Positions 1 to 64,000 of a stretch of DNA of 64,000 bases are shown here, one piece after another. The notes under the pieces were generated by a model. The model ran no database searches. It had not been told where the DNA came from and saw only the letters and a list, made by a program, of their open reading frames with translations. The stretch is taken from contig NZ_JACIJG010000001.1 of NCBI RefSeq assembly GCF_014199265.1, positions 372,001 through 436,000 on the forward strand, given 5' to 3'. The DNA comes from Brucella daejeonensis (lineage in GTDB: Bacteria; Pseudomonadota; Alphaproteobacteria; Rhizobiales; Rhizobiaceae). A program made the translations under genes and the position numbers. How positions within the stretch are numbered: position 1 is the stretch's first letter; the number at the start of each line of letters is the position of its first letter.

Positions 1-1
1 C

Positions 2-31
2 CCGACGCTTGAAATTGGAGACTACGCATGA
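2..31 (+). CDS. C-terminal tail of an upstream gene, probably shikimate kinase
   Basis: The second frame is open from the window edge and reads PTLEIGDYA before a TGA at 29-31. That TGA overlaps the aroB ATG in an ATGA arrangement, which is typical of translationally coupled genes. In Rhizobiales aroK (shikimate kinase) usually sits directly upstream of aroB, so this is most likely its last nine codons. Nothing in so short a tail identifies the family. The assignment rests on position only. Confidence 0.4.
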
Positions 32-1167
32 ACGCGCCTTCGGCTACTGCCGCACATGTCACGACCGTTCCGGTTTCGCTGGGCGACCGTTCCTATGACA
101 TCCTGATCGGCAAGGGGCTGGTCGATCGCGCGGGCGAGGAAGTGGCGCGCCGGCTCAAGGGCGCGCGCGTCGCCGTCGTGACCGACGAGAATGTCGCCGC
201 CGCCCATCTGGAACGCCTGACCGCGAGTTTCGCCGGAGCGGGCATCGACGTGACGCCGGTCGTCGTCGCGCCGGGCGAAAAATCCAAATCCTTCGCCACG
301 CTGGAAACCGTCACCAATGCGGTGCTGGCCGCGCGGCTGGAGCGCGGCGATGCCGTCGTCGCCTTCGGCGGCGGCGTGGTGGGCGATCTGTCCGGCTTCG
401 TGGCGGGGATCGTGCGGCGCGGCATGAATTTCGTGCAGATGCCGACGTCGCTTCTGGCGCAGGTGGATTCGTCCGTCGGCGGCAAGACCGGCATCAACAC
501 CGCGCACGGCAAGAATCTCGTCGGCGTCTTCTACCAGCCCCGGCTCGTCCTGGCCGATACCGGGGTTCTCGACACGCTGAGCCCGCGCGAGTTTCGCGCC
601 GGTTATGCCGAGGTCGCGAAATACGGTCTCATCGATCGCCCGGACTTTTTCGAATGGCTGGAAAAGAACTGGCGGGACGTCTTTTCCGGTGGCGCGGCGA
701 GAACCGAGGCGATTGCCGAATCCTGTCGCTGCAAGGCCGCTGTCGTGGCCCGCGACGAGCGCGAGACCGGCGACCGCGCGCTGCTCAATCTCGGGCATAC
801 GTTTGGCCATGCGCTGGAAACGGCGACGGGTTACGATTCGAGCCGCCTCGTCCATGGCGAAGGCGTTGCCATCGGCATGGCGCTGGCGCATCGTTTTTCG
901 GTCAAGATGAATCTTTGCGGCATCGAGGATGCGGAACGCGTCGAAGCGCATCTGAAGGCCGTGGGTCTGCCATACCGGCTGTCGGACGTTCCGGGCGGCC
1001 TGCCGCCGGCGGAAAAGCTGATGGATCATATTGCGCAGGACAAGAAGGTGGCGCGCGGTGCGCTTACCTTTATCCTTACACGCGGCATCGGCCAGTCCTT
1101 CATTGCAAGGGATGTGCCGCCCACGGCGGTCCTGGACTTCCTGAAAGAGCGCTTCGCCACGGCATAA
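28..1167 (+). CDS. aroB: 3-dehydroquinate synthase
   Basis: NAD-dependent, metal-dependent enzyme of the shikimate pathway that cyclises DAHP to 3-dehydroquinate in the cytoplasm. The 379-residue length is normal for the family. The dinucleotide-binding GGGVVGD sits at about residues 114-120. The hallmark [19 protein letters not shown] block is at about 139-157, and the metal-ligand motif [12 protein letters not shown] at about 252-263. The ATG at 28 has TTGGAGA just upstream and overlaps the stop of the preceding frame by four bases, so the two are probably translated together. The CorC-like gene follows 12 bases later in the same direction. Identification is firm. Confidence 0.97.
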
Positions 1168-1179
1168 AGGAAAAAGGGA

Positions 1180-2490
1180 ATGGGTTTCGAGCTCTGGATT
1201 CTATGCGGGATCATCCTGCTTTGTGTCATTCTGTCGGCCTTCTTTTCCGGTTCCGAAACCGCGCTGACGGCCGCCTCGCGCGCGCGCATGCTCACGCTCG
1301 AACATAATGGCGATGCGCGCGCCGGTCTGGTCCAGCGCCTGATCGGGCGGCGGGACCGGCTGATCGGCGTGCTTCTGATCGGCAACAATCTCACCAATAT
1401 TCTGGCTTCATCCATTGCCACCAGCATTTTCCTGACGCTCTTCGGCGATGCGGGCGTTGCCTATGCCACACTGGCGATGACGGTCATTCTGGTGATTTTC
1501 GCCGAAGTGCTGCCGAAATCCTGGGCCATTTCCAGCCCGGACCGCTTTTCGCTCACCGTTTCGCGGAGCGTGTCGCTGGTCGTGCTGGTGCTCGGGCCGA
1601 TTTCCGCCGCCGTCAACTGGATCGTGCGCGTGATCCTCCGGCTCTTCGGCATCAACCTGGCCGCGGGCCGCTCCATGCTGAGCCCGCAGGAAGAGTTGCG
1701 CGGCGCGGTCGAGGTGCTGCACCGCGACAAATCCCTGATCAAGGAGGATCGCGACCAGCTTGGCGGGCTTCTCGACCTGAAAGAGCTGGAAGTCAGCGAT
1801 GTCATGGTGCACCGCACCGCGATGGGCACCGTCAATGCCGATACGCCCGCCGACCAGATCGTCGGTGAAATTCTGGCAAGCCCGCATACGCGCGTTCCGG
1901 TCTGGCGCGACGATATTGACAATATTATCGGCATCATTCACACCAAGGATCTGCTGCGCGCGCTTTACGACGTCGATAATGATTTCTCGCGCATCGACAT
2001 CATGAAGGTGGCGCGCAAGCCGTGGTTCGTGCCCGATACGACCACATTGCAGGACCAGCTCAATGCCTTTCTGCGCCGCAAGGCGCATATCGCCATCGTG
2101 GTGGACGAATATGGCGACGTGCAGGGGCTGGTGACGCTTGAGGACATCCTGGAGGAAATCGTCGGCGACATCGCCGACGAGCACGATATCGACATGCAGG
2201 GCGTGCGCCTGCAGCCGGACGGTTCGGTGATCGTGGACGGCGCGCTGCCGGTTCGCGATCTCAATCGCGCGCTGGACTGGGGTCTGCCGGACGAAGAGGC
2301 GACGACCATTGCCGGGCTCGTCATTCACGAGACGCAGACGATCCCCGAAGTGAAGCAGGCCTTCACTTTCCACGGCAAGCGCTTCACGGTGCTGAAAAAG
2401 GAAAAGAACCGGCTGACGCGCCTGCGCATCGTCGCGCTCGACGCGGAAGGCAAACCCGCTCAGATCTCCGCCGCTTCAGGATCGCGTTAA
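1180..2490 (+). CDS. HlyC/CorC (CNNM) family transporter with CBS domains
   Basis: Inner-membrane protein of the CorC/CNNM family, whose members are linked to magnesium or other divalent-cation efflux. The 436 residues show the family order. An N-terminal DUF21 membrane domain with several hydrophobic helices spans about 1-180 and contains the FFSGSETALTAASRARM signature. Two CBS modules lie at about 200-330, including HTRVPVWRDDIDNIIG and VDEYGDVQGLVTLEDILEE. A C-terminal CorC_HlyC domain follows at about 345-430. The gene starts 12 bases after aroB and is probably cotranscribed with it. The family also carries the older label of haemolysin homologue, and nothing here suggests haemolysis. 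The substrate cannot be told from sequence. Confidence 0.9.
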   Translation: MGFELWILCGIILLCVILSAFFSGSETALTAASRARMLTLEHNGDARAGLVQRLIGRRDRLIGVLLIGNNLTNILASSIATSIFLTLFGDAGVAYATLAMTVILVIFAEVLPKSWAISSPDRFSLTVSRSVSLVVLVLGPISAAVNWIVRVILRLFGINLAAGRSMLSPQEELRGAVEVLHRDKSLIKEDRDQLGGLLDLKELEVSDVMVHRTAMGTVNADTPADQIVGEILASPHTRVPVWRDDIDNIIGIIHTKDLLRALYDVDNDFSRIDIMKVARKPWFVPDTTTLQDQLNAFLRRKAHIAIVVDEYGDVQGLVTLEDILEEIVGDIADEHDIDMQGVRLQPDGSVIVDGALPVRDLNRALDWGLPDEEATTIAGLVIHETQTIPEVKQAFTFHGKRFTVLKKEKNRLTRLRIVALDAEGKPAQISAASGSR

Positions 2491-2801
2491 CGACGGATCG
2501 GCTCGCCGGGTGCTGAGGGTTCGAGCGCCAGCGCATGGACGCCGCTGGCGAGTTCCTCCTTCAGCAGCGCATTGATCGCCCGGTGGCGCTCGATGCGGCT
2601 CATCGTCGAAAATGCTTCGGCGACGATGCGGATGCGGAAATGCGTCTCGCCGGTGCCGTCATAGGTTTCGTGATGGCCGCGATCCTCGTGATGGTGCCCC
2701 GCGTGAAGATGGCTTTCGTTAATCACTTCAAGGCTTTCGGGGGCGAAAGCCGTGGTCAGTTTCGCTTCCATCGCGCTTTGTTTGCTATTGTGAATGGACA
2801 T
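2487..2801 (-). CDS. bolA: BolA family protein
   Basis: Small (104-residue) BolA-like protein. The family partners with monothiol glutaredoxins in iron-sulfur cluster and iron handling. BolA traits visible are the VINESHLHAGH segment, the ETHFRIRIV strand, and the C-terminal helix containing RHRAINALLKEEL, which includes the conserved RH pair. The ATG at 2801 is preferred because it begins the recognisable N-terminus. A GTG nine bases further out is possible. The gene is convergent with the CorC-like gene, and the TAA stops of both lie within one TTAA at 2487-2490. The J-domain gene upstream is divergent. Confidence 0.9.
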   Translation of the reverse strand: MSIHNSKQSAMEAKLTTAFAPESLEVINESHLHAGHHHEDRGHHETYDGTGETHFRIRIVAEAFSTMSRIERHRAINALLKEELASGVHALALEPSAPGEPIRR

Positions 2802-2985
2802 TCGGGCCACTTCTCCCCATATAGACGCTGTGTCTCATATAACGCCGCTTCGGTGGCAAAAGATGGGGCAAATCCGCACAGGAAAGCCACCTGCTTCAAA
2901 ATTTCGCCCTGTTGATTGGCCAAAAGCCGAACCGGACGAAATGTCAATTCTTGTTCAGTAACTGATAATCCGCATAATCGATTCG

Positions 2986-3615
2986 ATGACAACGAACTCC
3001 AAATTTTTCGACAGCATCCGCATCAAGCCCAAGAAGACGGTCGAAGCGAAATCTTCGGCACCGTGCTGCCAATGGGACGGCTGCGACAAGCCGGGCACGC
3101 ATCGCGCGCCTGTCGGACGTATGCGCGAGGGCGAGTATTTCCGCTTCTGCATTGATCACGTGCGGGAATATAACAAGAATTTCAATTACTTCTCAGGTCT
3201 TTCCGATGGCGACATCGCGAAATTCCAAAAGGATGCGATCACGGGCCACCGCCCGACCTGGTCGACCGCTGCAAATTCCACCGCCAAGGCGCGTACATCG
3301 CCGGACATGGCGAAGGTGCGCTCCGGTTCGGCCTCTTATCACAATCGCATTCGCGACCCTTTCAACCTCTTCAAGGAAGCAAAGGGTCATGCGCCGGGCC
3401 AGAAGGCGCAGCGCAAACCGCGAACGCTGGAAATAAAGGCGCTCGCGACACTCGGTCTTGAACCAAATTCGACTGGCGATAAGATCAAGGCGCGCTATAA
3501 AGAACTGGTAAAACAGCACCATCCCGATGCGAATGGTGGCGATCGCGGATCTGAAGAAAGATTTCGCGATGTTATCCAGGCTTATCAATTGCTCAAGCAG
3601 GCAGGTTTTTGCTAA
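2986..3615 (+). CDS. J-domain protein with an N-terminal zinc-finger-like motif
   Basis: A 209-residue DnaJ-related co-chaperone. A J domain occupies about residues 150-207 and contains the invariant HPD at 179-181, so it should stimulate a Hsp70 ATPase. The N-terminus carries a compact Cys/His cluster (C27, C28, C33, H39, C55, H58) that looks like a metal site. The middle is polar and low in structure. Glycine/phenylalanine and DnaJ C-terminal domains are absent, so it is not DnaJ itself. It lies directly upstream of cobS and cobT in the same direction, about 200 bases away. A chaperone role in cobaltochelatase assembly is possible but is inference only. Confidence 0.82.
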   Translation: MTTNSKFFDSIRIKPKKTVEAKSSAPCCQWDGCDKPGTHRAPVGRMREGEYFRFCIDHVREYNKNFNYFSGLSDGDIAKFQKDAITGHRPTWSTAANSTAKARTSPDMAKVRSGSASYHNRIRDPFNLFKEAKGHAPGQKAQRKPRTLEIKALATLGLEPNSTGDKIKARYKELVKQHHPDANGGDRGSEERFRDVIQAYQLLKQAGFC

Positions 3616-3644
3616 AGCCTGATTGGGTTCGAGAGGCCGGTTAT

Positions 3645-3665
3645 GGAGCCGTCCAGTGCGGCTCC
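3645..3665 (+). terminator. Hairpin after the J-domain gene
   Basis: GGAGCCG (3645-3651) pairs perfectly with CGGCTCC (3659-3665) around a 7-base loop. No U-tract follows, so it may be an RNA-stability or processing hairpin rather than an intrinsic terminator. It lies 30 bases after the J-domain stop. The rest of the 200-base gap to cobS shows no B12-box-like sequence. Confidence 0.35.
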
Positions 3666-3780
3666 GACGGACATTCTGCCGCGCGATTGCGCGGATGCAA
3701 GTACGGATGCCCGCAACGAACTACGGAAGGGGCACACCGTCCGGCTTGCCGGAAAAACATGCCCGCGGATGGATAGTTGA

Positions 3781-4809
<1,029 letters not shown>

Positions 4810-4924
4810 CGGGAAAGAAGCCGGTCGCCGGAATGATCCGGCGGCGGCACTCGGTGATTGATGCAGGGATTTGATGCAGGTCGGGCAGCCTTGACCCGCT
4901 CTCATTCGTAATCGGGATAGGCAT

Positions 4925-6841
4925 ATGTCGGGCCAGATGTCAGGAATAGGCGATAATACGCGTGATCGTAAAACGGGACCGGTCGATTCCGAACCGTTCA
5001 AGCGCGCGATAACGGCCTGTGTTCGCGCCATTTCCGGCGAGCATGAGCTGGAGGTCGCCTTCACAAACGACCGCCCGGCATTGAGCGCCAATCGCGCCCG
5101 TCTTCCTGATCTGCCGAAGCGTCCGACCGCGCATGACGTCGCCGTCACGCGCGGCCTCGGCGATTCCATGGCCCTGCGGCAGGCGCGGCACAATCCGCGT
5201 ATTCATGCCGCGCTCGCCCCTGAAGGCAAACAGGCCCGGGCGATTTTCGACGCAGTCGAGCAGGCGCGTGTCGAAGCCATCGGCGCCCGCGCCATGGCCG
5301 GGGTCGCGGACAATCTCGCGACCATGCTGGCCGACAAATATTCGAAAGCCAATTTCGCTGCCGTCACGAACAAGGAGGATGCGCCGCTCGAGGAAGCCGT
5401 ATCGCTTCTGCTGCGTGAAAAGCTGACCGGACGGCCCGCACCTGCCGAAGCCGGACAGGTGCTTGATCTGTGGCGCGACTGGATCGAGCAGAAGGCCGGT
5501 TCCGAATTTGCGCGTCTGGGTGAAAATCTCGAGGACCAGCAGGCTTTTGCGCGCACGGTGCGCGACATGCTCGCTTCCATGGACATGGCGGAAGAGCTGT
5601 CGCAGGAAGAGCCGAGCGACGACGAAGAGCAGAACGACGAGCAGACACCGGATTCCGACGAGAACGAGGAAGGCGGCGACGAGAGCCAGGAAGGTTCCGA
5701 TTCGTCTGAAAGCGAAGAGTCTGACAGTTCCAGCGACGAGAGCGAGCAGGGCGAGATGGACGCGGCGGACGCTTCCGCCGACGACATGGACGACAGCGAG
5801 GACATCGACGCGGAAACGCCGGGCGATACGCGCCGTCCCAACCAGCCCTTCGCCAATTTTGCCGAGCATGTCGATTACAAGGTTTTCACCCGCGAGTTCG
5901 ACGAGGAGGTCGAGGCGACCGATCTTTGCGACGAGGCGGAACTGGAACGTTTGCGCAGTTTCCTCGACAAGCAGCTTGCGAATCTGCAGGGCGTGGTGGG
6001 GCGTCTCGCCAACCGGCTCCAGCGCCGCCTGATGGCGCAGCAGAACCGTTCGTGGGATTTCGATCTGGAAGAAGGCTATCTCGATACGGCGCGCCTGATG
6101 CGTGTCGTGATCGATCCGACGCAGCCGCTTTCCTACAAGATGGAACGCGACACGGATTTCCGCGATACGGTCGTGACGCTGGTGCTGGACAATTCCGGCT
6201 CCATGCGCGGGCGCCCGATCACCGTTGCCGCGACCTGCGCCGATATTCTGGCGCGCACGCTGGAGCGCTGCGGCGTGAAGGTGGAAATTCTGGGCTTCAC
6301 CACCAAGGCGTGGAAGGGTGGCCAGTCGCGCGAGGCGTGGCTTGGGCGCGGAAAGCCCGCCAATCCGGGCCGTCTCAACGATCTGCGCCATATCGTCTAC
6401 AAGAGCGCCGATGCGCCCTGGCGGCGTGCGCGGCGCAATCTGGGCCTGATGATGCGTGAAGGGCTGCTCAAGGAAAATATCGACGGTGAAGCGCTGATCT
6501 GGGCGCATCAGCGGCTTCTGGGCCGCTCCGAGCAGCGCAAGATCCTGATGATGATTTCGGATGGCGCGCCGGTGGATGATTCCACGCTGTCGGTCAATCC
6601 CGGCAATTATCTGGAGCGGCACTTGCGTGCCGTGATCGAGGAGATCGAAACGCGCTCTCCGGTGGAACTGATCGCCATCGGCATCGGCCACGATGTGACG
6701 CGTTATTATCGCCGGGCCGTGACCATCGTGGATGCGGAAGAGCTGGCGGGCGCGATGACCGAGCAGCTTGCTTCCCTGTTCGAGGAACAGGGTGCTGCGG
6801 GCAGCGGGCGGGGTAAACGCCGCGCTGGCGGCAGGAGATAA
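4925..6841 (+). CDS. cobT: Cobaltochelatase subunit CobT
   Basis: Non-ATPase partner of CobS that forms the chaperone-like CobST ring activating CobN. The 638 residues show an alpha-helical N-terminal region, then a strongly acidic Asp/Glu/Ser stretch at about 225-300. A C-terminal von Willebrand factor A domain begins near residue 415 with the MIDAS motif DNSGS, and [11 protein letters not shown] lies near 540. The acidic linker is typical of CobT. An alternative ATG at 4940 would remove five residues. A strong bidirectional terminator follows immediately. Confidence 0.95.
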
Positions 6842-6866
6842 AAAAGGGGCCATTGGGCCCCTTTTT
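6841..6866. terminator. Bidirectional terminator between cobT and the queuosine transporter gene
   Basis: A perfect 11-bp stem, AAAAAGGGGCC with GGCCCCTTTTT, encloses the loop ATTG. It carries U-tracts in both directions, so it can end both convergent transcripts. Its last base overlaps the stop of the minus-strand gene. Confidence 0.85.
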
Positions 6867-7522
6867 CATGCTTTTTCCGCGGTCGTGCGGTTTGGTGCAT
6901 AAAGCGTCGGCGCGAATATTGCGAGGATTGCGCCATAGGGAATCAGCATCAGCGTTCCCATGACGACCTTGACGATGAAATCGCCGAAGGCGAGCGAGGC
7001 CCAGAGCGGCACACCGAGCCCGAGGAAGGACGCAGGTTCGGCCAGCGACGAATCGGGCATACCGGTCATGCGGTCGATCCATGCGAAGCCCGCCGCGAAA
7101 GCGATGGAGAAGAACAGGAGCGTATCCAGCACGGAACCGAACATCGCAGCGGCAAACGGCGCTTTCCACCAGGTCCTGCGGCGCAGGCCGTTGAATACGG
7201 TGATGTCCAGCAATTGCGCGAGAAGGAAGGCGGAGCCTGAGGCGATGGCGATGCGCGGGGTGGCAAGCCAGACCGACATGACGACACCGAGCACGAAACC
7301 GGCATAGACGACCCTGCGCGCGGCGGCTGGCCCGAAACGGCGGTTCGTCAGGTCGTTGACCAGAAAGGCGACGGGATAGGTGAAGGCGCCATAGGTGAGC
7401 ACTTCGCCGAGGCCGAAATGCCGGAACGGATACTGGACCAGAATATTGGACGCGGCGACCGCCACGCACATGGCCAGTATTGCAGGCGCAAGCCGGGAAT
7501 AAGAAGGTGTCTCGATCGACAT
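6866..7522 (-). CDS. Queuosine precursor transporter (YhhQ/VUT family)
   Basis: Integral membrane protein of 218 residues from the COG1738 family, which imports queuosine precursors such as preQ0 and preQ1. Six or so hydrophobic helices are visible. Family motifs include an N-terminal NILVQYPF and the GAFTYPVAFLVNDLTNR block at about residues 37-55. The start is the ATG at 7522, which sits inside a preQ1-I riboswitch fold immediately upstream. This independently supports the ligand. A longer reading from 7564 would translate through the aptamer and is unlikely. rpmB lies upstream on the same strand behind a terminator. Confidence 0.88.
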   Translation of the reverse strand: MSIETPSYSRLAPAILAMCVAVAASNILVQYPFRHFGLGEVLTYGAFTYPVAFLVNDLTNRRFGPAAARRVVYAGFVLGVVMSVWLATPRIAIASGSAFLLAQLLDITVFNGLRRRTWWKAPFAAAMFGSVLDTLLFFSIAFAAGFAWIDRMTGMPDSSLAEPASFLGLGVPLWASLAFGDFIVKVVMGTLMLIPYGAILAIFAPTLYAPNRTTAEKA

Positions 7523-7548
7523 TTTTTTATCCTGGGTGATGGAACCAG
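7520..7548 (-). promoter_or_regulatory. preQ1-I riboswitch overlapping the start codon
   Basis: Read on the minus strand from 7548: P1 is CTGG paired with CCAG. Loop 1 is TTCCATCA, followed by the candidate ligand-pairing C at 7536. L3 is an A-rich strand ending in six A. These elements line up position for position with the classic B. subtilis aptamer (GGTTC, CACCC, ATAAAAAA). The pseudoknot P2 would be CAT (7541-7539) pairing with the ATG start codon (7522-7520). The Shine-Dalgarno AGGA overlaps the 3' strand of P1. Ligand binding should therefore hide both ribosome site and start codon. The gene downstream encodes a queuosine-precursor transporter, as expected. Confidence 0.8.
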
Positions 7549-7549
7549 C

Positions 7550-7579
7550 AAAAAAGGCCGACAAATGCCGGCCTTTTTT
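7550..7579 (-). terminator. Intrinsic terminator of rpmB
   Basis: An 11-bp perfect stem (7550-7560 with 7569-7579; AAAAAAGGCCG and CGGCCTTTTTT) with an 8-base loop and a U-tract. It lies 24 bases past the rpmB stop. Its T-run ends one base before the preQ1 aptamer begins. Confidence 0.85.
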
Positions 7580-7602
7580 GTCAAAATCTTTTGGCCGAAA
7601 GC

Positions 7603-7899
7603 TTAGGCAGCAGCGACTTCAGCCTGCTTCTTTGCGATCTGGCGCTTCAGCAGGCGGGCACGCTGCGAGAGTTCCTTGTCGTCGGACTTGGCGAGGAACG
7701 CATCCAGGCCGCCGCGATGCTCGACCGAACGCAGGGCGTTGGCGGAGATGCGCAGACGATAGCTCTGGCCGAGCGTTTCGGAGATCAGCGTTACATTGCA
7801 GAGATTGGGCAGAAAGCGGCGACGCGTCCGGTTGTTCGCGTGGCTGACATTGTTGCCGTACTGGACCGACTTGCCGGTCAATTCACAAGCGCGGGACAT
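7603..7899 (-). CDS. rpmB: 50S ribosomal protein L28
   Basis: Structural protein of the large ribosomal subunit. The 98-residue sequence begins [23 protein letters not shown] and contains the conserved [11 protein letters not shown] segment followed by a basic C-terminus. Length and start agree with alphaproteobacterial L28. It is transcribed alone from a good promoter at 8024-8052 and ended by a strong hairpin at 7550-7579. Confidence 0.97.
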
Positions 7900-8023
7900 T
7901 TTGGTCTCACCTTCAATTACGTTCTTCAGGCCCCGACCCGAATGTCCGAACTCAAGCTATCAAAGCAGTTTGGTGCTGCTGGCGCGCGATCTCGGACAGG
8001 CGGCCTATTGGGAAAGTCGCGTT

Positions 8024-8052
8024 TCTATAGTGACAGCAGCCGTTGCAGTCAA
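8024..8052 (-). promoter_or_regulatory. Promoter of rpmB
   Basis: On the minus strand TTGACT (8052-8047) and TATAGA (8029-8024) are separated by exactly 17 bases, close to the housekeeping sigma-70 consensus. Transcription would begin near 8017 and give a leader of roughly 115 bases before the L28 start. Between this promoter and the repeats at 8216 I see no further gene. Confidence 0.65.
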
Positions 8053-8215
8053 GTGAGATTCCGTATCGGCGGCGCAAAGACATGGTTTTCGGGCTTTGGC
8101 GCCGTGTTCACGAAAGGTTGCGAACATAACTTCGCCGATTTTGCTTGGCTTACACAGATACTGTATCGAAGAATCCCACGCAACTTTTTGACGACCCAAT
8201 ATGGTTGAAAACGGT

Positions 8216-8291
8216 CTAGTGTGGTGAATCTGAAATTCGTATCACTTTGGAGCAGTGTTGCGAACGAATTTCAGATTCAAAGCCACACTAG
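8216..8291. repeat. Large imperfect palindrome, copy 1
   Basis: The left arm CTAGTGTGG followed by GAATCTGAAATTCGT is mirrored by a right arm ending in CCACACTAG. The arms match over about 24 bases with a three-base insertion in the right arm. The outer CTAGTGTGG is shared with the second palindrome 15 bases away, and the inner arms are related (GAATCTGAAATTCG versus GGATTTGAAGTTCC). This suggests two diverged members of one mobile intergenic repeat family. No ORF is inside. Confidence 0.8.
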
Positions 8292-8306
8292 CAAGATATT
8301 GAATCG

Positions 8307-8382
8307 AGTGTGGTTTACGGATTTGAAGTTCCTAAACGTAGATGCCAGGCAAATGATAGGAACTTCAAATCCACCACACTAG
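8307..8382. repeat. Large imperfect palindrome, copy 2
   Basis: AGTGTGGT and GGATTTGAAGTTCCT on the left are matched by AGGAACTTCAAATCC and ACCACACTAG on the right, separated by about 25 bases. The right end stops four bases before the ribosome-binding region of the DUF3108 gene, so the hairpin could lie in its 5' leader. It belongs to the same family as 8216-8291. Confidence 0.8.
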
Positions 8383-8399
8383 TGGAAGGAATGTCGAAC

Positions 8400-9215
8400 A
8401 TGATCGAAGCGTCGCATGTGTTGAAGGCTGCCGGAAATCGCCTGCTGCGTTTCGGCGTCCTGATCGTTGCCGGATTGACCTTTGCGGGCGGCCCGGCCAA
8501 GGCCAACGATCTCTACCGCACTGAATACGACATTTCGATTTTCGGCCTTTCGATTGCGCGTTCGGCCATAGAAACCACCGTGAACGGGGCCAATTACAAT
8601 CTCAACGGACGTTTTCTCACCTCCGGCCTGGCGCGGGTGTTCGACGATACGGACGGCACCGTGCATGTGACGGGCAGCGCATCGGGCGACAAGGTCGTTC
8701 CGAAGAGTTTCGATCTTGCCTACAAGCACGGTCGCAAGAACAAGAGCACGGCGATCCGCTTTGCCAATGGCAATGTGGTCGCGGCGGAAAACCAGCCCCC
8801 GGTGAAGAAGCGCGACCCGTGGGTGGAAACATCGCCGCAGGATCTTCTCGATGTCAGCGATCCCTTGAGCGCGCTCATGGTCCCGGCCAGGAATGGCCGC
8901 GCCGTCTGCGATCGCACGTTAAGCGTCTTCGACGGTCAGACCCGCGCCGACATCAAGCTTTCCTTCAACGGCACCGAATCGTTCACGACAGACGGTTTTA
9001 CCGGCGAATCGGTAATCTGCTCGGCAAAATTCATTCCGATTTCCGGTTATCAGAAGGGCAAGAAAGCCATCGATTATCTGAGCAAGCGCAGCCGGATGAC
9101 GATTTCATTCGCCTCGCTGGGCGATTCCGGCATCTACGCGCCGGTCGTGGCGCGTATCGGCACGCGTATCGGGACGCTCAAGATCGCAGCCACCCGCTTT
9201 TCAAAGGTGAACTGA
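8400..9215 (+). CDS. DUF3108 domain exported protein
   Basis: Protein of 271 residues with an N-terminal signal peptide: basic start, hydrophobic core LLRFGVLIVAGLTFAGG, and a probable cleavage after AKA near residue 34. It is therefore likely periplasmic or envelope-associated. The mature part is rich in beta strands and resembles the DUF3108 family (YRTEYDISIFGLSIARS and the closing region YAPVVARIGTRIGTLKI). The function of the family is not established. The ATG at 8400 is chosen for its spacing from AAGGA at 8386-8390. An ATG at 8391 is too close. The gene stands alone behind the palindromic repeats. Confidence 0.7.
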   Translation: MIEASHVLKAAGNRLLRFGVLIVAGLTFAGGPAKANDLYRTEYDISIFGLSIARSAIETTVNGANYNLNGRFLTSGLARVFDDTDGTVHVTGSASGDKVVPKSFDLAYKHGRKNKSTAIRFANGNVVAAENQPPVKKRDPWVETSPQDLLDVSDPLSALMVPARNGRAVCDRTLSVFDGQTRADIKLSFNGTESFTTDGFTGESVICSAKFIPISGYQKGKKAIDYLSKRSRMTISFASLGDSGIYAPVVARIGTRIGTLKIAATRFSKVN

Positions 9216-9262
9216 GCGGCTGCCGGAACGGGAGCGGGATTGTTTCCGGTCCATTTTCGGGA

Positions 9263-9688
9263 TCAGTGCTCCCGATGCACGCATTCCTCATGATTGCCGA
9301 GAATCTCGATCACCCGGCACCGGTCGATGCGGCCATGGGCGGTGCATTCCACCATGCGCTGCAATTCGGTTTTTAGCGACAGCAATTTCGCGATGCGGCG
9401 CTCCACATCGCTCAAGCGGGCGCGGGCGATGGCGTCAGCCGCCGCACATGACTGGTCGGGATTGTCCTGAAGGTCGAGAAGCGTGCGGATCGCATCCACC
9501 TCGAAACCCAGATCGCGCGCGTGACGAATGAAAACGAGCCGCTGGACGTCGTTGCGATCATAAAGACGGCGATTGCCTTCCGTGCGCGGCGGAACCGGCA
9601 GCAGACCGATCTGCTCGTAATAGCGGATCGTCGGCACTTTTACGCCGCTTGCCTTCGATGCCTCGCCGATGGGGACATTTATTCTCAT
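9263..9688 (-). CDS. MerR-family heavy-metal-responsive regulator
   Basis: A 141-residue MerR-type activator. The N-terminal winged helix reads IGEASKASGVKVPTIRYYEQIGLLP, followed by a dimerisation helix. Cysteines fall at 81, 115, 124 and 136, the last within HEECVHREH. The C81/C115/C124 spacing resembles ZntR- and CadR-type sensors of Zn, Cd or Pb, and the extra Cys/His tail could complete a metal site. It is divergent from a Zn/Cd/Pb-type ATPase across an 80-base gap containing a classic MerR operator. Copper sensing (CueR) is less likely because its CxGxxxxDCP loop is absent. Confidence 0.9.
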   Translation of the reverse strand: MRINVPIGEASKASGVKVPTIRYYEQIGLLPVPPRTEGNRRLYDRNDVQRLVFIRHARDLGFEVDAIRTLLDLQDNPDQSCAAADAIARARLSDVERRIAKLLSLKTELQRMVECTAHGRIDRCRVIEILGNHEECVHREH

Positions 9689-9695
9689 TTTCCGC

Positions 9696-9726
9696 TTGCT
9701 CCTCTAGTCACTAGAGGATGTAGACC
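9696..9726 (+). promoter_or_regulatory. MerR-type operator-promoter of the metal ATPase
   Basis: A -35 TTGCTC (9696-9701) and a -10 TAGACC (9721-9726) are separated by 19 bases, the over-long spacer typical of MerR activation. The spacer region holds a perfect 17-base palindrome CCTCTAGTCACTAGAGG at 9701-9717. The layout parallels the zntA promoter of enteric bacteria. Confidence 0.8.
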
Positions 9727-9768
9727 TTGCTCGACACAATTCAAGAGCAGTGCCGAAAAGAGCAGATC

Positions 9769-11910
9769 ATGAGTGAAACGATGAACCAGATTCGCTTTCG
9801 TATTGACGGGATGGACTGTGCTTCCTGCGCGGCCAAGATCGATACCGCCGTGCGCCGCCTGCCGGGCGTGACGGATGTGTCGGTTTCCGTCACCAATGGC
9901 GCCATGACCGTCAATCATGACGGGATGGCTGCAAGTGACGAGATTGCCGGCAAGGTGACGGCGCTCGGCTACAGGACCACGCTTGCCGGGAAGGCCGATA
10001 CGGCTAGCGCCGGGATAGCCCCGAAGAACGGAGCACCGGCAAAACCCCTGCCGTGGTGGCGCTCGAAAAAGGGGCAGATGATGCTTGCCTGCGGCGGCGG
10101 GCTGGTTGCCGCCTATGGTGTGGGGCATCTTTATCCGGCGATTGCGCTCTGGGCCTTCACGGCGGCGATGCTGATCGGCCTGGTGCCGATTGCCCGGCGC
10201 GCCTGGATGGCGGCCATCAACGGCACGCCCTTTTCCATCGAAATGCTGATGACGATCGCAGCCATCGGCGCGATGTTCATCGGCGCGACCGAGGAAGCGG
10301 CTGCGGTCGTGTTCCTGTTCCTTGTCGGCGAATTGCTCGAAGGCGTTGCCGCCGGAAAGGCGCGCGCCAGCATCCAGTCGCTGACCGCGCTGGTGCCGAA
10401 GACGGCCTTTCTTGAGAAGAACGGTACGGCGACGGAAGTGGCCGCGGACGGTCTGGCGGTCGGCGACGTCATTTCCGTGCGTCCGGGCGACCGGATGCCC
10501 GCCGATGGCGAAATCCTCTCCGGCGAAAGCGCTGTCGATGAAGCGCCCGTCACCGGCGAAAGCACGCCGGTCGGCAAGGGCGCGGGCGATACGGTTTTCG
10601 CAGGCACGATCAACGGGGACGGCCTGTTGCGGGTGAAAGTGACCGCAGCCGCGCAGGACAACACCATTGCCCGCGTCGTGCGGCTGGTGGAGGAAGCGCA
10701 GGAGGCCAAGGCGCCGACCGAACGTTTCATCAACCGCTTCTCGACCTATTATACGCCGGGCGTGGTGGTCGTGGCGGCGCTCGTCGCCATATTGCCGCCG
10801 CTCGCGGGCGGCGGTGACTGGAGCGAATGGATTTATAAGGGCCTTGCGATCCTTCTGATCGGTTGCCCCTGCGCGCTGGTCATTTCCACGCCGGCTGCCA
10901 TTGCGGCGGCTCTATCGTCTGGCGCACGGCGTGGCCTTCTGATGAAGGGCGGAGCGGTGCTGGAAACCATCGGCAAGATCACCGCCGCCTGTTTCGACAA
11001 GACCGGCACGCTGACCGAAGGCAAGCCGAAAGTGACCGATATTCTCGCAGCCGACCTGCCGGAAGATGAGGTGCTGCGTCTTGCCGCTTCGCTGGATGCA
11101 GGCTCAAGCCATCCGCTGGCGCTCGCCATCGTGAACGCCGCCGGACAGCGCGGGCTGAAGCTGTCCGTCGTTGCCGAGGGCCGGGCGCATGGCGGCAAGG
11201 GCGTGTCGGGTACGGTCGGCGAGACGCAACTGTTCCTGGGGTCGCGCCGCGCCGCCGGCGATATTGCCGCCATCCCGGATGCGCTTGCGAGCCGGATCGC
11301 CGCCTGCAACGACCAGGGAAAGACGGTTTCCGTTCTTGTCGCGGACGGCAGGATCGCCGGAGCCATCGCCATGCGGGACGAACCGCGCGCGGATGCCATT
11401 GCGGGCTTGCAGGAACTGAAAGGCGGCAATATCCGCACCGTCATGCTGACGGGCGACAATCGCCGTACTGCGGAAGCCATCGGGCGCGACCTTGGTATCG
11501 AGGTGCACGCGGAACTCCTGCCCGAAGACAAGCAGCGTATTGTCGGCGAATTGCGTAAGGAGAGGCTGATCGTCGCCAAGGTCGGAGACGGCATCAACGA
11601 TGCGCCCGCGCTCGCCGCTGCCGATGTCGGTATTGCGATGGGCGGCGGTACGGATGTGGCGCTGGAAACGGCGGATGCCGCCGTGCTGCACGGGCGGGTC
11701 GGTGACGTGGCGCAAATGGTCGATCTGTCGAAGCGGACCATGCGCAATATCCACCAGAATATCGCCATGGCGCTCGGGCTGAAGGCCGTTTTCCTCGTGA
11801 CCACCGTGCTGGGCATTACCGGCCTGTGGCCCGCAATTCTGGCCGATACCGGTGCGACCGTTCTGGTGACGATCAACGCGCTGCGGCTTTTGAGGCAACC
11901 GGCACGGTAA
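9769..11910 (+). CDS. zntA: Zn/Cd/Pb-translocating P1B-type ATPase
   Basis: Inner-membrane efflux ATPase of 713 residues. An N-terminal heavy-metal-associated domain carries MDCASC at about 15-20. The membrane CPC motif (GCPCALVIS) is near residue 365, the phosphorylation motif DKTGTLTE near 409, and the hinge GDGINDAPAL near 605. The last membrane helices hold GLKAVF and DTGATVLVTINALRLL, with the Lys and Asp-x-Gly typical of the ZntA (P1B-2) subgroup rather than the copper CopA group. The ATG at 9769 is preferred. An upstream TTG at 9727 would fall within the promoter transcript start. Control is by the divergent MerR protein. Confidence 0.93.
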   Translation: MSETMNQIRFRIDGMDCASCAAKIDTAVRRLPGVTDVSVSVTNGAMTVNHDGMAASDEIAGKVTALGYRTTLAGKADTASAGIAPKNGAPAKPLPWWRSKKGQMMLACGGGLVAAYGVGHLYPAIALWAFTAAMLIGLVPIARRAWMAAINGTPFSIEMLMTIAAIGAMFIGATEEAAAVVFLFLVGELLEGVAAGKARASIQSLTALVPKTAFLEKNGTATEVAADGLAVGDVISVRPGDRMPADGEILSGESAVDEAPVTGESTPVGKGAGDTVFAGTINGDGLLRVKVTAAAQDNTIARVVRLVEEAQEAKAPTERFINRFSTYYTPGVVVVAALVAILPPLAGGGDWSEWIYKGLAILLIGCPCALVISTPAAIAAALSSGARRGLLMKGGAVLETIGKITAACFDKTGTLTEGKPKVTDILAADLPEDEVLRLAASLDAGSSHPLALAIVNAAGQRGLKLSVVAEGRAHGGKGVSGTVGETQLFLGSRRAAGDIAAIPDALASRIAACNDQGKTVSVLVADGRIAGAIAMRDEPRADAIAGLQELKGGNIRTVMLTGDNRRTAEAIGRDLGIEVHAELLPEDKQRIVGELRKERLIVAKVGDGINDAPALAAADVGIAMGGGTDVALETADAAVLHGRVGDVAQMVDLSKRTMRNIHQNIAMALGLKAVFLVTTVLGITGLWPAILADTGATVLVTINALRLLRQPAR

Positions 11911-11924
11911 CAGGGTCAGCGGAT

Positions 11925-11957
11925 GCTCCCGTCCCTCATCCTGAGGAGACGGGAAGC
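11925..11957 (+). terminator. Hairpin between the metal ATPase and the next gene
   Basis: CCCGTC pairs with GACGGG around an inner CCTCA/TGAGG stem, with one bulged A and a tiny TCC loop. There is no clear U-tract. It lies 15 bases past the ATPase stop and between two convergent genes. Confidence 0.45.
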
Positions 11958-11977
11958 TCGGACAGGAGGCGGGACGT

Positions 11978-12472
11978 TCACTCGCCGATCAGGGTGCGGA
12001 TGCGTTCGCCATATTGCTTGCCGAAGGCAAGGTGATCGGGATTGATGCCCTTCAACTCATCGACGAGCTGCGGTTCGTCTTCCGCATCGGCGGCGGCGAG
12101 GCTGCTCATCAGGGCAAAATAGCCGACTATATAATCCCGCGGCGTGATATTCTGGGCCTTGAGCACCTCGACGACCTGCGGCCGGGCCTCGATGCTCTTG
12201 ACCATCTTGTCGAAGGAAGGGGAAGGGTCCTGTCCTTCTTCCTCGGTCGCGGAAAGCTCCATGGTTTCAAGTTGTTCCTGAATCTTCTCCATACGGGAGA
12301 GGAAATCCTCGCTGAGCCTGAAATTGTTGATTTCGGCGGGCGTCTCTTCTGGCGCGACGTCAAGAAGGTCGTCGGCGAAGGCGGTGCCGCTGGAAAAAAC
12401 CGGCAGGGCGGCAAGCGAGAGGCCGAGGAAAACGGCGCAGCCAGCAATCTTGAAACGGGAAAATACCGTCAT
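11978..12472 (-). CDS. Small exported protein of unknown function
   Basis: A 164-residue protein with a clear signal peptide: basic start MTVFSRFK, a hydrophobic core to about residue 30, and the cleavage motif AFA before DDLLDV. The mature part is acidic and probably helical (MEKIQEQLETMEL). It includes a region with ITPRDYIVGYFALMSSLAAA that could be a helix bundle. I recognise no catalytic motif. It lies downstream of gloB on the same strand with an 84-base gap, which is probably coincidence. Confidence 0.65.
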   Translation of the reverse strand: MTVFSRFKIAGCAVFLGLSLAALPVFSSGTAFADDLLDVAPEETPAEINNFRLSEDFLSRMEKIQEQLETMELSATEEEGQDPSPSFDKMVKSIEARPQVVEVLKAQNITPRDYIVGYFALMSSLAAADAEDEPQLVDELKGINPDHLAFGKQYGERIRTLIGE

Positions 12473-12556
12473 TGTTTCATCCTCGATATGTCAGCATCTG
12501 TTCCAAAAGTCGCGATGCCGGTCTGCAAACGGCAATTTGTGTCAAGCACCGGACCC

Positions 12557-13339
12557 TCAGAACAGGTCCTTGCGCTTGCGGATTTCGGCAAACACCGCCT
12601 CGTCGGGGGCGTCCTGCAAGCCGAGACGGCTGCGAATGCCCGCATCGTGCCAGCGCAGGAAGGGATTGGTCGCCATTTCGAGCGCGATGCTCGACGGCAG
12701 CGTCATGCGATCGGCCGAGCGAAGCCGCGCGATTTCGGCAGCGCGCTCCTTGAGCGCGGAATTGCCGGGATCGATGGTCAGCGCAAACCGGGCATTGCTC
12801 TCGGTATATTCATGGCCGCAATAGACGGCGGTGTCGCCGGGAAGCGAAATCAGCTTCTGTAGCGACCGGAACATGGTCGAGGGCGTTCCCTCGAACAGCC
12901 GTCCGCAGCCGAGCGCGAACAGCGTGTCGCCGGTGAAGACCACTTTCGCGTCGGGAAGATGGTAGGAGATTTCGCCCGCCGTGTGGCCGGGCGTCGCGAT
13001 GACCTTCACCCTGAAAAGCCCGAAAGTGAACGCATCGCCGTCCTTCACGGTGCGGTCTATGCCCGGAATCCTGGCTTCCTCGGCCTTGGGGCCGATGATG
13101 CTGACGCCATACTTCGCCTTCAGCGCCTCATTGCCTTCGACATGATCGAGGTGGTGATGCGTGGTGAAGACGAAATCGAGCGTCCAGCCGCGCCGCTTCA
13201 GCGCTGCCTCGATCGCCGCCGCATCGGGCGCGTCGATAGAGGCGGTGAGGGCGCTTTCCGGGTCGTGGATCAGGACGCCATAATTGTCGCTGCGGCAGAT
13301 GAACTGTTCGATTTCAAGCCGTGGTTCGATCCCGGACAT
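12557..13339 (-). CDS. gloB: Hydroxyacylglutathione hydrolase (glyoxalase II)
   Basis: Cytoplasmic metallo-beta-lactamase-fold enzyme that hydrolyses S-lactoylglutathione to lactate and glutathione, the second step of methylglyoxal detoxification. The length of 260 residues fits. The dinuclear metal motif THHHLDH is at 60-66. Further metal ligands appear in TPGHTAGEISYH and in FTGDTLFALGCGRLFEG, and the glutathione-binding YCGHEYTESN follows. The start MSGIEPRLEIEQF is the natural family start. Confidence 0.95.
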   Translation of the reverse strand: MSGIEPRLEIEQFICRSDNYGVLIHDPESALTASIDAPDAAAIEAALKRRGWTLDFVFTTHHHLDHVEGNEALKAKYGVSIIGPKAEEARIPGIDRTVKDGDAFTFGLFRVKVIATPGHTAGEISYHLPDAKVVFTGDTLFALGCGRLFEGTPSTMFRSLQKLISLPGDTAVYCGHEYTESNARFALTIDPGNSALKERAAEIARLRSADRMTLPSSIALEMATNPFLRWHDAGIRSRLGLQDAPDEAVFAEIRKRKDLF

Positions 13340-13363
13340 GGCGTCCTCCCTCCTGTCATGCGG

Positions 13364-14026
13364 TCATGATGCGGTGTTGCTGTCTTCGGCCAGCGAGTGT
13401 TTCTGAATAAGCGGCATTTGTAAAAGCGTGAAGACAATGGTGATGGGCATGATGCCCCAGACCTTGAACGATACCCAGGCGTCGGTCGAGAAATTGCGCC
13501 AGACGATCTCGTTCACGATGGCGAGGAAGATGAAGAACAGGCCCCAGCGCAGCGTGAGCTTTCTCCAGCCTTCGGCGTCGAGCCGGAAGGCGGAATCGAA
13601 CACATAGCCGAGCAGGGATTTGCCGAAGAAGAGGCCGCCGAGCAGGATCGCGCCGAACAGCGTGTTGACGATGGTCGGCTTCATCTTGATGAAGGTGTCG
13701 TTATGCAGCCACAGCGTCAGCGCTCCGAATACCAGCACCACGATGCCGGAAACGAGCGGCATGATCGGCAGGGTGCGGGTCATCGACCATGAGATGACAA
13801 GCGCGATGACGGTCGCCGCCATGAAGAGCGCGGTGGCCAGGAAGATCGGCGCGCCGATGGAGCCGAGAACGGGAAAGCGCTCGATCAGCATTTCGCCGCG
13901 CGCATTGGCAAAGAAGAAGACCAGAAGCGGCCCCAGTTCCAGCGCGAGCTTCAGGAGCGGCGGAACTTCCTTGCGTTCCGCTTCGCTTTTCCGGGCCGGG
14001 TCGCTTTCAAAAATATGCTTTTCCAT
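13364..14026 (-). CDS. yciB: Inner-membrane septation protein A family (YciB/IspZ)
   Basis: Polytopic membrane protein of 220 residues from the YciB (septation protein A) family, linked to envelope integrity and cell division. Five or six hydrophobic helices are visible. Family segments include [19 protein letters not shown] near the N-terminus and the W-rich motif [20 protein letters not shown]. The start ATG shares one base with the ftsY stop (TAATG), showing translational coupling at the end of the dapF-mtaB-ftsY-yciB operon. A short C-terminal polar tail follows the last helix. Confidence 0.92.
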
Positions 14027-15417
14027 TACGCTACTCCAGCAATAGCCTGCGCGAAATCGCTGGCCGCGAAGGGTTCGAGGTCGTCGACGCCTTCGCCGAC
14101 GCCGATGAAATAGACCGGCAATTTGTGCCTGGCCGAGATCGCGACCAGAATGCCGCCGCGCGCGGTTCCGTCAAGCTTGGTCATGACGAGACCGTTGACG
14201 CCGGCGATATTCTTGAAAATCTCGACCTGGTTGAGCGCGTTCTGGCCAGTGGTGGCATCGAGCGTCTGAAGCACCGTGTGCGGCGCTTCCGGGTCGTGCT
14301 TGCCGAGAACGCGCACGATCTTGGCCAGTTCTTCCATCAGTTCGGCCTTGTTCTGGAGACGGCCCGCCGTGTCGATGATGAGCACGTCGCTGCCTGCTTC
14401 CCTGGCCTTTTCCCACGCGTCATAGGCAAGCCCCGCCGCATCGGCGCCGAGCTTGGAGGAGACGACCGGCGAACCGGTGCGCTCGCCCCAGATGTGGAGC
14501 TGTTCGATTGCGGCAGCGCGGAACGTGTCGCCCGCCGCCAGCATGACCTTGAGGCCGCCGGCGGTCAGTTTTGCCGCGAGCTTGCCGATGGTGGTGGTCT
14601 TGCCGGTGCCGTTGACGCCGACGACCAGAATGACATGCGGTTTGTGCGACAGGTCGAGTTCCAGCGGCTTTGCGACGGGGGAGAGCACCTTTTCGATCTC
14701 GGCGCTCATGATGGCGCGGACTTCCTCACCGGTGACATCCTTGCCGTACCGGCCCGAGGCCAGTGCATCGGTAACGCGCATCGCCGTTTCCAGTCCAAGG
14801 TCGGCCTGGATCAGCACGTCTTCCAGATCCTGCAAGGTGTCGTCATCCAGCTTGCGCCTGGTGAAGATGCCGCCGATGGATTCGCTGAGCGAACTGGACG
14901 AGCGGGCAAGGCCGCGCCGCAGGCGCTCGAACCATGAGAGCTTCGGCTGGGGCGTCACCTCGACGGGGGACTCTTCCTGCTGTTCCTCGACGGCTTTGGC
15001 GACCTTGACCTTCTTGGGCTTGGCCGGTGCCGGAACAGGGGTGGAGTCCGGTGCCGGAGCTTCCGGCTCTTCGGCGCGTTCCGGTTCGATGGCAGGTTCA
15101 GGCTCGGGAGCCGGTTGTTCGACGACAGGTTCCGCAATTGGCTGTTCGACCGGCGGTGTTTCCGCCGGAACCGGTTCCACGACGGGCGGTTCCACGGCGG
15201 GCGGTTCCATGACGGGGGGCTGCTCGATCGGGATTTCGATCTCGGCAACCGGATGTTCCGGTTCGGGTTTCGGCTCCCGGGCGGTTTCGACGGCGGGCGC
15301 TTCGGCAGGTTCGGGCACCTGCGTTTCCACGGTTTCCGGGGTCGATTCTTCGACCGGCTTTTCCTCAACCTCCTTCTTGCCGAAGGAGAACATTTTCTTG
15401 ATGAAGCCCATTGCCAT
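14026..15417 (-). CDS. ftsY: Signal recognition particle receptor FtsY
   Basis: GTPase receptor that docks the SRP-ribosome complex to the inner membrane. The 463 residues comprise an unusually long acidic, proline- and glutamate-rich N-terminal A domain (about 15-150), then the NG domain. G1 is [10 protein letters not shown] at about 265-275, followed by DTAGR near 350 and [10 protein letters not shown] near 430. A short basic amphipathic start ([13 protein letters not shown]) could bind membrane. An ATG two codons downstream is an alternative start. The stop overlaps the next gene by one base. Confidence 0.96.
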
Positions 15418-15434
15418 GAATTTTTATGCCCTGT

Positions 15435-16718
15435 TTAAGCCGCTTTCGGCTCTGCCTGACGGGTGAGGAGTTTTTCCCCGTCATGGCCTGTCACGATGGA
15501 TTCGATGATTTCGCCGGGATTGCCCCCATCGACGGCGGCAAGCGTGAAGCCTTCCGTGCGGGCGATGCCCTGCTTCTCGACCAGAAGACGCTGGCGCGTG
15601 CCGTCAAGTGCGGCGAGATGCTTTTCATAGGCGCGGTCGCCGACGGCGCGCAGGCGCGCGGCGCGTTCCTTGACGATCTCCCGGCGAACCTGCGGCATAC
15701 GCGCAGCAGGCGTCCCCTCGCGGGCGCTATAGGGAAAGACATGCAGATGGGTGAGGCCGCATTCCTCGACGATCTTCAGTGAATTCTGGAACATCTCTTC
15801 GGTTTCGGTCGGGAAACCGGCAATGATGTCCGCGCCGAAAACGATGTCGGGGCGAAGCCCGCGCACCGTCTCGCAGAAGCGGATGGAATCGTCACGCAGA
15901 TGGCGGCGCTTCATGCGCTTCAGGATCATGTCGTCGCCCGCCTGCAAGGACAGGTGCAGATGCGGCATGAGACGCTTTTCATTGGCAATCGCATCCATCA
16001 ACTCGTCATCGGCCTCGATGGAATCGATGGAGGAGAGCCGCAGGCGTTGAAGATCGGGCACCTGATCGAGAACCGTCCTGACGAGCCTGCCAAGGCGGAG
16101 ATTGCCCGGCAGGTCGGGACCGTAGGAGGTCATGTCCACGCCGGTCAGCACCACTTCGGCATAGCCGTTTCCGACGAGCCGTTTGACCTGATCCACCACC
16201 GCGCCCATCGGCACGGAGCGGGAATTGCCGCGTCCATAAGGGATGATGCAGAAGGTACAGCGATGATCGCAGCCATTTTGCACCTGCACGAAGGCGCGCG
16301 CGCGACCCTCGATGGCGTCGACCATGTGGCTCGCGGTTTCGCGCACTTCCATGATATCGTTGACGCGCACCTTCTCGAACTGGTTGACGCCGAAGTCCGG
16401 CAGCATCCGGTAGGAATTGGCTTTCAGCTTTTCCTCATTGCCCAGAACGAGGTCCACCTCGCCCATGGCGGCAAAATTGTCGGCCTCGGTCTGCGCGGCG
16501 CAGCCGGTGACGATGATGCGCGCTTCCGGGTTTTCACGGCGGGCCTTGCGGATCGCCTGACGCGCCTGGCGCACGGCTTCCGCCGTGACCGCGCAGGTAT
16601 TGAAGACGATGGCGCCATCTTTCAGCTCGCCAAGGCCCGCAGCATCGGCCTCGCGTTTCATCACCTCGGACTCATAGGTGTTGAGGCGGCATCCGAATGT
16701 TACGATCTCGACAGCCAT
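15435..16718 (-). CDS. mtaB: tRNA t6A37 methylthiotransferase MtaB
   Basis: Radical-SAM methylthiotransferase that converts t6A to ms2t6A at position 37 of ANN-decoding tRNAs. The 427 residues hold the three N-terminal cluster cysteines (TFGCRLN, FNTCAVT, VTGCAAQ) and the radical SAM triad CDHRCTFC near 150-157, followed by IPYGRGNSRS. It starts on the ATG that overlaps the dapF stop (TGATG). It pairs functionally with tsaD at 62697-63776, which makes the t6A substrate. It could be confused with MiaB, but the sequence and length fit the MtaB branch. Confidence 0.93.
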   Translation of the reverse strand: MAVEIVTFGCRLNTYESEVMKREADAAGLGELKDGAIVFNTCAVTAEAVRQARQAIRKARRENPEARIIVTGCAAQTEADNFAAMGEVDLVLGNEEKLKANSYRMLPDFGVNQFEKVRVNDIMEVRETASHMVDAIEGRARAFVQVQNGCDHRCTFCIIPYGRGNSRSVPMGAVVDQVKRLVGNGYAEVVLTGVDMTSYGPDLPGNLRLGRLVRTVLDQVPDLQRLRLSSIDSIEADDELMDAIANEKRLMPHLHLSLQAGDDMILKRMKRRHLRDDSIRFCETVRGLRPDIVFGADIIAGFPTETEEMFQNSLKIVEECGLTHLHVFPYSAREGTPAARMPQVRREIVKERAARLRAVGDRAYEKHLAALDGTRQRLLVEKQGIARTEGFTLAAVDGGNPGEIIESIVTGHDGEKLLTRQAEPKAA

Positions 16719-17608
16719 CAGGCGGCACCCCGGCTATTGTCGGGGGCGTGCTCCCATTCGCCGGTTGCAGGATCGAACGTGCCGCCGAACTCCCATTCGG
16801 CGGGGCCGGTCATGATGACGTGATCGTCGTCGCGCCATTCGATGCGGAGCGGGCCGCCCGGAACGGTGACGGTGACGGTGCGTCCGGTACGACCCGTGCG
16901 GGCCGCCGAGACGCCCGCGGCGCAGGCGGCGGAACCGCAGGCGCGGGTCAAGCCGACGCCCCGTTCCCATGTGCGCAGGTCCATCGTTTCCGGCGAGGTT
17001 ATGCGCGCAATCGAGATATTGGCGCGCTCGGGAAAGATCGGATCGTGTTCGAGGGCGGAGCCGTATTTTTCCAGCTCATAGGACCAGACGTCGCCGTCCA
17101 CCCAGAAAATGGCGTGCGGATTGCCCATCGAGGCAACTGACGGCGCTTGCAGGACCGGCGCGTCGGCCGGACCGGCGAAAAGCGCGATGGCACGCGTGTC
17201 GGCGACTTCGCGGGCCAGCGGAATATCCTGCCAGCCGAAACGCGGCTTGCCCATGTCCACCGAGATCAGGCCGTTCTCATGCTCGGTCGCGGTGAGGATT
17301 CCGGCGCGGGTTTCGAAGGTGAAGTCGCGCCTGCCACTCTCGCGGGCGAGCGCCTGCACGACACAGCGCGTGCCGTTGCCGCAGGCCTGGGCTTCAGTGC
17401 CGTCGCTGTTGATGATGGCGACGTAATTGTCGGTTCCCGGTGTGCGCGGGTCGTGGATTGCCATGATCTGATCGAAGGCCGTTTCGCCGCCGCCTGCGAG
17501 GCGGATCGCGGCTTCAGGCGTGATCCGGTCGGCGCGACCGCGCATGTCGGCAACGATGATCTGGTTGCCGAGCCCGTTCATCTTGGCGAAGGCTGCCTTG
17601 GTGGCCAT
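16718..17608 (-). CDS. dapF: Diaminopimelate epimerase
   Basis: PLP-independent racemase that converts LL- to meso-diaminopimelate for lysine and peptidoglycan synthesis. The 296 residues carry both catalytic cysteine motifs, ACGNGTRC near 85 and ACGSAACA near 235. The N-terminal [11 protein letters not shown] is the usual family start. It is the first gene of the dapF-mtaB-ftsY-yciB operon and overlaps mtaB by one base. Confidence 0.96.
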
Positions 17609-17979
17609 AACTATCGTGGTTCCGTTTTCCTGCGGCTTTGCTGGTGAAGCCTATGGACATTCAGGGTCTATATGGCGGAAAAGCCCGCAAATTGCCAGTG
17701 CCCGTGACAGATTGCAAAAACACGGGACGGCGGCGGCTCCCTGTTCCTTGCGTGGAACCCTGAATGCCGAAACTGTGACCTTCCTGTGCCAGTTCCCGGA
17801 TTATTAAGCGCTTTCAAGCCTCGCTGACGGGTTCTGCGGCCAAAAATGACAGGTGCCGGTGTTGCTTTTTTAACCATATAGCCATTTTATCGGTCCAATA
17901 TTGTCACATTGCACGGCTTCGGTAGGTAAGCCGGGGGCGTCCCCACCCCTGATGAAATACGACGGAAATGGAGAACCTG
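17609..17979. other. Intergenic region between dapF and omp19
   Basis: A 371-base divergent spacer with no plausible gene. The right part is AT-rich and holds the candidate omp19 promoter at 17862-17890. Short open frames on both strands here lack ribosome sites and family resemblance. Confidence 0.6.
17862..17890 (+). promoter_or_regulatory. Candidate omp19 promoter
   Basis: TTGCTT (17862-17867) and TTTTAT (17885-17890) are spaced by 17 bases in the AT-rich part of the spacer. This would give a leader of about 80 bases. Both boxes deviate from consensus, so the call is tentative. Confidence 0.3.
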
Positions 17980-18519
17980 ATGGGAATTTCGAAAGCAAGT
18001 CTGCTCAGCCTCGCGGCAGCTGGCATCGTACTGGCCGGGTGCCAGAGCTCCCGGTTCGGCAATCTCGACACGGTTTCGCCTCCGCCGCCCCCGCCGCCGG
18101 TCAATGCTGCCCCGGCAGGCACGGTGCAGAAGGGTAATCTCGCCTCTCCCAATGCCTCGCAGTTTCCGACCGCTCCGACCACGGACCCGAATGCGCCGGA
18201 CGGCACGCAGGTTGCGAACCTGCCGCCGGCATCCGCGCCGGATGTGACGCCGGGCGCTGTCGCAGGCGTGTGGAATGCATCGCTCGGCGGCCAGAGCTGC
18301 AAGATCGCGACGCCGCAGACAAAATACGGTCAGGGCTATCGCGCAGGTCCGCTGCGCTGCCCCGGCGAACTGGCAAGCCTCGCCTCCTGGGCGGTCAACG
18401 GCAAGCAGCTCGTGCTTTACGATGCGAATGGCGGCACCGTTGCCTCGCTCTATTCTTCGGGCCAGAGCCGCTTCGACGGACAGACTTCGGGCGGTCAGGC
18501 TGTGTCGCTCTCGCGCTGA
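17980..18519 (+). CDS. omp19: Outer membrane lipoprotein Omp19 (protease-inhibitor Inh-like)
   Basis: Surface-exposed lipoprotein of the Brucella Omp19 family, reported in Brucella as a protease inhibitor and immunogen. The 179 residues show a lipoprotein signal ending in the lipobox LAGC (Cys about 20). A proline-rich linker with seven consecutive prolines follows. The C-terminal beta-barrel domain (about 90-178) contains VAGVWNASLGGQSCKIATPQ and the closing CPGELASLASW. The C-terminal domain matches Brucella Omp19 as I remember it, while the linker differs. The start at 17980 is supported by GGAG at 17970-17973. An in-frame ATG at 17968 is less likely. Confidence 0.93.
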   Translation: MGISKASLLSLAAAGIVLAGCQSSRFGNLDTVSPPPPPPPVNAAPAGTVQKGNLASPNASQFPTAPTTDPNAPDGTQVANLPPASAPDVTPGAVAGVWNASLGGQSCKIATPQTKYGQGYRAGPLRCPGELASLASWAVNGKQLVLYDANGGTVASLYSSGQSRFDGQTSGGQAVSLSR

Positions 18520-18558
18520 TTGTTTTCACGCTGCGCCCTCGGTGGCAGCATTCTATGA

Positions 18559-18585
18559 GGCGGAGCGTCTTCGGACGGCTCCGCC
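18559..18585 (+). terminator. Hairpin after omp19
   Basis: GGCGGAGC (18559-18566) pairs with GCTCCGCC (18578-18585), with an inner GTC/GAC and a UUCG-type loop. No U-run follows. It separates omp19 from zapE. Confidence 0.5.
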
Positions 18586-18618
18586 AATTCCCCGATAACG
18601 GTTTCACCGGAACCTGTG

Positions 18619-19782
18619 ATGTCTTTCGACGGCAATCTCAAGGCGTTTCCCTCCCTTCGCGAACATTACGATGCGATGGTCGCGGCGGGCGATGTGGACG
18701 CGGATCCCGCGCAACTCGAACTCACCGATCGCTATGACCGGCTGATCGAGGAAATCTGTTCCAGACGACTGTCACGCAAGTCGAGTGCGCTCGGCTGGCT
18801 GTTCGGCAAGCGCAAGCCGGCGGCTGAAATCGTCAAGGGGCTTTATGTCCATGGCGAGGTCGGGCGCGGCAAGACCATGCTGATGGACATGTTCTTTTCG
18901 CTTCTGCCGGTGGAGCGCAAGCGGCGCGCGCATTTCAACGACTTCATGGCCGACGTGCATGAGCGCATCTATGCCCATCGTCAGGCGTTGAAACGCGGCG
19001 AGACCAAGCAGGACGATCCGATCCCGCCGGTCGCCGATGCGCTGAGCCAGCAGGCCTGGGTCCTGTGCTTCGACGAATTCACCGTCACCGACATTGCCGA
19101 TGCGATGATCCTGTCGCGCCTGTTCAGCGCGCTTTTCGCGCGTGGCGTGGTGCTGGTGGCGACGTCCAACGTCGCACCCGACAATCTCTATCGCGACGGG
19201 CTGAACCGGCAGCTCTTCCTGCCTTTCGTCGACATCCTCAAGCAGCATGTCGATGTGATCAATCTCGATTCACGGACCGACTACCGTCTGGAGAAGCTCG
19301 ACCGCCAGCCGGTCTATCTGACACCGCTCACAAATGAGACGGCAGGCCGCATGGATGCCGCTTGGGCGGCCCAGAAGAACGGCGCGGACGAAAAGCCGGA
19401 TACGATCCGCATCAAGGGCCGCGAGATCGAGATTGCCCGTGCGGTTTCCGGCGCCGCGCGTCTGTCCTTCGATGCGCTGTGCTCGAAACCACTCGGCGCT
19501 TCGGACTACATCGCCATCGTCAAGCGCTACCCGACGCTGTTTATCGACGGTGTGCCGGTGCTCGATTATGCGCGTCGCAATGAGGCCAAGCGCTTCATCC
19601 TGCTGGTCGATGTGCTCTACGATCATCATGCGCGGGTGTTCGTTTCGGCGGAAGCTCCGCCCGAGAAGCTCTATATTGCCAGCAAGGGTACGGAGGCCTT
19701 CGAGTTCGACCGCACCGCGTCACGCCTGTTCGAGATGCAGAGCGCGGAATATCTGGCCGAGCCGCCCGGCAAGGCCGGCTGA
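18619..19782 (+). CDS. zapE: Cell division protein ZapE (AFG1-like ATPase)
   Basis: AAA-type ATPase of the AFG1/ZapE family that associates with the divisome in bacteria. The 387 residues carry Walker A GEVGRGKTMLMDMF near 85, Walker B CFDEFTVTDIADAMIL near 150, and sensor-like VATSNVAPDNLYRDGLNR near 185. The ATG at 18619 follows a GTG at 18616, and the ATG is preferred. It is transcribed in the same direction as omp19, about 100 bases after it. Confidence 0.93.
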   Translation: MSFDGNLKAFPSLREHYDAMVAAGDVDADPAQLELTDRYDRLIEEICSRRLSRKSSALGWLFGKRKPAAEIVKGLYVHGEVGRGKTMLMDMFFSLLPVERKRRAHFNDFMADVHERIYAHRQALKRGETKQDDPIPPVADALSQQAWVLCFDEFTVTDIADAMILSRLFSALFARGVVLVATSNVAPDNLYRDGLNRQLFLPFVDILKQHVDVINLDSRTDYRLEKLDRQPVYLTPLTNETAGRMDAAWAAQKNGADEKPDTIRIKGREIEIARAVSGAARLSFDALCSKPLGASDYIAIVKRYPTLFIDGVPVLDYARRNEAKRFILLVDVLYDHHARVFVSAEAPPEKLYIASKGTEAFEFDRTASRLFEMQSAEYLAEPPGKAG

Positions 19783-19803
19783 AGCGTTCCGTATCGTCCG
19801 CTG

Positions 19804-19835
19804 CCCATCATCAGGCTGCCCCATCATCAGGCTGC
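19804..19835. repeat. Perfect 16-base tandem duplication
   Basis: CCCATCATCAGGCTGC occurs twice head to tail with no mismatch, just after the zapE stop. This suggests recent slippage or duplication. Confidence 0.9.
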
Positions 19836-20075
19836 CACAGACTGGACTTATATGTTCCCTGGGCTATGTTACCAGCGCAATTCGTGGTCGTGGGCTGGCA
19901 CACCTTAGGGGCTAACCCAAACCTGAAACGCGTATCGGTTCCAGATCGTGGCCGGTCTGGAACCGTTGCATGACGCTGAAGGAATTGGCAGCTTGCCAGT
20001 CGCTCCATACCGTCTGTTCGGGGATGGCTGGCGGCGGGGAGGGAAGGGTGATTTTGCCTTGTTTTCGACAAAATA

Positions 20076-20093
20076 TCTTACGTTTACGTAAGA
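20076..20093. promoter_or_regulatory. Perfect TTACGT palindrome upstream of mdh-suc
   Basis: TCTTACGTTTACGTAAGA has eight-base arms around a TT centre. It lies about 46 bases upstream of the candidate -35 box of the mdh operon. It resembles, from memory, TTACGT-type operators described for MerR-family regulators of acyl-CoA catabolism such as LiuR. The protein that binds it is not identifiable here. Confidence 0.5.
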
Positions 20094-20139
20094 ACATATA
20101 ATTCTAACCGATTGAAAACATTGGTCGCAAAATAATGAG

Positions 20140-20168
20140 TTGAGTTTTTTTGCAAAGAGTCCTATCTC
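20140..20168 (+). promoter_or_regulatory. Candidate mdh promoter
   Basis: TTGAGT (20140-20145) and TATCTC (20163-20168) are 17 bases apart, 85 bases before the mdh start. The -10 box is only partly consensus. Confidence 0.3.
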
Positions 20169-20216
20169 GCAGTTCCAACGCTTGAGCGTTTCCGGGGAGG
20201 AAACCGGATGGCTTGA

Positions 20217-21215
<999 letters not shown>

Positions 21216-21224
21216 ATTCCAGAC

Positions 21225-21260
21225 AAGGCCGGTTGCCGCTTCGGGCGGCTCCGGCCTTTT
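21225..21260 (+). terminator. Hairpin between mdh and sucC
   Basis: AAGGCCGG pairs with CCGGCCTT, and an inner GC-rich stem is closed by a TTCG loop. A short TTTT follows. It may reduce read-through from mdh into sucC rather than block it. Confidence 0.7.
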
Positions 21261-21343
21261 CCGGCTGCCAATTATTGGTCGAAGATTTGGGCCGTACCGG
21301 CTACGCTTGAGAAGCGGGTCGGGAATCCGCAGAGGACAACCAG

Positions 21344-22540
<1,197 letters not shown>

Positions 22541-22543
22541 GGC

Positions 22544-23446
22544 ATGTCCATTCTCGTCAACAAGGACACCAAGGTTCTCGTACAGGGCCTGACCGGCAAG
22601 ACCGGTACTTTCCACACCGAACAGGCGCTTGCTTACTACGGTACGCAGATGGTCGGCGGCATCCATCCGAAGAAGGGTGGCGAAACCTGGGAAGGTCAGA
22701 AGGGCGAAAAGCTTCCGATCTTCGCGACCGTTGCCGAAGCCAAGGAACGCACGGGCGCCGACGCTTCCGTGATCTACGTTCCGCCAGCAGGTGCAGCCGA
22801 TGCGATCATCGAAGCCATTGAAGCCGAAATCCCGTTCATCGTCTGCATCACCGAAGGCATTCCGGTTCTCGACATGGTTCGCGTCAAGGAGCGTCTGGAA
22901 CGCTCGAATTCGCGCCTGCTCGGACCGAACTGCCCCGGCATCCTGACCCCTGAAGAATGCAAGATCGGCATCATGCCAGGCAACATCTTCAAGAAGGGTT
23001 CGGTGGGCGTTGTTTCCCGTTCCGGCACGCTGACCTATGAGGCTGTGTTCCAGACCTCGAACGAAGGTCTCGGCCAGACGACGGCTGTCGGCATCGGCGG
23101 CGACCCGGTCAAGGGCACCGAATTCATCGACGTTTTGGAAATGTTCCTGGCCGATGATGAAACCAAGTCGATCGTCATGATCGGTGAAATCGGCGGTTCG
23201 GCTGAAGAAGATGCCGCGCAGTTCCTGAAAGACGAAGCAAAGCGTGGCCGAAACAAGCCGATGGTCGGCTTCATTGCAGGCCGCACGGCTCCCGCCGGAC
23301 GCACCATGGGCCATGCCGGCGCCGTGATTTCCGGCGGCAAGGGCGGCGCGGAAGACAAGATTGCAGCCATGGAATCGGCTGGCATTCGCGTGTCCCCGTC
23401 GCCGGCGCAACTCGGCAAGACGCTGGTGGAAGTCCTCAAGGGCTGA
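22544..23446 (+). CDS. sucD: Succinyl-CoA synthetase alpha subunit
   Basis: Carries the CoA-binding domain and the phosphorylated histidine of succinyl-CoA ligase. The 300 residues show [16 protein letters not shown] near the start, the CoA-site GPNCPG near 127, and the active-site [17 protein letters not shown] near 250. It starts three bases after the sucC stop, so the subunits are translated together. Confidence 0.97.
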
Positions 23447-23469
23447 GACCGGTCGTTATTTTGAATAGC

Positions 23470-23497
23470 CCCGGCATCGGCGAAAGCCGTTGCCGGG
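23470..23497 (+). terminator. GAAA-loop hairpin after sucD
   Basis: CCCGGCA/TGCCGGG plus an inner CGGC/GCCG close a GAAA tetraloop. They are followed by TTTGG. The remaining 190 bases before sucA hold a small CACCGGGATATTCCGGTG hairpin and no recognisable gene. The hairpin probably attenuates or processes the suc message. Confidence 0.5.
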
Positions 23498-23688
23498 TTT
23501 GGCATGAACACCGGGATATTCCGGTGACAGCGGAGCGGAAGCGACCGCTCCAACGCGTAGAGTATGGTTTGCCGGGGTCTGTAGCGGTTCCTTCCCGGCG
23601 GCGTGAGGGATGAAGTTTCATTGTCGGACTTCCGGCCCGCGCGAAATGAATCGCTGACAAGGAGACGGAGCAAGGCTCCGGGTAGGCT

Positions 23689-26600
23689 ATGGCAAGGCAG
23701 GAACAAGCCAACGACGTTTTCGCCCTCACCTCGTTCCTCTATGGCGGCAACGCCGACTATATCGAGGAACTCTATGCCAGGTACGAGGACGATCCGAATT
23801 CGGTCGATCCGCAGTGGCGGGATTTCTTCGCCAAGCTCGGCGATAATGCAGCCGACGTGAAGAAGAACGCCGAAGGTGCATCCTGGACCAGAAAGAACTG
23901 GCCGATTGCCGCCAATGGCGAACTCGTTTCGGCGCTCGACGGCAATTGGGCCGAAGTCGAAAAGGCCGTTTCCGACAAGTTGAAGGGCAAGGCTGCGAAA
24001 GGTGAGGCCAAGGGCGCATCCGGCGCACCGCTCACCGCCGAAGAGATTGCCCAGGCTGCGCGCGACAGCGTGCGCGCCATCATGATGATCCGCGCCTATC
24101 GTATGCGCGGCCATCTTCATGCCAATCTCGATCCGCTCGGTCTCGCCGAAAAGCCGAACGACTATAATGAGCTGGAGCCGTCGAGCTACGGCTTCACGCC
24201 TGCCGATTACAATCGCAAGATTTTCATCGACAATGTGCTCGGTCTCGAATATGCGACCGTGCCGGAAATGCTTGAAATCCTCAAGCGCACCTATTGCGGC
24301 ACCATCGGCGTCGAATTCATGCATATTTCCGATCCGGTCGAAAAGGCCTGGATTCAGGAGCGCATCGAAGGCCCGGACAAGGGTTATGCCTTCACTGCCG
24401 AAGGCAAGAAGGCCATCCTGTCGAAGCTCATCGAAGCGGAAGGTTTCGAGCAGTTCATCGACGTCAAGTACAAGGGCACCAAGCGTTTCGGCCTCGATGG
24501 CGGCGAATCGCTGATCCCGGCGCTGGAACAGATCATCAAGCGCGGTGGCCAGATGGGCCTGAAGGAAGTCGTGCTCGGCATGGCGCACCGTGGCCGTCTG
24601 AACGTGCTTTCCCAGGTCATGGGCAAGCCGCACCGCGCGATTTTCCACGAGTTCAAGGGCGGCTCCTATACGCCGGACGACGTGGAAGGTTCGGGCGACG
24701 TGAAGTACCATCTGGGCGCTTCGTCGGATCGCGAGTTCGACGGCAACAAGGTTCACCTGTCGCTGACCGCCAACCCGTCGCATCTGGAAATCGTCAATCC
24801 GGTTGTCATGGGCAAGGCGCGCGCCAAGCAGGATCTTCTGGTCGGCCGCACCCGCGACGACATGGTGCCGCTGGCCGAGCGCGCAAAAGTTCTGCCTTTG
24901 CTGCTGCATGGCGATGCCGCCTTCGCCGGTCAGGGCGTCGTTGCGGAGTGTCTCGGTCTTTCCGGCCTCAAGGGCCATCGTGTGGCGGGTACGCTGCATT
25001 TCATCATCAACAACCAGATCGGCTTCACCACCAATCCGGCCTTCTCGCGTTCTTCGCCCTATCCGTCGGATGTGGCCAAGATGGTCGAGGCGCCGGTCTT
25101 CCACGTCAATGGCGACGACCCGGAAGCCGTGGTGTTTGCGGCCAAGGTTGCGATGGAATTCCGCATGACCTTCCACAAGCCGGTCGTCGTGGACATGTTC
25201 TGCTACCGCCGCTTCGGCCATAATGAAGGCGACGAGCCGTCCTTCACCCAGCCGCTGATGTACAAGGCGATCCGCGGCCACAAGACGACGGTTCAGCTTT
25301 ATGCCGACAAGCTGATCGCCGAAGGCCTGGTCACGCAGGAAGACATCGACAGGATGCGGGCCGACTGGCGCGAAAAGCTCGAAATCGAGTTCGAAGCCGG
25401 CCAGAGCTACAAGCCGAACAAGGCCGACTGGCTGGACGGTGCATGGTCTGGTCTGCGCACCGCCGACAATGCCGACGAACAGCGTCGCGGCAAGACCGCC
25501 GTTCCGATGAAGACGCTGAAGGAAATCGGCAAGAAGCTTGTCGAAGTGCCGAAGGATTTCCACGTTCATCGCACGATCCAGCGTTTCCTCGACAACCGCG
25601 CCAAGATGATCGAAACGGGCGAAGGCATCGACTGGGCAACGGCTGAATCGCTTGCCTTCGGTTCGCTTGCAGCCGAAGGTCATCCGATCCGCCTGTCGGG
25701 TCAGGACGTCGAACGCGGCACCTTCTCGCAGCGTCACACGGTTCTCTACGATCAGGAAAACCAGAACCGCTATATCCCGCTGAGCAATGTCCAGAAGGGA
25801 CAGGCGATCTACGAAGCCATCAACTCGATGCTTTCGGAAGAAGCGGTGCTCGGCTACGAATACGGCTATTCGCTGTCCGAACCGCGCGCGCTGGTCCTGT
25901 GGGAAGCCCAGTTCGGCGATTTCGCCAACGGTGCGCAGGTCGTTTTCGACCAGTTCATCTCGTCGGGCGAACGCAAGTGGCTCAGAATGTCGGGTCTGGT
26001 CTGCCTTCTGCCGCATGGCTATGAGGGCCAGGGTCCGGAACACTCCTCGGCTCGCCTGGAACGCTATCTCCAGCTTTGCGCCGAAGACAACATGCAGGTT
26101 GCCAACGTTACGACGCCGGCAAACTATTACCACATTCTGCGCCGCCAGATGAAACGCGACTTCCGCAAGCCGCTCATCATGATGACGCCGAAGTCCCTGC
26201 TGCGTCACAAGCGCGCCGTCTCCAGCCTGAGCGAACTGTCGGGCGATTCGTCATTCCACCGTCTGCTGTGGGACGATGCGCAGTACAACAAGGGCGAGAT
26301 CAAGCTTCAGAAGGACGCCAAGATCCGCCGCGTCGTGCTCTGCTCGGGCAAGGTCTATTACGATCTCTACGAAGAGCGCGAAAAGCGCGGTGTCGACGAT
26401 GTCTACCTGCTGCGTGTGGAACAGCTCTATCCGTTCCCGGCCAAGGCGCTCATCAACGAACTGTCTCGCTTCCGTCAGGCGGAAATCGTATGGTGCCAGG
26501 AAGAGCCGAAGAACATGGGCGCATGGTCGTTCATCGATCCGTATCTGGAATGGGTGCTGGCGCATATCGACGCCAAGCATCAGCGCGTCCGTTATGCGGG

Positions 26601-26691
26601 CCGTCCGGCTGCGGCATCGCCTGCGACGGGCCTGATGTCGAAGCATCTTGCGCAGCTTCAAGCTTTCCTTGAGGATGCTCTCGGCAACTGA
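23689..26691 (+). CDS. sucA: 2-oxoglutarate dehydrogenase E1 component
   Basis: Thiamine-diphosphate decarboxylase of the oxoglutarate dehydrogenase complex. The 1000 residues begin with the E2-binding segment NDVFALTSFLYGGNADYIEELY. The thiamine-diphosphate domain follows, with VVLGMAHRGRLNVL near 290 and GDAAFAGQGVVAE near 407. The C-terminal transketolase-like half contains GYEYGYSLSEPRALVLWEAQ near 725 and ends at HLAQLQAFLEDAL. The ribosome site at 23689 is weak, but the start gives the family N-terminus. Confidence 0.97.
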   Translation: MARQEQANDVFALTSFLYGGNADYIEELYARYEDDPNSVDPQWRDFFAKLGDNAADVKKNAEGASWTRKNWPIAANGELVSALDGNWAEVEKAVSDKLKGKAAKGEAKGASGAPLTAEEIAQAARDSVRAIMMIRAYRMRGHLHANLDPLGLAEKPNDYNELEPSSYGFTPADYNRKIFIDNVLGLEYATVPEMLEILKRTYCGTIGVEFMHISDPVEKAWIQERIEGPDKGYAFTAEGKKAILSKLIEAEGFEQFIDVKYKGTKRFGLDGGESLIPALEQIIKRGGQMGLKEVVLGMAHRGRLNVLSQVMGKPHRAIFHEFKGGSYTPDDVEGSGDVKYHLGASSDREFDGNKVHLSLTANPSHLEIVNPVVMGKARAKQDLLVGRTRDDMVPLAERAKVLPLLLHGDAAFAGQGVVAECLGLSGLKGHRVAGTLHFIINNQIGFTTNPAFSRSSPYPSDVAKMVEAPVFHVNGDDPEAVVFAAKVAMEFRMTFHKPVVVDMFCYRRFGHNEGDEPSFTQPLMYKAIRGHKTTVQLYADKLIAEGLVTQEDIDRMRADWREKLEIEFEAGQSYKPNKADWLDGAWSGLRTADNADEQRRGKTAVPMKTLKEIGKKLVEVPKDFHVHRTIQRFLDNRAKMIETGEGIDWATAESLAFGSLAAEGHPIRLSGQDVERGTFSQRHTVLYDQENQNRYIPLSNVQKGQAIYEAINSMLSEEAVLGYEYGYSLSEPRALVLWEAQFGDFANGAQVVFDQFISSGERKWLRMSGLVCLLPHGYEGQGPEHSSARLERYLQLCAEDNMQVANVTTPANYYHILRRQMKRDFRKPLIMMTPKSLLRHKRAVSSLSELSGDSSFHRLLWDDAQYNKGEIKLQKDAKIRRVVLCSGKVYYDLYEEREKRGVDDVYLLRVEQLYPFPAKALINELSRFRQAEIVWCQEEPKNMGAWSFIDPYLEWVLAHIDAKHQRVRYAGRPAAASPATGLMSKHLAQLQAFLEDALGN

Positions 26692-26700
26692 CCGGTTTTG

Positions 26701-26724
26701 GAGCCGCCCCTTAAAAGGCGGCTC
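26701..26724 (+). terminator. Hairpin between sucA and sucB
   Basis: GAGCCGCC pairs perfectly with GGCGGCTC around an 8-base A/T-rich loop. There is no U-tract, so it is more likely an mRNA-stability element between cotranscribed E1 and E2 genes than a full terminator. Confidence 0.45.
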
Positions 26725-26778
26725 CGGCATGAATTGAACACCAAATCCAGAAATTGAAGATCAACGGAAGAAGAAACC

Positions 26779-28026
26779 ATGGCCACCGAAATTCGCGTTC
26801 CCACGCTTGGGGAGTCCGTTACTGAGGCAACCATCGGAAAATGGTTCAAGAAGGTCGGGGACGCAGTCGCCGTCGACGAACCGCTGGTGGAACTGGAAAC
26901 CGACAAGGTGACAGTGGAAGTTCCGGCCGCGGCTGCGGGCGTTCTGGCTGAAATCGTGGCCAATGAAGGCGACACGGTCGAAGTGAATGCGCTGCTCGGC
27001 CAGATTTCCAGCGACGGCGCCGCTGCCGCTCCGGCTACCCCTGCCGCCGCAAAGAAGGAAGAAGCCAAGCCTGCTGCCGCTCCGGCACCGGCTGCCGCCG
27101 CTTCTGCCTCGTCCGGCCCGGCCATGCAGCCGGCTCCCGCCGCTGCAAAGCTTCTGGCTGAAAGCGGCGTCTCCGCCGCTCAGGTCGATGGTTCCGGCAA
27201 GCGCGGTCAGGTTCTCAAGGGCGACGTTCTCGACGCTATCGCCAAGGGCATTTCTGGGGGCGTTTCCGCGGCTCCGGCTCCGGTTGCTGCCGCCGCCGCT
27301 CGTCCGGCTTCGCCTGCCGACGACGCTTCGCGCGAAGAACGCGTGAAGATGACGCGTCTGCGCCAGACGATCGCCAAGCGCCTCAAGGACGCCCAGAACA
27401 CGGCTGCGATGCTGACGACTTACAACGAAGTCGATATGTCCGCCGTGATGGATCTGCGTAAGCGCTACAAGGACATCTTCGAAAAGAAGCATGGCGTGAA
27501 GCTTGGCTTCATGGGCTTCTTCACGAAGGCCGTGACCCATGCGCTGAAGGAAATCCCGGCTGTTAACGCCGAGATCGACGGCACCGACATCATCTACAAG
27601 AACTTTGCCCATGTCGGCATGGCTGTCGGCACGGACAAGGGTCTTGTCGTTCCGGTCATCCGCGATGCCGACAGCATGTCGATTGCCGGCGTTGAAAAGG
27701 AACTGGCGCGTCTGGCCAAGGCCGCTCGCGACGGTTCGCTTTCCATGGCCGACATGCAGGGCGGCACGTTCACCATCACCAATGGCGGCGTTTACGGCTC
27801 GCTGATGTCCTCGCCGATCCTCAATGCGCCGCAGTCGGGCATTCTGGGTATGCACAAGATCCAGGAACGTCCGGTCGTCGTCGACGGCCAGATCGTCATC
27901 CGTCCGATGATGTATCTCGCGCTCTCCTACGATCACCGCATCGTGGACGGCAAGGAAGCCGTGACCTTCCTCGTCCGCGTCAAGGAAAGCCTGGAAGATC
28001 CGGAACGCCTCGTTCTCGATCTCTGA
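26779..28026 (+). CDS. sucB: Dihydrolipoyl succinyltransferase (E2 of oxoglutarate dehydrogenase)
   Basis: Core acyltransferase of the complex. The 415 residues contain one lipoyl domain with [10 protein letters not shown], the lipoylated lysine being near 43. An alanine/proline linker follows, then the E3/E1-binding domain ([19 protein letters not shown] near 120). The catalytic domain ends in [16 protein letters not shown] with active-site His and Asp. The start has GGAAGAAG upstream. A strong terminator follows, though lpdA lies only 1.8 kb downstream on the same strand. Confidence 0.97.
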
Positions 28027-28040
28027 GTAGCATCCTGAAG

Positions 28041-28068
28041 AGCCGCCCGAATTTATCGGGCGGCTTTT
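28041..28068 (+). terminator. Terminator after sucB
   Basis: A ten-base perfect stem AGCCGCCCGA/TCGGGCGGCT with an ATTTA loop and a short U-run, 15 bases past the sucB stop. Confidence 0.75.
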
Positions 28069-28086
28069 GCAAACGGGGACTGACGG

Positions 28087-28500
28087 ATGGAGCCGGGTCT
28101 TTTCGCCTCTTCACCTTTCCTGCCGGTCATCGGCTGGAGTGTCGTCTTGCTGGTGGTTCATATCCTCCTGCAAGGAATGACGGCGACGCGTGAGCTTGGT
28201 ACGGCCTGGAATGCCGGCCCGCGTGACGAGGGGCTGAAACCGACGGCCAGGATAGCCGGTCGCGCCGAGCGCGCTTCCGCCAATTTCCGCGAAACCTATC
28301 CGGCTTTTGTCGCTCTCGCGCTGGTGCTGGTGCTGAAGGGCGATGCGAGCGGTTGGGGCCTTGGCGGCGCCTGGCTTTGGTTTGGCTGTCGCATTCTCTA
28401 TATACCGCTTTATCTGGCAGGCATTGCCTATGTCCGGTCCCTGGCCTGGGTCGGTTCGCTGGCCGGTCTGGCGCTGATGTTTCTGGCCGCCGTCCTCTGA
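28087..28500 (+). CDS. MAPEG family membrane protein
   Basis: A 137-residue protein with four predicted membrane helices. It carries the MAPEG hallmarks, notably an RAERASANFRETYPAFVALAL-like segment near 60 and the RILYIPLYLAG segment near 105. MAPEG proteins are glutathione- or lipid-handling membrane enzymes. The bacterial branch seen here has no assigned substrate. It sits between sucB and a LysE-type exporter and is probably a passenger in the operon. Confidence 0.82.
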   Translation: MEPGLFASSPFLPVIGWSVVLLVVHILLQGMTATRELGTAWNAGPRDEGLKPTARIAGRAERASANFRETYPAFVALALVLVLKGDASGWGLGGAWLWFGCRILYIPLYLAGIAYVRSLAWVGSLAGLALMFLAAVL

Positions 28501-28534
28501 CGGCAGGACACGGGTTTGAGGCGAAGGAGACGTG

Positions 28535-29173
28535 ATGCATCCCTATCTGTTCGAACTGGCTTCGCTGATGGCGATTTTCGTTTTCGCCATCGTTTCACCG
28601 GGCGCCGATCTCGCCATGGTCATCCGGCAATCGCTGATGCATGGCCGTCGCGAGGCGATCATCACGAGTTTCGGTATCGGCACCGCGCTGATGATGCATG
28701 TCACCTACACGGTTCTGGGCCTCGGTCTCATCATTTCCAAATCGATCTATCTGTTCAATATCGTCAAATGGTGTGGCGTGGCCTATCTGGTCTATATTGG
28801 CATCAAGGCGTTGCGCGCCGGCACGACGAAGATCGATGTGGAGACGGGCGCGCACGAGCCGCGCAGGAAACAGAGCTTCGCCAAGGCGTTCGGGCTTGGC
28901 TTCGCCGCCAATGCGCTGAACCCCAAGGCCGTTTTCTTCTTCCTGTCGATCTTTTCGACCGTGGTTCATGCGCATACGCCGGTCGAGGTGAAGCTCGGTT
29001 ACGGCCTGGTGATGGCGACCGCCCTGATCGCGTGGTTCGTCGGCGTCAGCCTTTTCATGACGACGCCCAAGATGCGCGCGGCCTTCTCGCGCGCCTCAAA
29101 ATGGATCGATCGGACGAGCGGCGTGGTGTTTATCGCTCTTGGGCTGAAACTTGCCACTGAAAAGGCTATGTAA
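28535..29173 (+). CDS. LysE/RhtB family amino-acid exporter
   Basis: Inner-membrane exporter of 212 residues with about six helices. The LysE/RhtB signature PGADLAMVIRQSLMHGRREAI is at about 24-44. GFAANALNPKAVFFFLSIFS near 127-146 is the second conserved helix. The ATG at 28535 with GAAGGAGA upstream is preferred over the GTG three bases earlier. The transported amino acid cannot be told from sequence. Confidence 0.88.
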   Translation: MHPYLFELASLMAIFVFAIVSPGADLAMVIRQSLMHGRREAIITSFGIGTALMMHVTYTVLGLGLIISKSIYLFNIVKWCGVAYLVYIGIKALRAGTTKIDVETGAHEPRRKQSFAKAFGLGFAANALNPKAVFFFLSIFSTVVHAHTPVEVKLGYGLVMATALIAWFVGVSLFMTTPKMRAAFSRASKWIDRTSGVVFIALGLKLATEKAM

Positions 29174-29219
29174 GAGGCGACAGGATTCGCTGCCGGACCA
29201 GATCAGGGAGAACTGACGA

Positions 29220-29762
29220 ATGCACGCTGCAACAAAGCTTCTCAGGATTACGGCTGTTTCAGCCGTCGCCGTGTCGGTATTCTCGACGGCGGTGCAGGCT
29301 GCATGTACGCAGAACCGGGCGATCTATCGCGACCGTGACGATGCCTATACGCTGACTTTCCGGCCGGAACAGACGAACGATCTCAAAATGTCGCCCGCAC
29401 CGACGAACGAATTCACGATCACGGCGAACGACAAGCCGGAGTTCAAGCTCGACGGCATGGTGATCTGGCCCGAGGAAGGCGTGGCGCGCCCCTATGCGCT
29501 GCTGACGTTCGACTGCAAGGGCGACGGTTCCAATCCGGAAGACCTCGACGATTGCAGCATTTGGCAAAGTGTCGTCTATGCGCTGAAGGAAGGTGCGGAA
29601 GCGGACGTCCTGCCCAAGGCGGACGAGCCGGCGGCGCAGGCGATCCTGCTGCCCGATCTGGTGACGGCGCTCGACGGTTATGATTTTGGAGCGGCAAAGC
29701 CCGAAAAGCCGCTTCAGTGGGAAAGCTTCCGCTTTCAGGGATGCTCGCCCGAACCGGAATGA
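29220..29762 (+). CDS. Exported protein of unknown function
   Basis: A 180-residue protein with a signal peptide (hydrophobic TAVSAVAVSVFSTAV, cleavage at VQA near residue 27). The mature part has cysteines at its start, in TFDCKG, in DDCSIW and in FQGCSPE, which suggests disulfides in the periplasm. I recognise no family. The ribosome site AGGGAGAA is good. It lies between the LysE exporter and lpdA in the same direction, and a role in the complex is not implied. Confidence 0.65.
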   Translation: MHAATKLLRITAVSAVAVSVFSTAVQAACTQNRAIYRDRDDAYTLTFRPEQTNDLKMSPAPTNEFTITANDKPEFKLDGMVIWPEEGVARPYALLTFDCKGDGSNPEDLDDCSIWQSVVYALKEGAEADVLPKADEPAAQAILLPDLVTALDGYDFGAAKPEKPLQWESFRFQGCSPEPE

Positions 29763-29872
29763 CCGGCATCGAGCAATGCCGGTTGCATGTGAATGAATTT
29801 GAATGAAAAGGACGAGCCCGGATGGACCGGGCGTCCGAAAACGTTCAGGACAGACTGAAGAAGGATAGTTCA

Positions 29873-31291
29873 ATGTCTTACGATGTGGTTGTCATCGGTA
29901 CCGGCCCCGGCGGTTATGTCGCCGCCATCAAGGCCGCACAGCTGGGCCTTTCGGTCGCTGTGGTGGAAAAGCGCAAGACCTTTGGTGGCACCTGCCTGAA
30001 CATCGGCTGCATTCCCTCCAAGGCCCTGCTTCATGCATCGGAAGTCTTTGCCGAAGCCGGTCATTCCTTCGACACGCTCGGCGTCGAAGTCGGCACGCCG
30101 AAGCTGAACCTCGAAAAGATGCTGGCCCACAAGGACGCGACCGTTAAGGCCAATGTCTCGGGCGTGGAATTCCTGTTCAAGAAGAACAAGATCACGCCCT
30201 ATATCGGCACCGGCAAGATCGTCGCCAAGGGCAAGGTTTCCGTGACGGCCGAAGACGGCGCGGTCCAGGAAATCGAGGCGAAGAACATCATCATCGCCAC
30301 GGGTTCGGATGTCGCGGGCATCCCCGGCGTGAAGGTCGATATTGACGAAAAGGTCATCGTGTCCTCCACCGGCGCTCTTTCCTTCGACAAGGTTCCGGGC
30401 AATCTGATCGTGGTCGGCGGCGGCGTCATCGGCCTGGAACTCGGGTCCGTCTGGGCGCGCCTCGGTGCGAAAGTCACGGTCGTCGAATATCTCGACAAGG
30501 TGCTCGGCCCGATGGACGGCGAAGTGTCGAAGCAGTTCCAGCGCCTTCTGGAAAAGCAGGGCATTGTCTTCAAGCTCGGCGCGAAGGTGACTGGAGTTGA
30601 AAAATCGGGCAAGACGGGTTCTGGGGGCGCAAAGGTGACTTTTGAGCCGGTCAAGGGCGGTGACGCCGAAGTGCTTGAAGCCGATGCCGTGCTGATTGCG
30701 ACCGGCCGTCGTCCCTATACGGACGCTCTCGGCCTTCAGGAAGCGGGTGTCAATATCGACGATCGCGGCCGCGTGGCGATTGACGATCACTGGCGCACCA
30801 ATGTCGAAGGCATCTATGCCATCGGCGATGTCGTGCAGGGGCCGATGCTGGCGCACAAGGCCGAGGACGAAGGTATCGCGGTCGCCGAAATCATTGCCGG
30901 TCAGGTCGGTCACGTGAATTTCGACGTCATTCCGAGCGTCGTCTACACGCAGCCGGAAGTGGCTTCCGTCGGCAAGACCGAAGAAGAGCTGAAGGCCGCA
31001 GGCATCGACTACAAGATCGGCAAATTCCCGTTCACGGCCAATGGTCGCGCCCGCGCCATGCAGCATACGGATGGCTTTGTGAAGATTCTCGCCGACAAGG
31101 CGACGGATCGTGTTCTGGGCGCGCATATCCTCGGATACAATGCCGGTGAGATGATCCACGAACTGGCCGTCCTGATGGAATTCGGCGGCTCGTCGGAAGA
31201 TCTGGCCCGCACTTGCCACGCGCATCCGACCATGTCGGAAGCCGTGCGCGAATCTGCGCTCGCAACCTTCGCCAAGCCGATCCATATGTAA
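29873..31291 (+). CDS. lpdA: Dihydrolipoyl dehydrogenase (E3)
   Basis: FAD flavoprotein that reoxidises the lipoyl groups of E2. The 472 residues start with the FAD-binding VVIGTGPGGYVAAI. The redox-active disulfide lies in GGTCLNIGCIPSK near 36-48. The NAD-binding GGGVIGLELGSVW is near 182, and the C-terminal catalytic HAHPTMSE is near 449. The ATG at 29873 follows GAAGGA. Being close to sucAB it is the E3 of the oxoglutarate complex, although other lpd genes may exist elsewhere. Confidence 0.97.
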   Translation: MSYDVVVIGTGPGGYVAAIKAAQLGLSVAVVEKRKTFGGTCLNIGCIPSKALLHASEVFAEAGHSFDTLGVEVGTPKLNLEKMLAHKDATVKANVSGVEFLFKKNKITPYIGTGKIVAKGKVSVTAEDGAVQEIEAKNIIIATGSDVAGIPGVKVDIDEKVIVSSTGALSFDKVPGNLIVVGGGVIGLELGSVWARLGAKVTVVEYLDKVLGPMDGEVSKQFQRLLEKQGIVFKLGAKVTGVEKSGKTGSGGAKVTFEPVKGGDAEVLEADAVLIATGRRPYTDALGLQEAGVNIDDRGRVAIDDHWRTNVEGIYAIGDVVQGPMLAHKAEDEGIAVAEIIAGQVGHVNFDVIPSVVYTQPEVASVGKTEEELKAAGIDYKIGKFPFTANGRARAMQHTDGFVKILADKATDRVLGAHILGYNAGEMIHELAVLMEFGGSSEDLARTCHAHPTMSEAVRESALATFAKPIHM

Positions 31292-31316
31292 TCGGTCTTT
31301 CATGGCGCAATCGTCG

Positions 31317-31340
31317 AAGGCCCGCTCGTGCGGGCCTTTT
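31317..31340 (+). terminator. Terminator after lpdA
   Basis: AAGGCCCGC pairs with GCGGGCCTT around a TCGT loop and is followed by TT. It also faces the convergent small membrane-protein gene. Confidence 0.8.
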
Positions 31341-31350
31341 GCATTTATAG

Positions 31351-31620
31351 CTAATTCTGTGCCGGCGGGGCCGGTGTCGACGGTTCGCTCTGTGTCGCAG
31401 GCGGCGGTGGCGCAGCCGTGTCGGTTCCGCTGCCGTTCTGGTAGAAGAAATAGCCGAGGATGATGATTGCCGCCAGAAGTACGGCGCCAAGCAGGTAAGT
31501 GCTTCCTCCGCGTGGCGGCGGCACCGGTGGCATCCCTGACGGATCTGAAAGGCGGGGATCGGACGTTGTACGTGGATCGTTTCGCGGATCGCTGGTCCGC
31601 GGATCGAGGGGATCGACCAT
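31351..31620 (-). CDS. Small proline-rich single-pass membrane protein
   Basis: An 89-residue protein with three parts. The N-terminal third is a run of DPR-type units (DPLDPR, SDPRNDPR, SDPRLSDP). A single membrane helix (YLLGAVLLAAIIILGYFF) covers about 47-64. The last part is a proline/alanine/threonine-rich tail. The start at 31620 is supported by GGAGG eight bases away. An upstream TTG is less likely. No function is known to me. The topology suggests a short cytoplasmic tail and a flexible periplasmic tail. Confidence 0.65.
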   Translation of the reverse strand: MVDPLDPRTSDPRNDPRTTSDPRLSDPSGMPPVPPPRGGSTYLLGAVLLAAIIILGYFFYQNGSGTDTAAPPPPATQSEPSTPAPPAQN

Positions 31621-31817
31621 AACAGGTTCCTCCAATGGCCCCTTCCGTCCTGGAAGCGACGTGGGCTGACAAATGGAGTTGAAGCACGGTCCGATGAAAT
31701 CGGATCAGACTCCGATCTTTTGTCTTTTCGCGCGTCTGGCTTGCGATAGCGACGATGTCGATCACAAACCCGTGAACCTGTTCAACGTGAGAAAAAGCGG
31801 ATAGTTCCGCCGGGGGC

Positions 31818-32846
31818 TCAATCGAGCGGGGGAACCGGGGTGATGTGGTAGCCCTTATCGCGCAGCAATTCGACCACTCCTTCCTTCCCCGGAAGATGCA
31901 TTGCGCCGATGGCCACGAACGCGCTTCCCCGATCGATCAGCGGTGCGGCGCGGTCCGCCATGACGTGGTTGCGGTCGATGACGAGATGCTTCAGGAACAG
32001 GCTGTAATCCGCGTCGGACAGATCATCGGGAACAATCTTCCGTAGTGCGGGCATGATCATGCCGACCTCGCCGTCGAGGTAAAGCGCTGTCATGGTTTCC
32101 ATCGCGTCCTCGATCCTGTCACCATATTCGACGGTGGCGATCAGGTTGCGGATATGGAAGTCGAGCGGCATCCTGTTCATGGCCGTGAGTTGCTCTGCAG
32201 CGCTTTCCAGCCCCCGCACGTTACGACCTTCGGCCTGCGCATCGCGGGCAAGACGCTCATCGAGCGACTTTTCGCCGTCATTCGTTCGTTCCCGCTCGCA
32301 TTTGGGGAGGGTGAGAAGGTTCGTCAGGACCCATGGCTTCATCTTCGCCACCGCGTCGAGAACGATGCCTTGTTGCGCGAGTTTCGCTTCTATTTCCTTG
32401 CGCCGGTCTTCGGGAATATGAGATTTGAGTGTGCTGCCATCGGTGAAGAGCAGAAGGTCGGGCTGTTCGAGTTTCAGCCGCAGGAATACCCCAGGGTCCA
32501 GAATGTCCGTCGTCTCGATGACGACCGTGTTGGCCGCGCGATAGGCGTTCCCGACCTCCTTCGGCAATTTCAGGACGCGCGGATCGGTCAGGTGGATCGT
32601 GCCGAACAGATAGGACGGTTCGATGTCCTCCTTTTCGATCTTCCAGATCAGGCCCATGTGGTTGGGAATGGCATCTGCTTCCCGCCGCAATTCCCGCCAT
32701 ATGGCGGGATTGTCCTTTCTCAGGCCTTCGACGACGTTGACGCCATGCGTCGTGCAGACGACGGGCAGGACGTCGGTTTGGGCCGAGGCGGCGCCCGCCA
32801 GACAGGCATAGAGGAGAACGAGAAGCAGCTTTTTCATGACCATCAT
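31818..32846 (-). CDS. TraB/GumN family protein
   Basis: A 342-residue exported protein with a signal peptide (KKLLLVLLYACLAGAASAQ, cleaved near 23). The TraB/GumN domain starts with LIWKIEKEDIEPSYLFGTIHLTDPRV, where GTIH is the family hallmark, and ends with VAIGAMHLPGKEGVVELL. Members are thought to be metal-dependent hydrolases related to EreA/ChaN. Any catalytic role here is inferred. Three ATGs cluster at the start (M1, M2, M4) and the exact one is uncertain. xerC lies upstream on the same strand. Confidence 0.85.
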   Translation of the reverse strand: MMVMKKLLLVLLYACLAGAASAQTDVLPVVCTTHGVNVVEGLRKDNPAIWRELRREADAIPNHMGLIWKIEKEDIEPSYLFGTIHLTDPRVLKLPKEVGNAYRAANTVVIETTDILDPGVFLRLKLEQPDLLLFTDGSTLKSHIPEDRRKEIEAKLAQQGIVLDAVAKMKPWVLTNLLTLPKCERERTNDGEKSLDERLARDAQAEGRNVRGLESAAEQLTAMNRMPLDFHIRNLIATVEYGDRIEDAMETMTALYLDGEVGMIMPALRKIVPDDLSDADYSLFLKHLVIDRNHVMADRAAPLIDRGSAFVAIGAMHLPGKEGVVELLRDKGYHITPVPPLD

Positions 32847-32910
32847 GTAGGGTCCGGTTTCCGCCGATGCGAGATAGAACCGTCAGGAAGGGGATGAAGC
32901 TCCGGCTCGG

Positions 32911-33858
32911 TCAGGCGCGCGGATGGGCCTTGTCGTAGACTTCCAGCAGCCGTTCCGTATCGACGCCGGTATAGACCTGCGTGGTGGAAAGGCTCGCATG
33001 GCCGAGCAGTTCCTGAATGGTTCGAAGGTCACCGCCGCGGCCCAGAAGATGAGTCGCGAAGGAATGGCGTAGCGCATGGGGCGTGGCGCTGTCGGGCAGG
33101 CCGAGGGCGCCGCGCAGTCTCTGCATTTCGCGCTGGATGATCGCCGGGTGAAGCACACCGCCCCTGGCACCGCGGAACAGTGGCTTGTCGGCGGAAAGAT
33201 CGTAGGGACAGAGCGCGCGATATTGCGCCACAACCCTGTGAACCACCGGCAGAAGCGGGACGAGGCGGCTTTTCCCGCCCTTGCCGGTAATGGTGATGGA
33301 GAGAGCATCTGCATCCGACAAGGCATCGCCGGAAAGCCCCAGCGCCTCGGATATGCGCAGGCCGCAGCCATAAAGCAGCGTCAGGATGGCGGCGTTGCGT
33401 GCCGCGATCCAGGGTTCTTCGGCAAGCTGGCCATCGGCGGCAACCACGCGACGGGCATCGTCAGCCGTGAGCGGCTTCGGCAGAGACTTCGGCTGGCGCG
33501 GCGCGCGCATGGCGCCGGCTCCCGCGGCATTGGCGAGGCCGCGCTTTTCGAGATGACGCAGCAGCGAGCGCACGCCTGCAAGCCCGCGTCCAAGCGTTCG
33601 CGCGCCGACGCCCTCGTTACGGCGGCTGGCGAGAAAGGAACGCAGATCCGCAATGCGCAGGCTGCCGACATCTTTCAGCGATGGCGGCTCACCAAGATGA
33701 CCGGTCAGGAAATTGAGAAACTGGCGCGTGTCGCGCTCATAGGCCTCCAGCGTGTTGACCGACAGGCGACGCGCATCCTTCAGCGTTTTCAGCCATTCCT
33801 CCCGCGCCGCCGCAAGGTCGGCACGGGCAGGGATGAGGAATTCTCCGTTGGTCGTCAT
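32911..33858 (-). CDS. xerC: Tyrosine recombinase XerC
   Basis: Site-specific recombinase that, with XerD, resolves chromosome dimers at dif. The 315 residues show a SAM-like N-terminal core-binding domain (about 15-105). The catalytic domain carries R168 (CGLRISEALGL), the GKGGK loop at 192-196, H261 and R264 (HALRHSFATHLL), H287 (LLGHASLSTTQ) and the nucleophile Y296 (VYTGVD). The ATG at 33858 starts the conserved part, and the frame stays open far upstream by chance. FtsK, which activates XerCD, is encoded at 49681-52245. It is not a phage integrase: no att duplication or phage genes surround it. Confidence 0.95.
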   Translation of the reverse strand: MTTNGEFLIPARADLAAAREEWLKTLKDARRLSVNTLEAYERDTRQFLNFLTGHLGEPPSLKDVGSLRIADLRSFLASRRNEGVGARTLGRGLAGVRSLLRHLEKRGLANAAGAGAMRAPRQPKSLPKPLTADDARRVVAADGQLAEEPWIAARNAAILTLLYGCGLRISEALGLSGDALSDADALSITITGKGGKSRLVPLLPVVHRVVAQYRALCPYDLSADKPLFRGARGGVLHPAIIQREMQRLRGALGLPDSATPHALRHSFATHLLGRGGDLRTIQELLGHASLSTTQVYTGVDTERLLEVYDKAHPRA

Positions 33859-34047
33859 GGGTCGCGGTCGCTCATGTTTCAATCTGGTCCCAGTCTGCCA
33901 GGGATAGGTTACCGGCTGGTTGAGGCGAGGCAAAAGGCCCGCAATTACGCGGAAGATCGCGGTTTTGTTACGATTTGACGTGAATTGGGCACGCGAAAGA
34001 GCTATTGAACGGAAAATATCAATCCGAGCAGCAGAACAAGGTTGCCA

Positions 34048-34617
34048 ATGCCGCGTCCAGAAAACCCGATCCAGCTCGCCGTCATCGGTGCCGCGCACGG
34101 CACACGGGGCGAAGTGAGAGTGAAGACCTTTACCGGCGATCCGCTGGCAATTACCGATTACGGCCTGCTCTACGATGAACAGGGCAAGAGTTACGAAGTG
34201 CTTGAAGCCCGTCCTGCCAAGAATGTGGTGGTCGTCCGCTTCAAGGGCGTCAACGACCGCAATGCCGCCGAGGCGCTGAACGGTACGGAGCTGTTTATCG
34301 ACCGCTCGCAACTGCCGGATGACGAACTGGACGAGGACGAATATTTCCAGACCGATCTGATCGGCCTGCTCGCGGTGGATGCCGATGGCAAGACCTATGG
34401 CGTGGTGAGCGCCCTGTTCGATTTCGGCGGCGGCGATCTCATCGAGTTGAGCGAGAAGGGGAAACGCCCGATGCTCATCCCCTTCACCGAAGCGGCGGTT
34501 CCCGAAATCGATTTCGACAAGGGCACGCTGCTGGTGGAGCCTCATGCCGCCGGGCTGATCGCCGACGATGAGGGCGAGCGTCCGAAGGCCGAAAAGAAGA
34601 AGCCGAAGAAGTCATGA
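34048..34617 (+). CDS. rimM: Ribosome maturation factor RimM
   Basis: 16S rRNA processing factor that binds S19 and aids assembly of the 30S head. The 189 residues comprise the RimM N-terminal barrel ([20 protein letters not shown] at about 9-28), a PRC-barrel domain (about 100-170) and a lysine-rich tail. The ATG at 34048 has AACAAGG six bases upstream, and a TTG at 34042 is possible. Its stop overlaps the trmD ATG (ATGA). Confidence 0.95.
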
Positions 34618-35354
34618 CCGAAATTTTCAAGGTCGAAGACGAGGCCGGTTCCTTTCATGCATCCGTACTGACGCTCTATCCCGAAATGTTTCCGGGGCCG
34701 CTCGGCGTTTCGCTTGCGGGCAAGGCGCTTCAGGAGGGAACATGGTCGCTGGATACGGTGCAGATCCGCGACTTTGCCGAAGGTAGGCACCGGATGGTGG
34801 ACGATACGCCGTCCGGCGGCGGCGCGGGCATGGTGATGAAGCCCGATGTGGTGGCGCGGGCGCTCGATTCGGTCGCAGACGACCGTCCGATGCTGCTTAT
34901 GAGCCCACGCGGAAAGCCGTTGACGCAAAAGCGTGTGCGTGAACTGGCCGAAGGGCCGGGCGCGATCATTTTGTGCGGTCGCTTCGAAGGCGTGGATGAG
35001 CGTGTCATCGAGGCACGCGCGCTTGAGGAAGTGTCCATCGGCGACTACATCCTGTCGGGCGGGGAGACTGCCGCAATCGTTCTCCTCGATGCTATCGTGC
35101 GGCTTTTGCCGGGCGTGATGGGCAATCGCGAATCCGGCGAGACCGAGAGCTTCGAGACCGGCCTTCTGGAGCATCCCCACTATACGCGGCCGCAGGAATG
35201 GGAAGGGCGCTCGATCCCGGATGTCCTGACCTCCGGCAATCATGGCGCTATCGACAAATGGCGGCACGAACAGGCGGAGCGCATCACGCGCGAGCGCCGT
35301 CCCGATCTCTGGGAAGCCTATGTCGAGGCGCAGCCGGCGGGAAAGCGCAGATGA
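34614..35354 (+). CDS. trmD: tRNA (guanine-37-N1) methyltransferase
   Basis: SPOUT-class methyltransferase that makes m1G37 and prevents frameshifting. The 246 residues carry the trefoil-knot motifs [10 protein letters not shown] near 97, [12 protein letters not shown] near 120 and [14 protein letters not shown] near 141. It overlaps rimM by four bases. In many relatives rplS follows directly. Here a permease on the other strand intervenes. Confidence 0.97.
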
Positions 35355-35358
35355 ATAA

Positions 35359-35385
35359 TGCCCGGCAGTGCCGGGCACTTTTTTT
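35359..35385 (+). terminator. Terminator after trmD
   Basis: TGCCCGGC (35359-35366) pairs with GCCGGGCA (35370-35377), followed by a seven-base T-run. It lies four bases after the trmD stop and just before the convergent permease stop. Confidence 0.85.
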
Positions 35386-35389
35386 GGAA

Positions 35390-36853
35390 TCAGGCCGTGT
35401 GCTGTGTGGCGGATGCACGAAGTTCCGCCTCTGGCTTGCGAAGTATGAAATAGACGCCGCCGCCAATTGCCACGCCGAAGAACCATCCATAGGTCGCCCA
35501 CCAGGCAGGCAGGATATTGGTGGCCATCGGCAGGACGGACGAGAACAGGGCGCCGATTGCAAACGCGATGAAGGCCTTGACGTGCCAGCCGTTCTGGAAC
35601 CGGAATTCTCCGTTCTCCTGATAAAGGTCGGCCACGTTCAGCCTGCCGCGGCGCAGCAGATAGTAATCGACCATGATGATTCCGAAGATCGGCCCCATGG
35701 TCGAACCGAGGAAATTGACGAAATGCGCCGCACCCGTTTCCCACGGTGCGAAAGGATAAAGCACAAGCGCGATCAGCGCAGCGATGACGCCGCCGCCCTT
35801 GAACGAAATCTTCTGCGGAAAGACGTTGGAAAAGTCGAAGGCGGCAGACACGAAGTTTGCGACGACATTGATGCCGAGCGTTGCCACCGTAAAGGTGAGA
35901 GCCGCAAGAAGCGCCAGGAACCAGCTATCGAATTTCGCCGAAATCTGGTCGGGATGAAGCAGGACTTCGCCATAGACAGTGAAGGCGGCCGTGGTGGTTA
36001 CGCCCGCCACAAGGCAGAAGGCCAGAAGATTGACCGGCAGGCCCCACAGATTGCCGCGCCGCAACGATGCCTCATCCCTAGCATATCGTGAAAAGTCGCA
36101 GAAGTTCAGATAGAGCGCTGCGAAATAGGTGATCCAGGTGGCCGCGACCGCTGCAAGGGCTGCGAAGGAGCCGGGCTCGCCGGTCACGCCCGCGTCCCTG
36201 GTCTTTTCGAGAAGGACATCGCGCGGAATTTCGCTGCCGAAGGAGAAGGTACCGGATTTGATCACCAGATAGACCGCGAGGATGAGCATCATGATCCAGA
36301 CAGCCGGACCGGCCCAGTCCTGAAACTTGCGCACCGTCTCCATGCCGCGTTGGATGATGAGCAACTGCGCTGCCCAGACGAAGACATAGCACATGACTTC
36401 CAGCGTCGAATGGCCGAGAAGGTGGCTGTTCTGGTGGAAGGACAGCATGTCTTCATTGCGGATCAGCAGCGCTACGATGGCCCCGGAAGCAGCGGCGGTT
36501 TGCGCGCCGTACCAGAAACAGGCGACAACGCCGCGAACAAGTGCGGGAAAATTGGCGCCGAACGTACCGAAGGACGCGCGCGCCAGCACCGGGAAGGGAA
36601 CGCCCGTGCGTACGCCGGCGTTTCCGACCAGACTCATCAGGAAGAAGATGACCAGCGAGCCGATGCCTATCGCAATTATGAAATTGAGAAAGCTTCCACA
36701 AAGCAGAAAAAGGCTCGCGGCGAGATAATAGCCCCAAAGGCTGTGTACGTCCGACGTCCAGACGTTGAAAATACTGAAGGCACCCCATTTTCGTTCTTCA
36801 GCAGGTGCCAAGTCTTCATTATACAAGGAGGGTGAAGGATTTTTCGCCGTCAT
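35390..36853 (-). CDS. NCS1 family nucleobase/hydantoin:cation symporter
   Basis: A 487-residue permease with about twelve membrane helices. NCS1 hallmarks are the N-terminal NEDLAPAEERKWGAFSIFNVW, the substrate-site helix with GVPFPVLARASFGTFGAN near 84-101, and the C-terminal FGIIMVDYYLLRRGRLNV near 397-414. The family imports cytosine, uracil, allantoin or hydantoins with sodium or protons. Substrate choice is not resolvable here. It lies between trmD and rplS on the opposite strand. A perfect ATTGTCGACAAT palindrome 53 bases upstream of its start may be its operator. Confidence 0.88.
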   Translation of the reverse strand: MTAKNPSPSLYNEDLAPAEERKWGAFSIFNVWTSDVHSLWGYYLAASLFLLCGSFLNFIIAIGIGSLVIFFLMSLVGNAGVRTGVPFPVLARASFGTFGANFPALVRGVVACFWYGAQTAAASGAIVALLIRNEDMLSFHQNSHLLGHSTLEVMCYVFVWAAQLLIIQRGMETVRKFQDWAGPAVWIMMLILAVYLVIKSGTFSFGSEIPRDVLLEKTRDAGVTGEPGSFAALAAVAATWITYFAALYLNFCDFSRYARDEASLRRGNLWGLPVNLLAFCLVAGVTTTAAFTVYGEVLLHPDQISAKFDSWFLALLAALTFTVATLGINVVANFVSAAFDFSNVFPQKISFKGGGVIAALIALVLYPFAPWETGAAHFVNFLGSTMGPIFGIIMVDYYLLRRGRLNVADLYQENGEFRFQNGWHVKAFIAFAIGALFSSVLPMATNILPAWWATYGWFFGVAIGGGVYFILRKPEAELRASATQHTA

Positions 36854-37176
36854 AGTGTTCCCGTTTTATGTTGTATTTTACATTTTGCTTATGATTATGG
36901 CTTTTATTGTCGACAATGACTGTGTCACAGCTCCCGGCGGCTGGCTACGAAAATTTATGACAGGGCGTGACAAATCCGTCGCGATGCTGTATGTGCCTGC
37001 CGGATCGGGAAATCCGACCGCTGAAAACCCGTTCGGGCCTTGCCCGACACTCGAAACGAATAAATGGTGTACCGCTCCTGCCTGTAATTGAAGGCATAGT
37101 CGCAAGGCCAGGATTGCCCGGCGGCAAGTGCAGAGCGCTCTGACTGTTTGAGAAGAATTTAAGAAGGAGTCCGACG
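36854..37176. other. Divergent intergenic region between the NCS1 permease and rplS
   Basis: A 323-base spacer with no credible gene. It holds the ATTGTCGACAAT palindrome (36906-36917), a neighbouring CTGTGTCACAG (36920-36930) and, in the rplS leader, a perfect 12-base palindrome CAGAGCGCTCTG (37131-37142). Promoters for both genes must lie here, but I see no strong consensus. Confidence 0.6.
36906..36917. promoter_or_regulatory. Candidate GntR-type operator for the NCS1 permease
   Basis: ATTGTCGACAAT is a perfect palindrome with the TGT-n-ACA core typical of FadR/FCD-subfamily GntR repressor sites. It lies 53 bases upstream of the permease start. No GntR gene is in the window. Confidence 0.45.
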
Positions 37177-37620
37177 ATGACCGACATCATTCGTCAGCTT
37201 GAAGCCGAACAGGCAGCAAAGATCGAAGAAAAGCGCAAGCTTCCAGATTTCCAGCCGGGCGACACCGTTCGCGTTCAGGTTCGCGTGACCGAAGGTACGC
37301 GTACCCGCGTGCAGGCCTATGAAGGCATCTGCATTGCCCGCTCCGGCGCTGGCCTCAACGAAAACTTTACCGTCCGCAAGATTTCCTACGGCGAAGGCGT
37401 GGAGCGCGTATTCCCGGTTTACTCGCCGATCGTTGAAGGCGTTGAACTCGTCCGCCGCGGTAAGGTCCGTCGCGCGAAGCTCTACTACCTCCGTGGCCTC
37501 ACCGGTAAGGCTGCGCGTATCGCTGAAAAGAAGGACAATCGCACCAAGGCCGAACGCGAAGCTGACAAGCGCGCTGCTGAACGCGATGCCGCCGCAAAGG
37601 CTGCCGCCGCCGCTGAATAA
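37177..37620 (+). CDS. rplS: 50S ribosomal protein L19
   Basis: Large-subunit protein near the 30S interface. The 147 residues contain the L19 core [18 protein letters not shown] and the [28 protein letters not shown] region. An alanine-, lysine- and glutamate-rich C-terminal tail longer than in E. coli follows, as usual for Rhizobiales. Strong ribosome site AAGGAG. It is a separate transcription unit from rimM-trmD here. Confidence 0.97.
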
Positions 37621-37640
37621 GCGTCACGGCGATCTGTTCG

Positions 37641-37668
37641 AAAAAGGCGGCCTTCGGTCGCCTTTTTT
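37641..37668 (+). terminator. Terminator after rplS
   Basis: AAAAAGGCG pairs with CGCCTTTTT, extended by GCC/GGT and closed by a TTC loop, with a U-run. It is 20 bases past the L19 stop. Confidence 0.85.
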
Positions 37669-37680
37669 ATTTGCCAAACC

Positions 37681-37697
37681 TGTTACCCAGCGTAACA
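37681..37697. promoter_or_regulatory. Inverted repeat upstream of leuC
   Basis: TGTTAC (37681-37686) and GTAACA (37692-37697) are separated by five bases. This operator-like palindrome lies about 135 bases before leuC. No regulator is assigned. Confidence 0.35.
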
Positions 37698-37830
37698 TAT
37701 CGCATAATTTTGCCAACATCTCGAAAGATTGTTACTGCGACACCCTGTTGCGGTTTCATTTTCTTGACGAAATGAGATGGCAGGTGCATATGACAGGCCA
37801 AATTAAGAACCGTTCAAAGGAACTCTCGCA

Positions 37831-39240
37831 ATGAGCGCGCCGCGTACACTTTATGACAAGATCTGGGACGACCATGTAGTGGATCAGCAGGACGACGGAA
37901 CCTGCCTCCTTTATATCGATCGCCATCTTGTCCATGAAGTGACAAGCCCGCAGGCTTTCGAAGGTCTGCGCATGGCGGGACGCAAGGTCCGTCACCCGGA
38001 AAAGACGCTCGCCGTGGTCGATCACAATGTCTCGACCTCGCCCGACCGGATCAACGGCATCAAGAATGAGGAAAGCCGTATTCAGGTCGAAGCGCTGGCG
38101 AAGAACGCGGCGGATTTCGGCGTCGAATATTATTCCGAGCGTGACCGCCGTCAGGGCGTGGTGCATATCGTCGGGCCGGAACAGGGGTTTACGCTGCCGG
38201 GCATGACCATCGTTTGCGGCGATAGCCATACCTCGACCCACGGTGCCTTCGGCTCGCTGGCCCACGGTATCGGCACGTCGGAAGTGGAGCACGTTCTGGC
38301 AACCCAGACGCTGATCCAGAAGAAGGCCAGGAACATGCTGGTGCGTGTGAATGGCGAACTCGCTCCCGGCGTCACGGCCAAGGACATCACGCTTGCCATC
38401 ATCGGCGAGATCGGCACGGCTGGTGGTACCGGCTATGTGATCGAATATGCGGGCGATGCCATCCGTTCGCTGTCGATGGAAGGCCGCATGACGGTCTGCA
38501 ACATGTCCATCGAAGGCGGTGCCCGCGCCGGTCTGATCGCGCCGGACGAGACGACCTTCGCCTATATCAAGGACAAGCCGCGCGCGCCGAAGGGCGAGGC
38601 GCTGGAACAGGCGATTGCCTACTGGAAGACGCTGCGTTCGGATGAAGGCGCGCATTTCGACAAGATCGTCGAACTGGACGCCGCAAAAATCTCGCCGGTC
38701 GTCTCCTGGGGCTCTTCGCCGGAAGATGTCGTCTTCGTCACCGATATCGTGCCGAACCCGGACGACATCAGCGACGAAACCAAGCGTGCATCGAAGTGGC
38801 GTGCGCTGGACTATATGGGCCTGAAGCCGGGCACCAGGATGACCGACATCAAGATCGACCGTGTCTTCATCGGCTCGTGCACCAATGGCCGCATCGAGGA
38901 TTTGCGTGATGCCGCCCGCATGGCGGAAGGAAAGAAGGTCGCCGCCGGCGTCAATGCCATGATCGTTCCCGGTTCCGGTCTTGTGAAGGAACAGGCGGAA
39001 GCCGAAGGTCTGGACAAGATCTTCATCGAAGCCGGTTTCGACTGGCGCGAGCCAGGTTGCTCCATGTGCCTTGCCATGAATGACGACCGCCTGAAGCCGG
39101 GCGAACGTTGCGCTTCGACGTCCAACCGCAATTTCGAGGGCCGTCAGGGTTTCAAGGGCCGCACACATCTTGTGTCGCCCGCCATGGCCGCTGCCGCCGC
39201 AATTGCCGGTCACTTCGTTGATATTCGCGAGTGGAACTGA
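37831..39240 (+). CDS. leuC: 3-isopropylmalate dehydratase large subunit
   Basis: Iron-sulfur isomerase of leucine synthesis that works with LeuD. The 469 residues carry cluster ligands in GSCTNGR near 349 and in CSMCLAMN near 410. The aconitase-family segment [15 protein letters not shown] is near 128-142. AGGAACTCTCGCA gives a fair ribosome site. leuD and leuB are not adjacent in this window. Confidence 0.96.
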
Positions 39241-39266
39241 TCCATTCGTCGTACCGTCGTGATTTG

Positions 39267-39296
39267 AAAAACCGCCGGCTCAGTCCGGCGGTTTTT
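39267..39296 (+). terminator. Terminator after leuC
   Basis: AAAACCGCCGG pairs with CCGGCGGTTTT around a six-base loop, with a T-run. Confidence 0.85.
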
Positions 39297-39400
39297 TCAT
39301 GTGCTGTGAAAAGAGTTTGCGGATTACCGCTCCCCTTCTTTGCCTTTGTCATCTTCACTGGATACAATCGCGTGAGCTTTGCCGTATCAAGGATCGTTCA

Positions 39401-39859
39401 ATGACCAAAGATCATGCTGTCGATATCGCGCTTCTTCATTTGCGGGATGCCCATGAATTCGCGCCGCTTCTCGCCAGCTATGCACAGGCGCTGAAGCGCG
39501 GTGCGCCGCGCCGTCCCGACGAATTCTATGCGGAGCATCTGTTGCAGGATCGCGCCGCCGAAACGCTGGGGGCCCGGGTCGACGGAAATCTGGTCGGTTT
39601 CGTGATCTTCTACGATCTGCCGGAACCGGTGACGGGCCTGCGCGCCGGGCAGGTCGACCATATCTACGTTCATCACGACCATCGCGGCAAAGGCATAGCC
39701 AAGGCGCTGATCGATGTGCTGGCGGACAAGGCCGAAGAGCGGAGCTGGTCGAAGCTTGTGCTCAACGCGCCGCGCGTGCCGGAAGATGGCCGCAAGCTCT
39801 ATGAACAGATCGCCACGGCCGCCGATTGGTCGAGCTATGTGATTCGATTCGGCGCATAG
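39401..39859 (+). CDS. GNAT family N-acetyltransferase
   Basis: A 152-residue acyl-CoA-dependent acetyltransferase. The acetyl-CoA-binding motif A appears as VDHIYVHHDHRGKGIAKALID at about 85-105, with the R/Q-x-x-G-x-G/A loop as HRGKGIA. The substrate is unknown. The ATG at 39401 begins the domain. The frame is open upstream to 39299, but that part is not protein-like. Confidence 0.83.
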   Translation: MTKDHAVDIALLHLRDAHEFAPLLASYAQALKRGAPRRPDEFYAEHLLQDRAAETLGARVDGNLVGFVIFYDLPEPVTGLRAGQVDHIYVHHDHRGKGIAKALIDVLADKAEERSWSKLVLNAPRVPEDGRKLYEQIATAADWSSYVIRFGA

Positions 39860-40229
39860 TCGATTTTCTGAAAGTGGATGAAATTACACATGTTTTTGCC
39901 GGTTGCGATCTTCAATCGTTTGAATGCCGCAATCACGGCAATGTGTCGTCCAGGTGCGACCAATTGTTAGTCTTTTCGTGAAAAAGCTTCTTTGACGTGA
40001 TGGTGAAAGAGCAGTAGAAAGCGGCACATAGGGCCGTATGCCACGGTCCAGCCACATTTTCTTGAGTCGTGCCCGGGCGGGGATCGAAACTTCTGTTTTC
40101 CTCATGCTTGGGGGCGGCATCGAACAAGGGTTCGGGAGAACCCTCTGCCCGGTCGCTTCGCTGATTTTCGTCGGCGGGGTGTTGGCCGGGGAAACGTCAG
40201 GGAAGCCCCACGAGAGGCAAACGAGAGCC
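39860..40229. other. Intergenic region upstream of sdhCDAB
   Basis: A 370-base region with no credible gene. An open frame running into sdhC from 40038 lacks a ribosome site. It contains the candidate sdh promoter (39992-40020), which would leave a leader of about 200 bases. The leader has no riboswitch fold that I recognise. Confidence 0.6.
39992..40020 (+). promoter_or_regulatory. Candidate sdhCDAB promoter
   Basis: TTGACG (39992-39997) and TAGAAA (40015-40020) are separated by 17 bases. The -35 box is near consensus and the -10 box is moderate. Confidence 0.4.
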
Positions 40230-40628
40230 ATGACACAACCGATCGCAACGCGTCAGCGTCCTTTGTCGCCGCATCTGTCCATCTACAAGCCGGTCATCAC
40301 GATGACGATGTCGATCGTGCATCGCATTACGGGCGGTGCACTTTATCTCGGCACCCTGCTGCTTGCGGCCTGGCTGATCTCGGCTGCGGTGGGCGAAGAG
40401 TGCTTCAACGCCGTCAACGCCGTTTTCGGTTCGTGGATCGGCCGCCTGGTCCTGTTCGGCTATACCTGGGCGCTGCTGCACCATCTGGCCGGCGGTGTTC
40501 GCCATTTCATCTGGGATACCGGCGCCGGTCTTGAAAAGCACACCGCTTCAAGGATCGCCTGGGCTTCGGTGGTCTTTTCCGTGATTGCCACGATCCTCGT
40601 CTGGATCGTCGCCTATTCGGTGCGCTAG
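40230..40628 (+). CDS. sdhC: Succinate dehydrogenase cytochrome b556 subunit
   Basis: Membrane anchor that binds haem and ubiquinone in complex II. The 132 residues have three membrane helices. RPLSPHLSIYK is the family N-terminus, SIVHRITGG a quinone-site segment, and LLHHLAGGVRHFIWD holds the haem-ligand histidine. The start at 40230 places the conserved RPLSPHL early. sdhD follows 13 bases later. Confidence 0.95.
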   Translation: MTQPIATRQRPLSPHLSIYKPVITMTMSIVHRITGGALYLGTLLLAAWLISAAVGEECFNAVNAVFGSWIGRLVLFGYTWALLHHLAGGVRHFIWDTGAGLEKHTASRIAWASVVFSVIATILVWIVAYSVR

Positions 40629-40641
40629 GAGGAACCGGTTC

Positions 40642-41037
40642 ATGAACGGCATGAATAAGGATATGCGGACCCCGCTTGGCAAGGTTCGCGGTCTTGGCTC
40701 CGCCAAGGAAGGCACTGGCCATTTCTGGTATCAGCGCGTGACGGCCGTGGCCCTGGTGCCGCTGGTCCTGTTTTTCATCGGTCTGGTGATTTCGCTCAAT
40801 GGCGCAAGCTTCGCGGAAGTCCGGGCCGCTCTTTCGCATCCCCTGACCGCCATCGTCATGGCGCTGTTCGTTCTGACCGGCGTCTATCACATGCGTCTGG
40901 GTATGCAGGTCATTATCGAAGACTATGTGCATGGCGAAGGCATGAAGATCGTGCTGGTGATGTTGAACACCTTCTTTGCGGCGGTGGTCGGCTTTGCCTG
41001 CCTTTTCGCGATCCTCAAGCTGAGCTTCGGAGGTTGA
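40642..41037 (+). CDS. sdhD: Succinate dehydrogenase hydrophobic membrane anchor
   Basis: Second anchor of complex II, 131 residues with three helices. [20 protein letters not shown] is the alphaproteobacterial SdhD start. [17 protein letters not shown] contains the haem-side histidine and conserved Asp-Tyr. A strong AGGAGG ribosome site lies just before the start. sdhA follows after seven bases. Confidence 0.95.
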
Positions 41038-41044
41038 TAGCCCG

Positions 41045-42886
41045 ATGGCTAGTGCAGTAAACAAAACGGCGTCCACGGCGGCGAGCAAGTACACCTACAT
41101 CGATCACAAGTTCGACGTGGTGGTGGTCGGAGCCGGCGGCGCGGGCCTTCGTGCCACGCTCGGCATGGCCGAGCAGGGTCTCAAGACGGCCTGTATCACC
41201 AAGGTTTTCCCCACCCGTTCCCATACGGTCGCGGCACAGGGCGGCATTGCCGCATCGCTGCGCAATATGGGGCCGGATCATTGGCAGTGGCATATGTTCG
41301 ATACCGTCAAGGGATCGGACTGGCTGGGCGATACCGACGCGATGGAATATCTGGCGCGTGAAGCGCCGGCCGCCGTCTACGAGCTTGAGCATTATGGCGT
41401 GCCGTTCTCGCGCACCGAAGAGGGCAAGATCTATCAGCGTCCCTTCGGCGGTCACATGCAGAATTTCGGCGACGGCCCGGCTGTGCAGCGCACCTGTGCC
41501 GCTGCCGACCGTACCGGTCACGCGATCCTGCACACGCTTTACGGCCAGTCGCTCAGGAACAACGCGCAGTTCTTCATCGAATATTTCGCGCTCGACCTGA
41601 TCATGACCGACGGTGTGTGCACCGGCGTCGTGGCGTGGAACCTGGATGACGGCACGATCCATCGCTTCTCCGCCAAGATGGTGGTTCTGGCGACGGGCGG
41701 TTATGGCCGCGCCTTTTTCTCCGCAACCTCGGCCCATACCTGCACCGGCGACGGCGGCGGCATGGTGGCGCGCGCCGGTCTGCCGCTTCAGGACATGGAA
41801 TTCGTGCAGTTCCATCCGACCGGAATTTACGGCGCTGGCTGCCTCATCACCGAGGGCGCGCGCGGCGAAGGCGGTTACCTGGTCAATTCCGAAGGCGAGC
41901 GCTTCATGGAGCGTTATGCACCATCGGCCAAGGACCTTGCCTCGCGTGACGTCGTCTCGCGCTGCATGACCATGGAAATCCGCGCCGGTCGCGGCGTGGG
42001 CAAGAACAAGGATCACATCTTCCTGCATCTCGACCATCTCGATCCGGCGGTGCTGCAAGAACGCCTGCCGGGTATTTCCGAATCGGCCAAGATTTTCGCG
42101 GGCGTCGATGTGACCAAGGAACCGATCCCGGTCATCCCGACGGTTCACTACAATATGGGCGGCATCCCGACCAATTACTGGGGCGAAGTGCTGAACCCGA
42201 CGCCGGAAGATCCCGACCGCGTCCAGCCCGGCCTGATGGCCGTTGGCGAAGCCGGTTGCGCTTCGGTGCACGGTGCGAACCGTCTCGGCTCCAATTCTCT
42301 GATCGATCTGGTGGTGTTTGGCCGCGCGGCTGCAATCCGCGCCGGTCAGGTCATCGATCGCGATGCGAAAATCCCGGACATCAACGAAGTTGCCTGCGAA
42401 AAGATCATGGATCGCTTCGACCGCCTGCGCCATGCCAACGGCTCGACGCCGACGGCCAGCTTGCGCGAAAAGATGCAGCGCACGATGCAGGAAGACGCTG
42501 CTGTGTTCCGCACGTCGGAATCGCTCCAGCAGGGTTGCGAGCGCATGGAAAAGATCTGGCACGAACTGCCGGACATCAAGGTCACCGACCGCTCCATGAT
42601 CTGGAACTCCGATCTCGTTGAGACGCTGGAGCTGGAAAACCTCATGGCCAACGCGATCACCACGGTGGTGTCGGCGGAGGCTCGTCACGAAAGCCGTGGC
42701 GCCCATGCGCGTGAGGATTTCCCTGACCGCAACGATGCCGAATGGCGCAAGCACACCCTGTCCTGGCTGTCGCCGGACGGCAAGGTGAAGCTTGGCTATC
42801 GCGCCGTTCACCTCGATCCGTTGACCACGGAAGAGGAAGGCGGCATCAGCCTCGCCAAGATTGCGCCCAAGAAGCGCGTTTACTGA
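41045..42886 (+). CDS. sdhA: Succinate dehydrogenase flavoprotein subunit
   Basis: Catalytic subunit with covalently bound FAD that oxidises succinate to fumarate. The 613 residues show the FAD-binding [15 protein letters not shown] near 24-38. The flavinylated histidine lies in [11 protein letters not shown] near 58-68. Active-site arginine regions are [21 protein letters not shown] and [14 protein letters not shown]. Length and start are normal. Confidence 0.97.
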
Positions 42887-42901
42887 TTAGGGGAAAGAGC
42901 A

Positions 42902-43681
42902 ATGGTTGAACTCGCACTTCCCAAGAATTCCCGCGTCCAGGAAGGCAAGACCTGGCCGCGTCCTGATGGCGCCAGCCATGTCACGGAATTCCGTATCTAT
43001 CGCTGGTCGCCGGATGACGACGCCAATCCGAGCATCGACACCTATTATGTCGATCGCGACGATTGCGGCCCGATGGTTCTGGATGGTCTGCTCTATATCA
43101 AGAACAAGATCGACCCGACGCTGACGCTGCGCCGCTCGTGCCGCGAAGGCATTTGCGGTTCGTGCGCCATGAATATCGATGGCGCCAACACGCTGGCCTG
43201 CACCAAGGGCATGGACGACATCAAGGGCGCCATCAAGGTCTATCCGTTGCCGCATATGCCGGTGGTGAAGGACCTTGTGCCGGACCTCAACAATTTCTAC
43301 GCCCAGCACCGTTCCATCGAGCCATGGCTCAAGACGGTTTCGCCGGAGCCGCAGAAGGAATGGCTGCAAAGCCATGAGGATCGCCAGAAGCTCGACGGTC
43401 TTTACGAATGCATCCTGTGCGCCTGCTGCTCGACCTCGTGCCCGAGCTACTGGTGGAACGGCGATCGTTATCTCGGCCCCGCCGTGCTGCTTCAGGCCTA
43501 TCGCTGGCTGATCGACTCCAGAGACGAAGCCAAGGGCGAACGTCTCGACAATCTTGAAGATCCGTTCCGGCTTTATCGTTGCCACACCATCATGAACTGC
43601 GCGCAGACCTGCCCGAAGGGATTGAATCCGGCCAAGGCGATTGCCGAAATCAAGAAAATGATGGTCGAGCGCCGCGTGTAG
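42902..43681 (+). CDS. sdhB: Succinate dehydrogenase iron-sulfur subunit
   Basis: Electron-transfer subunit with [2Fe-2S], [4Fe-4S] and [3Fe-4S] clusters. The 259 residues carry [13 protein letters not shown] near 79-91, [17 protein letters not shown] near 172-188 and [17 protein letters not shown] near 229-245. A near-identical copy of the last ten codons and flanking bases occurs again 139 bases downstream. Confidence 0.97.
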
Positions 43682-43727
43682 TCGCGGCAATCGCCTCTTT
43701 TTTTATGATCCCTGTCGCGCCGGGGCG

Positions 43728-43780
43728 CTCCACGCCTCTTGTTTATTTCCCTGTCGGCCTGCGGCCTCCACGCCTCTTGT
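43728..43780. repeat. Short direct repeats downstream of sdhB
   Basis: CTCCACGCCTCTTGT occurs at 43728-43742 and again at 43766-43780. Each copy is preceded by CCCTGTCG and a GC-rich stretch, forming an imperfect tandem unit of about 38 bases. The repeats lie between the real and duplicated sdhB tails. The surrounding region 43682-43983 has no gene. Confidence 0.8.
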
Positions 43781-43781
43781 A

Positions 43782-43831
43782 GCCGAAATCAAGAAGATGA
43801 TGGTCGAACGCCGCGTGTAGTCGCGGCAATC
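43782..43831 (+). pseudogene. Duplicated 3' end of sdhB
   Basis: Fifty bases match the sdhB end and its flank (43643-43692) with two differences. They would encode [12 protein letters not shown] followed by TAG. Both substitutions are synonymous. The rest of the gene is missing, so this is a remnant of a local duplication, presumably by unequal recombination or insertion of the intervening repeat unit. Confidence 0.9.
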
Positions 43832-43850
43832 ACTGTCCGCCCGGATTTGT

Positions 43851-43880
43851 AAAGGGGAAGGCTTTGACTTTCCCCTTTTT
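43851..43880 (+). terminator. Terminator of the sdh operon
   Basis: AAAGGGGAAG pairs with CTTTCCCCTTT (one bulge) around a seven-base loop, ending in a T-run. It lies after the duplicated sdhB tail, 170 bases from the true stop. Confidence 0.75.
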
Positions 43881-43983
43881 CGTTACGTTTGACTACAACC
43901 ACCATGCTTGGCCATGTGGGCTTGACCTTTGCCCTCATGCCGATATTTCATTGGATAATGACTAGCGTAAAGGTGGTGCTTTC

Positions 43984-44355
43984 ATGCTCGATCATATCGG
44001 TTTCAACATTTCCAGCATGCCCAGATCGCGTGCCTTTTATGATGCTGCGCTGGCTCCTCTTGGCATCTCGCGGGCCATGGAATTCGGTGATTGGGTCGGC
44101 TATGGGCGTAACGGAAAGCCGGAATTCTGGATCGGCAAGCAGAAGGGCGCGAAGCTCGACGGTGTCCTGCACGTCGCTTTTTCGGCCGGAACGCGTTCCG
44201 AGGTCCACCGCTTCTACGATGCCGCCCTTGCCGCAGGCGGTGCGGATAATGGCAAGCCGGGCCTGCGCGCCGATTACCATCCCGATTATTACGCAGCCTT
44301 CGTTATCGACCCGGACGGCCACAATATCGAAGCGGTCTGTCATTTGCCGGAATGA
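43984..44355 (+). CDS. VOC family (glyoxalase-fold) protein
   Basis: A 123-residue vicinal-oxygen-chelate protein. It begins MLDHIGFNISSMPRSRAFYD, the usual first beta-alpha-beta unit, and ends with FVIDPDGHNIEAVCH, whose Glu is a typical metal ligand. It could be a dioxygenase, glyoxalase or antibiotic-binding homologue, and the substrate is unknown. The start has AAAGGTGG upstream. Confidence 0.85.
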   Translation: MLDHIGFNISSMPRSRAFYDAALAPLGISRAMEFGDWVGYGRNGKPEFWIGKQKGAKLDGVLHVAFSAGTRSEVHRFYDAALAAGGADNGKPGLRADYHPDYYAAFVIDPDGHNIEAVCHLPE

Positions 44356-44358
44356 GAA

Positions 44359-44382
44359 AGCGGGCTTGCGCCCGCTCATTTT
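44359..44382 (+). terminator. Terminator after the VOC gene
   Basis: AGCGGGC (44359-44365) pairs with GCCCGCT (44370-44376) around a TTGC loop. CATTTTTC follows. Confidence 0.7.
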
Positions 44383-44399
44383 TCATAGTTCGCCTATTT

Positions 44400-44909
44400 C
44401 TACCGTGCCTTGAAGTCGAAGACCAATACGCCGTTTTCTTCGGCAAGAAGCGGCCCGACGAAATCCTTAAACTTCTGATGGGCTGGATCGTAGAATTTCG
44501 GGTCGGTCACCACTGGTGTGCCAACATAGTAGTTCCGGTCGCCTTCGGAGCGAAAGGTGACAATAAAAGCTTCCTGAAAATCGTGATCCACGCCTTCGCC
44601 GCTTATTTGCGAACCGGCCTCGATTCGCTGAATATAGGGCTTTCCGTTTCTCTTTGCCTGATTCTCAAGAGCGAGGAACCGTTCCCGGGCTTCCTTGATT
44701 TGAGCCGGGCTAGTCGTTTCCTTATATTTGAAGAGAACGATGTGCTGGATGGCGCCCGGCTTATAATCCGAAGCGGTAAACGCATGGGTGCCAATAGCTC
44801 TCTGATCATTGTCAAGAGATGTTCTGATGTTTCCTGTTTCAGAATAAGCGAAAGAAGAAGTGAATAATGTCATGGATATAATTGCCGAGTAAATAAGCCT
44901 ATTTTTCAT
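44400..44909 (-). CDS. Exported Dabb (stress-responsive A/B barrel) protein
   Basis: A 169-residue protein with a signal peptide (YSAIISMTLFTSSFAYS, cleavage near 23). A Dabb-type ferredoxin-like domain runs from AIQHIVLFKYKE (about 53-64) to VDHDFQEAFIVTFRSEGDRNYYV and ends KFKDFVGPLL. Members form small dimeric barrels, and some are enzymes. An exported form is unusual. The gene and its upstream 150 bases are clearly more AT-rich than neighbours, which suggests recent acquisition. Confidence 0.78.
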   Translation of the reverse strand: MKNRLIYSAIISMTLFTSSFAYSETGNIRTSLDNDQRAIGTHAFTASDYKPGAIQHIVLFKYKETTSPAQIKEARERFLALENQAKRNGKPYIQRIEAGSQISGEGVDHDFQEAFIVTFRSEGDRNYYVGTPVVTDPKFYDPAHQKFKDFVGPLLAEENGVLVFDFKAR

Positions 44910-45056
44910 TTACAATATCCTGCTAAAAAATAATACAAATATTTCTATAAGAACGCTTTTGTTTTTACAGAAAGTAATTCACTCTATCTTTTTTCTTTAT
45001 TCCTGAAAACTCGCGAAGATAGGGAGTAGAAAACTACTCCCTGAAAATTGTTGGAG

Positions 45057-45494
45057 TTAGGCCAGCCTGGCATCCAGCGTCACTTCAATGGCGCCCAGTG
45101 CTTTCGAAAGCGGGCAGGACTGTTTGGCCTTGTTGGCGAGGGCTTCGAAATCCTCGACCGAGATTCCGGGAATGGCGGCGTTGAGCGTCAGCGCGCTGCG
45201 GCTGATTTCGAAACCGCCGCCCTCCGCGGGACCAATCTTGACGGTGGCTGTCGCTTCGAGCTTTTCCGCCGGCGTCCCGTGCTCGGCCAGAAATGCGGAA
45301 AGCTGCATGGCGAAGCAGCCGGCATGTGCCGCGCCCAGAAGTTCTTCCGGATTGGTGCCCGAACGTCCGCTTTCATCGACAAAACGCCCCTTGAAATCAT
45401 AGGGAAGGTCCTTCAGCGCACCGCTTTGCGTATCGAGGGTGCCCTTGCCTTCCTTCAGCGTGCCTTGCCAGACGGCGGTTGCTTTTCTGTCCAT
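45057..45494 (-). CDS. OsmC family peroxiredoxin
   Basis: Thiol-dependent peroxidase of the OsmC/Ohr fold, 145 residues, reducing organic hydroperoxides. The two catalytic cysteines are C60 (AAHAGCFAMQLS) and C127 (AKQSCPLSKAL). The N-terminal KATAVWQGTLKEGKGTL and NPEELLGAAHAGC place it with OsmC rather than Ohr. Good GAGGAG ribosome site. Confidence 0.92.
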   Translation of the reverse strand: MDRKATAVWQGTLKEGKGTLDTQSGALKDLPYDFKGRFVDESGRSGTNPEELLGAAHAGCFAMQLSAFLAEHGTPAEKLEATATVKIGPAEGGGFEISRSALTLNAAIPGISVEDFEALANKAKQSCPLSKALGAIEVTLDARLA

Positions 45495-45571
45495 GAGACG
45501 CTCTCCTCTCGGTTGGGATTTCGTTTCCGATATAGGGCGCGGAGGGAACGGGTCCAGCGATCAGCCAGAAT

Positions 45572-46816
45572 TCAAATGGACTGTCCTTTCAACAGGCGTG
45601 GCGTATCGCCGGAAAGACCGGCGGCCTGCTTGATGAAGAAGGATTTCAGCGTCGGGACACGGTCGACGAGGCCCAGACCGATATCGCGGATCGAGCGCAC
45701 CGCCGGATTGTCGTTGGAGAAAAGCCTGGTCAGGATATCGGTCGTGACGCCCATCTGCACGATGTCGAAGCGTCGCCACGACTGATAGCGCTCAAGCGCG
45801 GCAAAGGAACCGATGTCGAGACCGAGGCGATCGGTTTCGACCACGACTTCGGCAATCGCCGCCGCATCGCGGAACCCGAGATTGAGGCCCTGGCCTGCAA
45901 TGGGGTGGATGCGGTGGGCGGCATCGCCGACCAGTACGAAGCGCGGCTTCACGAATTCACGCGCAAGTGTCAGCCCGAGCGGGAAGGCCCGGCGCGGGCC
46001 CTCGACATGCAGGGCGCCGAGGCGGTGACCGAAGCGCTGTTCCAGTTCCGCCTCGAAAACGAAATCATCCTCCCGGATGAGGCGTTCGGCGTCTGCGGTG
46101 CGTTCGGTCCAGACGAGCGAACTGCGATTGCCCTTGAGCGGAAGAATGGCAAAAGGACCCGCTGGCAGGAAATGCTCGTCGGCGCGGCCGCCATGCGGGC
46201 GTTCGTGACTGACATTGCAGACGATGCCGGACTGGCCATAGTCCCAGTTGACTGTCTTGATGCCCGCAAGATCGCGCAGGCGCGAGCGCGCGCCGTCCGC
46301 CGCTATCAGCAGGCGCGTTTCAAGCGTGTTGCCATTGGAGAGCGTAACCGTCACGTTCTCGGGCAGGGTGGTGAAACTTTCCACGCTGACCGCTTCCAGA
46401 AAAGCGATGCCAAGCGCATCGGCCTTGTTGTGAAGGGCGGTGTTGAGCACCCGGTTTTCGACCATGTGGGCGAAAGGTTCGCCGGGCTCCACTTCGCCTT
46501 CGAAGGTGAGAAATACCGGGCGTACCGGATCGGATGTACGGGAGTCGGTAATTACCATTTCCGTGATGGGCTGGGCTTCGGGAAGGATTTCCTGCCAGCA
46601 GCCGAGCCGATCGAGCATACGCGAGGCGGCTGCGGCGATGGAGGACGCGCGCGGATCGTTCTTCCACGCCCCGGCCGGGGCGCCGTCGATCACGGTGACG
46701 GAAAGGTGCGGCGCTGCCGATTTGATCGCAACCGCCGTGACCAGCCCCACATAGCCGCCGCCCGCAATCACCACATCGTTACCGCGTGCTGCTTCCTGCT
46801 TGTTTCGGCCAGCCAT
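45572..46816 (-). CDS. UbiH/UbiF family FAD-dependent hydroxylase
   Basis: Flavoprotein monooxygenase of 414 residues, probably hydroxylating the ubiquinone ring. FAD motifs are VVIAGGGYVGLVTAVAI near 16-32, the mid DGARSRLRDLAGI near 155, and LVGDAAHRIHPIAGQGLNLGF near 295-315, the COQ6/UbiH signature. The ATG at 46816 is preferred because AAGGA lies seven bases upstream. The frame can also start at 46822 or 46864. Which ring position it acts on cannot be stated. Confidence 0.88.
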   Translation of the reverse strand: MAGRNKQEAARGNDVVIAGGGYVGLVTAVAIKSAAPHLSVTVIDGAPAGAWKNDPRASSIAAAASRMLDRLGCWQEILPEAQPITEMVITDSRTSDPVRPVFLTFEGEVEPGEPFAHMVENRVLNTALHNKADALGIAFLEAVSVESFTTLPENVTVTLSNGNTLETRLLIAADGARSRLRDLAGIKTVNWDYGQSGIVCNVSHERPHGGRADEHFLPAGPFAILPLKGNRSSLVWTERTADAERLIREDDFVFEAELEQRFGHRLGALHVEGPRRAFPLGLTLAREFVKPRFVLVGDAAHRIHPIAGQGLNLGFRDAAAIAEVVVETDRLGLDIGSFAALERYQSWRRFDIVQMGVTTDILTRLFSNDNPAVRSIRDIGLGLVDRVPTLKSFFIKQAAGLSGDTPRLLKGQSI

Positions 46817-47034
46817 CGTCATTTCCTTTCGAGAATCCATCTCACCAGCGGTGTTTTGGCACATATCGCCGTTCAGGGAACCCTATATTTTGCCGCGGCG
46901 CGAATCCGGCCTCTCTTCGCGAAGCGGGAATTGCCCCGGTGACGGCACTTTTCCCGCGCGGTTCTTGACAGGCTCCGATGCTCCGGCCCAAACATGCACC
47001 CAGGATATATATGGTTGCAGGAGACAGGCTGTCC

Positions 47035-47949
47035 ATGACCGATCAGGAAAAGCCCAGCCGGGAAAAAACGGAAATTCAGACCGGAGCCATGCGCGAGCTC
47101 CTTTCCATTCTCGATCTGGAAACGCTCGAGGTCGATCTTTTCCGCGGCAACAGCCCGCAGGTCGGCTGGCAACGGGTGTTCGGAGGGCAGGTGATCGGAC
47201 AGGCGCTGATCGCGGCGCAGCGCACGGTCGATCCGCAGCGTCACGTCCACTCTCTCCATGCCTATTTCGTGCGGCCCGGCGATCCGGCAATACCCATCAT
47301 CTATGAGGTGGACCGCATTCGTGACGGTTCGAGCTTCACCACGCGACACGTTCTGGCCAAGCAGCACGGCAAGGCGATCTTCTCCCTTTCCGCTTCGTTT
47401 CAGGTTGACGAGGGCGGGCTCGACCATCAGCGCCCTTTGCCGGAAGGACTGCCGCAGCCCGAGCAGCTTGTCGGCGAACGCGAACTCAAGGAACAATATC
47501 TTCATATGGCGCCAGCCAATGTGCGCAAATACTGGGAGCGCGAACGGCCCATCGAAATCAAGCCGGTGTCGCTTACGCATTATTTCTCTCGCGAGAAGCT
47601 TGAGCCGGTCCAGCACGTCTGGGTCAGGGCGACCGGCATCGTCCCCGACGACCGCGCGCTTCAGGCGGCCATCCTTGCCTATCTTTCGGATATGACCCTG
47701 CTCGATACTTCGCTGCATCCCCATGGCCGCACGATTTTCGACCGGGACCTTCAGGTTGCCAGCCTCGATCATGCCATGTGGTTCCATCGTCCGTGCAGGC
47801 TGGACGACTGGCTGCTCTATACGCAGGACACGCCGAGCGCTTCCGGCGCGCGCGGCTTCAATCGAGGTGCGTTCTATACGCGTGACGGCGTCTTGATTGC
47901 ATCGGTAGCCCAGGAAGGATTGATCCGTGTGCACGATAAGCAGAAATGA
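47035..47949 (+). CDS. tesB: Acyl-CoA thioesterase II
   Basis: Double-hotdog thioesterase of 304 residues that hydrolyses medium- and long-chain acyl-CoAs. TesB landmarks are LLSILDLETLEVDLFRG near 22-38, GGQVIGQALIAAQRTV near 49-64, and the catalytic-region segment LDHAMWFHRP near 243. The start is uncertain: ATG 47011 has AGGA five bases away, ATG 47035 has GGAGA ten bases away, and the second fits the family better. It is divergent from the UbiH-type gene. Confidence 0.92.
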   Translation: MTDQEKPSREKTEIQTGAMRELLSILDLETLEVDLFRGNSPQVGWQRVFGGQVIGQALIAAQRTVDPQRHVHSLHAYFVRPGDPAIPIIYEVDRIRDGSSFTTRHVLAKQHGKAIFSLSASFQVDEGGLDHQRPLPEGLPQPEQLVGERELKEQYLHMAPANVRKYWERERPIEIKPVSLTHYFSREKLEPVQHVWVRATGIVPDDRALQAAILAYLSDMTLLDTSLHPHGRTIFDRDLQVASLDHAMWFHRPCRLDDWLLYTQDTPSASGARGFNRGAFYTRDGVLIASVAQEGLIRVHDKQK

Positions 47950-48112
47950 TCATTTATTAATCGCACGCTGTGAATCTGTATAAATTTTAGGCATTTTATG
48001 GCGGTGGCGTCGGGTGCGCATCTGATTGGCGCCGCCCATTGTTTCGGCTAATCCGGTCCGCAGATGCATTGATATCGAAAAAATCGTCGATAATTTACAG
48101 CTTTCCGTCAAT

Positions 48113-48127
48113 TGGCATGAATTTTGT
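48113..48127 (+). promoter_or_regulatory. Possible sigma-54 promoter of amtB
   Basis: TGGCATGAATTTTGT has GG and GT separated by ten bases, matching the -24/-12 layout except for GT instead of GC. It lies about 70 bases before amtB. Ammonium transporters are commonly RpoN/NtrC-controlled, which makes it plausible, but the -12 deviation lowers confidence. Confidence 0.35.
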
Positions 48128-48195
48128 TTCTCTCTGTTTGAACCGGCCTATTCAGCGCAGTCGCGTTTGAAGCCGCCATTCGACGGAGATATTCG

Positions 48196-49491
48196 ATGCT
48201 CATAACAGGAAGAAACAAGCAAACGGCATTGGCGGCCCTGCCTGTGCTTTTCGCGATGGCCGGAACGGCAATGGCGCAGGACGCGTCCACGCCTGCGCTT
48301 GATACGGGCGATACGGCCTGGATGCTGACTTCAACCGCGCTCGTGTTGATGATGACCATACCGGGGCTGGCGCTGTTTTACGGCGGCATGGTGCGCAAGA
48401 AAAACGTGCTGTCGGTCGTGATGCAGAGCTTTGCCATTACCTGCCTCATGTCCATTCTCTGGATGGTTGCAGGTTACTCACTCGCCTTCACCGATGGCGG
48501 TTCGCTCAACTCCTACATTGGCGGTCTTTCCAAGGCATTCTTTTCCGGCGTGACCATGGAGTCGCTGAGCGGAACCACCCCGGAATATGTGTTCATCACT
48601 TTCCAGATGACCTTCGCCATCATCACGCCCGCGTTGATTGCCGGTTCCTTTGCCGAACGCCTGAAGTTTTCTTCCATGCTGGTCTTTCTGACCCTGTGGC
48701 TGTTCATCGTCTATATTCCGGTCGCGCACTGGGTCTGGGGCGGTGGCTTCATGGCATCTGACGGTGTGCTCGATTTCGCCGGCGGTACGGTCGTTCATAT
48801 CAATGCCGGTGTTGCCGGTCTTGTCGCAGCACTCATCATCGGCAAGCGCGACGGATATGGCCACACCAACATGGCGCCGCACAATCTCGTCCTGTCGGTT
48901 ATCGGCGCTGCTCTCTTGTGGGTGGGCTGGTTCGGTTTCAATGCCGGTTCCGCCGTCGGAGCCAATGCGCTTGCGGGCGTCGCGATGCTCAATACGCAGG
49001 TCGCGACCGCAGGCGCCGCCCTGGCCTGGATGTTCGTGGAATGGGCGATTGCAGGCAGGCCGAGCGTTCTCGGCATCATTTCGGGTGCTGTTGCCGGCCT
49101 TGTCGCCGTCACGCCCGCTGCCGGTTTCGTCAATCCGATGGGTGCGCTCATTATCGGCATTGTCGCCGGTGCGATCTGCTACCTTGCGGCGGTGAAGATC
49201 AAACATGCGCTCGGTTATGACGATTCGCTCGACGCCTTCGGCGTACACGGCGTGGGCGGGTTTGTCGGTGCGGTGCTGACCGGGCTCTTTGCCGATGCCA
49301 CGATCAATTCGGCGGGCGAGGGCGCGACCATGGGCAAGCAGTTCCTGGGTGCGGCCATCACTGTCATCTACACGGCTGTCGCGACTGCGATCATTCTCTA
49401 TGCGGTCAAGGCCATTATGGGGTTGCGTCCCAGCAAGCAGGCCGAAATCGAGGGCCTCGATATCGCTTTGCACGGCGAGTCCGTTCAGTAG
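48196..49491 (+). CDS. amtB: Ammonium transporter
   Basis: Trimeric Amt channel of the inner membrane, 431 residues, with a signal-like first helix ending near AMAQ and eleven further helices. Conserved motifs are MTIPGLALFYGGMVRKKN near 54-71, PVAHWVWGGG near 175 (pore His region), and FGVHGVGGFVGAVLTGLF near 350 (second pore His). The C-terminal tail, which binds GlnK, is present. glnK itself is not next to it, because the 245-base upstream gap is too short. Confidence 0.95.
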   Translation: MLITGRNKQTALAALPVLFAMAGTAMAQDASTPALDTGDTAWMLTSTALVLMMTIPGLALFYGGMVRKKNVLSVVMQSFAITCLMSILWMVAGYSLAFTDGGSLNSYIGGLSKAFFSGVTMESLSGTTPEYVFITFQMTFAIITPALIAGSFAERLKFSSMLVFLTLWLFIVYIPVAHWVWGGGFMASDGVLDFAGGTVVHINAGVAGLVAALIIGKRDGYGHTNMAPHNLVLSVIGAALLWVGWFGFNAGSAVGANALAGVAMLNTQVATAGAALAWMFVEWAIAGRPSVLGIISGAVAGLVAVTPAAGFVNPMGALIIGIVAGAICYLAAVKIKHALGYDDSLDAFGVHGVGGFVGAVLTGLFADATINSAGEGATMGKQFLGAAITVIYTAVATAIILYAVKAIMGLRPSKQAEIEGLDIALHGESVQ

Positions 49492-49510
49492 AACGGAGTT
49501 GTCCAAGAAG

Positions 49511-49538
49511 AAAAAGGCGCGGGAAACCGCGCCTTTTT
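49511..49538 (+). terminator. Terminator after amtB
   Basis: AAAAAGGCGCGG pairs perfectly with CCGCGCCTTTTT around a GAAA loop. Confidence 0.9.
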
Positions 49539-49577
49539 CATTTCTCAGGCGGGATCCGCCGTCGGCGGCCTGCATGG

Positions 49578-49593
49578 TTAATGGGGAATTAAC
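49578..49593 (+). promoter_or_regulatory. CtrA-type binding site upstream of ftsK
   Basis: TTAATGGGGAATTAAC matches the CtrA full-site consensus TTAA-N7-TTAAC exactly and lies 88 bases before ftsK. In alphaproteobacteria CtrA commonly controls division and DNA-translocase genes. Confidence 0.6.
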
Positions 49594-49680
49594 CATCCGG
49601 CGATTAGGATCGGGCCGATTCAGTGTGCCCGGAGCATTTCCGTTCCAGTGCGCGTATAAATTCGGTTCGGGACAGGCTAT

Positions 49681-52245
49681 ATGCGGCAAGGATATTCGCC
49701 ATCATACCCGCTGCGTGACGAGCGGATTACGGAAGACAGGCTGAAACTGGCCAATCTTTTCCGCCGGCAGTTCTATATTCTGTTCGGGTTGGCGCTCCTG
49801 GCGCTTACCGGCATGGCGGTCGGTGCGCTGGCTACCTGGAATGTCGCCGATCCGAGTTTCAGCCACGCAACCGACAATCCGGTGACCAATGCCCTTGGCT
49901 ATCCGGGCGCCGTATTCTCCGATATTGCCATGCAGTTCTTCGGACTGGCGAGCGTCCCCGCCCTTTTGCCGCTCGCCGTCTGGTCGCTCCTTTTGATGAC
50001 GCGTGGCGGCATAGGTCGCGTGGCGAAGCGCGGTTTCGCCTGGCTTGGCGCGGCATTGCTGTTTGCGGCGATAGCGAGCTGTTTCGCGGTTCCCCAAAGC
50101 TGGCCGATGCCAATCGGTCTCGGTGGCGTATTCGGCGACATGCTCCTCAGATTTCCGGGTCTTTTCATCGGCAGCTTTCCGCAGGGCGCCATCGCTTCGG
50201 GCATCGCGCTCGTGCTCCTGTTTCCCGCTCTCTGGCTCTGCCTTTTTGCCAGCGGCATCGTGGGGCGTGGGGCGGGCATCGTCAATGCCGCGCCGCGTTC
50301 GGCGCGTGGCAATGCGGCGGAAGACGATTTCGCCGCCAATGACGAAGATGACGAAGCTTCTGCCGGTGGCGGTTTCCAGTTTGTCGGCGCGCTGACGCAT
50401 CTGGCCCTGACCACGAGCGCGAATTTCAAGCGCCTGACGGGTATTGGACGCCGCCGCGCCCGCGAGGATGATATGCGCGTTGTGCGCCGCAGCGCGGAAG
50501 CGCGCAATGCATCGCGCCGTGAACCCGGTTTCGGAGCGCCTGCCGCTGCCGATGACGAACCGCCTTTCGACATTGACGATATGGATGACGGCGCGCCGCT
50601 CGCCGGTCAGGAATGGCACGATGCGCCGCCGCCCCGCAGCCGCAAGGCTCGCGTGGAACAGGCCGCGCCGTCGCCGAAGCCCGGCCCGCGCGCCCAGCGC
50701 GAGGCACAGCCTTCCTTCCTCAAGGATAGCGGTGTCTTCGAAATGCCGTCGCTGCATTTCCTTGCCGAGCCGAAGCTGGTCCAGCGCGATCCCGCGCTTT
50801 CCAAGGATGCGCTCGAACAGAATGCGCGCCTGCTCGAAGGCGTGCTGGAAGATTTCGGCGTGCGCGGGGAAATCATCAATGTGAAGCCCGGTCCCGTCGT
50901 GACGCTTTATGAACTGGAGCCTGCGCCGGGTATCAAGTCTTCCCGTGTCATCGGCCTTGCTGACGACATCGCCCGTTCGATGAGCGCGATTGCGGCGCGC
51001 GTGGCAGTCATTCCGGGACGCAACGCCATCGGCATTGAATTGCCGAACCCGAAGCGTGAAATGGTCTACCTGCGCGAAATGCTGGCAAGCCGCGATTTCG
51101 AGCAATCCAAGGCGAAACTGGCGCTTGCGCTCGGCAAGACCATCAATGGTGAACCGGTGATCGCCGACATTGCCAAGATGCCGCATGTGCTTGTGGCCGG
51201 CACCACCGGCTCGGGCAAGTCGGTGGCGATCAACACGATGATCCTGTCGCTTCTCTATCGCATGACGCCGCAGGAATGCCGCCTGATCATGATCGATCCG
51301 AAGATGCTGGAACTTTCCGTCTATGACGGCATTCCGCATCTCCTGACCCCGGTCGTGACCGATCCGAAAAAGGCCGTCGTCGCGCTCAAATGGACCGTGC
51401 GCGAGATGGAGGACCGCTATCGCAAGATGTCGAAGGTGGGCGTGCGCAACATCGACGGTTTCAACCAGCGTGTCGGCGTCGCACAGAAGAAGGGCGAGCC
51501 GATTGCCCGGACAGTGCAGACCGGTTTCGACCGCAATACCGGCGAGGCGATCTACGAGACGGAAGAGCTCAACCTCGAACCGATGCCCTATATCGTCGTC
51601 ATCATAGACGAGATGGCCGACCTGATGATGGTCGCCGGCAAGGATATCGAGGGTGCTGTCCAGCGTCTGGCGCAGATGGCGCGTGCCGCCGGTATCCATG
51701 TCATCATGGCGACGCAGCGTCCGTCGGTCGATGTCATTACCGGCACGATCAAGGCCAACTTCCCGACCCGTATTTCCTTCCAGGTCACGTCGAAGATCGA
51801 CAGCCGCACCATTCTGGGCGAACAGGGTGCGGAACAGTTGCTCGGCCAGGGCGACATGCTGTTCATGGCAGGTGGCGGGCGCATCCAGCGTGTGCACGGC
51901 CCATTCGTCGGCGACGACGAGGTGGAGCGCATCGTGCAGCATCTGAAACTTCAGGGGGTGCCGGAATATCTCGATGCCATCACCGAGGATGAGGACGACG
52001 ACGAGGGCGGCAGCGGCCCGGCTGGAACCTCCAATATGGAAGATTCCGACGACCCCTACGATCAGGCCGTCGCCGTTGTCCTGCGCGATAAAAAGGCATC
52101 GACATCCTATATCCAGCGCCGTCTCGGCATCGGCTATAACCGTGCCGCCTCGATCATCGAGCGCATGGAAGAGGAGGGTATCGTCGGCCCCGCCAATCAT
52201 GCCGGAAAGCGCGAAATACTGGTGCCGACAGAAGACGAATATTGA
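49681..52245 (+). CDS. ftsK: DNA translocase FtsK
   Basis: Septal DNA pump that clears chromosomes and activates XerCD recombination. The 854 residues begin with four membrane helices (about 24-200). A charged, proline/arginine-rich linker (200-350) follows. The RecA-like motor has Walker [13 protein letters not shown] near 505 and Walker [13 protein letters not shown] near 640. The C-terminal gamma winged helix ([22 protein letters not shown] near 800) reads KOPS-like sites. A CtrA-type box lies upstream. Partner xerC is at 32911-33858. Confidence 0.95.
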
Positions 52246-52310
52246 ATGGCCATACTCGCGCCAAACTGGCGGACTAATTGAATAGCATGATCAAAAGAGA
52301 AAGTTTGTCG

Positions 52311-52979
52311 ATGATACTCTTCCGTTTGTCCGCGTTTGCAAAAGCTGGCCGTCTCGCCGCCGTGCTGGGCATAAGCGCATTGGCGGGAGCTTTGGGCATG
52401 GCGCTACCGGTCCTGACGCCCGCCGTGGCGCAGGCGCAAGGGGCCGGCGCCGCGGCGCAGCAGATCGCGGATCATTTCTCGTCCGTTCGCACCATGACGG
52501 GTGAATTCGTGCAGTTCGGCCCCAAGGGCGAACAGACGGGCGGCACGTTCTATATCGAGCGTCCGGGCAAGATTCGCTTCAACTACAACAATTCGCCGAT
52601 CCGCGTGATCTCGGATGGCGAATCGGTGGTCATCAACAATCGCAAGCTCGATACGTGGGATCTTTATCCGCTTTCGAAGACGCCGCTGAAGCTGCTTCTC
52701 GCGGACCGGATCGACCTTGGCGGCGGACGTCTCCAGAATGTGAAGCAGGAGCCGGATATGACCACGCTCGTGCTGGGTGACAAATCGGTCTTCGGCGATT
52801 CCAGAATCACGATGATGTTCGATCCCAAATCCTACGAGCTGAAGCAGTGGACGATCACCGACGCACAGAAGCTCGACACGACGGTGATGATCTTCAACGT
52901 GCGCAGCGGCGTGCGTTTTACGGACGATATGTTCAAGATCGATTACCAGCGCATCGCCATGAAGCGCAAAGGTCGGTAG
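52311..52979 (+). CDS. lolA: Outer-membrane lipoprotein carrier LolA family protein
   Basis: Periplasmic chaperone that carries lipoproteins from the inner to the outer membrane. The 222 residues have a signal peptide with a long hydrophobic core, cleaved at AQAQ near 44. The LolA fold is evident in VRTMTGEFVQFGPKGEQTGGTF, the RPGKIRFNY strand and the acceptor-region LDTWDLYPLSKTPLKLLL. The ATG at 52311 is preferred because AGAGAAAG lies upstream. ATG 52287 and TTG 52278 have no ribosome site. Its cargo would include Omp19. Confidence 0.88.
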   Translation: MILFRLSAFAKAGRLAAVLGISALAGALGMALPVLTPAVAQAQGAGAAAQQIADHFSSVRTMTGEFVQFGPKGEQTGGTFYIERPGKIRFNYNNSPIRVISDGESVVINNRKLDTWDLYPLSKTPLKLLLADRIDLGGGRLQNVKQEPDMTTLVLGDKSVFGDSRITMMFDPKSYELKQWTITDAQKLDTTVMIFNVRSGVRFTDDMFKIDYQRIAMKRKGR

Positions 52980-53068
52980 TTGTCATCATTGTAATGTGCG
53001 GCGTGTTTGCATTTGCCGGATAAATGATTAGGTTCGCGGCGTCCTGTCAAAAGTCGCGAGTCCTTCCC

Positions 53069-53875
53069 ATGGCCTTTTCTGTTGCTACCTGGAACATCAA
53101 TTCCGTTCGGTTGCGTATGCCGCTGGTCGAGCAGTTTCTGCGCGACTATCAACCGGATGTTCTGTGCCTCCAGGAAACGAAATGCCCCGACAACCTGTTC
53201 CCGTTCAAGGGCTTTCGCGCGCTCGGTTATGAGCATATCGCGATCAGCGGCCAGAAGGGCTATCATGGCGTGGCGACTGTTTCGAAGCGCCCGCTGGACG
53301 GCGTGGAGAAGATCGGATTTTGCGAGATGGGCGATTGCCGGCACCTGAGCGCGGTGGTCGAGGCGGGCGCCAAAAAGCTCCGCATCCATAATTTCTATGT
53401 TCCGGCGGGGGGCGACGAGCCGGACCCGCAGATCAATCCGAAGTTCGCGCACAAGCTGGCTTTTCTGGACGAAATGCGCGCCATTGTCGCCGACCGGCAA
53501 GACGGACATTCATCGGTTCTCGTTGGCGATCTCAATATCGCCCCGCTCGAAAACGATGTCTGGTCGCACAAGCAATTGCTCAAGATCGTCAGCCACACGC
53601 CGGTTGAGACCGAAACGCTGGAGGACTTGCGCATCAAGGGCGGCTGGAGCGATCTGATGCGCCAGATCATCCCCGCCGAGCAGAAGATTTATACCTGGTG
53701 GAGCTATCGCGCCAAGGATTGGGCCGAATCGGATCGTGGTCGCAGGCTCGACCACATCTGGGGTTCTGCCGATCTGGAAGGCCATATGCAGGGCTTGCAG
53801 ATCCTGCGCGACGCACGCGGCTGGGATCGTCCGTCCGACCATGTGCCGGTCATCGCCACATTCAATCTGAACTGA
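53069..53875 (+). CDS. xthA: Exodeoxyribonuclease III
   Basis: Apurinic/apyrimidinic endonuclease and 3' exonuclease of base-excision repair, 268 residues. Catalytic motifs are ATWNINSVRLR near the start, LCLQETK (metal Glu) near 31, LVGDLNIAP near 151, and the closing DHVPVIATFNL with catalytic His. The ATG at 53069 begins the fold. An earlier in-frame ATG at 53024 adds an implausible extension. Confidence 0.95.
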   Translation: MAFSVATWNINSVRLRMPLVEQFLRDYQPDVLCLQETKCPDNLFPFKGFRALGYEHIAISGQKGYHGVATVSKRPLDGVEKIGFCEMGDCRHLSAVVEAGAKKLRIHNFYVPAGGDEPDPQINPKFAHKLAFLDEMRAIVADRQDGHSSVLVGDLNIAPLENDVWSHKQLLKIVSHTPVETETLEDLRIKGGWSDLMRQIIPAEQKIYTWWSYRAKDWAESDRGRRLDHIWGSADLEGHMQGLQILRDARGWDRPSDHVPVIATFNLN

Positions 53876-53893
53876 ATGGGATTTTCCTGCGAA

Positions 53894-54355
53894 TCAGTCG
53901 TCGCTGACGAGGCGCGGCGCGACTTTTTCTATATCGCCGATAAGCTGAAGCAGGCTTTTGCTGATATGCGTGTGCAGCGCGGCTGCCGCATCCGGATATT
54001 CTTCTAGAATGCGCCGGAAGATGCTGCGGCTGATGCGGATAACTTCCGTTTCCTCTTCAGCGAGAGCGCCTGTCAGGCGCGAAGCCTGGGCGATCAGCGC
54101 CATTTCGCCGATCATTGCGCCAGGACCTACGGAGCGGATCGTGACCCGCCCTTCTTCGCTATCGTGAAACAGCGTGATATTGCCGGAGACTATGACGTAA
54201 CCGCAATCCGCACTCTGTCCCTCGCGGAAAAGCTCACGCCCCGCCCTGAGGACGAGACGTTCTGCACCGAAGGCGAGCAGGCGCAATTGTTCGGGCGTAA
54301 AAGACCCGAACAGACCTACGGAACCCAGAATGCGTATATCGTCGTCAAGCGCCAT
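53894..54355 (-). CDS. Cyclic-nucleotide-binding domain protein
   Basis: A 153-residue protein that is almost entirely one cyclic-nucleotide-binding domain (about 10-130). The phosphate-binding cassette is recognisable as IGEMALIAQASRLTGAL, retaining the Glu and Arg that contact cAMP or cGMP. There is no DNA-binding helix-turn-helix, so it is not a Crp-type activator. It resembles a regulatory-subunit module. It follows the OmpR-type regulator after 34 bases on the same strand, which implies a joint role in signalling. I recall the same pairing in Brucella. Confidence 0.85.
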   Translation of the reverse strand: MALDDDIRILGSVGLFGSFTPEQLRLLAFGAERLVLRAGRELFREGQSADCGYVIVSGNITLFHDSEEGRVTIRSVGPGAMIGEMALIAQASRLTGALAEEETEVIRISRSIFRRILEEYPDAAAALHTHISKSLLQLIGDIEKVAPRLVSDD

Positions 54356-54389
54356 GGATCGTCAATACACCTGCACCGGGCGCTGTCCA

Positions 54390-55073
54390 TCATGGGACAA
54401 GCTTGTATCCCCCGCTTTCTGTAACCAGAAGCGCCGCATTGGACGGGTCCTTTTCGATTTTCTGACGCAGACGGTAAACATGGGTTTCCAGCGTATGCGT
54501 GGTGACGCCTGAATTGTAGCCCCACACTTCTTCAAGCAGGACGTCGCGTCCGATGACCTTGTCGCCGGCGCGATAGAGATATTTGATGATTGCCGCTTCT
54601 TTCTCGGTCAGGCGAATCTTGCTGCCTTTTTCATCGATAAGCAGCTTCTGGCCCGGCTTGAAAGTATAGGGACCGACGATGAAGGTCGCGTCTTCGCTTT
54701 GTTCGTGCTGGCGCAACTGCGCGCGTACGCGCGCCAGAAGAACCGCGAACTTGAAAGGTTTGGTCACATAGTCGTTGGCGCCCGATTCGAGGCCGAGGAT
54801 CGTGTCCGATTCAGTATCGTGACCGGTGAGCATGATGATCGGGGCCTTGAAACCGCCCTTGCGCAGAAGCTTCACGGCTTCGCGTCCGTCCATGTCCGGC
54901 AGGCCGACATCCATGATGAGCAGGTCCACGACGCCGTTTCGTGCGGTCTGTATGCCCTTGGTGGCATTGTCTTCCTGCAATATCTGGAATTCTTCGCACA
55001 GCTCCAGCTGTTCGACGAGGATGGAACGGAGATCTTCGTCATCGTCCACAATCAGTATCGTACGGCCTGTCAT
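54390..55073 (-). CDS. otpR: OmpR-family response regulator (OtpR/CenR-like)
   Basis: Two-component regulator of 227 residues. The receiver domain has acidic D10-D12, phosphoacceptor D55 (LLIMDVGLPDMDG), T83 and K105 (YVTKPF). The C-terminal winged helix (about 130-225) has the recognition segment TLETHVYRLRQKIE. The sequence is very close to the Brucella OtpR/CenR regulator as I remember it, linked to envelope control and beta-lactam tolerance. No histidine kinase is adjacent. The symbol is given by recollection rather than search. Confidence 0.88.
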   Translation of the reverse strand: MTGRTILIVDDDEDLRSILVEQLELCEEFQILQEDNATKGIQTARNGVVDLLIMDVGLPDMDGREAVKLLRKGGFKAPIIMLTGHDTESDTILGLESGANDYVTKPFKFAVLLARVRAQLRQHEQSEDATFIVGPYTFKPGQKLLIDEKGSKIRLTEKEAAIIKYLYRAGDKVIGRDVLLEEVWGYNSGVTTHTLETHVYRLRQKIEKDPSNAALLVTESGGYKLVP

Positions 55074-55198
55074 GCCTGTCCTCGTTAATCTTTGATTTAA
55101 ATGGCTCTTGGTGTTTTATGGCATTTAATCGGGTTAAGTTGAAGCGGCGAAAGAGATTTCGCTCTCGTCGCCAACATGCATGACACGGAGGCGGGGAC

Positions 55199-55744
55199 TT
55201 GGCCAGATACGAAATTAGCCGGGGTGTGGGCATTATCGACGTACGGGCCAAACCGGGCCATAGGACCCGTGGCTTGCTTGTTGCGGGCAATCTGGTGCTG
55301 GAATGTGCTCTTGGCAAGGGGGGAATCAGCGCTTTCAAGCGCGAAGGCGACGGTGCGACGCCTCTCGCCACCATGCGGCTGCTTTATGGATACCGCCGTG
55401 GGGACAAGCGATCACTGCCGTCGTCGCGCCTGCCATTCCATCGTGTGCGCCGTCTGGACGGGTGGTGCGATGCGCCTTGCGACCCGAACTACAATCGCCC
55501 GGTACGACTGCCCAGCGCGGCGAGCCACGAGGATATGTGGCGGCGCGACGATCTTTACGATATCTGCATCGTCATGGACTGGAATATCGCGCCACGCCGG
55601 CGCGGATGCGGCAGCGCGATCTTCTTTCATCTGGCGCGACCGGGCTATACGCCTACCGAAGGCTGCATAGCATTGAAGCGCGCCGATATGGCGCGCCTCC
55701 TGCCTCATCTGACGGACCGGACGGTAATCCGCGTCCTCAGGTGA
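55199..55744 (+). CDS. L,D-transpeptidase (YkuD-like) family protein
   Basis: A 181-residue protein of the YkuD-related family (COG3786 type). Catalytic residues appear as H144 (IFFHLARPGY) and C156 in TPTEGC. The N-terminal half includes GGISAFKREGDGATPLATM and DPNYNRPVRLP, both typical. No signal peptide is visible, so an envelope role would need another export route. Translation starts at TTG 55199 with a near-perfect GGAGG eight bases upstream, and no ATG fits. It is divergent from otpR. Confidence 0.82.
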   Translation: MARYEISRGVGIIDVRAKPGHRTRGLLVAGNLVLECALGKGGISAFKREGDGATPLATMRLLYGYRRGDKRSLPSSRLPFHRVRRLDGWCDAPCDPNYNRPVRLPSAASHEDMWRRDDLYDICIVMDWNIAPRRRGCGSAIFFHLARPGYTPTEGCIALKRADMARLLPHLTDRTVIRVLR

Positions 55745-55831
55745 TCCGCGGGCAGGGCGGGCACCCGGCTGGCTTCGTTGCGGGCGCATCCTGCCATTTC
55801 AGGTGCCGTTTCCGTCAGAGCGGCAGGTTCC

Positions 55832-55934
55832 AGAGCGTGATCCCAAAAAGTGGGAGCCGGTTTTTGGAAAAAGATCATGCTCAAACAAATAGTCAGACCG
55901 GGATGGTGATCCGACTTAAAATCATCCCGCTCTA
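55832..55934. repeat. Rhizobiales-type intergenic palindromic element
   Basis: AGAGCGTGATC CCAAAAA and TTTTTGG ... GATCATGCTC form nested stems over 55832-55882. A second inverted pair, GGGATGGTGAT and ATCATCCC, follows at about 55900-55928, and the element ends in GCTCTA. The AGAGC/GCTCT ends make the whole a two-hairpin unit of about 100 bases. Its first 19 bases recur at 60135-60153. The final CTA supplies the stop codon of the NCS2 permease on the other strand. Confidence 0.8.
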
Positions 55935-57413
55935 ATGCGCGGCCACTATCCTGACTTCGTTGCCATTGGCATCGTATAGTTTTCCGTTCAGAAAATAGTC
56001 TCCGTCATGCAGTTCGGAAATGTTCTGGTGACGGATGATGCGTTCGGTTCCTTCCGAGAAGACCGACATGCGGTCGCTATTGCCGAAGCTGAATTCGTTG
56101 AACATCAGATTGAGTGCTATTGCCATCAATGCCGCCGAGCTGATGCCGGAATGGAAGATGGTTTCGAACCAGGTCGGAAACTGATGGTAGAACTGCGGCG
56201 CGGCAATCGGGATCATGCCGAAGCCGATCGAGGTCGCGACGATGATCAGGTTGATATTGTTTTCGTAGTCCACCTTCGACAGGGTGCGGATGCCGCTGGC
56301 GGCAACGGTTCCGAATAGCACGATGCCCGCGCCGCCCAGAACGGCCGGAGGAACGCAGGCGATCACGCGTCCCATCACCGGCAGGAGACCGAGCGTGATG
56401 AGTATCAGTCCTCCGGTTGCCACGACATAGCGGCTTTTTATGCCCGTTACCGCGACAAGACCGACATTTTGCGCGAATGCGCTTTGCGTGAAGGAGCCGA
56501 CGACGGGCGACAGGATGCTGGAAAGCATGTCCGCGCGCAGCCCGTTGGCCAGGCGACGGGAATCGACCTTTGTGCCGATGATTTCGCCTACCGCCAGAAT
56601 GTCGGCGGAAGTTTCGACAAGCGTGACCATGATCACGATGAACATCGACAATGTGGCGGCAAGGCTGAAGACCGGCATACCGAAATGAAAAATTTCCGGC
56701 ATTGCCATGATCGAACCTTCGCTTACCCGCGAAAAATCGGTCATGCCGAGCGCCCAGGCGATAGCCGTGCCGATAACCATGGCGAGCAGGATGGAAAGCC
56801 GTGAGATCGTGGCATTCCCCATCTTGCTGAGAATCAGGACGATGATCAGCGTGAGTCCCGCCAGACCGATATTGGCCATGCTGCCGAATTCGGGGCTGCT
56901 GCTGTCGCCGCCCATGGCCCAGCGCGCCGCGACGGGCATCAATGTCAGGCCGATGGTGGTGATGACGATGCCGGTCACGAGCGGCGGAAAAAAGCGCGTG
57001 ATGCGCGAAAATATCGGCGTGATGACAAGGCCGATCGCCGCGGCGGCGATAACTGCGCCAAGGACGACCTGCAGTCCGGCTTCGCCCGACTGGCCTGATG
57101 TGACGATGGCGACCATGGTGGCGACGCCGGAAAAGGAAACACCCTGAACCAGCGGAAGCTGGCAACCGAAAAACGGTATGCCGATGGTTTGCAGGACTGT
57201 GGCGACGCCGCCTGCAAACAGGGAAGCTGTGATCAGAAGGCCGATTTCGGCCGGGCTGAGGCCCGCCGCCTGACCGATGATCAGGGGGACCGCGACAATG
57301 CCGCCATACATGGTCAGCACATGCTGGAAACCATAGGCAAGATTGGCGCCGGCTGTCAGTTTTTCATCTTCGGGACGCAAAACAACGTCCGCCCCGGACT
57401 GGTGCGTATTCAA
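55932..57413 (-). CDS. NCS2 family uracil/xanthine permease
   Basis: Nucleobase:cation symporter of about 493 residues with some fourteen membrane helices. Family motifs include GFQHVLTMYGGIVAVPLIIG near 26-45, FGCQLPLVQGVSFSGVATM near 82-100, and the carrier signature around SFTQSAFAQNVGLVAVTG near 310-327. A start at TTG 57413 with GGGAGG upstream gives the normal N-terminus. ATG 57548 would add 45 unlikely residues. Purine or pyrimidine specificity is unresolved. The stop codon lies in the end of an intergenic repeat. Confidence 0.87.
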   Translation of the reverse strand: MNTHQSGADVVLRPEDEKLTAGANLAYGFQHVLTMYGGIVAVPLIIGQAAGLSPAEIGLLITASLFAGGVATVLQTIGIPFFGCQLPLVQGVSFSGVATMVAIVTSGQSGEAGLQVVLGAVIAAAAIGLVITPIFSRITRFFPPLVTGIVITTIGLTLMPVAARWAMGGDSSSPEFGSMANIGLAGLTLIIVLILSKMGNATISRLSILLAMVIGTAIAWALGMTDFSRVSEGSIMAMPEIFHFGMPVFSLAATLSMFIVIMVTLVETSADILAVGEIIGTKVDSRRLANGLRADMLSSILSPVVGSFTQSAFAQNVGLVAVTGIKSRYVVATGGLILITLGLLPVMGRVIACVPPAVLGGAGIVLFGTVAASGIRTLSKVDYENNINLIIVATSIGFGMIPIAAPQFYHQFPTWFETIFHSGISSAALMAIALNLMFNEFSFGNSDRMSVFSEGTERIIRHQNISELHDGDYFLNGKLYDANGNEVRIVAAH

Positions 57414-57639
57414 TGCTACTCCCTCCCGGCAGGCAATGGGCGGTCGCCCGCCTGCTCTCTCCGTTCTCCCTGCGCGAAATCCGTCCGGCAACGGTGTTCG
57501 ATACCGCCCGACCGACGACAGGATGCGCAATGTCTCCTCCAAAGACATGTCGCAGGAGTATAACCGGAGCCGCCCGGATGACTGTGTGTCTTTTGATTGA
57601 AATTGTTTTCGATGCGAAAGCGCTAATCGGTCCCGCTCT

Positions 57640-59133
57640 TCAGACCCCTGCGGCCTGATCGCGAACCGCTTTCATCGCATCGCGCAGCACGGCGAAAATA
57701 TAGGGTTCCAGTGATTGCGCCACATTGAAACGCAGAAAACTGCCTGCCGACCGCGACGGGCTGAAGACGTCACCGGGCGCCAGAACCACGCCTTTTTCAA
57801 GAGCATGACGGGCGATGCGACCGGAGTCCAGCCCCGCCGGCAATTCCGCCCACAGGAACATGCCGCCTTGCGGTTCTGTCCACAAAGTGAGGCCTTCCGC
57901 TTTCAGGCGATTGGCGGTGAGCGTCATCGCATCGGCAAGCTTGGCGCGCAGGCTCTCGACATGGCGGCGATAGGTTCCGTCGGTCAGGAGAACGTGCACG
58001 ATCTGCGGCGACAGCGCATTGCCGCCGAAACTTGTGGCGAGCTTCAGGTCGGTCAGCCCGTCGATCCAGTCGCGGCGTCCGGCAATATAGCCGATGCGCG
58101 CCGCCGCGGAGAGCGTCTTGGAAAAGCTGCCGATATGGAGCACGCGATCGAACCCGTCGAGTTCGGCAAGGAGCGGCGCGGGCGAAGGATGAAAATCCCC
58201 GAAAATATTGTCCTCGACGAGTGTAATGCCATGCGTTTCCGCAAGTTTCAGCAGACGGTGCGCGGTTGCCGGTGTCATCGAGGCGCCGGTTGGATTGTGA
58301 AGCCCGGCGTTGGAAATATAGAGTTTGGGCGCATGTTCGGCGGCGATCCGGGCAAAGGTTTCCAGGTCCGGGCCGATTGGGGTATAGGGAATGCCGACGA
58401 GCTTCACGCGGTGCGTCAGGAGAACCGCCTGAAAGTTGAAATAGCACGGATCGTCGACCAGAACGGTATCGCCCGGCTGCAACAGATAGCGGCAGATAAG
58501 ATCGATGGCATGGGTGCCGGAATCGGCCAGCAATATCTCTCCGCTCGAAATATCGATGCCCTGTTCACCCAGCCGATGGGCGAGATGCTGGCGCAGTGGG
58601 CGAAAGCCGAGCGGTTCGCCATAGGTGGCAAGATTGCTCGTTTCGCTGCGGGCAACAGTGCGCATCGCGCGGCGGATAGCATCCTGCGGAAGCCACTCGT
58701 CGGGTAGCCAGCCGCATCCCGGTTTCAGCGCGCCATCGTCCGCTTCGAGCGATTGCCGCATGACCCAGAACGGATCGATCTGCCGTTCCCTGTGCGGCGT
58801 ACCGGCGGCAAGCGATAACGGCTGGCGAACCCGCTCGGAAACATAAAAGCCCGCACCCCGCCGCGACTGGATGATGCCTTCCGCCACCAGCCGGTCATAG
58901 GCCTCGACCACGGTCGATTTCGAAACATTCATCGTTTCGGCAAGGCGGCGGATGGACGGTAGCCGCGCGCCCGGCGCAAGGCTCATCGCCGAAATACGTC
59001 CGCGAACGATGCTCATGACCTTGTCGACGAGCGGGATTTTTTCGCCTGCGCTTTCTCCGGCGCTCCCCGTTCCTTCGCCCGCATAGGCGGCTTCAACAGC
59101 TTCCAGGCTGCGTAACAGGCCCGTCGAAATCAT
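57640..59133 (-). CDS. MocR-type GntR/aminotransferase regulator
   Basis: A 497-residue chimera. An N-terminal GntR winged helix (about 35-105, with RLPSIRRLAETMNVSKSTVVEAYDRLVAEG) is fused to a fold-type-I aminotransferase domain that binds PLP (lysine in HIGSFSKTLSAAARIGYIAG, Asn in NAGLHNPTGASMT). Such proteins sense PLP-linked metabolites and act as activators or repressors. It is divergent from an EamA transporter, its likely target. The start at 59133 is chosen over an open upstream extension that would run through the operator-like repeat. Confidence 0.9.
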   Translation of the reverse strand: MISTGLLRSLEAVEAAYAGEGTGSAGESAGEKIPLVDKVMSIVRGRISAMSLAPGARLPSIRRLAETMNVSKSTVVEAYDRLVAEGIIQSRRGAGFYVSERVRQPLSLAAGTPHRERQIDPFWVMRQSLEADDGALKPGCGWLPDEWLPQDAIRRAMRTVARSETSNLATYGEPLGFRPLRQHLAHRLGEQGIDISSGEILLADSGTHAIDLICRYLLQPGDTVLVDDPCYFNFQAVLLTHRVKLVGIPYTPIGPDLETFARIAAEHAPKLYISNAGLHNPTGASMTPATAHRLLKLAETHGITLVEDNIFGDFHPSPAPLLAELDGFDRVLHIGSFSKTLSAAARIGYIAGRRDWIDGLTDLKLATSFGGNALSPQIVHVLLTDGTYRRHVESLRAKLADAMTLTANRLKAEGLTLWTEPQGGMFLWAELPAGLDSGRIARHALEKGVVLAPGDVFSPSRSAGSFLRFNVAQSLEPYIFAVLRDAMKAVRDQAAGV

Positions 59134-59159
59134 CTGTACCACCCTTTGTATCAGTACAG
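59134..59159. promoter_or_regulatory. Inverted repeat in the MocR/EamA divergent region
   Basis: CTGTAC (59134-59139) and GTACAG (59154-59159) are separated by 14 bases, adjoining the MocR start. ATTGTCC also repeats directly at 59169 and 59211. Either could be the MocR operator controlling both genes. Confidence 0.4.
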
Positions 59160-59259
59160 TTTGCCAGAATTGTCCAAAACTGTCTCTGATTGTTTCGGCA
59201 GTTTCACGACATTGTCCCAAGAATCCATATACGATTTAAGAGAAAGCCGAAAAGACACA

Positions 59260-60132
59260 ATGCATAAGAATGTTGGGAACAAGACTGCGGGATGGGTCAA
59301 CGGGTTTTTGGGCGTATTGATTTTTTCAGGATCGCTACCGGCAACGAGGCTGGCGGTGATCGATATCGATCCAACCTTCCTGACAATGGCGCGCGCTTCG
59401 ATTGCCGGTGCGCTGGGGCTGGCGCTCCTGCTTGCCTTTCGAGAACCTTTTCCGCGCCGCAACGATGCCATTTCGCTGATTGTGGTCGCGCTGGGCGTGG
59501 TGGTCGGTTTTCCACTTCTTACGGGCCTCGCCTTGCAGCACATGACATCGGCCCATGCGATTGTCTTCATCGGACTGCTGCCGCTTGCAACCGCTATCTT
59601 CGCGGTCCTGCGCGGCGGGGAGCGCCCGCGTCCGATGTTCTGGCTGTTTTCGGTAGCGGGAAGCCTCATTGTCGCTTCCTATGCCTATGGGCAGGGAAGC
59701 CGGTCCACCGTGCTCGGCGACGCGCTGATGCTCGCTGCGGTCATCGCCTGCGGTCTCGGCTATGCGGAAGGTGCGAGACTTTCGCAACGGCTCGGCGGCT
59801 GGCAGGTGATCTGCTGGGCGCTGGTGTTCTCCCTGCCGGTCATGCTGCCGCTCACCGCCATGACACGCCCGCAGACATGGGCCGGAATCGGTACTCCGGC
59901 CTGGATAAGCCTTGGCTATGTCTCACTATTCTCGATGCTGATCGGCTTTTTCTTCTGGTATCGCGGTCTGGCGCAAGGCGGTGCGGCCACGGTCGGCCAG
60001 TTGCAGCTTCTCCAGCCCTTCTTTGGGCTTATGTTGGCTGCCGGTATTGCGGGAGAACCCGTCAGTATGGGCATGGTCGCGACGGCAGCGGTGGTCGTCA
60101 TCTGCGTGGCGGGTGCCAAGCGGTTTGCTTAA
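59260..60132 (+). CDS. DMT superfamily (EamA) transporter
   Basis: Inner-membrane protein of 290 residues with ten helices as two EamA repeats, for example LPATRLAVIDIDPTFLTMARA in the first and LGYVSLFSMLIGFFFWYRGLA in the second. EamA proteins export amino acids or other metabolites. With a MocR-type regulator divergent from it, an amino-acid-like substrate is plausible. The ATG at 59260 starts the first helix properly. A frame open from 59146 overlaps the operator region. Repeat elements follow its stop. Confidence 0.88.
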   Translation: MHKNVGNKTAGWVNGFLGVLIFSGSLPATRLAVIDIDPTFLTMARASIAGALGLALLLAFREPFPRRNDAISLIVVALGVVVGFPLLTGLALQHMTSAHAIVFIGLLPLATAIFAVLRGGERPRPMFWLFSVAGSLIVASYAYGQGSRSTVLGDALMLAAVIACGLGYAEGARLSQRLGGWQVICWALVFSLPVMLPLTAMTRPQTWAGIGTPAWISLGYVSLFSMLIGFFFWYRGLAQGGAATVGQLQLLQPFFGLMLAAGIAGEPVSMGMVATAAVVVICVAGAKRFA

Positions 60133-60134
60133 CC

Positions 60135-60153
60135 AGAGCATGATCCCAAAAAG
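60135..60153. repeat. Partial copy of the 55832 repeat family
   Basis: AGAGCATGATCCCAAAAAG matches the first 19 bases of the element at 55832 with one difference. The second half is missing, and a different element begins a few bases later. It may be a truncated copy. Confidence 0.7.
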
Positions 60154-60160
60154 AATGAGT

Positions 60161-60320
60161 TTAGACCCTAACACTACAGTTGCATTCTTCGTGATGCCGG
60201 GCTGCAAAGAGCAATTTGTCTGTGTTCCGGTGCTCACGTACCTTCAAGTACGCTCCGCTCCGGTACTCGAAAATCACTCTTTTCACCACGGCCTGACGAA
60301 TTTGCAACTGTGGTGCTAAA
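60161..60320. repeat. Inverted-repeat element overlapping the methyltransferase 3' end
   Basis: The ends CTAACACTACAGTTGCA (60168-60184) and TGCAACTGTGGTGCTAA (60303-60319) are inverted with 14 of 17 matching. Inside are CGTAC/GTACG (60237-60252) and other small stems. The roughly 155-base unit looks like a MITE-like intergenic repeat. The methyltransferase frame reads through its last 87 bases. Confidence 0.65.
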
Positions 60321-60971
60321 GCCCCAGACGGTCGTTCGTTTCACTTCCGCGTCTTCAAGGGCCCGTGTGACGGGTACGGTATAGACGGCAAGCTGTTGCA
60401 GCCTGTCTTTCGGCAGATAGGCGCGGCCCGGATCGCCCACGACGATGCGGGCGCCTCGTTCGGCAAGCCGCGTGAACCATGGTATGAGCCGCTCGGCGAG
60501 CGGCTTTTCATAGAAGACATCGCCTGCAAGGACGACATCCCAACCGCTGTCCTGCCCGATCAGGTCGTCCCCACAGGGATTGATGACCACGCCATTGACA
60601 GAAGCGTTGATTTCCATGGCGGGAAGCGCGAAGGGATCGATGTCCGATGCGAGCACGCTTGTTGCGCCGGCTTTCATGGCGGCGATGGCGACGAGGCCGG
60701 AACCTGACGCAAAGTCGAGCACTGTCCTGTTTTTCACCGTCTCGGGATGATCCAGAACATAGCGCGCCACACCCTGACCGCCCGCCCAGGCAAAAGCCCA
60801 GAAGGGCGGCGGAAGGCCGATTGTGGCGAGCTCTTCCTCTGTCTTGTGCCAGAGGTCGTGTGCTTCATCGGCCAGATGCAAAAGAATTTCAGGCACATGC
60901 GGCGGCGCTTGCAGACTGGTGTTGGCCAGAATGAAATCGCGCGCGCTTTTATGGGCCGGGACAAGCATCAT
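60234..60971 (-). CDS. Class I SAM-dependent methyltransferase, ETFB-lysine-methyltransferase-like
   Basis: A 245-residue methyltransferase. The cofactor motif VLDFASGSGLVAIAAMKAGA is near 80-99. The acidic loop SDIDPFALPA is near 106. Post-I AGDVFYEKPLAERLIPWF is near 145. The closing TTVWGF strand lies near 215. It resembles bacterial ETF-beta lysine methyltransferases and the NNT1/PrmA-like group. After TTVWG the frame enters an inverted repeat, so the last 28 residues are likely element-derived and non-native. The start overlaps the EVE-gene stop (ATGATG), indicating coupling. Confidence 0.85.
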   Translation of the reverse strand: MMLVPAHKSARDFILANTSLQAPPHVPEILLHLADEAHDLWHKTEEELATIGLPPPFWAFAWAGGQGVARYVLDHPETVKNRTVLDFASGSGLVAIAAMKAGATSVLASDIDPFALPAMEINASVNGVVINPCGDDLIGQDSGWDVVLAGDVFYEKPLAERLIPWFTRLAERGARIVVGDPGRAYLPKDRLQQLAVYTVPVTRALEDAEVKRTTVWGFSTTVANSSGRGEKSDFRVPERSVLEGT

Positions 60972-61396
60972 ACTTCTTTGGCGTCCAATCCGCCCATACG
61001 GCAGACTTCGATCCATTCGTCTTCCATCACAGGCTGGACCGAAAGGCGCATCGAGGTGACGAGCGCCATCTTCTCCAGCTTCGGATTGGCCTTCACATCT
61101 TTCAGCGTCACCGGCTTCGGCATGTCGCGAACCGCCTTGATATCCACGCATTCCCAGCGCGGATCGTCGGTGGTGCTGTCCGGGTGAGCCAGCGCGCAGA
61201 TCTCGACGATACCGACAACTTCCAGACCTTCATTGGAATGATAGAAGAAGCCTTTGTCGCCCAGTTTCATGGCGCGCATGTTGTTGCGCGCCTGATAGTT
61301 GCGCACACCGTCCCACTGCTCGCCTTTCTCGCCACGGGCCTTCTGCATTTCCCATGACCATTTGAACGGTTCGGATTTGAACAGCCAGTAAGCCAT
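60968..61396 (-). CDS. EVE domain protein
   Basis: A 142-residue single EVE domain (PUA-like fold), a family that binds modified bases in DNA or RNA. It opens with MAYWLFKSEPFKWSW and contains QWDGVRNYQARNNMRAMKLGDKGFFYHSN, the core EVE signature, near 25-53. A start at 61396 with GGAG six bases upstream is preferred over an ATG at 61414. It is followed by a methyltransferase gene whose start overlaps its stop. Target nucleic acid is unknown. Confidence 0.92.
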   Translation of the reverse strand: MAYWLFKSEPFKWSWEMQKARGEKGEQWDGVRNYQARNNMRAMKLGDKGFFYHSNEGLEVVGIVEICALAHPDSTTDDPRWECVDIKAVRDMPKPVTLKDVKANPKLEKMALVTSMRLSVQPVMEDEWIEVCRMGGLDAKEV

Positions 61397-61418
61397 TGCG
61401 CGCTCCTTGGTCATGGCC

Positions 61419-61709
61419 TCAGGCATTGGCCGGGTTGTTGATCGCCCAGTTCCACGGACGCACGGTCACATCCTGAAACAGACCGGCCAGCGCGTAAGGA
61501 TCACCGGCGGCGATCTTTTCAGCGGCAGCCTCATCGGCAGCTTCGACGACAACGAGGCTGCCGTTCGGCTTGCCATCCGCGCCGAGGAAGGGGCCTGCGA
61601 ACTTCAACTCGTCGCCAAGGCCCTTGAGATAGTCCAGATGCGCCGGGCGGGTGTCGAGACGCACTTGCAGATGGTCAGGCTTGTCATTGCACAGAAGGGC
61701 AAACAGCAT
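61419..61709 (-). CDS. YciI-like protein
   Basis: A 96-residue protein of the YciI family (ferredoxin-like fold, dimeric, possible Asp-His active site). It begins MLFALLCNDKPDHLQVR with the family His. LAGLFQDVTVRPWNWAI lies near the end. It lies one base after gpsA in the tsaD operon. No reaction is established for most members. Confidence 0.88.
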   Translation of the reverse strand: MLFALLCNDKPDHLQVRLDTRPAHLDYLKGLGDELKFAGPFLGADGKPNGSLVVVEAADEAAAEKIAAGDPYALAGLFQDVTVRPWNWAINNPANA

Positions 61710-61710
61710 T

Positions 61711-62700
61711 TTAATCCTCGGTCTTGAGTGGTCGGTTGAGAAGAGCGGTCACGGCTTCGTCGATGGTGATTTTTCCATCGAGCAATGCCCCGACGGCATC
61801 GATGATCGGTGCGGAAATATTGTGCTTGCGGCAAAGCTCGGCGGCAATCGGCGCGGTGGCGACGCCTTCGGCAAGCGGACGATTGGTCAGGTCTTCCCCG
61901 CGTCCGAGCGCCAGCCCGTAGGAATAATTGCGCGATTGCGGCGAGGAACAGGTCAGTATCAGATCGCCGAGGCCGGACAGGCCCATGATGGTTTCAGGCC
62001 GCGCGCCCATGGCCCGTCCGATGCGGCGCAGTTCGGCAAAGCCGCGAGTCACGAGCGCCGCCTGTGCGCTTGCCCCGAAGCCGCGTCCGATGGCTGCGCC
62101 CGCAGCAATGGCCAGGACGTTTTTCAATGCGCCGCCGATTTCCACACCCTTCAGGTCGCTTGTCGAATAGCAGCGGAAAGCCGGCCCCGACAGCAATGCG
62201 GCCAGCCTGTCGGCATCGGCGGCATCCTCGCAGGCGACCGTCACGGCGGTTGGAAGGCCGCGGGCGACATCGGTGGCAAAGCTCGGACCTGAAAGGGCTG
62301 CAATCCTGTGATTTGGCATGACCTCGACCACGACTTCCGACATCAGCCGTCCGGTACCCCGCTCGATCCCCTTGGCACAAAGTACGATGGGTGCGGCCCG
62401 CGGGATGAGAGCGCTCAATTCGGAAAGACCGCTGCGCATGGCCTGCGCGGGAATGACGGCGAGCACCGCGTCGGCCTGCCCTACGACCATGGCTGCATCC
62501 GAGCTTGCATTGATGCCGCCCGGAAGCTCGATCTCTCCCAGATAGCGCGGATTGCGGCGCGTGCGGTTGATGGCCTCAACCGTTTCGCTGTCGCGGGCAT
62601 AAAGCCATGTGTCATGACCGCTGCCGGACGCCATTGCCGCAAGGGCGGTGCCCCAGGCGCCGCCGCCCAGAACGGCGATCTTTGTCTTCTGTCCGTTCAT
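61711..62700 (-). CDS. gpsA: Glycerol-3-phosphate dehydrogenase [NAD(P)+]
   Basis: Makes sn-glycerol-3-phosphate for phospholipids from dihydroxyacetone phosphate. The 329 residues show the Rossmann [15 protein letters not shown] near 8-22. The catalytic region has [19 protein letters not shown] near 110, [18 protein letters not shown] near 137, and [23 protein letters not shown] near 236. Its ATG overlaps the tsaD stop (ATGA), so the genes are coupled. Confidence 0.97.
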
Positions 62701-63776
62701 GCCTTGGCTCCGCGTCGTCCGGCTCCGATCAGCGGAGCCGATTTCTCGTCGAGCGGCCAGCGCGAACGGGGGGCGAGGCTGAGCGAATCGGGTGTTTGGG
62801 TCGCTGCGCGTTCGGCACCGGCCCAGGCGATCATCGCGGCATTGTCGGTGCACAGGTCGAGCGGCGGCGCAATGAAACTGAAGCCGTGTCTGTCACAAAG
62901 CGTTTCCAGCGCTGCGCGCAGCGTCTTGTTGGCGGCAACGCCGCCCGCAACGACGAGCGACGGGGTCCGGCAATCGGGAAACTCGGTCCTGAAGCGTTCA
63001 AGCGAACGCCCCACCCGGTCGGACAGCGTATCGGCGACCGCCGCCTGAAACGAGGCGCAGATATCGGCCACATCCTGATCCGACAGCGGCGCCAGTTCGG
63101 TCGCGGTCTGGCGCACGGCGGTCTTGAGGCCGGAGAAGGAGAAGTCGAGGCGCGCTTCGCCCTTCAGCGGACGCGGCAGCGCAAATCGCTTCGAATCGCC
63201 CTGAAGCGCCATGCGTTCCACTGCCGGTCCGCCGGGATAAGGCAGGCCCAGGAGCTTCGCGGTCTTGTCGAAAGCCTCCCCCAGCGCATCGTCGATGGTG
63301 GTTCCCAGACGTTCATAGTCGCCAACGCCGCGCACGAGCACCATCTGCGTATGCCCGCCGGAGACGAGCAGCAGCAGATAGGGAAATTGCAGCCCGTCGG
63401 TCAGACGCGCCGTCAGCGCATGGCCTTCCAGATGGTTGACTGCATAAAAGGGCTTCTGTGCCGCCATGGCCAGCGCCTTGGCGGTCATCAGCCCGACGAT
63501 CAGCCCGCCGATCAGGCCCGGCCCCGCTGTTGCCGCCACGGCATCCACCTCGTCAAGCCTCACGCCCGCATCGTCGAGTGCCCGTTCGACCAGCCGGTCC
63601 AGCGCCTCGACATGGGCGCGTGCGGCAATCTCGGGCACGACGCCGCCATAGGGCTCATGCTCGGCAATCTGGCTGAGGACCACATTGGACAGAATCCGTC
63701 CTTCGCCGTGATCGCCGCGCTCGACAATGGCGGCGGCTGTTTCGTCGCAACTTGTTTCTATTCCAAGAATGCGCAT
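62697..63776 (-). CDS. tsaD: tRNA threonylcarbamoyladenosine synthase subunit TsaD
   Basis: Transfers threonylcarbamoyl to A37 of ANN-reading tRNAs with TsaB and TsaE. The 359 residues show the ASKHA start [18 protein letters not shown], the metal-binding [11 protein letters not shown] (near 111) and GGHTQMVLV (near 138), and the glycine-rich [11 protein letters not shown] near 86. It heads the tsaD-gpsA-yciI-EVE-methyltransferase operon and is divergent from hemC. Confidence 0.97.
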
Positions 63777-63839
63777 TTGCGGTTAGACCCTGCCTGTCTC
63801 ATAATTCGTTGAAAAATCCGGTATCATGGACGGGGCAAT

Positions 63840-64000
63840 ATGCAAACAGCATCCTTGAAGAATGGCACGTTGAAGATAGGTACGCGAGGCAGCAAGCTGG
63901 CTCTGGCCCAGGCTTATGAAACGCGCCGTCGTCTGATGCAGGCCCACGGCCTGCCGGAAGAAGCGATTGAAATCATTTCCATGTCGACGGCGGGCGATCG
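63840..64000 (+). CDS. hemC: Porphobilinogen deaminase, N-terminal part
   Basis: The first 53 codons of hydroxymethylbilane synthase, cut by the window edge. The sequence reads [20 protein letters not shown], the family's substrate-binding start, and ISMSTAGDR. It is divergent from tsaD across a 63-base spacer. This order is common in Rhizobiales. The product assembles the linear tetrapyrrole used for haem and, through cobalamin synthesis, by the CobST chelatase. Confidence 0.93.

What the first reader, a model, noticed from the sequence alone, without database searches (positions are those of the whole stretch)
7520..7548. preQ1-I riboswitch whose pseudoknot appears to use the AUG start codon
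The minus-strand sequence superposes on the B. subtilis preQ1-I aptamer: 4-bp P1 (CTGG/CCAG), GGTTC, CACCC, A-rich L3 of matching length. The only bases able to form the P2 helix with loop-1 CAT are the ATG of the transporter itself. P1 also covers the ribosome site. Ligand binding would hide the start codon directly and would need no separate expression platform, making the unit very compact at 29 nt. I do not recall how often this arrangement has been described.
Basis: partly seen in the sequence, partly recalled or inferred. Interest (0 to 1): 0.75.

Follow-up and report, generated by a model that had tools for sequence, protein, structure and literature searches.

The report
Riboswitch loop pairs with start codon
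In front of a queuosine-precursor transporter gene, a conserved 29-base RNA element looks like a tiny metabolite sensor whose loop base-pairs with the gene's own start codon, so that binding its small molecule would hide the point where protein synthesis begins.

Summary
Window 7548-7520 (minus strand) reads CTGGTTCCATCACCCAGGATAAAAAAATG and ends in the ATG of yhhQ. The element is present in 134 of 143 yhhQ loci sampled across the family (105 genera). Over its 29 bases mean identity is 92%, against 34% upstream and 45% just inside the gene.

The start-codon pairing has direct comparative support. Loop position 7 covaries with the first base of codon 2, extending the CAT/ATG helix by one pair. 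When position 6 is G, 77 of 77 leaders form a Watson-Crick 7-30 pair (G-C 53, C-G 20, A-T 4). When position 6 is T, 0 of 92 do. On a YhhQ tree, base 30 changes at least 28 times in the unpaired class and never in the G-C class, although codon 2 positions 2 and 3 change freely there.

The closest known relative is the type III preQ1-I riboswitch of E. coli yhhQ, not the B. subtilis aptamer. There the loop pairs with the Shine-Dalgarno AGG; here CAU pairs with AUG. Rfam RF00522 misses this element (11 bits, cut-off 39), but also misses the validated E. coli member.

Ligand binding is inferred, not shown.

The parts
7545..7548 (-). P1 5' strand CUGG (positions 1-4)
   Evidence: Same in the 134 of 143 family loci that carry the element, but those were selected by a pattern that fixes CTGG; by eye none of the 9 leftover leaders printed shows a compensated P1 variant.
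7542..7544 (-). Loop L1, U5 U6 C7. Type III-like 3-nt form; other members have U5 G6 with N7 pairing to codon 2
   Evidence: T6-C7 in 92 and G6-N7 in 77 of 169 leaders; in the 134 family loci 69 and 65.
7539..7541 (-). P2 5' strand CAU (positions 8-10), complementary to the start codon
   Evidence: CAT in 116 of 117 matches to a pattern that left the loop free; the exception is a non-yhhQ match in a Bacteroidota MAG (L158).
7536..7538 (-). L2 C11 A12 and presumed preQ1 specificity base C13
   Evidence: Position 12 is A in 119, C in 10, T in 5 of 134 family leaders. C13 is fixed by the search pattern, so its constancy is not independent evidence. Role by homology to E. coli C14/C15 (PMC10622847).
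7532..7535 (-). P1 3' strand CCAG (positions 14-17)
   Evidence: fixed by the selecting pattern.
7530..7533 (-). SD-like AGGA (positions 16-19), partly inside P1, 7 nt before ATG
   Evidence: Sequence; G18 in 126 of 134 leaders aligned on ATG.
7523..7531 (-). L3 GAUAAAAAA (positions 18-26); A26 is equivalent to E. coli A27, which contacts preQ1
   Evidence: Last five bases before ATG all A in 134 of 134 aligned leaders (the selecting pattern required at least three of them). Role by homology to PMC10622847 section 9.
7520..7522 (-). P2 3' strand AUG, the yhhQ start codon (positions 27-29)
   Evidence: In the scan, which left it free, 116 of the 117 matches have ATG directly after the A-tract; in the 134 family leaders the selecting pattern required it.
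7519..7519 (-). Position 30, first base of codon 2; pairs with position 7 in the G6 class, unpaired (T) here
   Evidence: 77 of 77 Watson-Crick in G6 leaders, 0 of 92 in T6 leaders.
6866..7522 (-). yhhQ, queuosine precursor transporter (218 aa)
   Evidence: TIGR00697 98.7 bits and Pfam Vut_1 84 bits, both over cut-off; NF008406 116.9 bits, under its cut-off of 252.
7550..7579 (-). Intrinsic-terminator-like hairpin of rpmB, ending just before P1
   Evidence: AAAAAAGGCCGGC-ATTT-GTCGGCCTTTTTT seen; by eye similar hairpins in the genus loci. The consensus scan listed no terminator.
7603..7899 (-). rpmB (ribosomal protein L28), upstream neighbour
   Evidence: TIGR00009.

Best explanation
This is a translational preQ1-I-type riboswitch of the yhhQ mRNA of Rhizobiaceae (in the wide GTDB sense), related to or convergent with the type III subtype. 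P1 (CUGG/CCAG) forms a hairpin, the A-rich L3 crosses its groove, and loop bases CAU capture the start codon AUG as P2, which in about half the members is lengthened by a pair with the first base of codon 2. A queuosine precursor, most likely preQ1, binds between P1 and P2 with C13 as specificity base. Bound, the fold hides AUG and part of the AGGA and blocks 30S initiation, so the cell stops making the importer when the precursor is plentiful. Shown here: the element, its conservation and gene, and covariation of the P2 extension. Inferred: ligand, pocket contacts, direction of regulation.
For: Single exact site in the window. Covariation 7-30: 77/77 in G6 leaders against 0/92 in T6 leaders; base 30 changes 28 times in the T6 class (tree length 19.1), 0 in the GG class (15.3), where codon 2 positions 2 and 3 change 19 and 23 times; Poisson P(0) about 2e-10 at the T6 rate. 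Codon 2 in the GG class encodes Leu, Gln, Arg or Pro, so the constraint is on the nucleotide. Loop and A-tract match type III: in genomes of other classes of the phylum GGGTTCCCTCACCCC..AAAAAGG precedes yhhQ in 21 of 30 pattern matches. QueC and TGT homologues lie in the genome.
Against: No Rfam support: RF00522 11.0 bits against cut-off 39, 0 of 61 family genomes (strict filters). All four P1 pairs and three of the four P2 pairs never vary, so the covariation rests on one pair; a version slid by +3 columns reaches the same covariation score (0.032 against 0.031), though with only 25% of cells paired against 93%. Independent-pair counts on supported branches are few: 2 for GG/C (same way in 1.6 on average, never the other way), 4 of 4 for GC/G; neither can reach p 0.05. 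9 of 143 family loci lack the element. G6 leaders lose the U that in E. coli pairs with the preQ1-contacting A, so the pocket may differ. No binding or expression data; no promoter recognised.
Confidence: 0.85

Rival explanations
1. The pseudoknot with the start codon is real, but the ligand is another queuosine-pathway molecule (preQ0, queuine) or the two loop classes differ in ligand or pocket geometry.
For: Transporters of this family import preQ0 and preQ1 in E. coli, queuine in Chlamydia, and in Bartonella both kinds (PMC11570991, passages). G6 leaders change the base equivalent to E. coli U7, which joins A27 and preQ1 (PMC10622847 section 9).
Against: The A-tract is kept in all 134 family leaders of both classes, C13 in all that the pattern selects, and the E. 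coli type III RNA strongly prefers preQ1 over preQ0 (PMC10622847, abstract).
Confidence: 0.12
2. The conserved element is a protein-binding site: an operator with interleaved inverted repeats, or an RNA site for a translational repressor.
For: Very high sequence conservation with invariant helices would also fit a protein site; NCAT-16nt-ATGN' is formally an inverted repeat.
Against: The 7-30 complementarity is all-or-none, depends on position 6, and occurs with three pair types, which fits an H-type pseudoknot extension. The loop, specificity C and A-tract coincide with a crystallised preQ1 aptamer in front of the same gene.
Confidence: 0.04
3. Ordinary conserved ribosome-binding region with no switch; the loop complementarity to ATG is a coincidence.
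For: AGGA at 7 nt and an A-rich spacer are good initiation features; no Rfam hit over threshold.
Against: Conservation starts 26 nt upstream of ATG at about 90% while the stretch before it is at 34%; covariation across the start codon; 115 of 117 pattern matches precede yhhQ.
Confidence: 0.02

Closest known systems
preQ1-I type III riboswitch (E. coli yhhQ; PMC10622847)
   Same: Same downstream gene. Loop UUC-NNU-C-A-C after GG, specificity C, run of A before the P2 3' strand, 3-bp P2 with the inner U-A and outer C-G pairs the same; 3-nt L1 in the T6 class. By eye, the base after the P2 3' strand is never G in the 21 yhhQ leaders of this type printed, as in the T6 class.
   Different: Middle P2 pair A-U instead of C-G, so the captured strand is the start codon AUG rather than the SD AGG; P1 covers part of the SD instead; short linker; about half the members (65 of 134) have a 2-nt L1 and a 4-bp P2 reaching codon 2. 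Type III is described as almost exclusively gammaproteobacterial (PMC10622847, passage).
preQ1-I type II riboswitch (B. subtilis queC, T. tengcongensis)
   Same: AC before P1 3' strand. The G6 class has the same spacing as Tte (2-nt L1, 4-nt P2 strand; numbering from PMC10622847 section 9, Tte U6 recalled).
   Different: Different loop sequence; B. subtilis acts by transcription termination, Tte captures SD bases, not AUG (PMC10907184, passages; PMC10622847 section 9).
Rfam RF00522 (PreQ1)
   Same: Partial alignment over model positions 6-35: UGGUUC, CCCA, AUAAAAAA.
   Different: 11.0 bits, far under the gathering score of 39; the model also finds nothing in the E. coli type III leader.
Other direct-occlusion riboswitches (SAM-II/V, SAM-III, SAM-SAH, preQ1-II)
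   Same: An initiation signal is held inside or next to the aptamer, in most cases an H-type pseudoknot (PMC10907184, passages).
   Different: In the passages read, the trapped signal is the ribosome-binding site, not the start codon itself.

Membership tests
preQ1-I riboswitch (class level) | H-type pseudoknot: short P1, loop strand pairing with bases 3' of an A-rich L3 | tested here: met
   P1 and P2 complementarity in 134 of 143 family loci; P2 extension covaries 77/77. P1 itself never varies, so it is supported by complementarity only.
preQ1-I riboswitch (class level) | Cytosine specificity base directly before P1 3' strand | tested here: met
   Present in the window and in all 134 selected leaders, L2 length variants included; the selecting pattern fixed it.
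preQ1-I riboswitch (class level) | Queuosine biosynthesis or transport gene downstream | tested here: met
   TIGR00697; 115 of 117 matches before yhhQ.
preQ1-I riboswitch (class level) | Binds preQ1 | not testable with these tools
   Needs in-line probing, ITC or SPR.
preQ1-I type III | UU after P1 5' strand, pyrimidine-rich loop, AC before P1 3' strand | tested here: inconclusive
   Met in the window (UUC CAU C AC, with one A in the P2 strand) and the T6 class (92 of 169); the G6 class (77 of 169) has UG instead of UU; 15 of 134 family leaders have CC or UC instead of AC.
preQ1-I type III | P2 3' strand is the Shine-Dalgarno AAGG | tested here: not met
   AAUG, with the start codon, in the window and 116 of 117 free-pattern matches. 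Hence called type III-like, not a type III member.
Rfam RF00522 | Score at or above gathering threshold 39 bits | tested here: not met
   11.0 bits; 0 of 61 family genomes; the E. coli type III leader gives no match either.

The most novel reading that the evidence does not exclude
A family-wide riboswitch subtype in Rhizobiaceae whose ligand-stabilised helix is formed by the start codon and, in about half the members, the first base of codon 2, so the RNA pocket constrains the second amino acid's codon. It exists in two interconverting architectures at the same gene: a type III-like form (UUC loop, 3-bp P2, base 30 never G) and a type II-like form (UGN loop, 4-bp P2). This suggests that known preQ1-I subtypes can evolve into each other by shifting one base between loop and helix.
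Probability: 0.7. Interest if true: 0.8.

Novelty: new variant of a known kind. Interest (0 to 1): 0.72.

Why it matters
The translational preQ1-I riboswitches described in the papers seen here trap the Shine-Dalgarno sequence. This one appears to trap the start codon itself and to reach into the coding region. It would mark a riboswitch in most of a large bacterial family (rhizobia, Agrobacterium, Mesorhizobium, Brucella relatives) that the public model does not see. It also gives a natural series of paired and unpaired variants with which to test how a single base pair across the start codon tunes repression.

Tried and rejected
Rfam gathering scan of the window: nothing. The E<=10 scan of 501 bases listed 18 sub-threshold matches, RF00522 not among them; the best of them sit on the rpmB terminator hairpin. 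I rejected the absent RF00522 hit as a refuter because the validated E. coli leader is missed too.

A DNA operator was considered and rejected because pairing is all-or-none, depends on position 6, and the loop coincides with a crystallised aptamer.

The element was looked for outside the family. None of the 28 non-family order loci that were read carries it (30 of 61 matches were given as loci, two of them from the family); one, L078, matched a loose GGT..ACCC expression, without CAT. In a phylum draw of 299 genomes the CAT/ATG pattern matched 12 of 14 family genomes and 9 others; the 9 are about as many as the 8 hits of the reversed control pattern, and what lies downstream of them was not examined. 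Of 117 ATG-bearing matches from the scan, 113 are Hyphomicrobiales by name, two have no order, one is labelled Marinicella sp. W31 (a gammaproteobacterial name) and one an uncultured Rhodobacteraceae MAG; whether these two labels are right was not checked.

The pattern for rare G6 loops gave 17 matches in 394 family genomes: 15 run into ATG-G as predicted, L255 has no A-tract or ATG there, and L249 lies at a contig end and could not be scored.

Independent-pairs tests were too few to be significant. The promoter and terminator scan found nothing. Literature: the listings showed no title or abstract start describing this element; they cover open-licence papers only. McCown et al. 2014 (recalled as the paper that defined the subtypes) is not held, so a mention there cannot be excluded.

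Full report
1. What is there. On the minus strand at 7548..7520 the window reads CTGGTTCCATCACCCAGGATAAAAAAATG. The last three bases are the ATG of a 218-aa queuosine precursor transporter (TIGR00697 98.7 bits, cut-off 50.95; Pfam Vut_1). Upstream lies rpmB with a terminator-like hairpin ending just before the element. The site occurs once in the window allowing 3 mismatches; 100 shuffles gave none. Genus mates match named contigs by length: G018:C2 474,845 bases and a Brucella tritici contig, G030:C11 63,990 bases and an Ochrobactrum teleogrylli contig. So the window is probably from a Brucella/Ochrobactrum relative, and 'the family' is taken to be GTDB's wide Rhizobiaceae; both are inferences.

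2. Anatomy (position 1 = 7548). P1 C1-G4 with C14-G17; L1 U5 U6 C7; P2 strand C8 A9 U10; L2 C11 A12; C13; L3 18-26; AUG 27-29. The SD-like AGGA (16-19) overlaps P1. P1 alone folds at -3.4 kcal/mol.

3. Conservation. The 30 genus loci that were read (of 35 genomes with a match) all carry the element. A family draw of 151 genomes gave 143 with yhhQ, from 105 genera. Of these 143 loci, 126 carry the strict element and 8 more carry it with L2 or L3 variants, 134 in all. The 9 without are L108, L110 (decayed copy), L113, L116, L118 (partial), L122, L279, L286 and L315. Aligned on ATG, mean majority identity is 0.92 over the 29 bases, 0.34 from -90 to -31, 0.45 from +5 to +33 and 0.64 from +34 to +63. 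The loci were selected by a pattern fixing CTGGT, CAT, CCC, AG and ATG, so invariance of those letters is partly built in; the leftover leaders were printed and, by eye, show no compensated variant. The two others are a Bacteroidota MAG (L158) and a match near a locus end (L191). By name 113 of 117 ATG-bearing matches are Hyphomicrobiales.

4. Covariation through the start codon. The 169 leaders are 134 family loci, 27 further genus loci and 8 extras chosen by a pattern on the stem-loop alone. G6 leaders form a Watson-Crick 7-30 pair in 77 of 77 (G-C 53, C-G 20, A-T 4). T6 leaders have C7 and base 30 = C 40, A 30, T 22, G 0, so 0 of 92 pair. Codon 2 starts with G in 23% of 308 ORFs with an SD and ATG from the same organisms. 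In the sample: GG with C 55 of 55, TC with A, T or C 59 of 59, GC with G 2 of 2. On a FastTree of 168 YhhQ proteins the loop state changes at least 14 times. Base 30 changes at least 28 times in the T6 class (tree length 19.1), 0 in the GG class (15.3) and 0 in the GC class (13.5, 19 rows); in the GG class codon 2 positions 2 and 3 change 19 and 23 times. At the T6 rate 22 changes would be expected in the GG class, P(0) about 2e-10; for the GC class P is about 0.01 (simple Poisson, rough).

5. Limits of that evidence. On 28 distinct rows, one of 8 pairs has changes on both sides; four P1 and three P2 pairs never vary. No shuffle of 500 reaches the observed cells paired or covariation score, but 495 of 500 reach the number of pairs with two-sided change, and the structure slid by +3 reaches the same covariation score (0.032 against 0.031) with 25% of cells paired against 93%. 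Independent pairs on supported branches: GG/C 2 (same way 1.6 on average, never opposite), GC/G 4 of 4; neither reaches significance.

6. What it resembles. The E. coli type III preQ1-I riboswitch in front of yhhQ has U11-A28, C10-G29 and C9-G30 in P2, U7-A27-preQ1 and a C8-A28-U11 triple (PMC10622847 sections 9 and 4 read). Shifted by one, the window has U10-A27, A9-U28, C8-G29, U6, A26, C7. Going between the two forms needs the middle pair to change on both sides, which turns AGG into AUG. The G6 class has the 2-nt L1 and 4-nt P2 strand of the T. tengcongensis type II aptamer. Whether the Rhizobiaceae form descends from the type III form or arose independently is not known.

7. Rfam and literature. 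RF00522: 11.0 bits, 0 of 61 family genomes with strict filters, found only in B. subtilis among 14 control genomes, no match in the E. coli leader. PMC11625349 (abstract, passages) and PMC10622847 (abstract, passages, sections 4 and 9) contain neither 'start codon' nor 'AUG' in their main text. PMC10622847 says type III is almost exclusively gammaproteobacterial (passage). PMC10907184 (passages) describes direct occlusion of the ribosome-binding site. PMC3766115 (passages) says queuosine riboswitches are mostly limited to Firmicutes. PMC12519234 (passages) reports a preQ1-responsive Listeria leader with an upstream AUG1, but describes read-through of a stop codon there, not pairing of an aptamer loop with a start codon. 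PMC9373788 and PMC11570991 were read as passages. Eight search listings showed no description of this arrangement; McCown et al. 2014 could not be read.

8. Mechanism. Best supported: ligand binding between P1 and P2 stabilises P2, hiding AUG and part of the SD, and so represses the importer. The pseudoknot pairing is supported by comparison; ligand, affinity and direction are inferred from the relatives. The genome has QueC and TGT homologues, so preQ1 is a plausible cellular signal.

9. Verdict. Observation confirmed and strengthened; new variant of a known kind.

Noticed in passing
L115, L283, L300, L327, L328 (leaders printed): Five family members have CATCTCCCAG, i.e. UC instead of AC before the P1 3' strand, the signature that distinguishes type I from types II and III (PMC11625349, passage); by eye all five keep the 7-30 pair.
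   Followed up: partly
L110, L118, L113, L116, L122: yhhQ leaders in five small genomes (about 1.1-2.0 Mb, Bartonella- or Liberibacter-like by size) carry a decayed element or none, perhaps tied to loss of Q synthesis genes; L112, from a 1.9-Mb genome, keeps it.
   Followed up: no
L060-L088 except L083: In several other families of the order yhhQ follows what by eye look like rpmB 3' ends but lacks the element; none of the 28 loci read has it.
   Followed up: partly
window 6840-6866: An AAAAAGGGGCCC..GGCCCCTTTTT hairpin sits where the convergent ends of yhhQ and cobT meet, a likely bidirectional terminator.
   Followed up: no
L225 and L229: Two contigs with the exact element are labelled Marinicella sp. 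W31 and uncultured Rhodobacteraceae; mislabelling or transfer, not checked.
   Followed up: no
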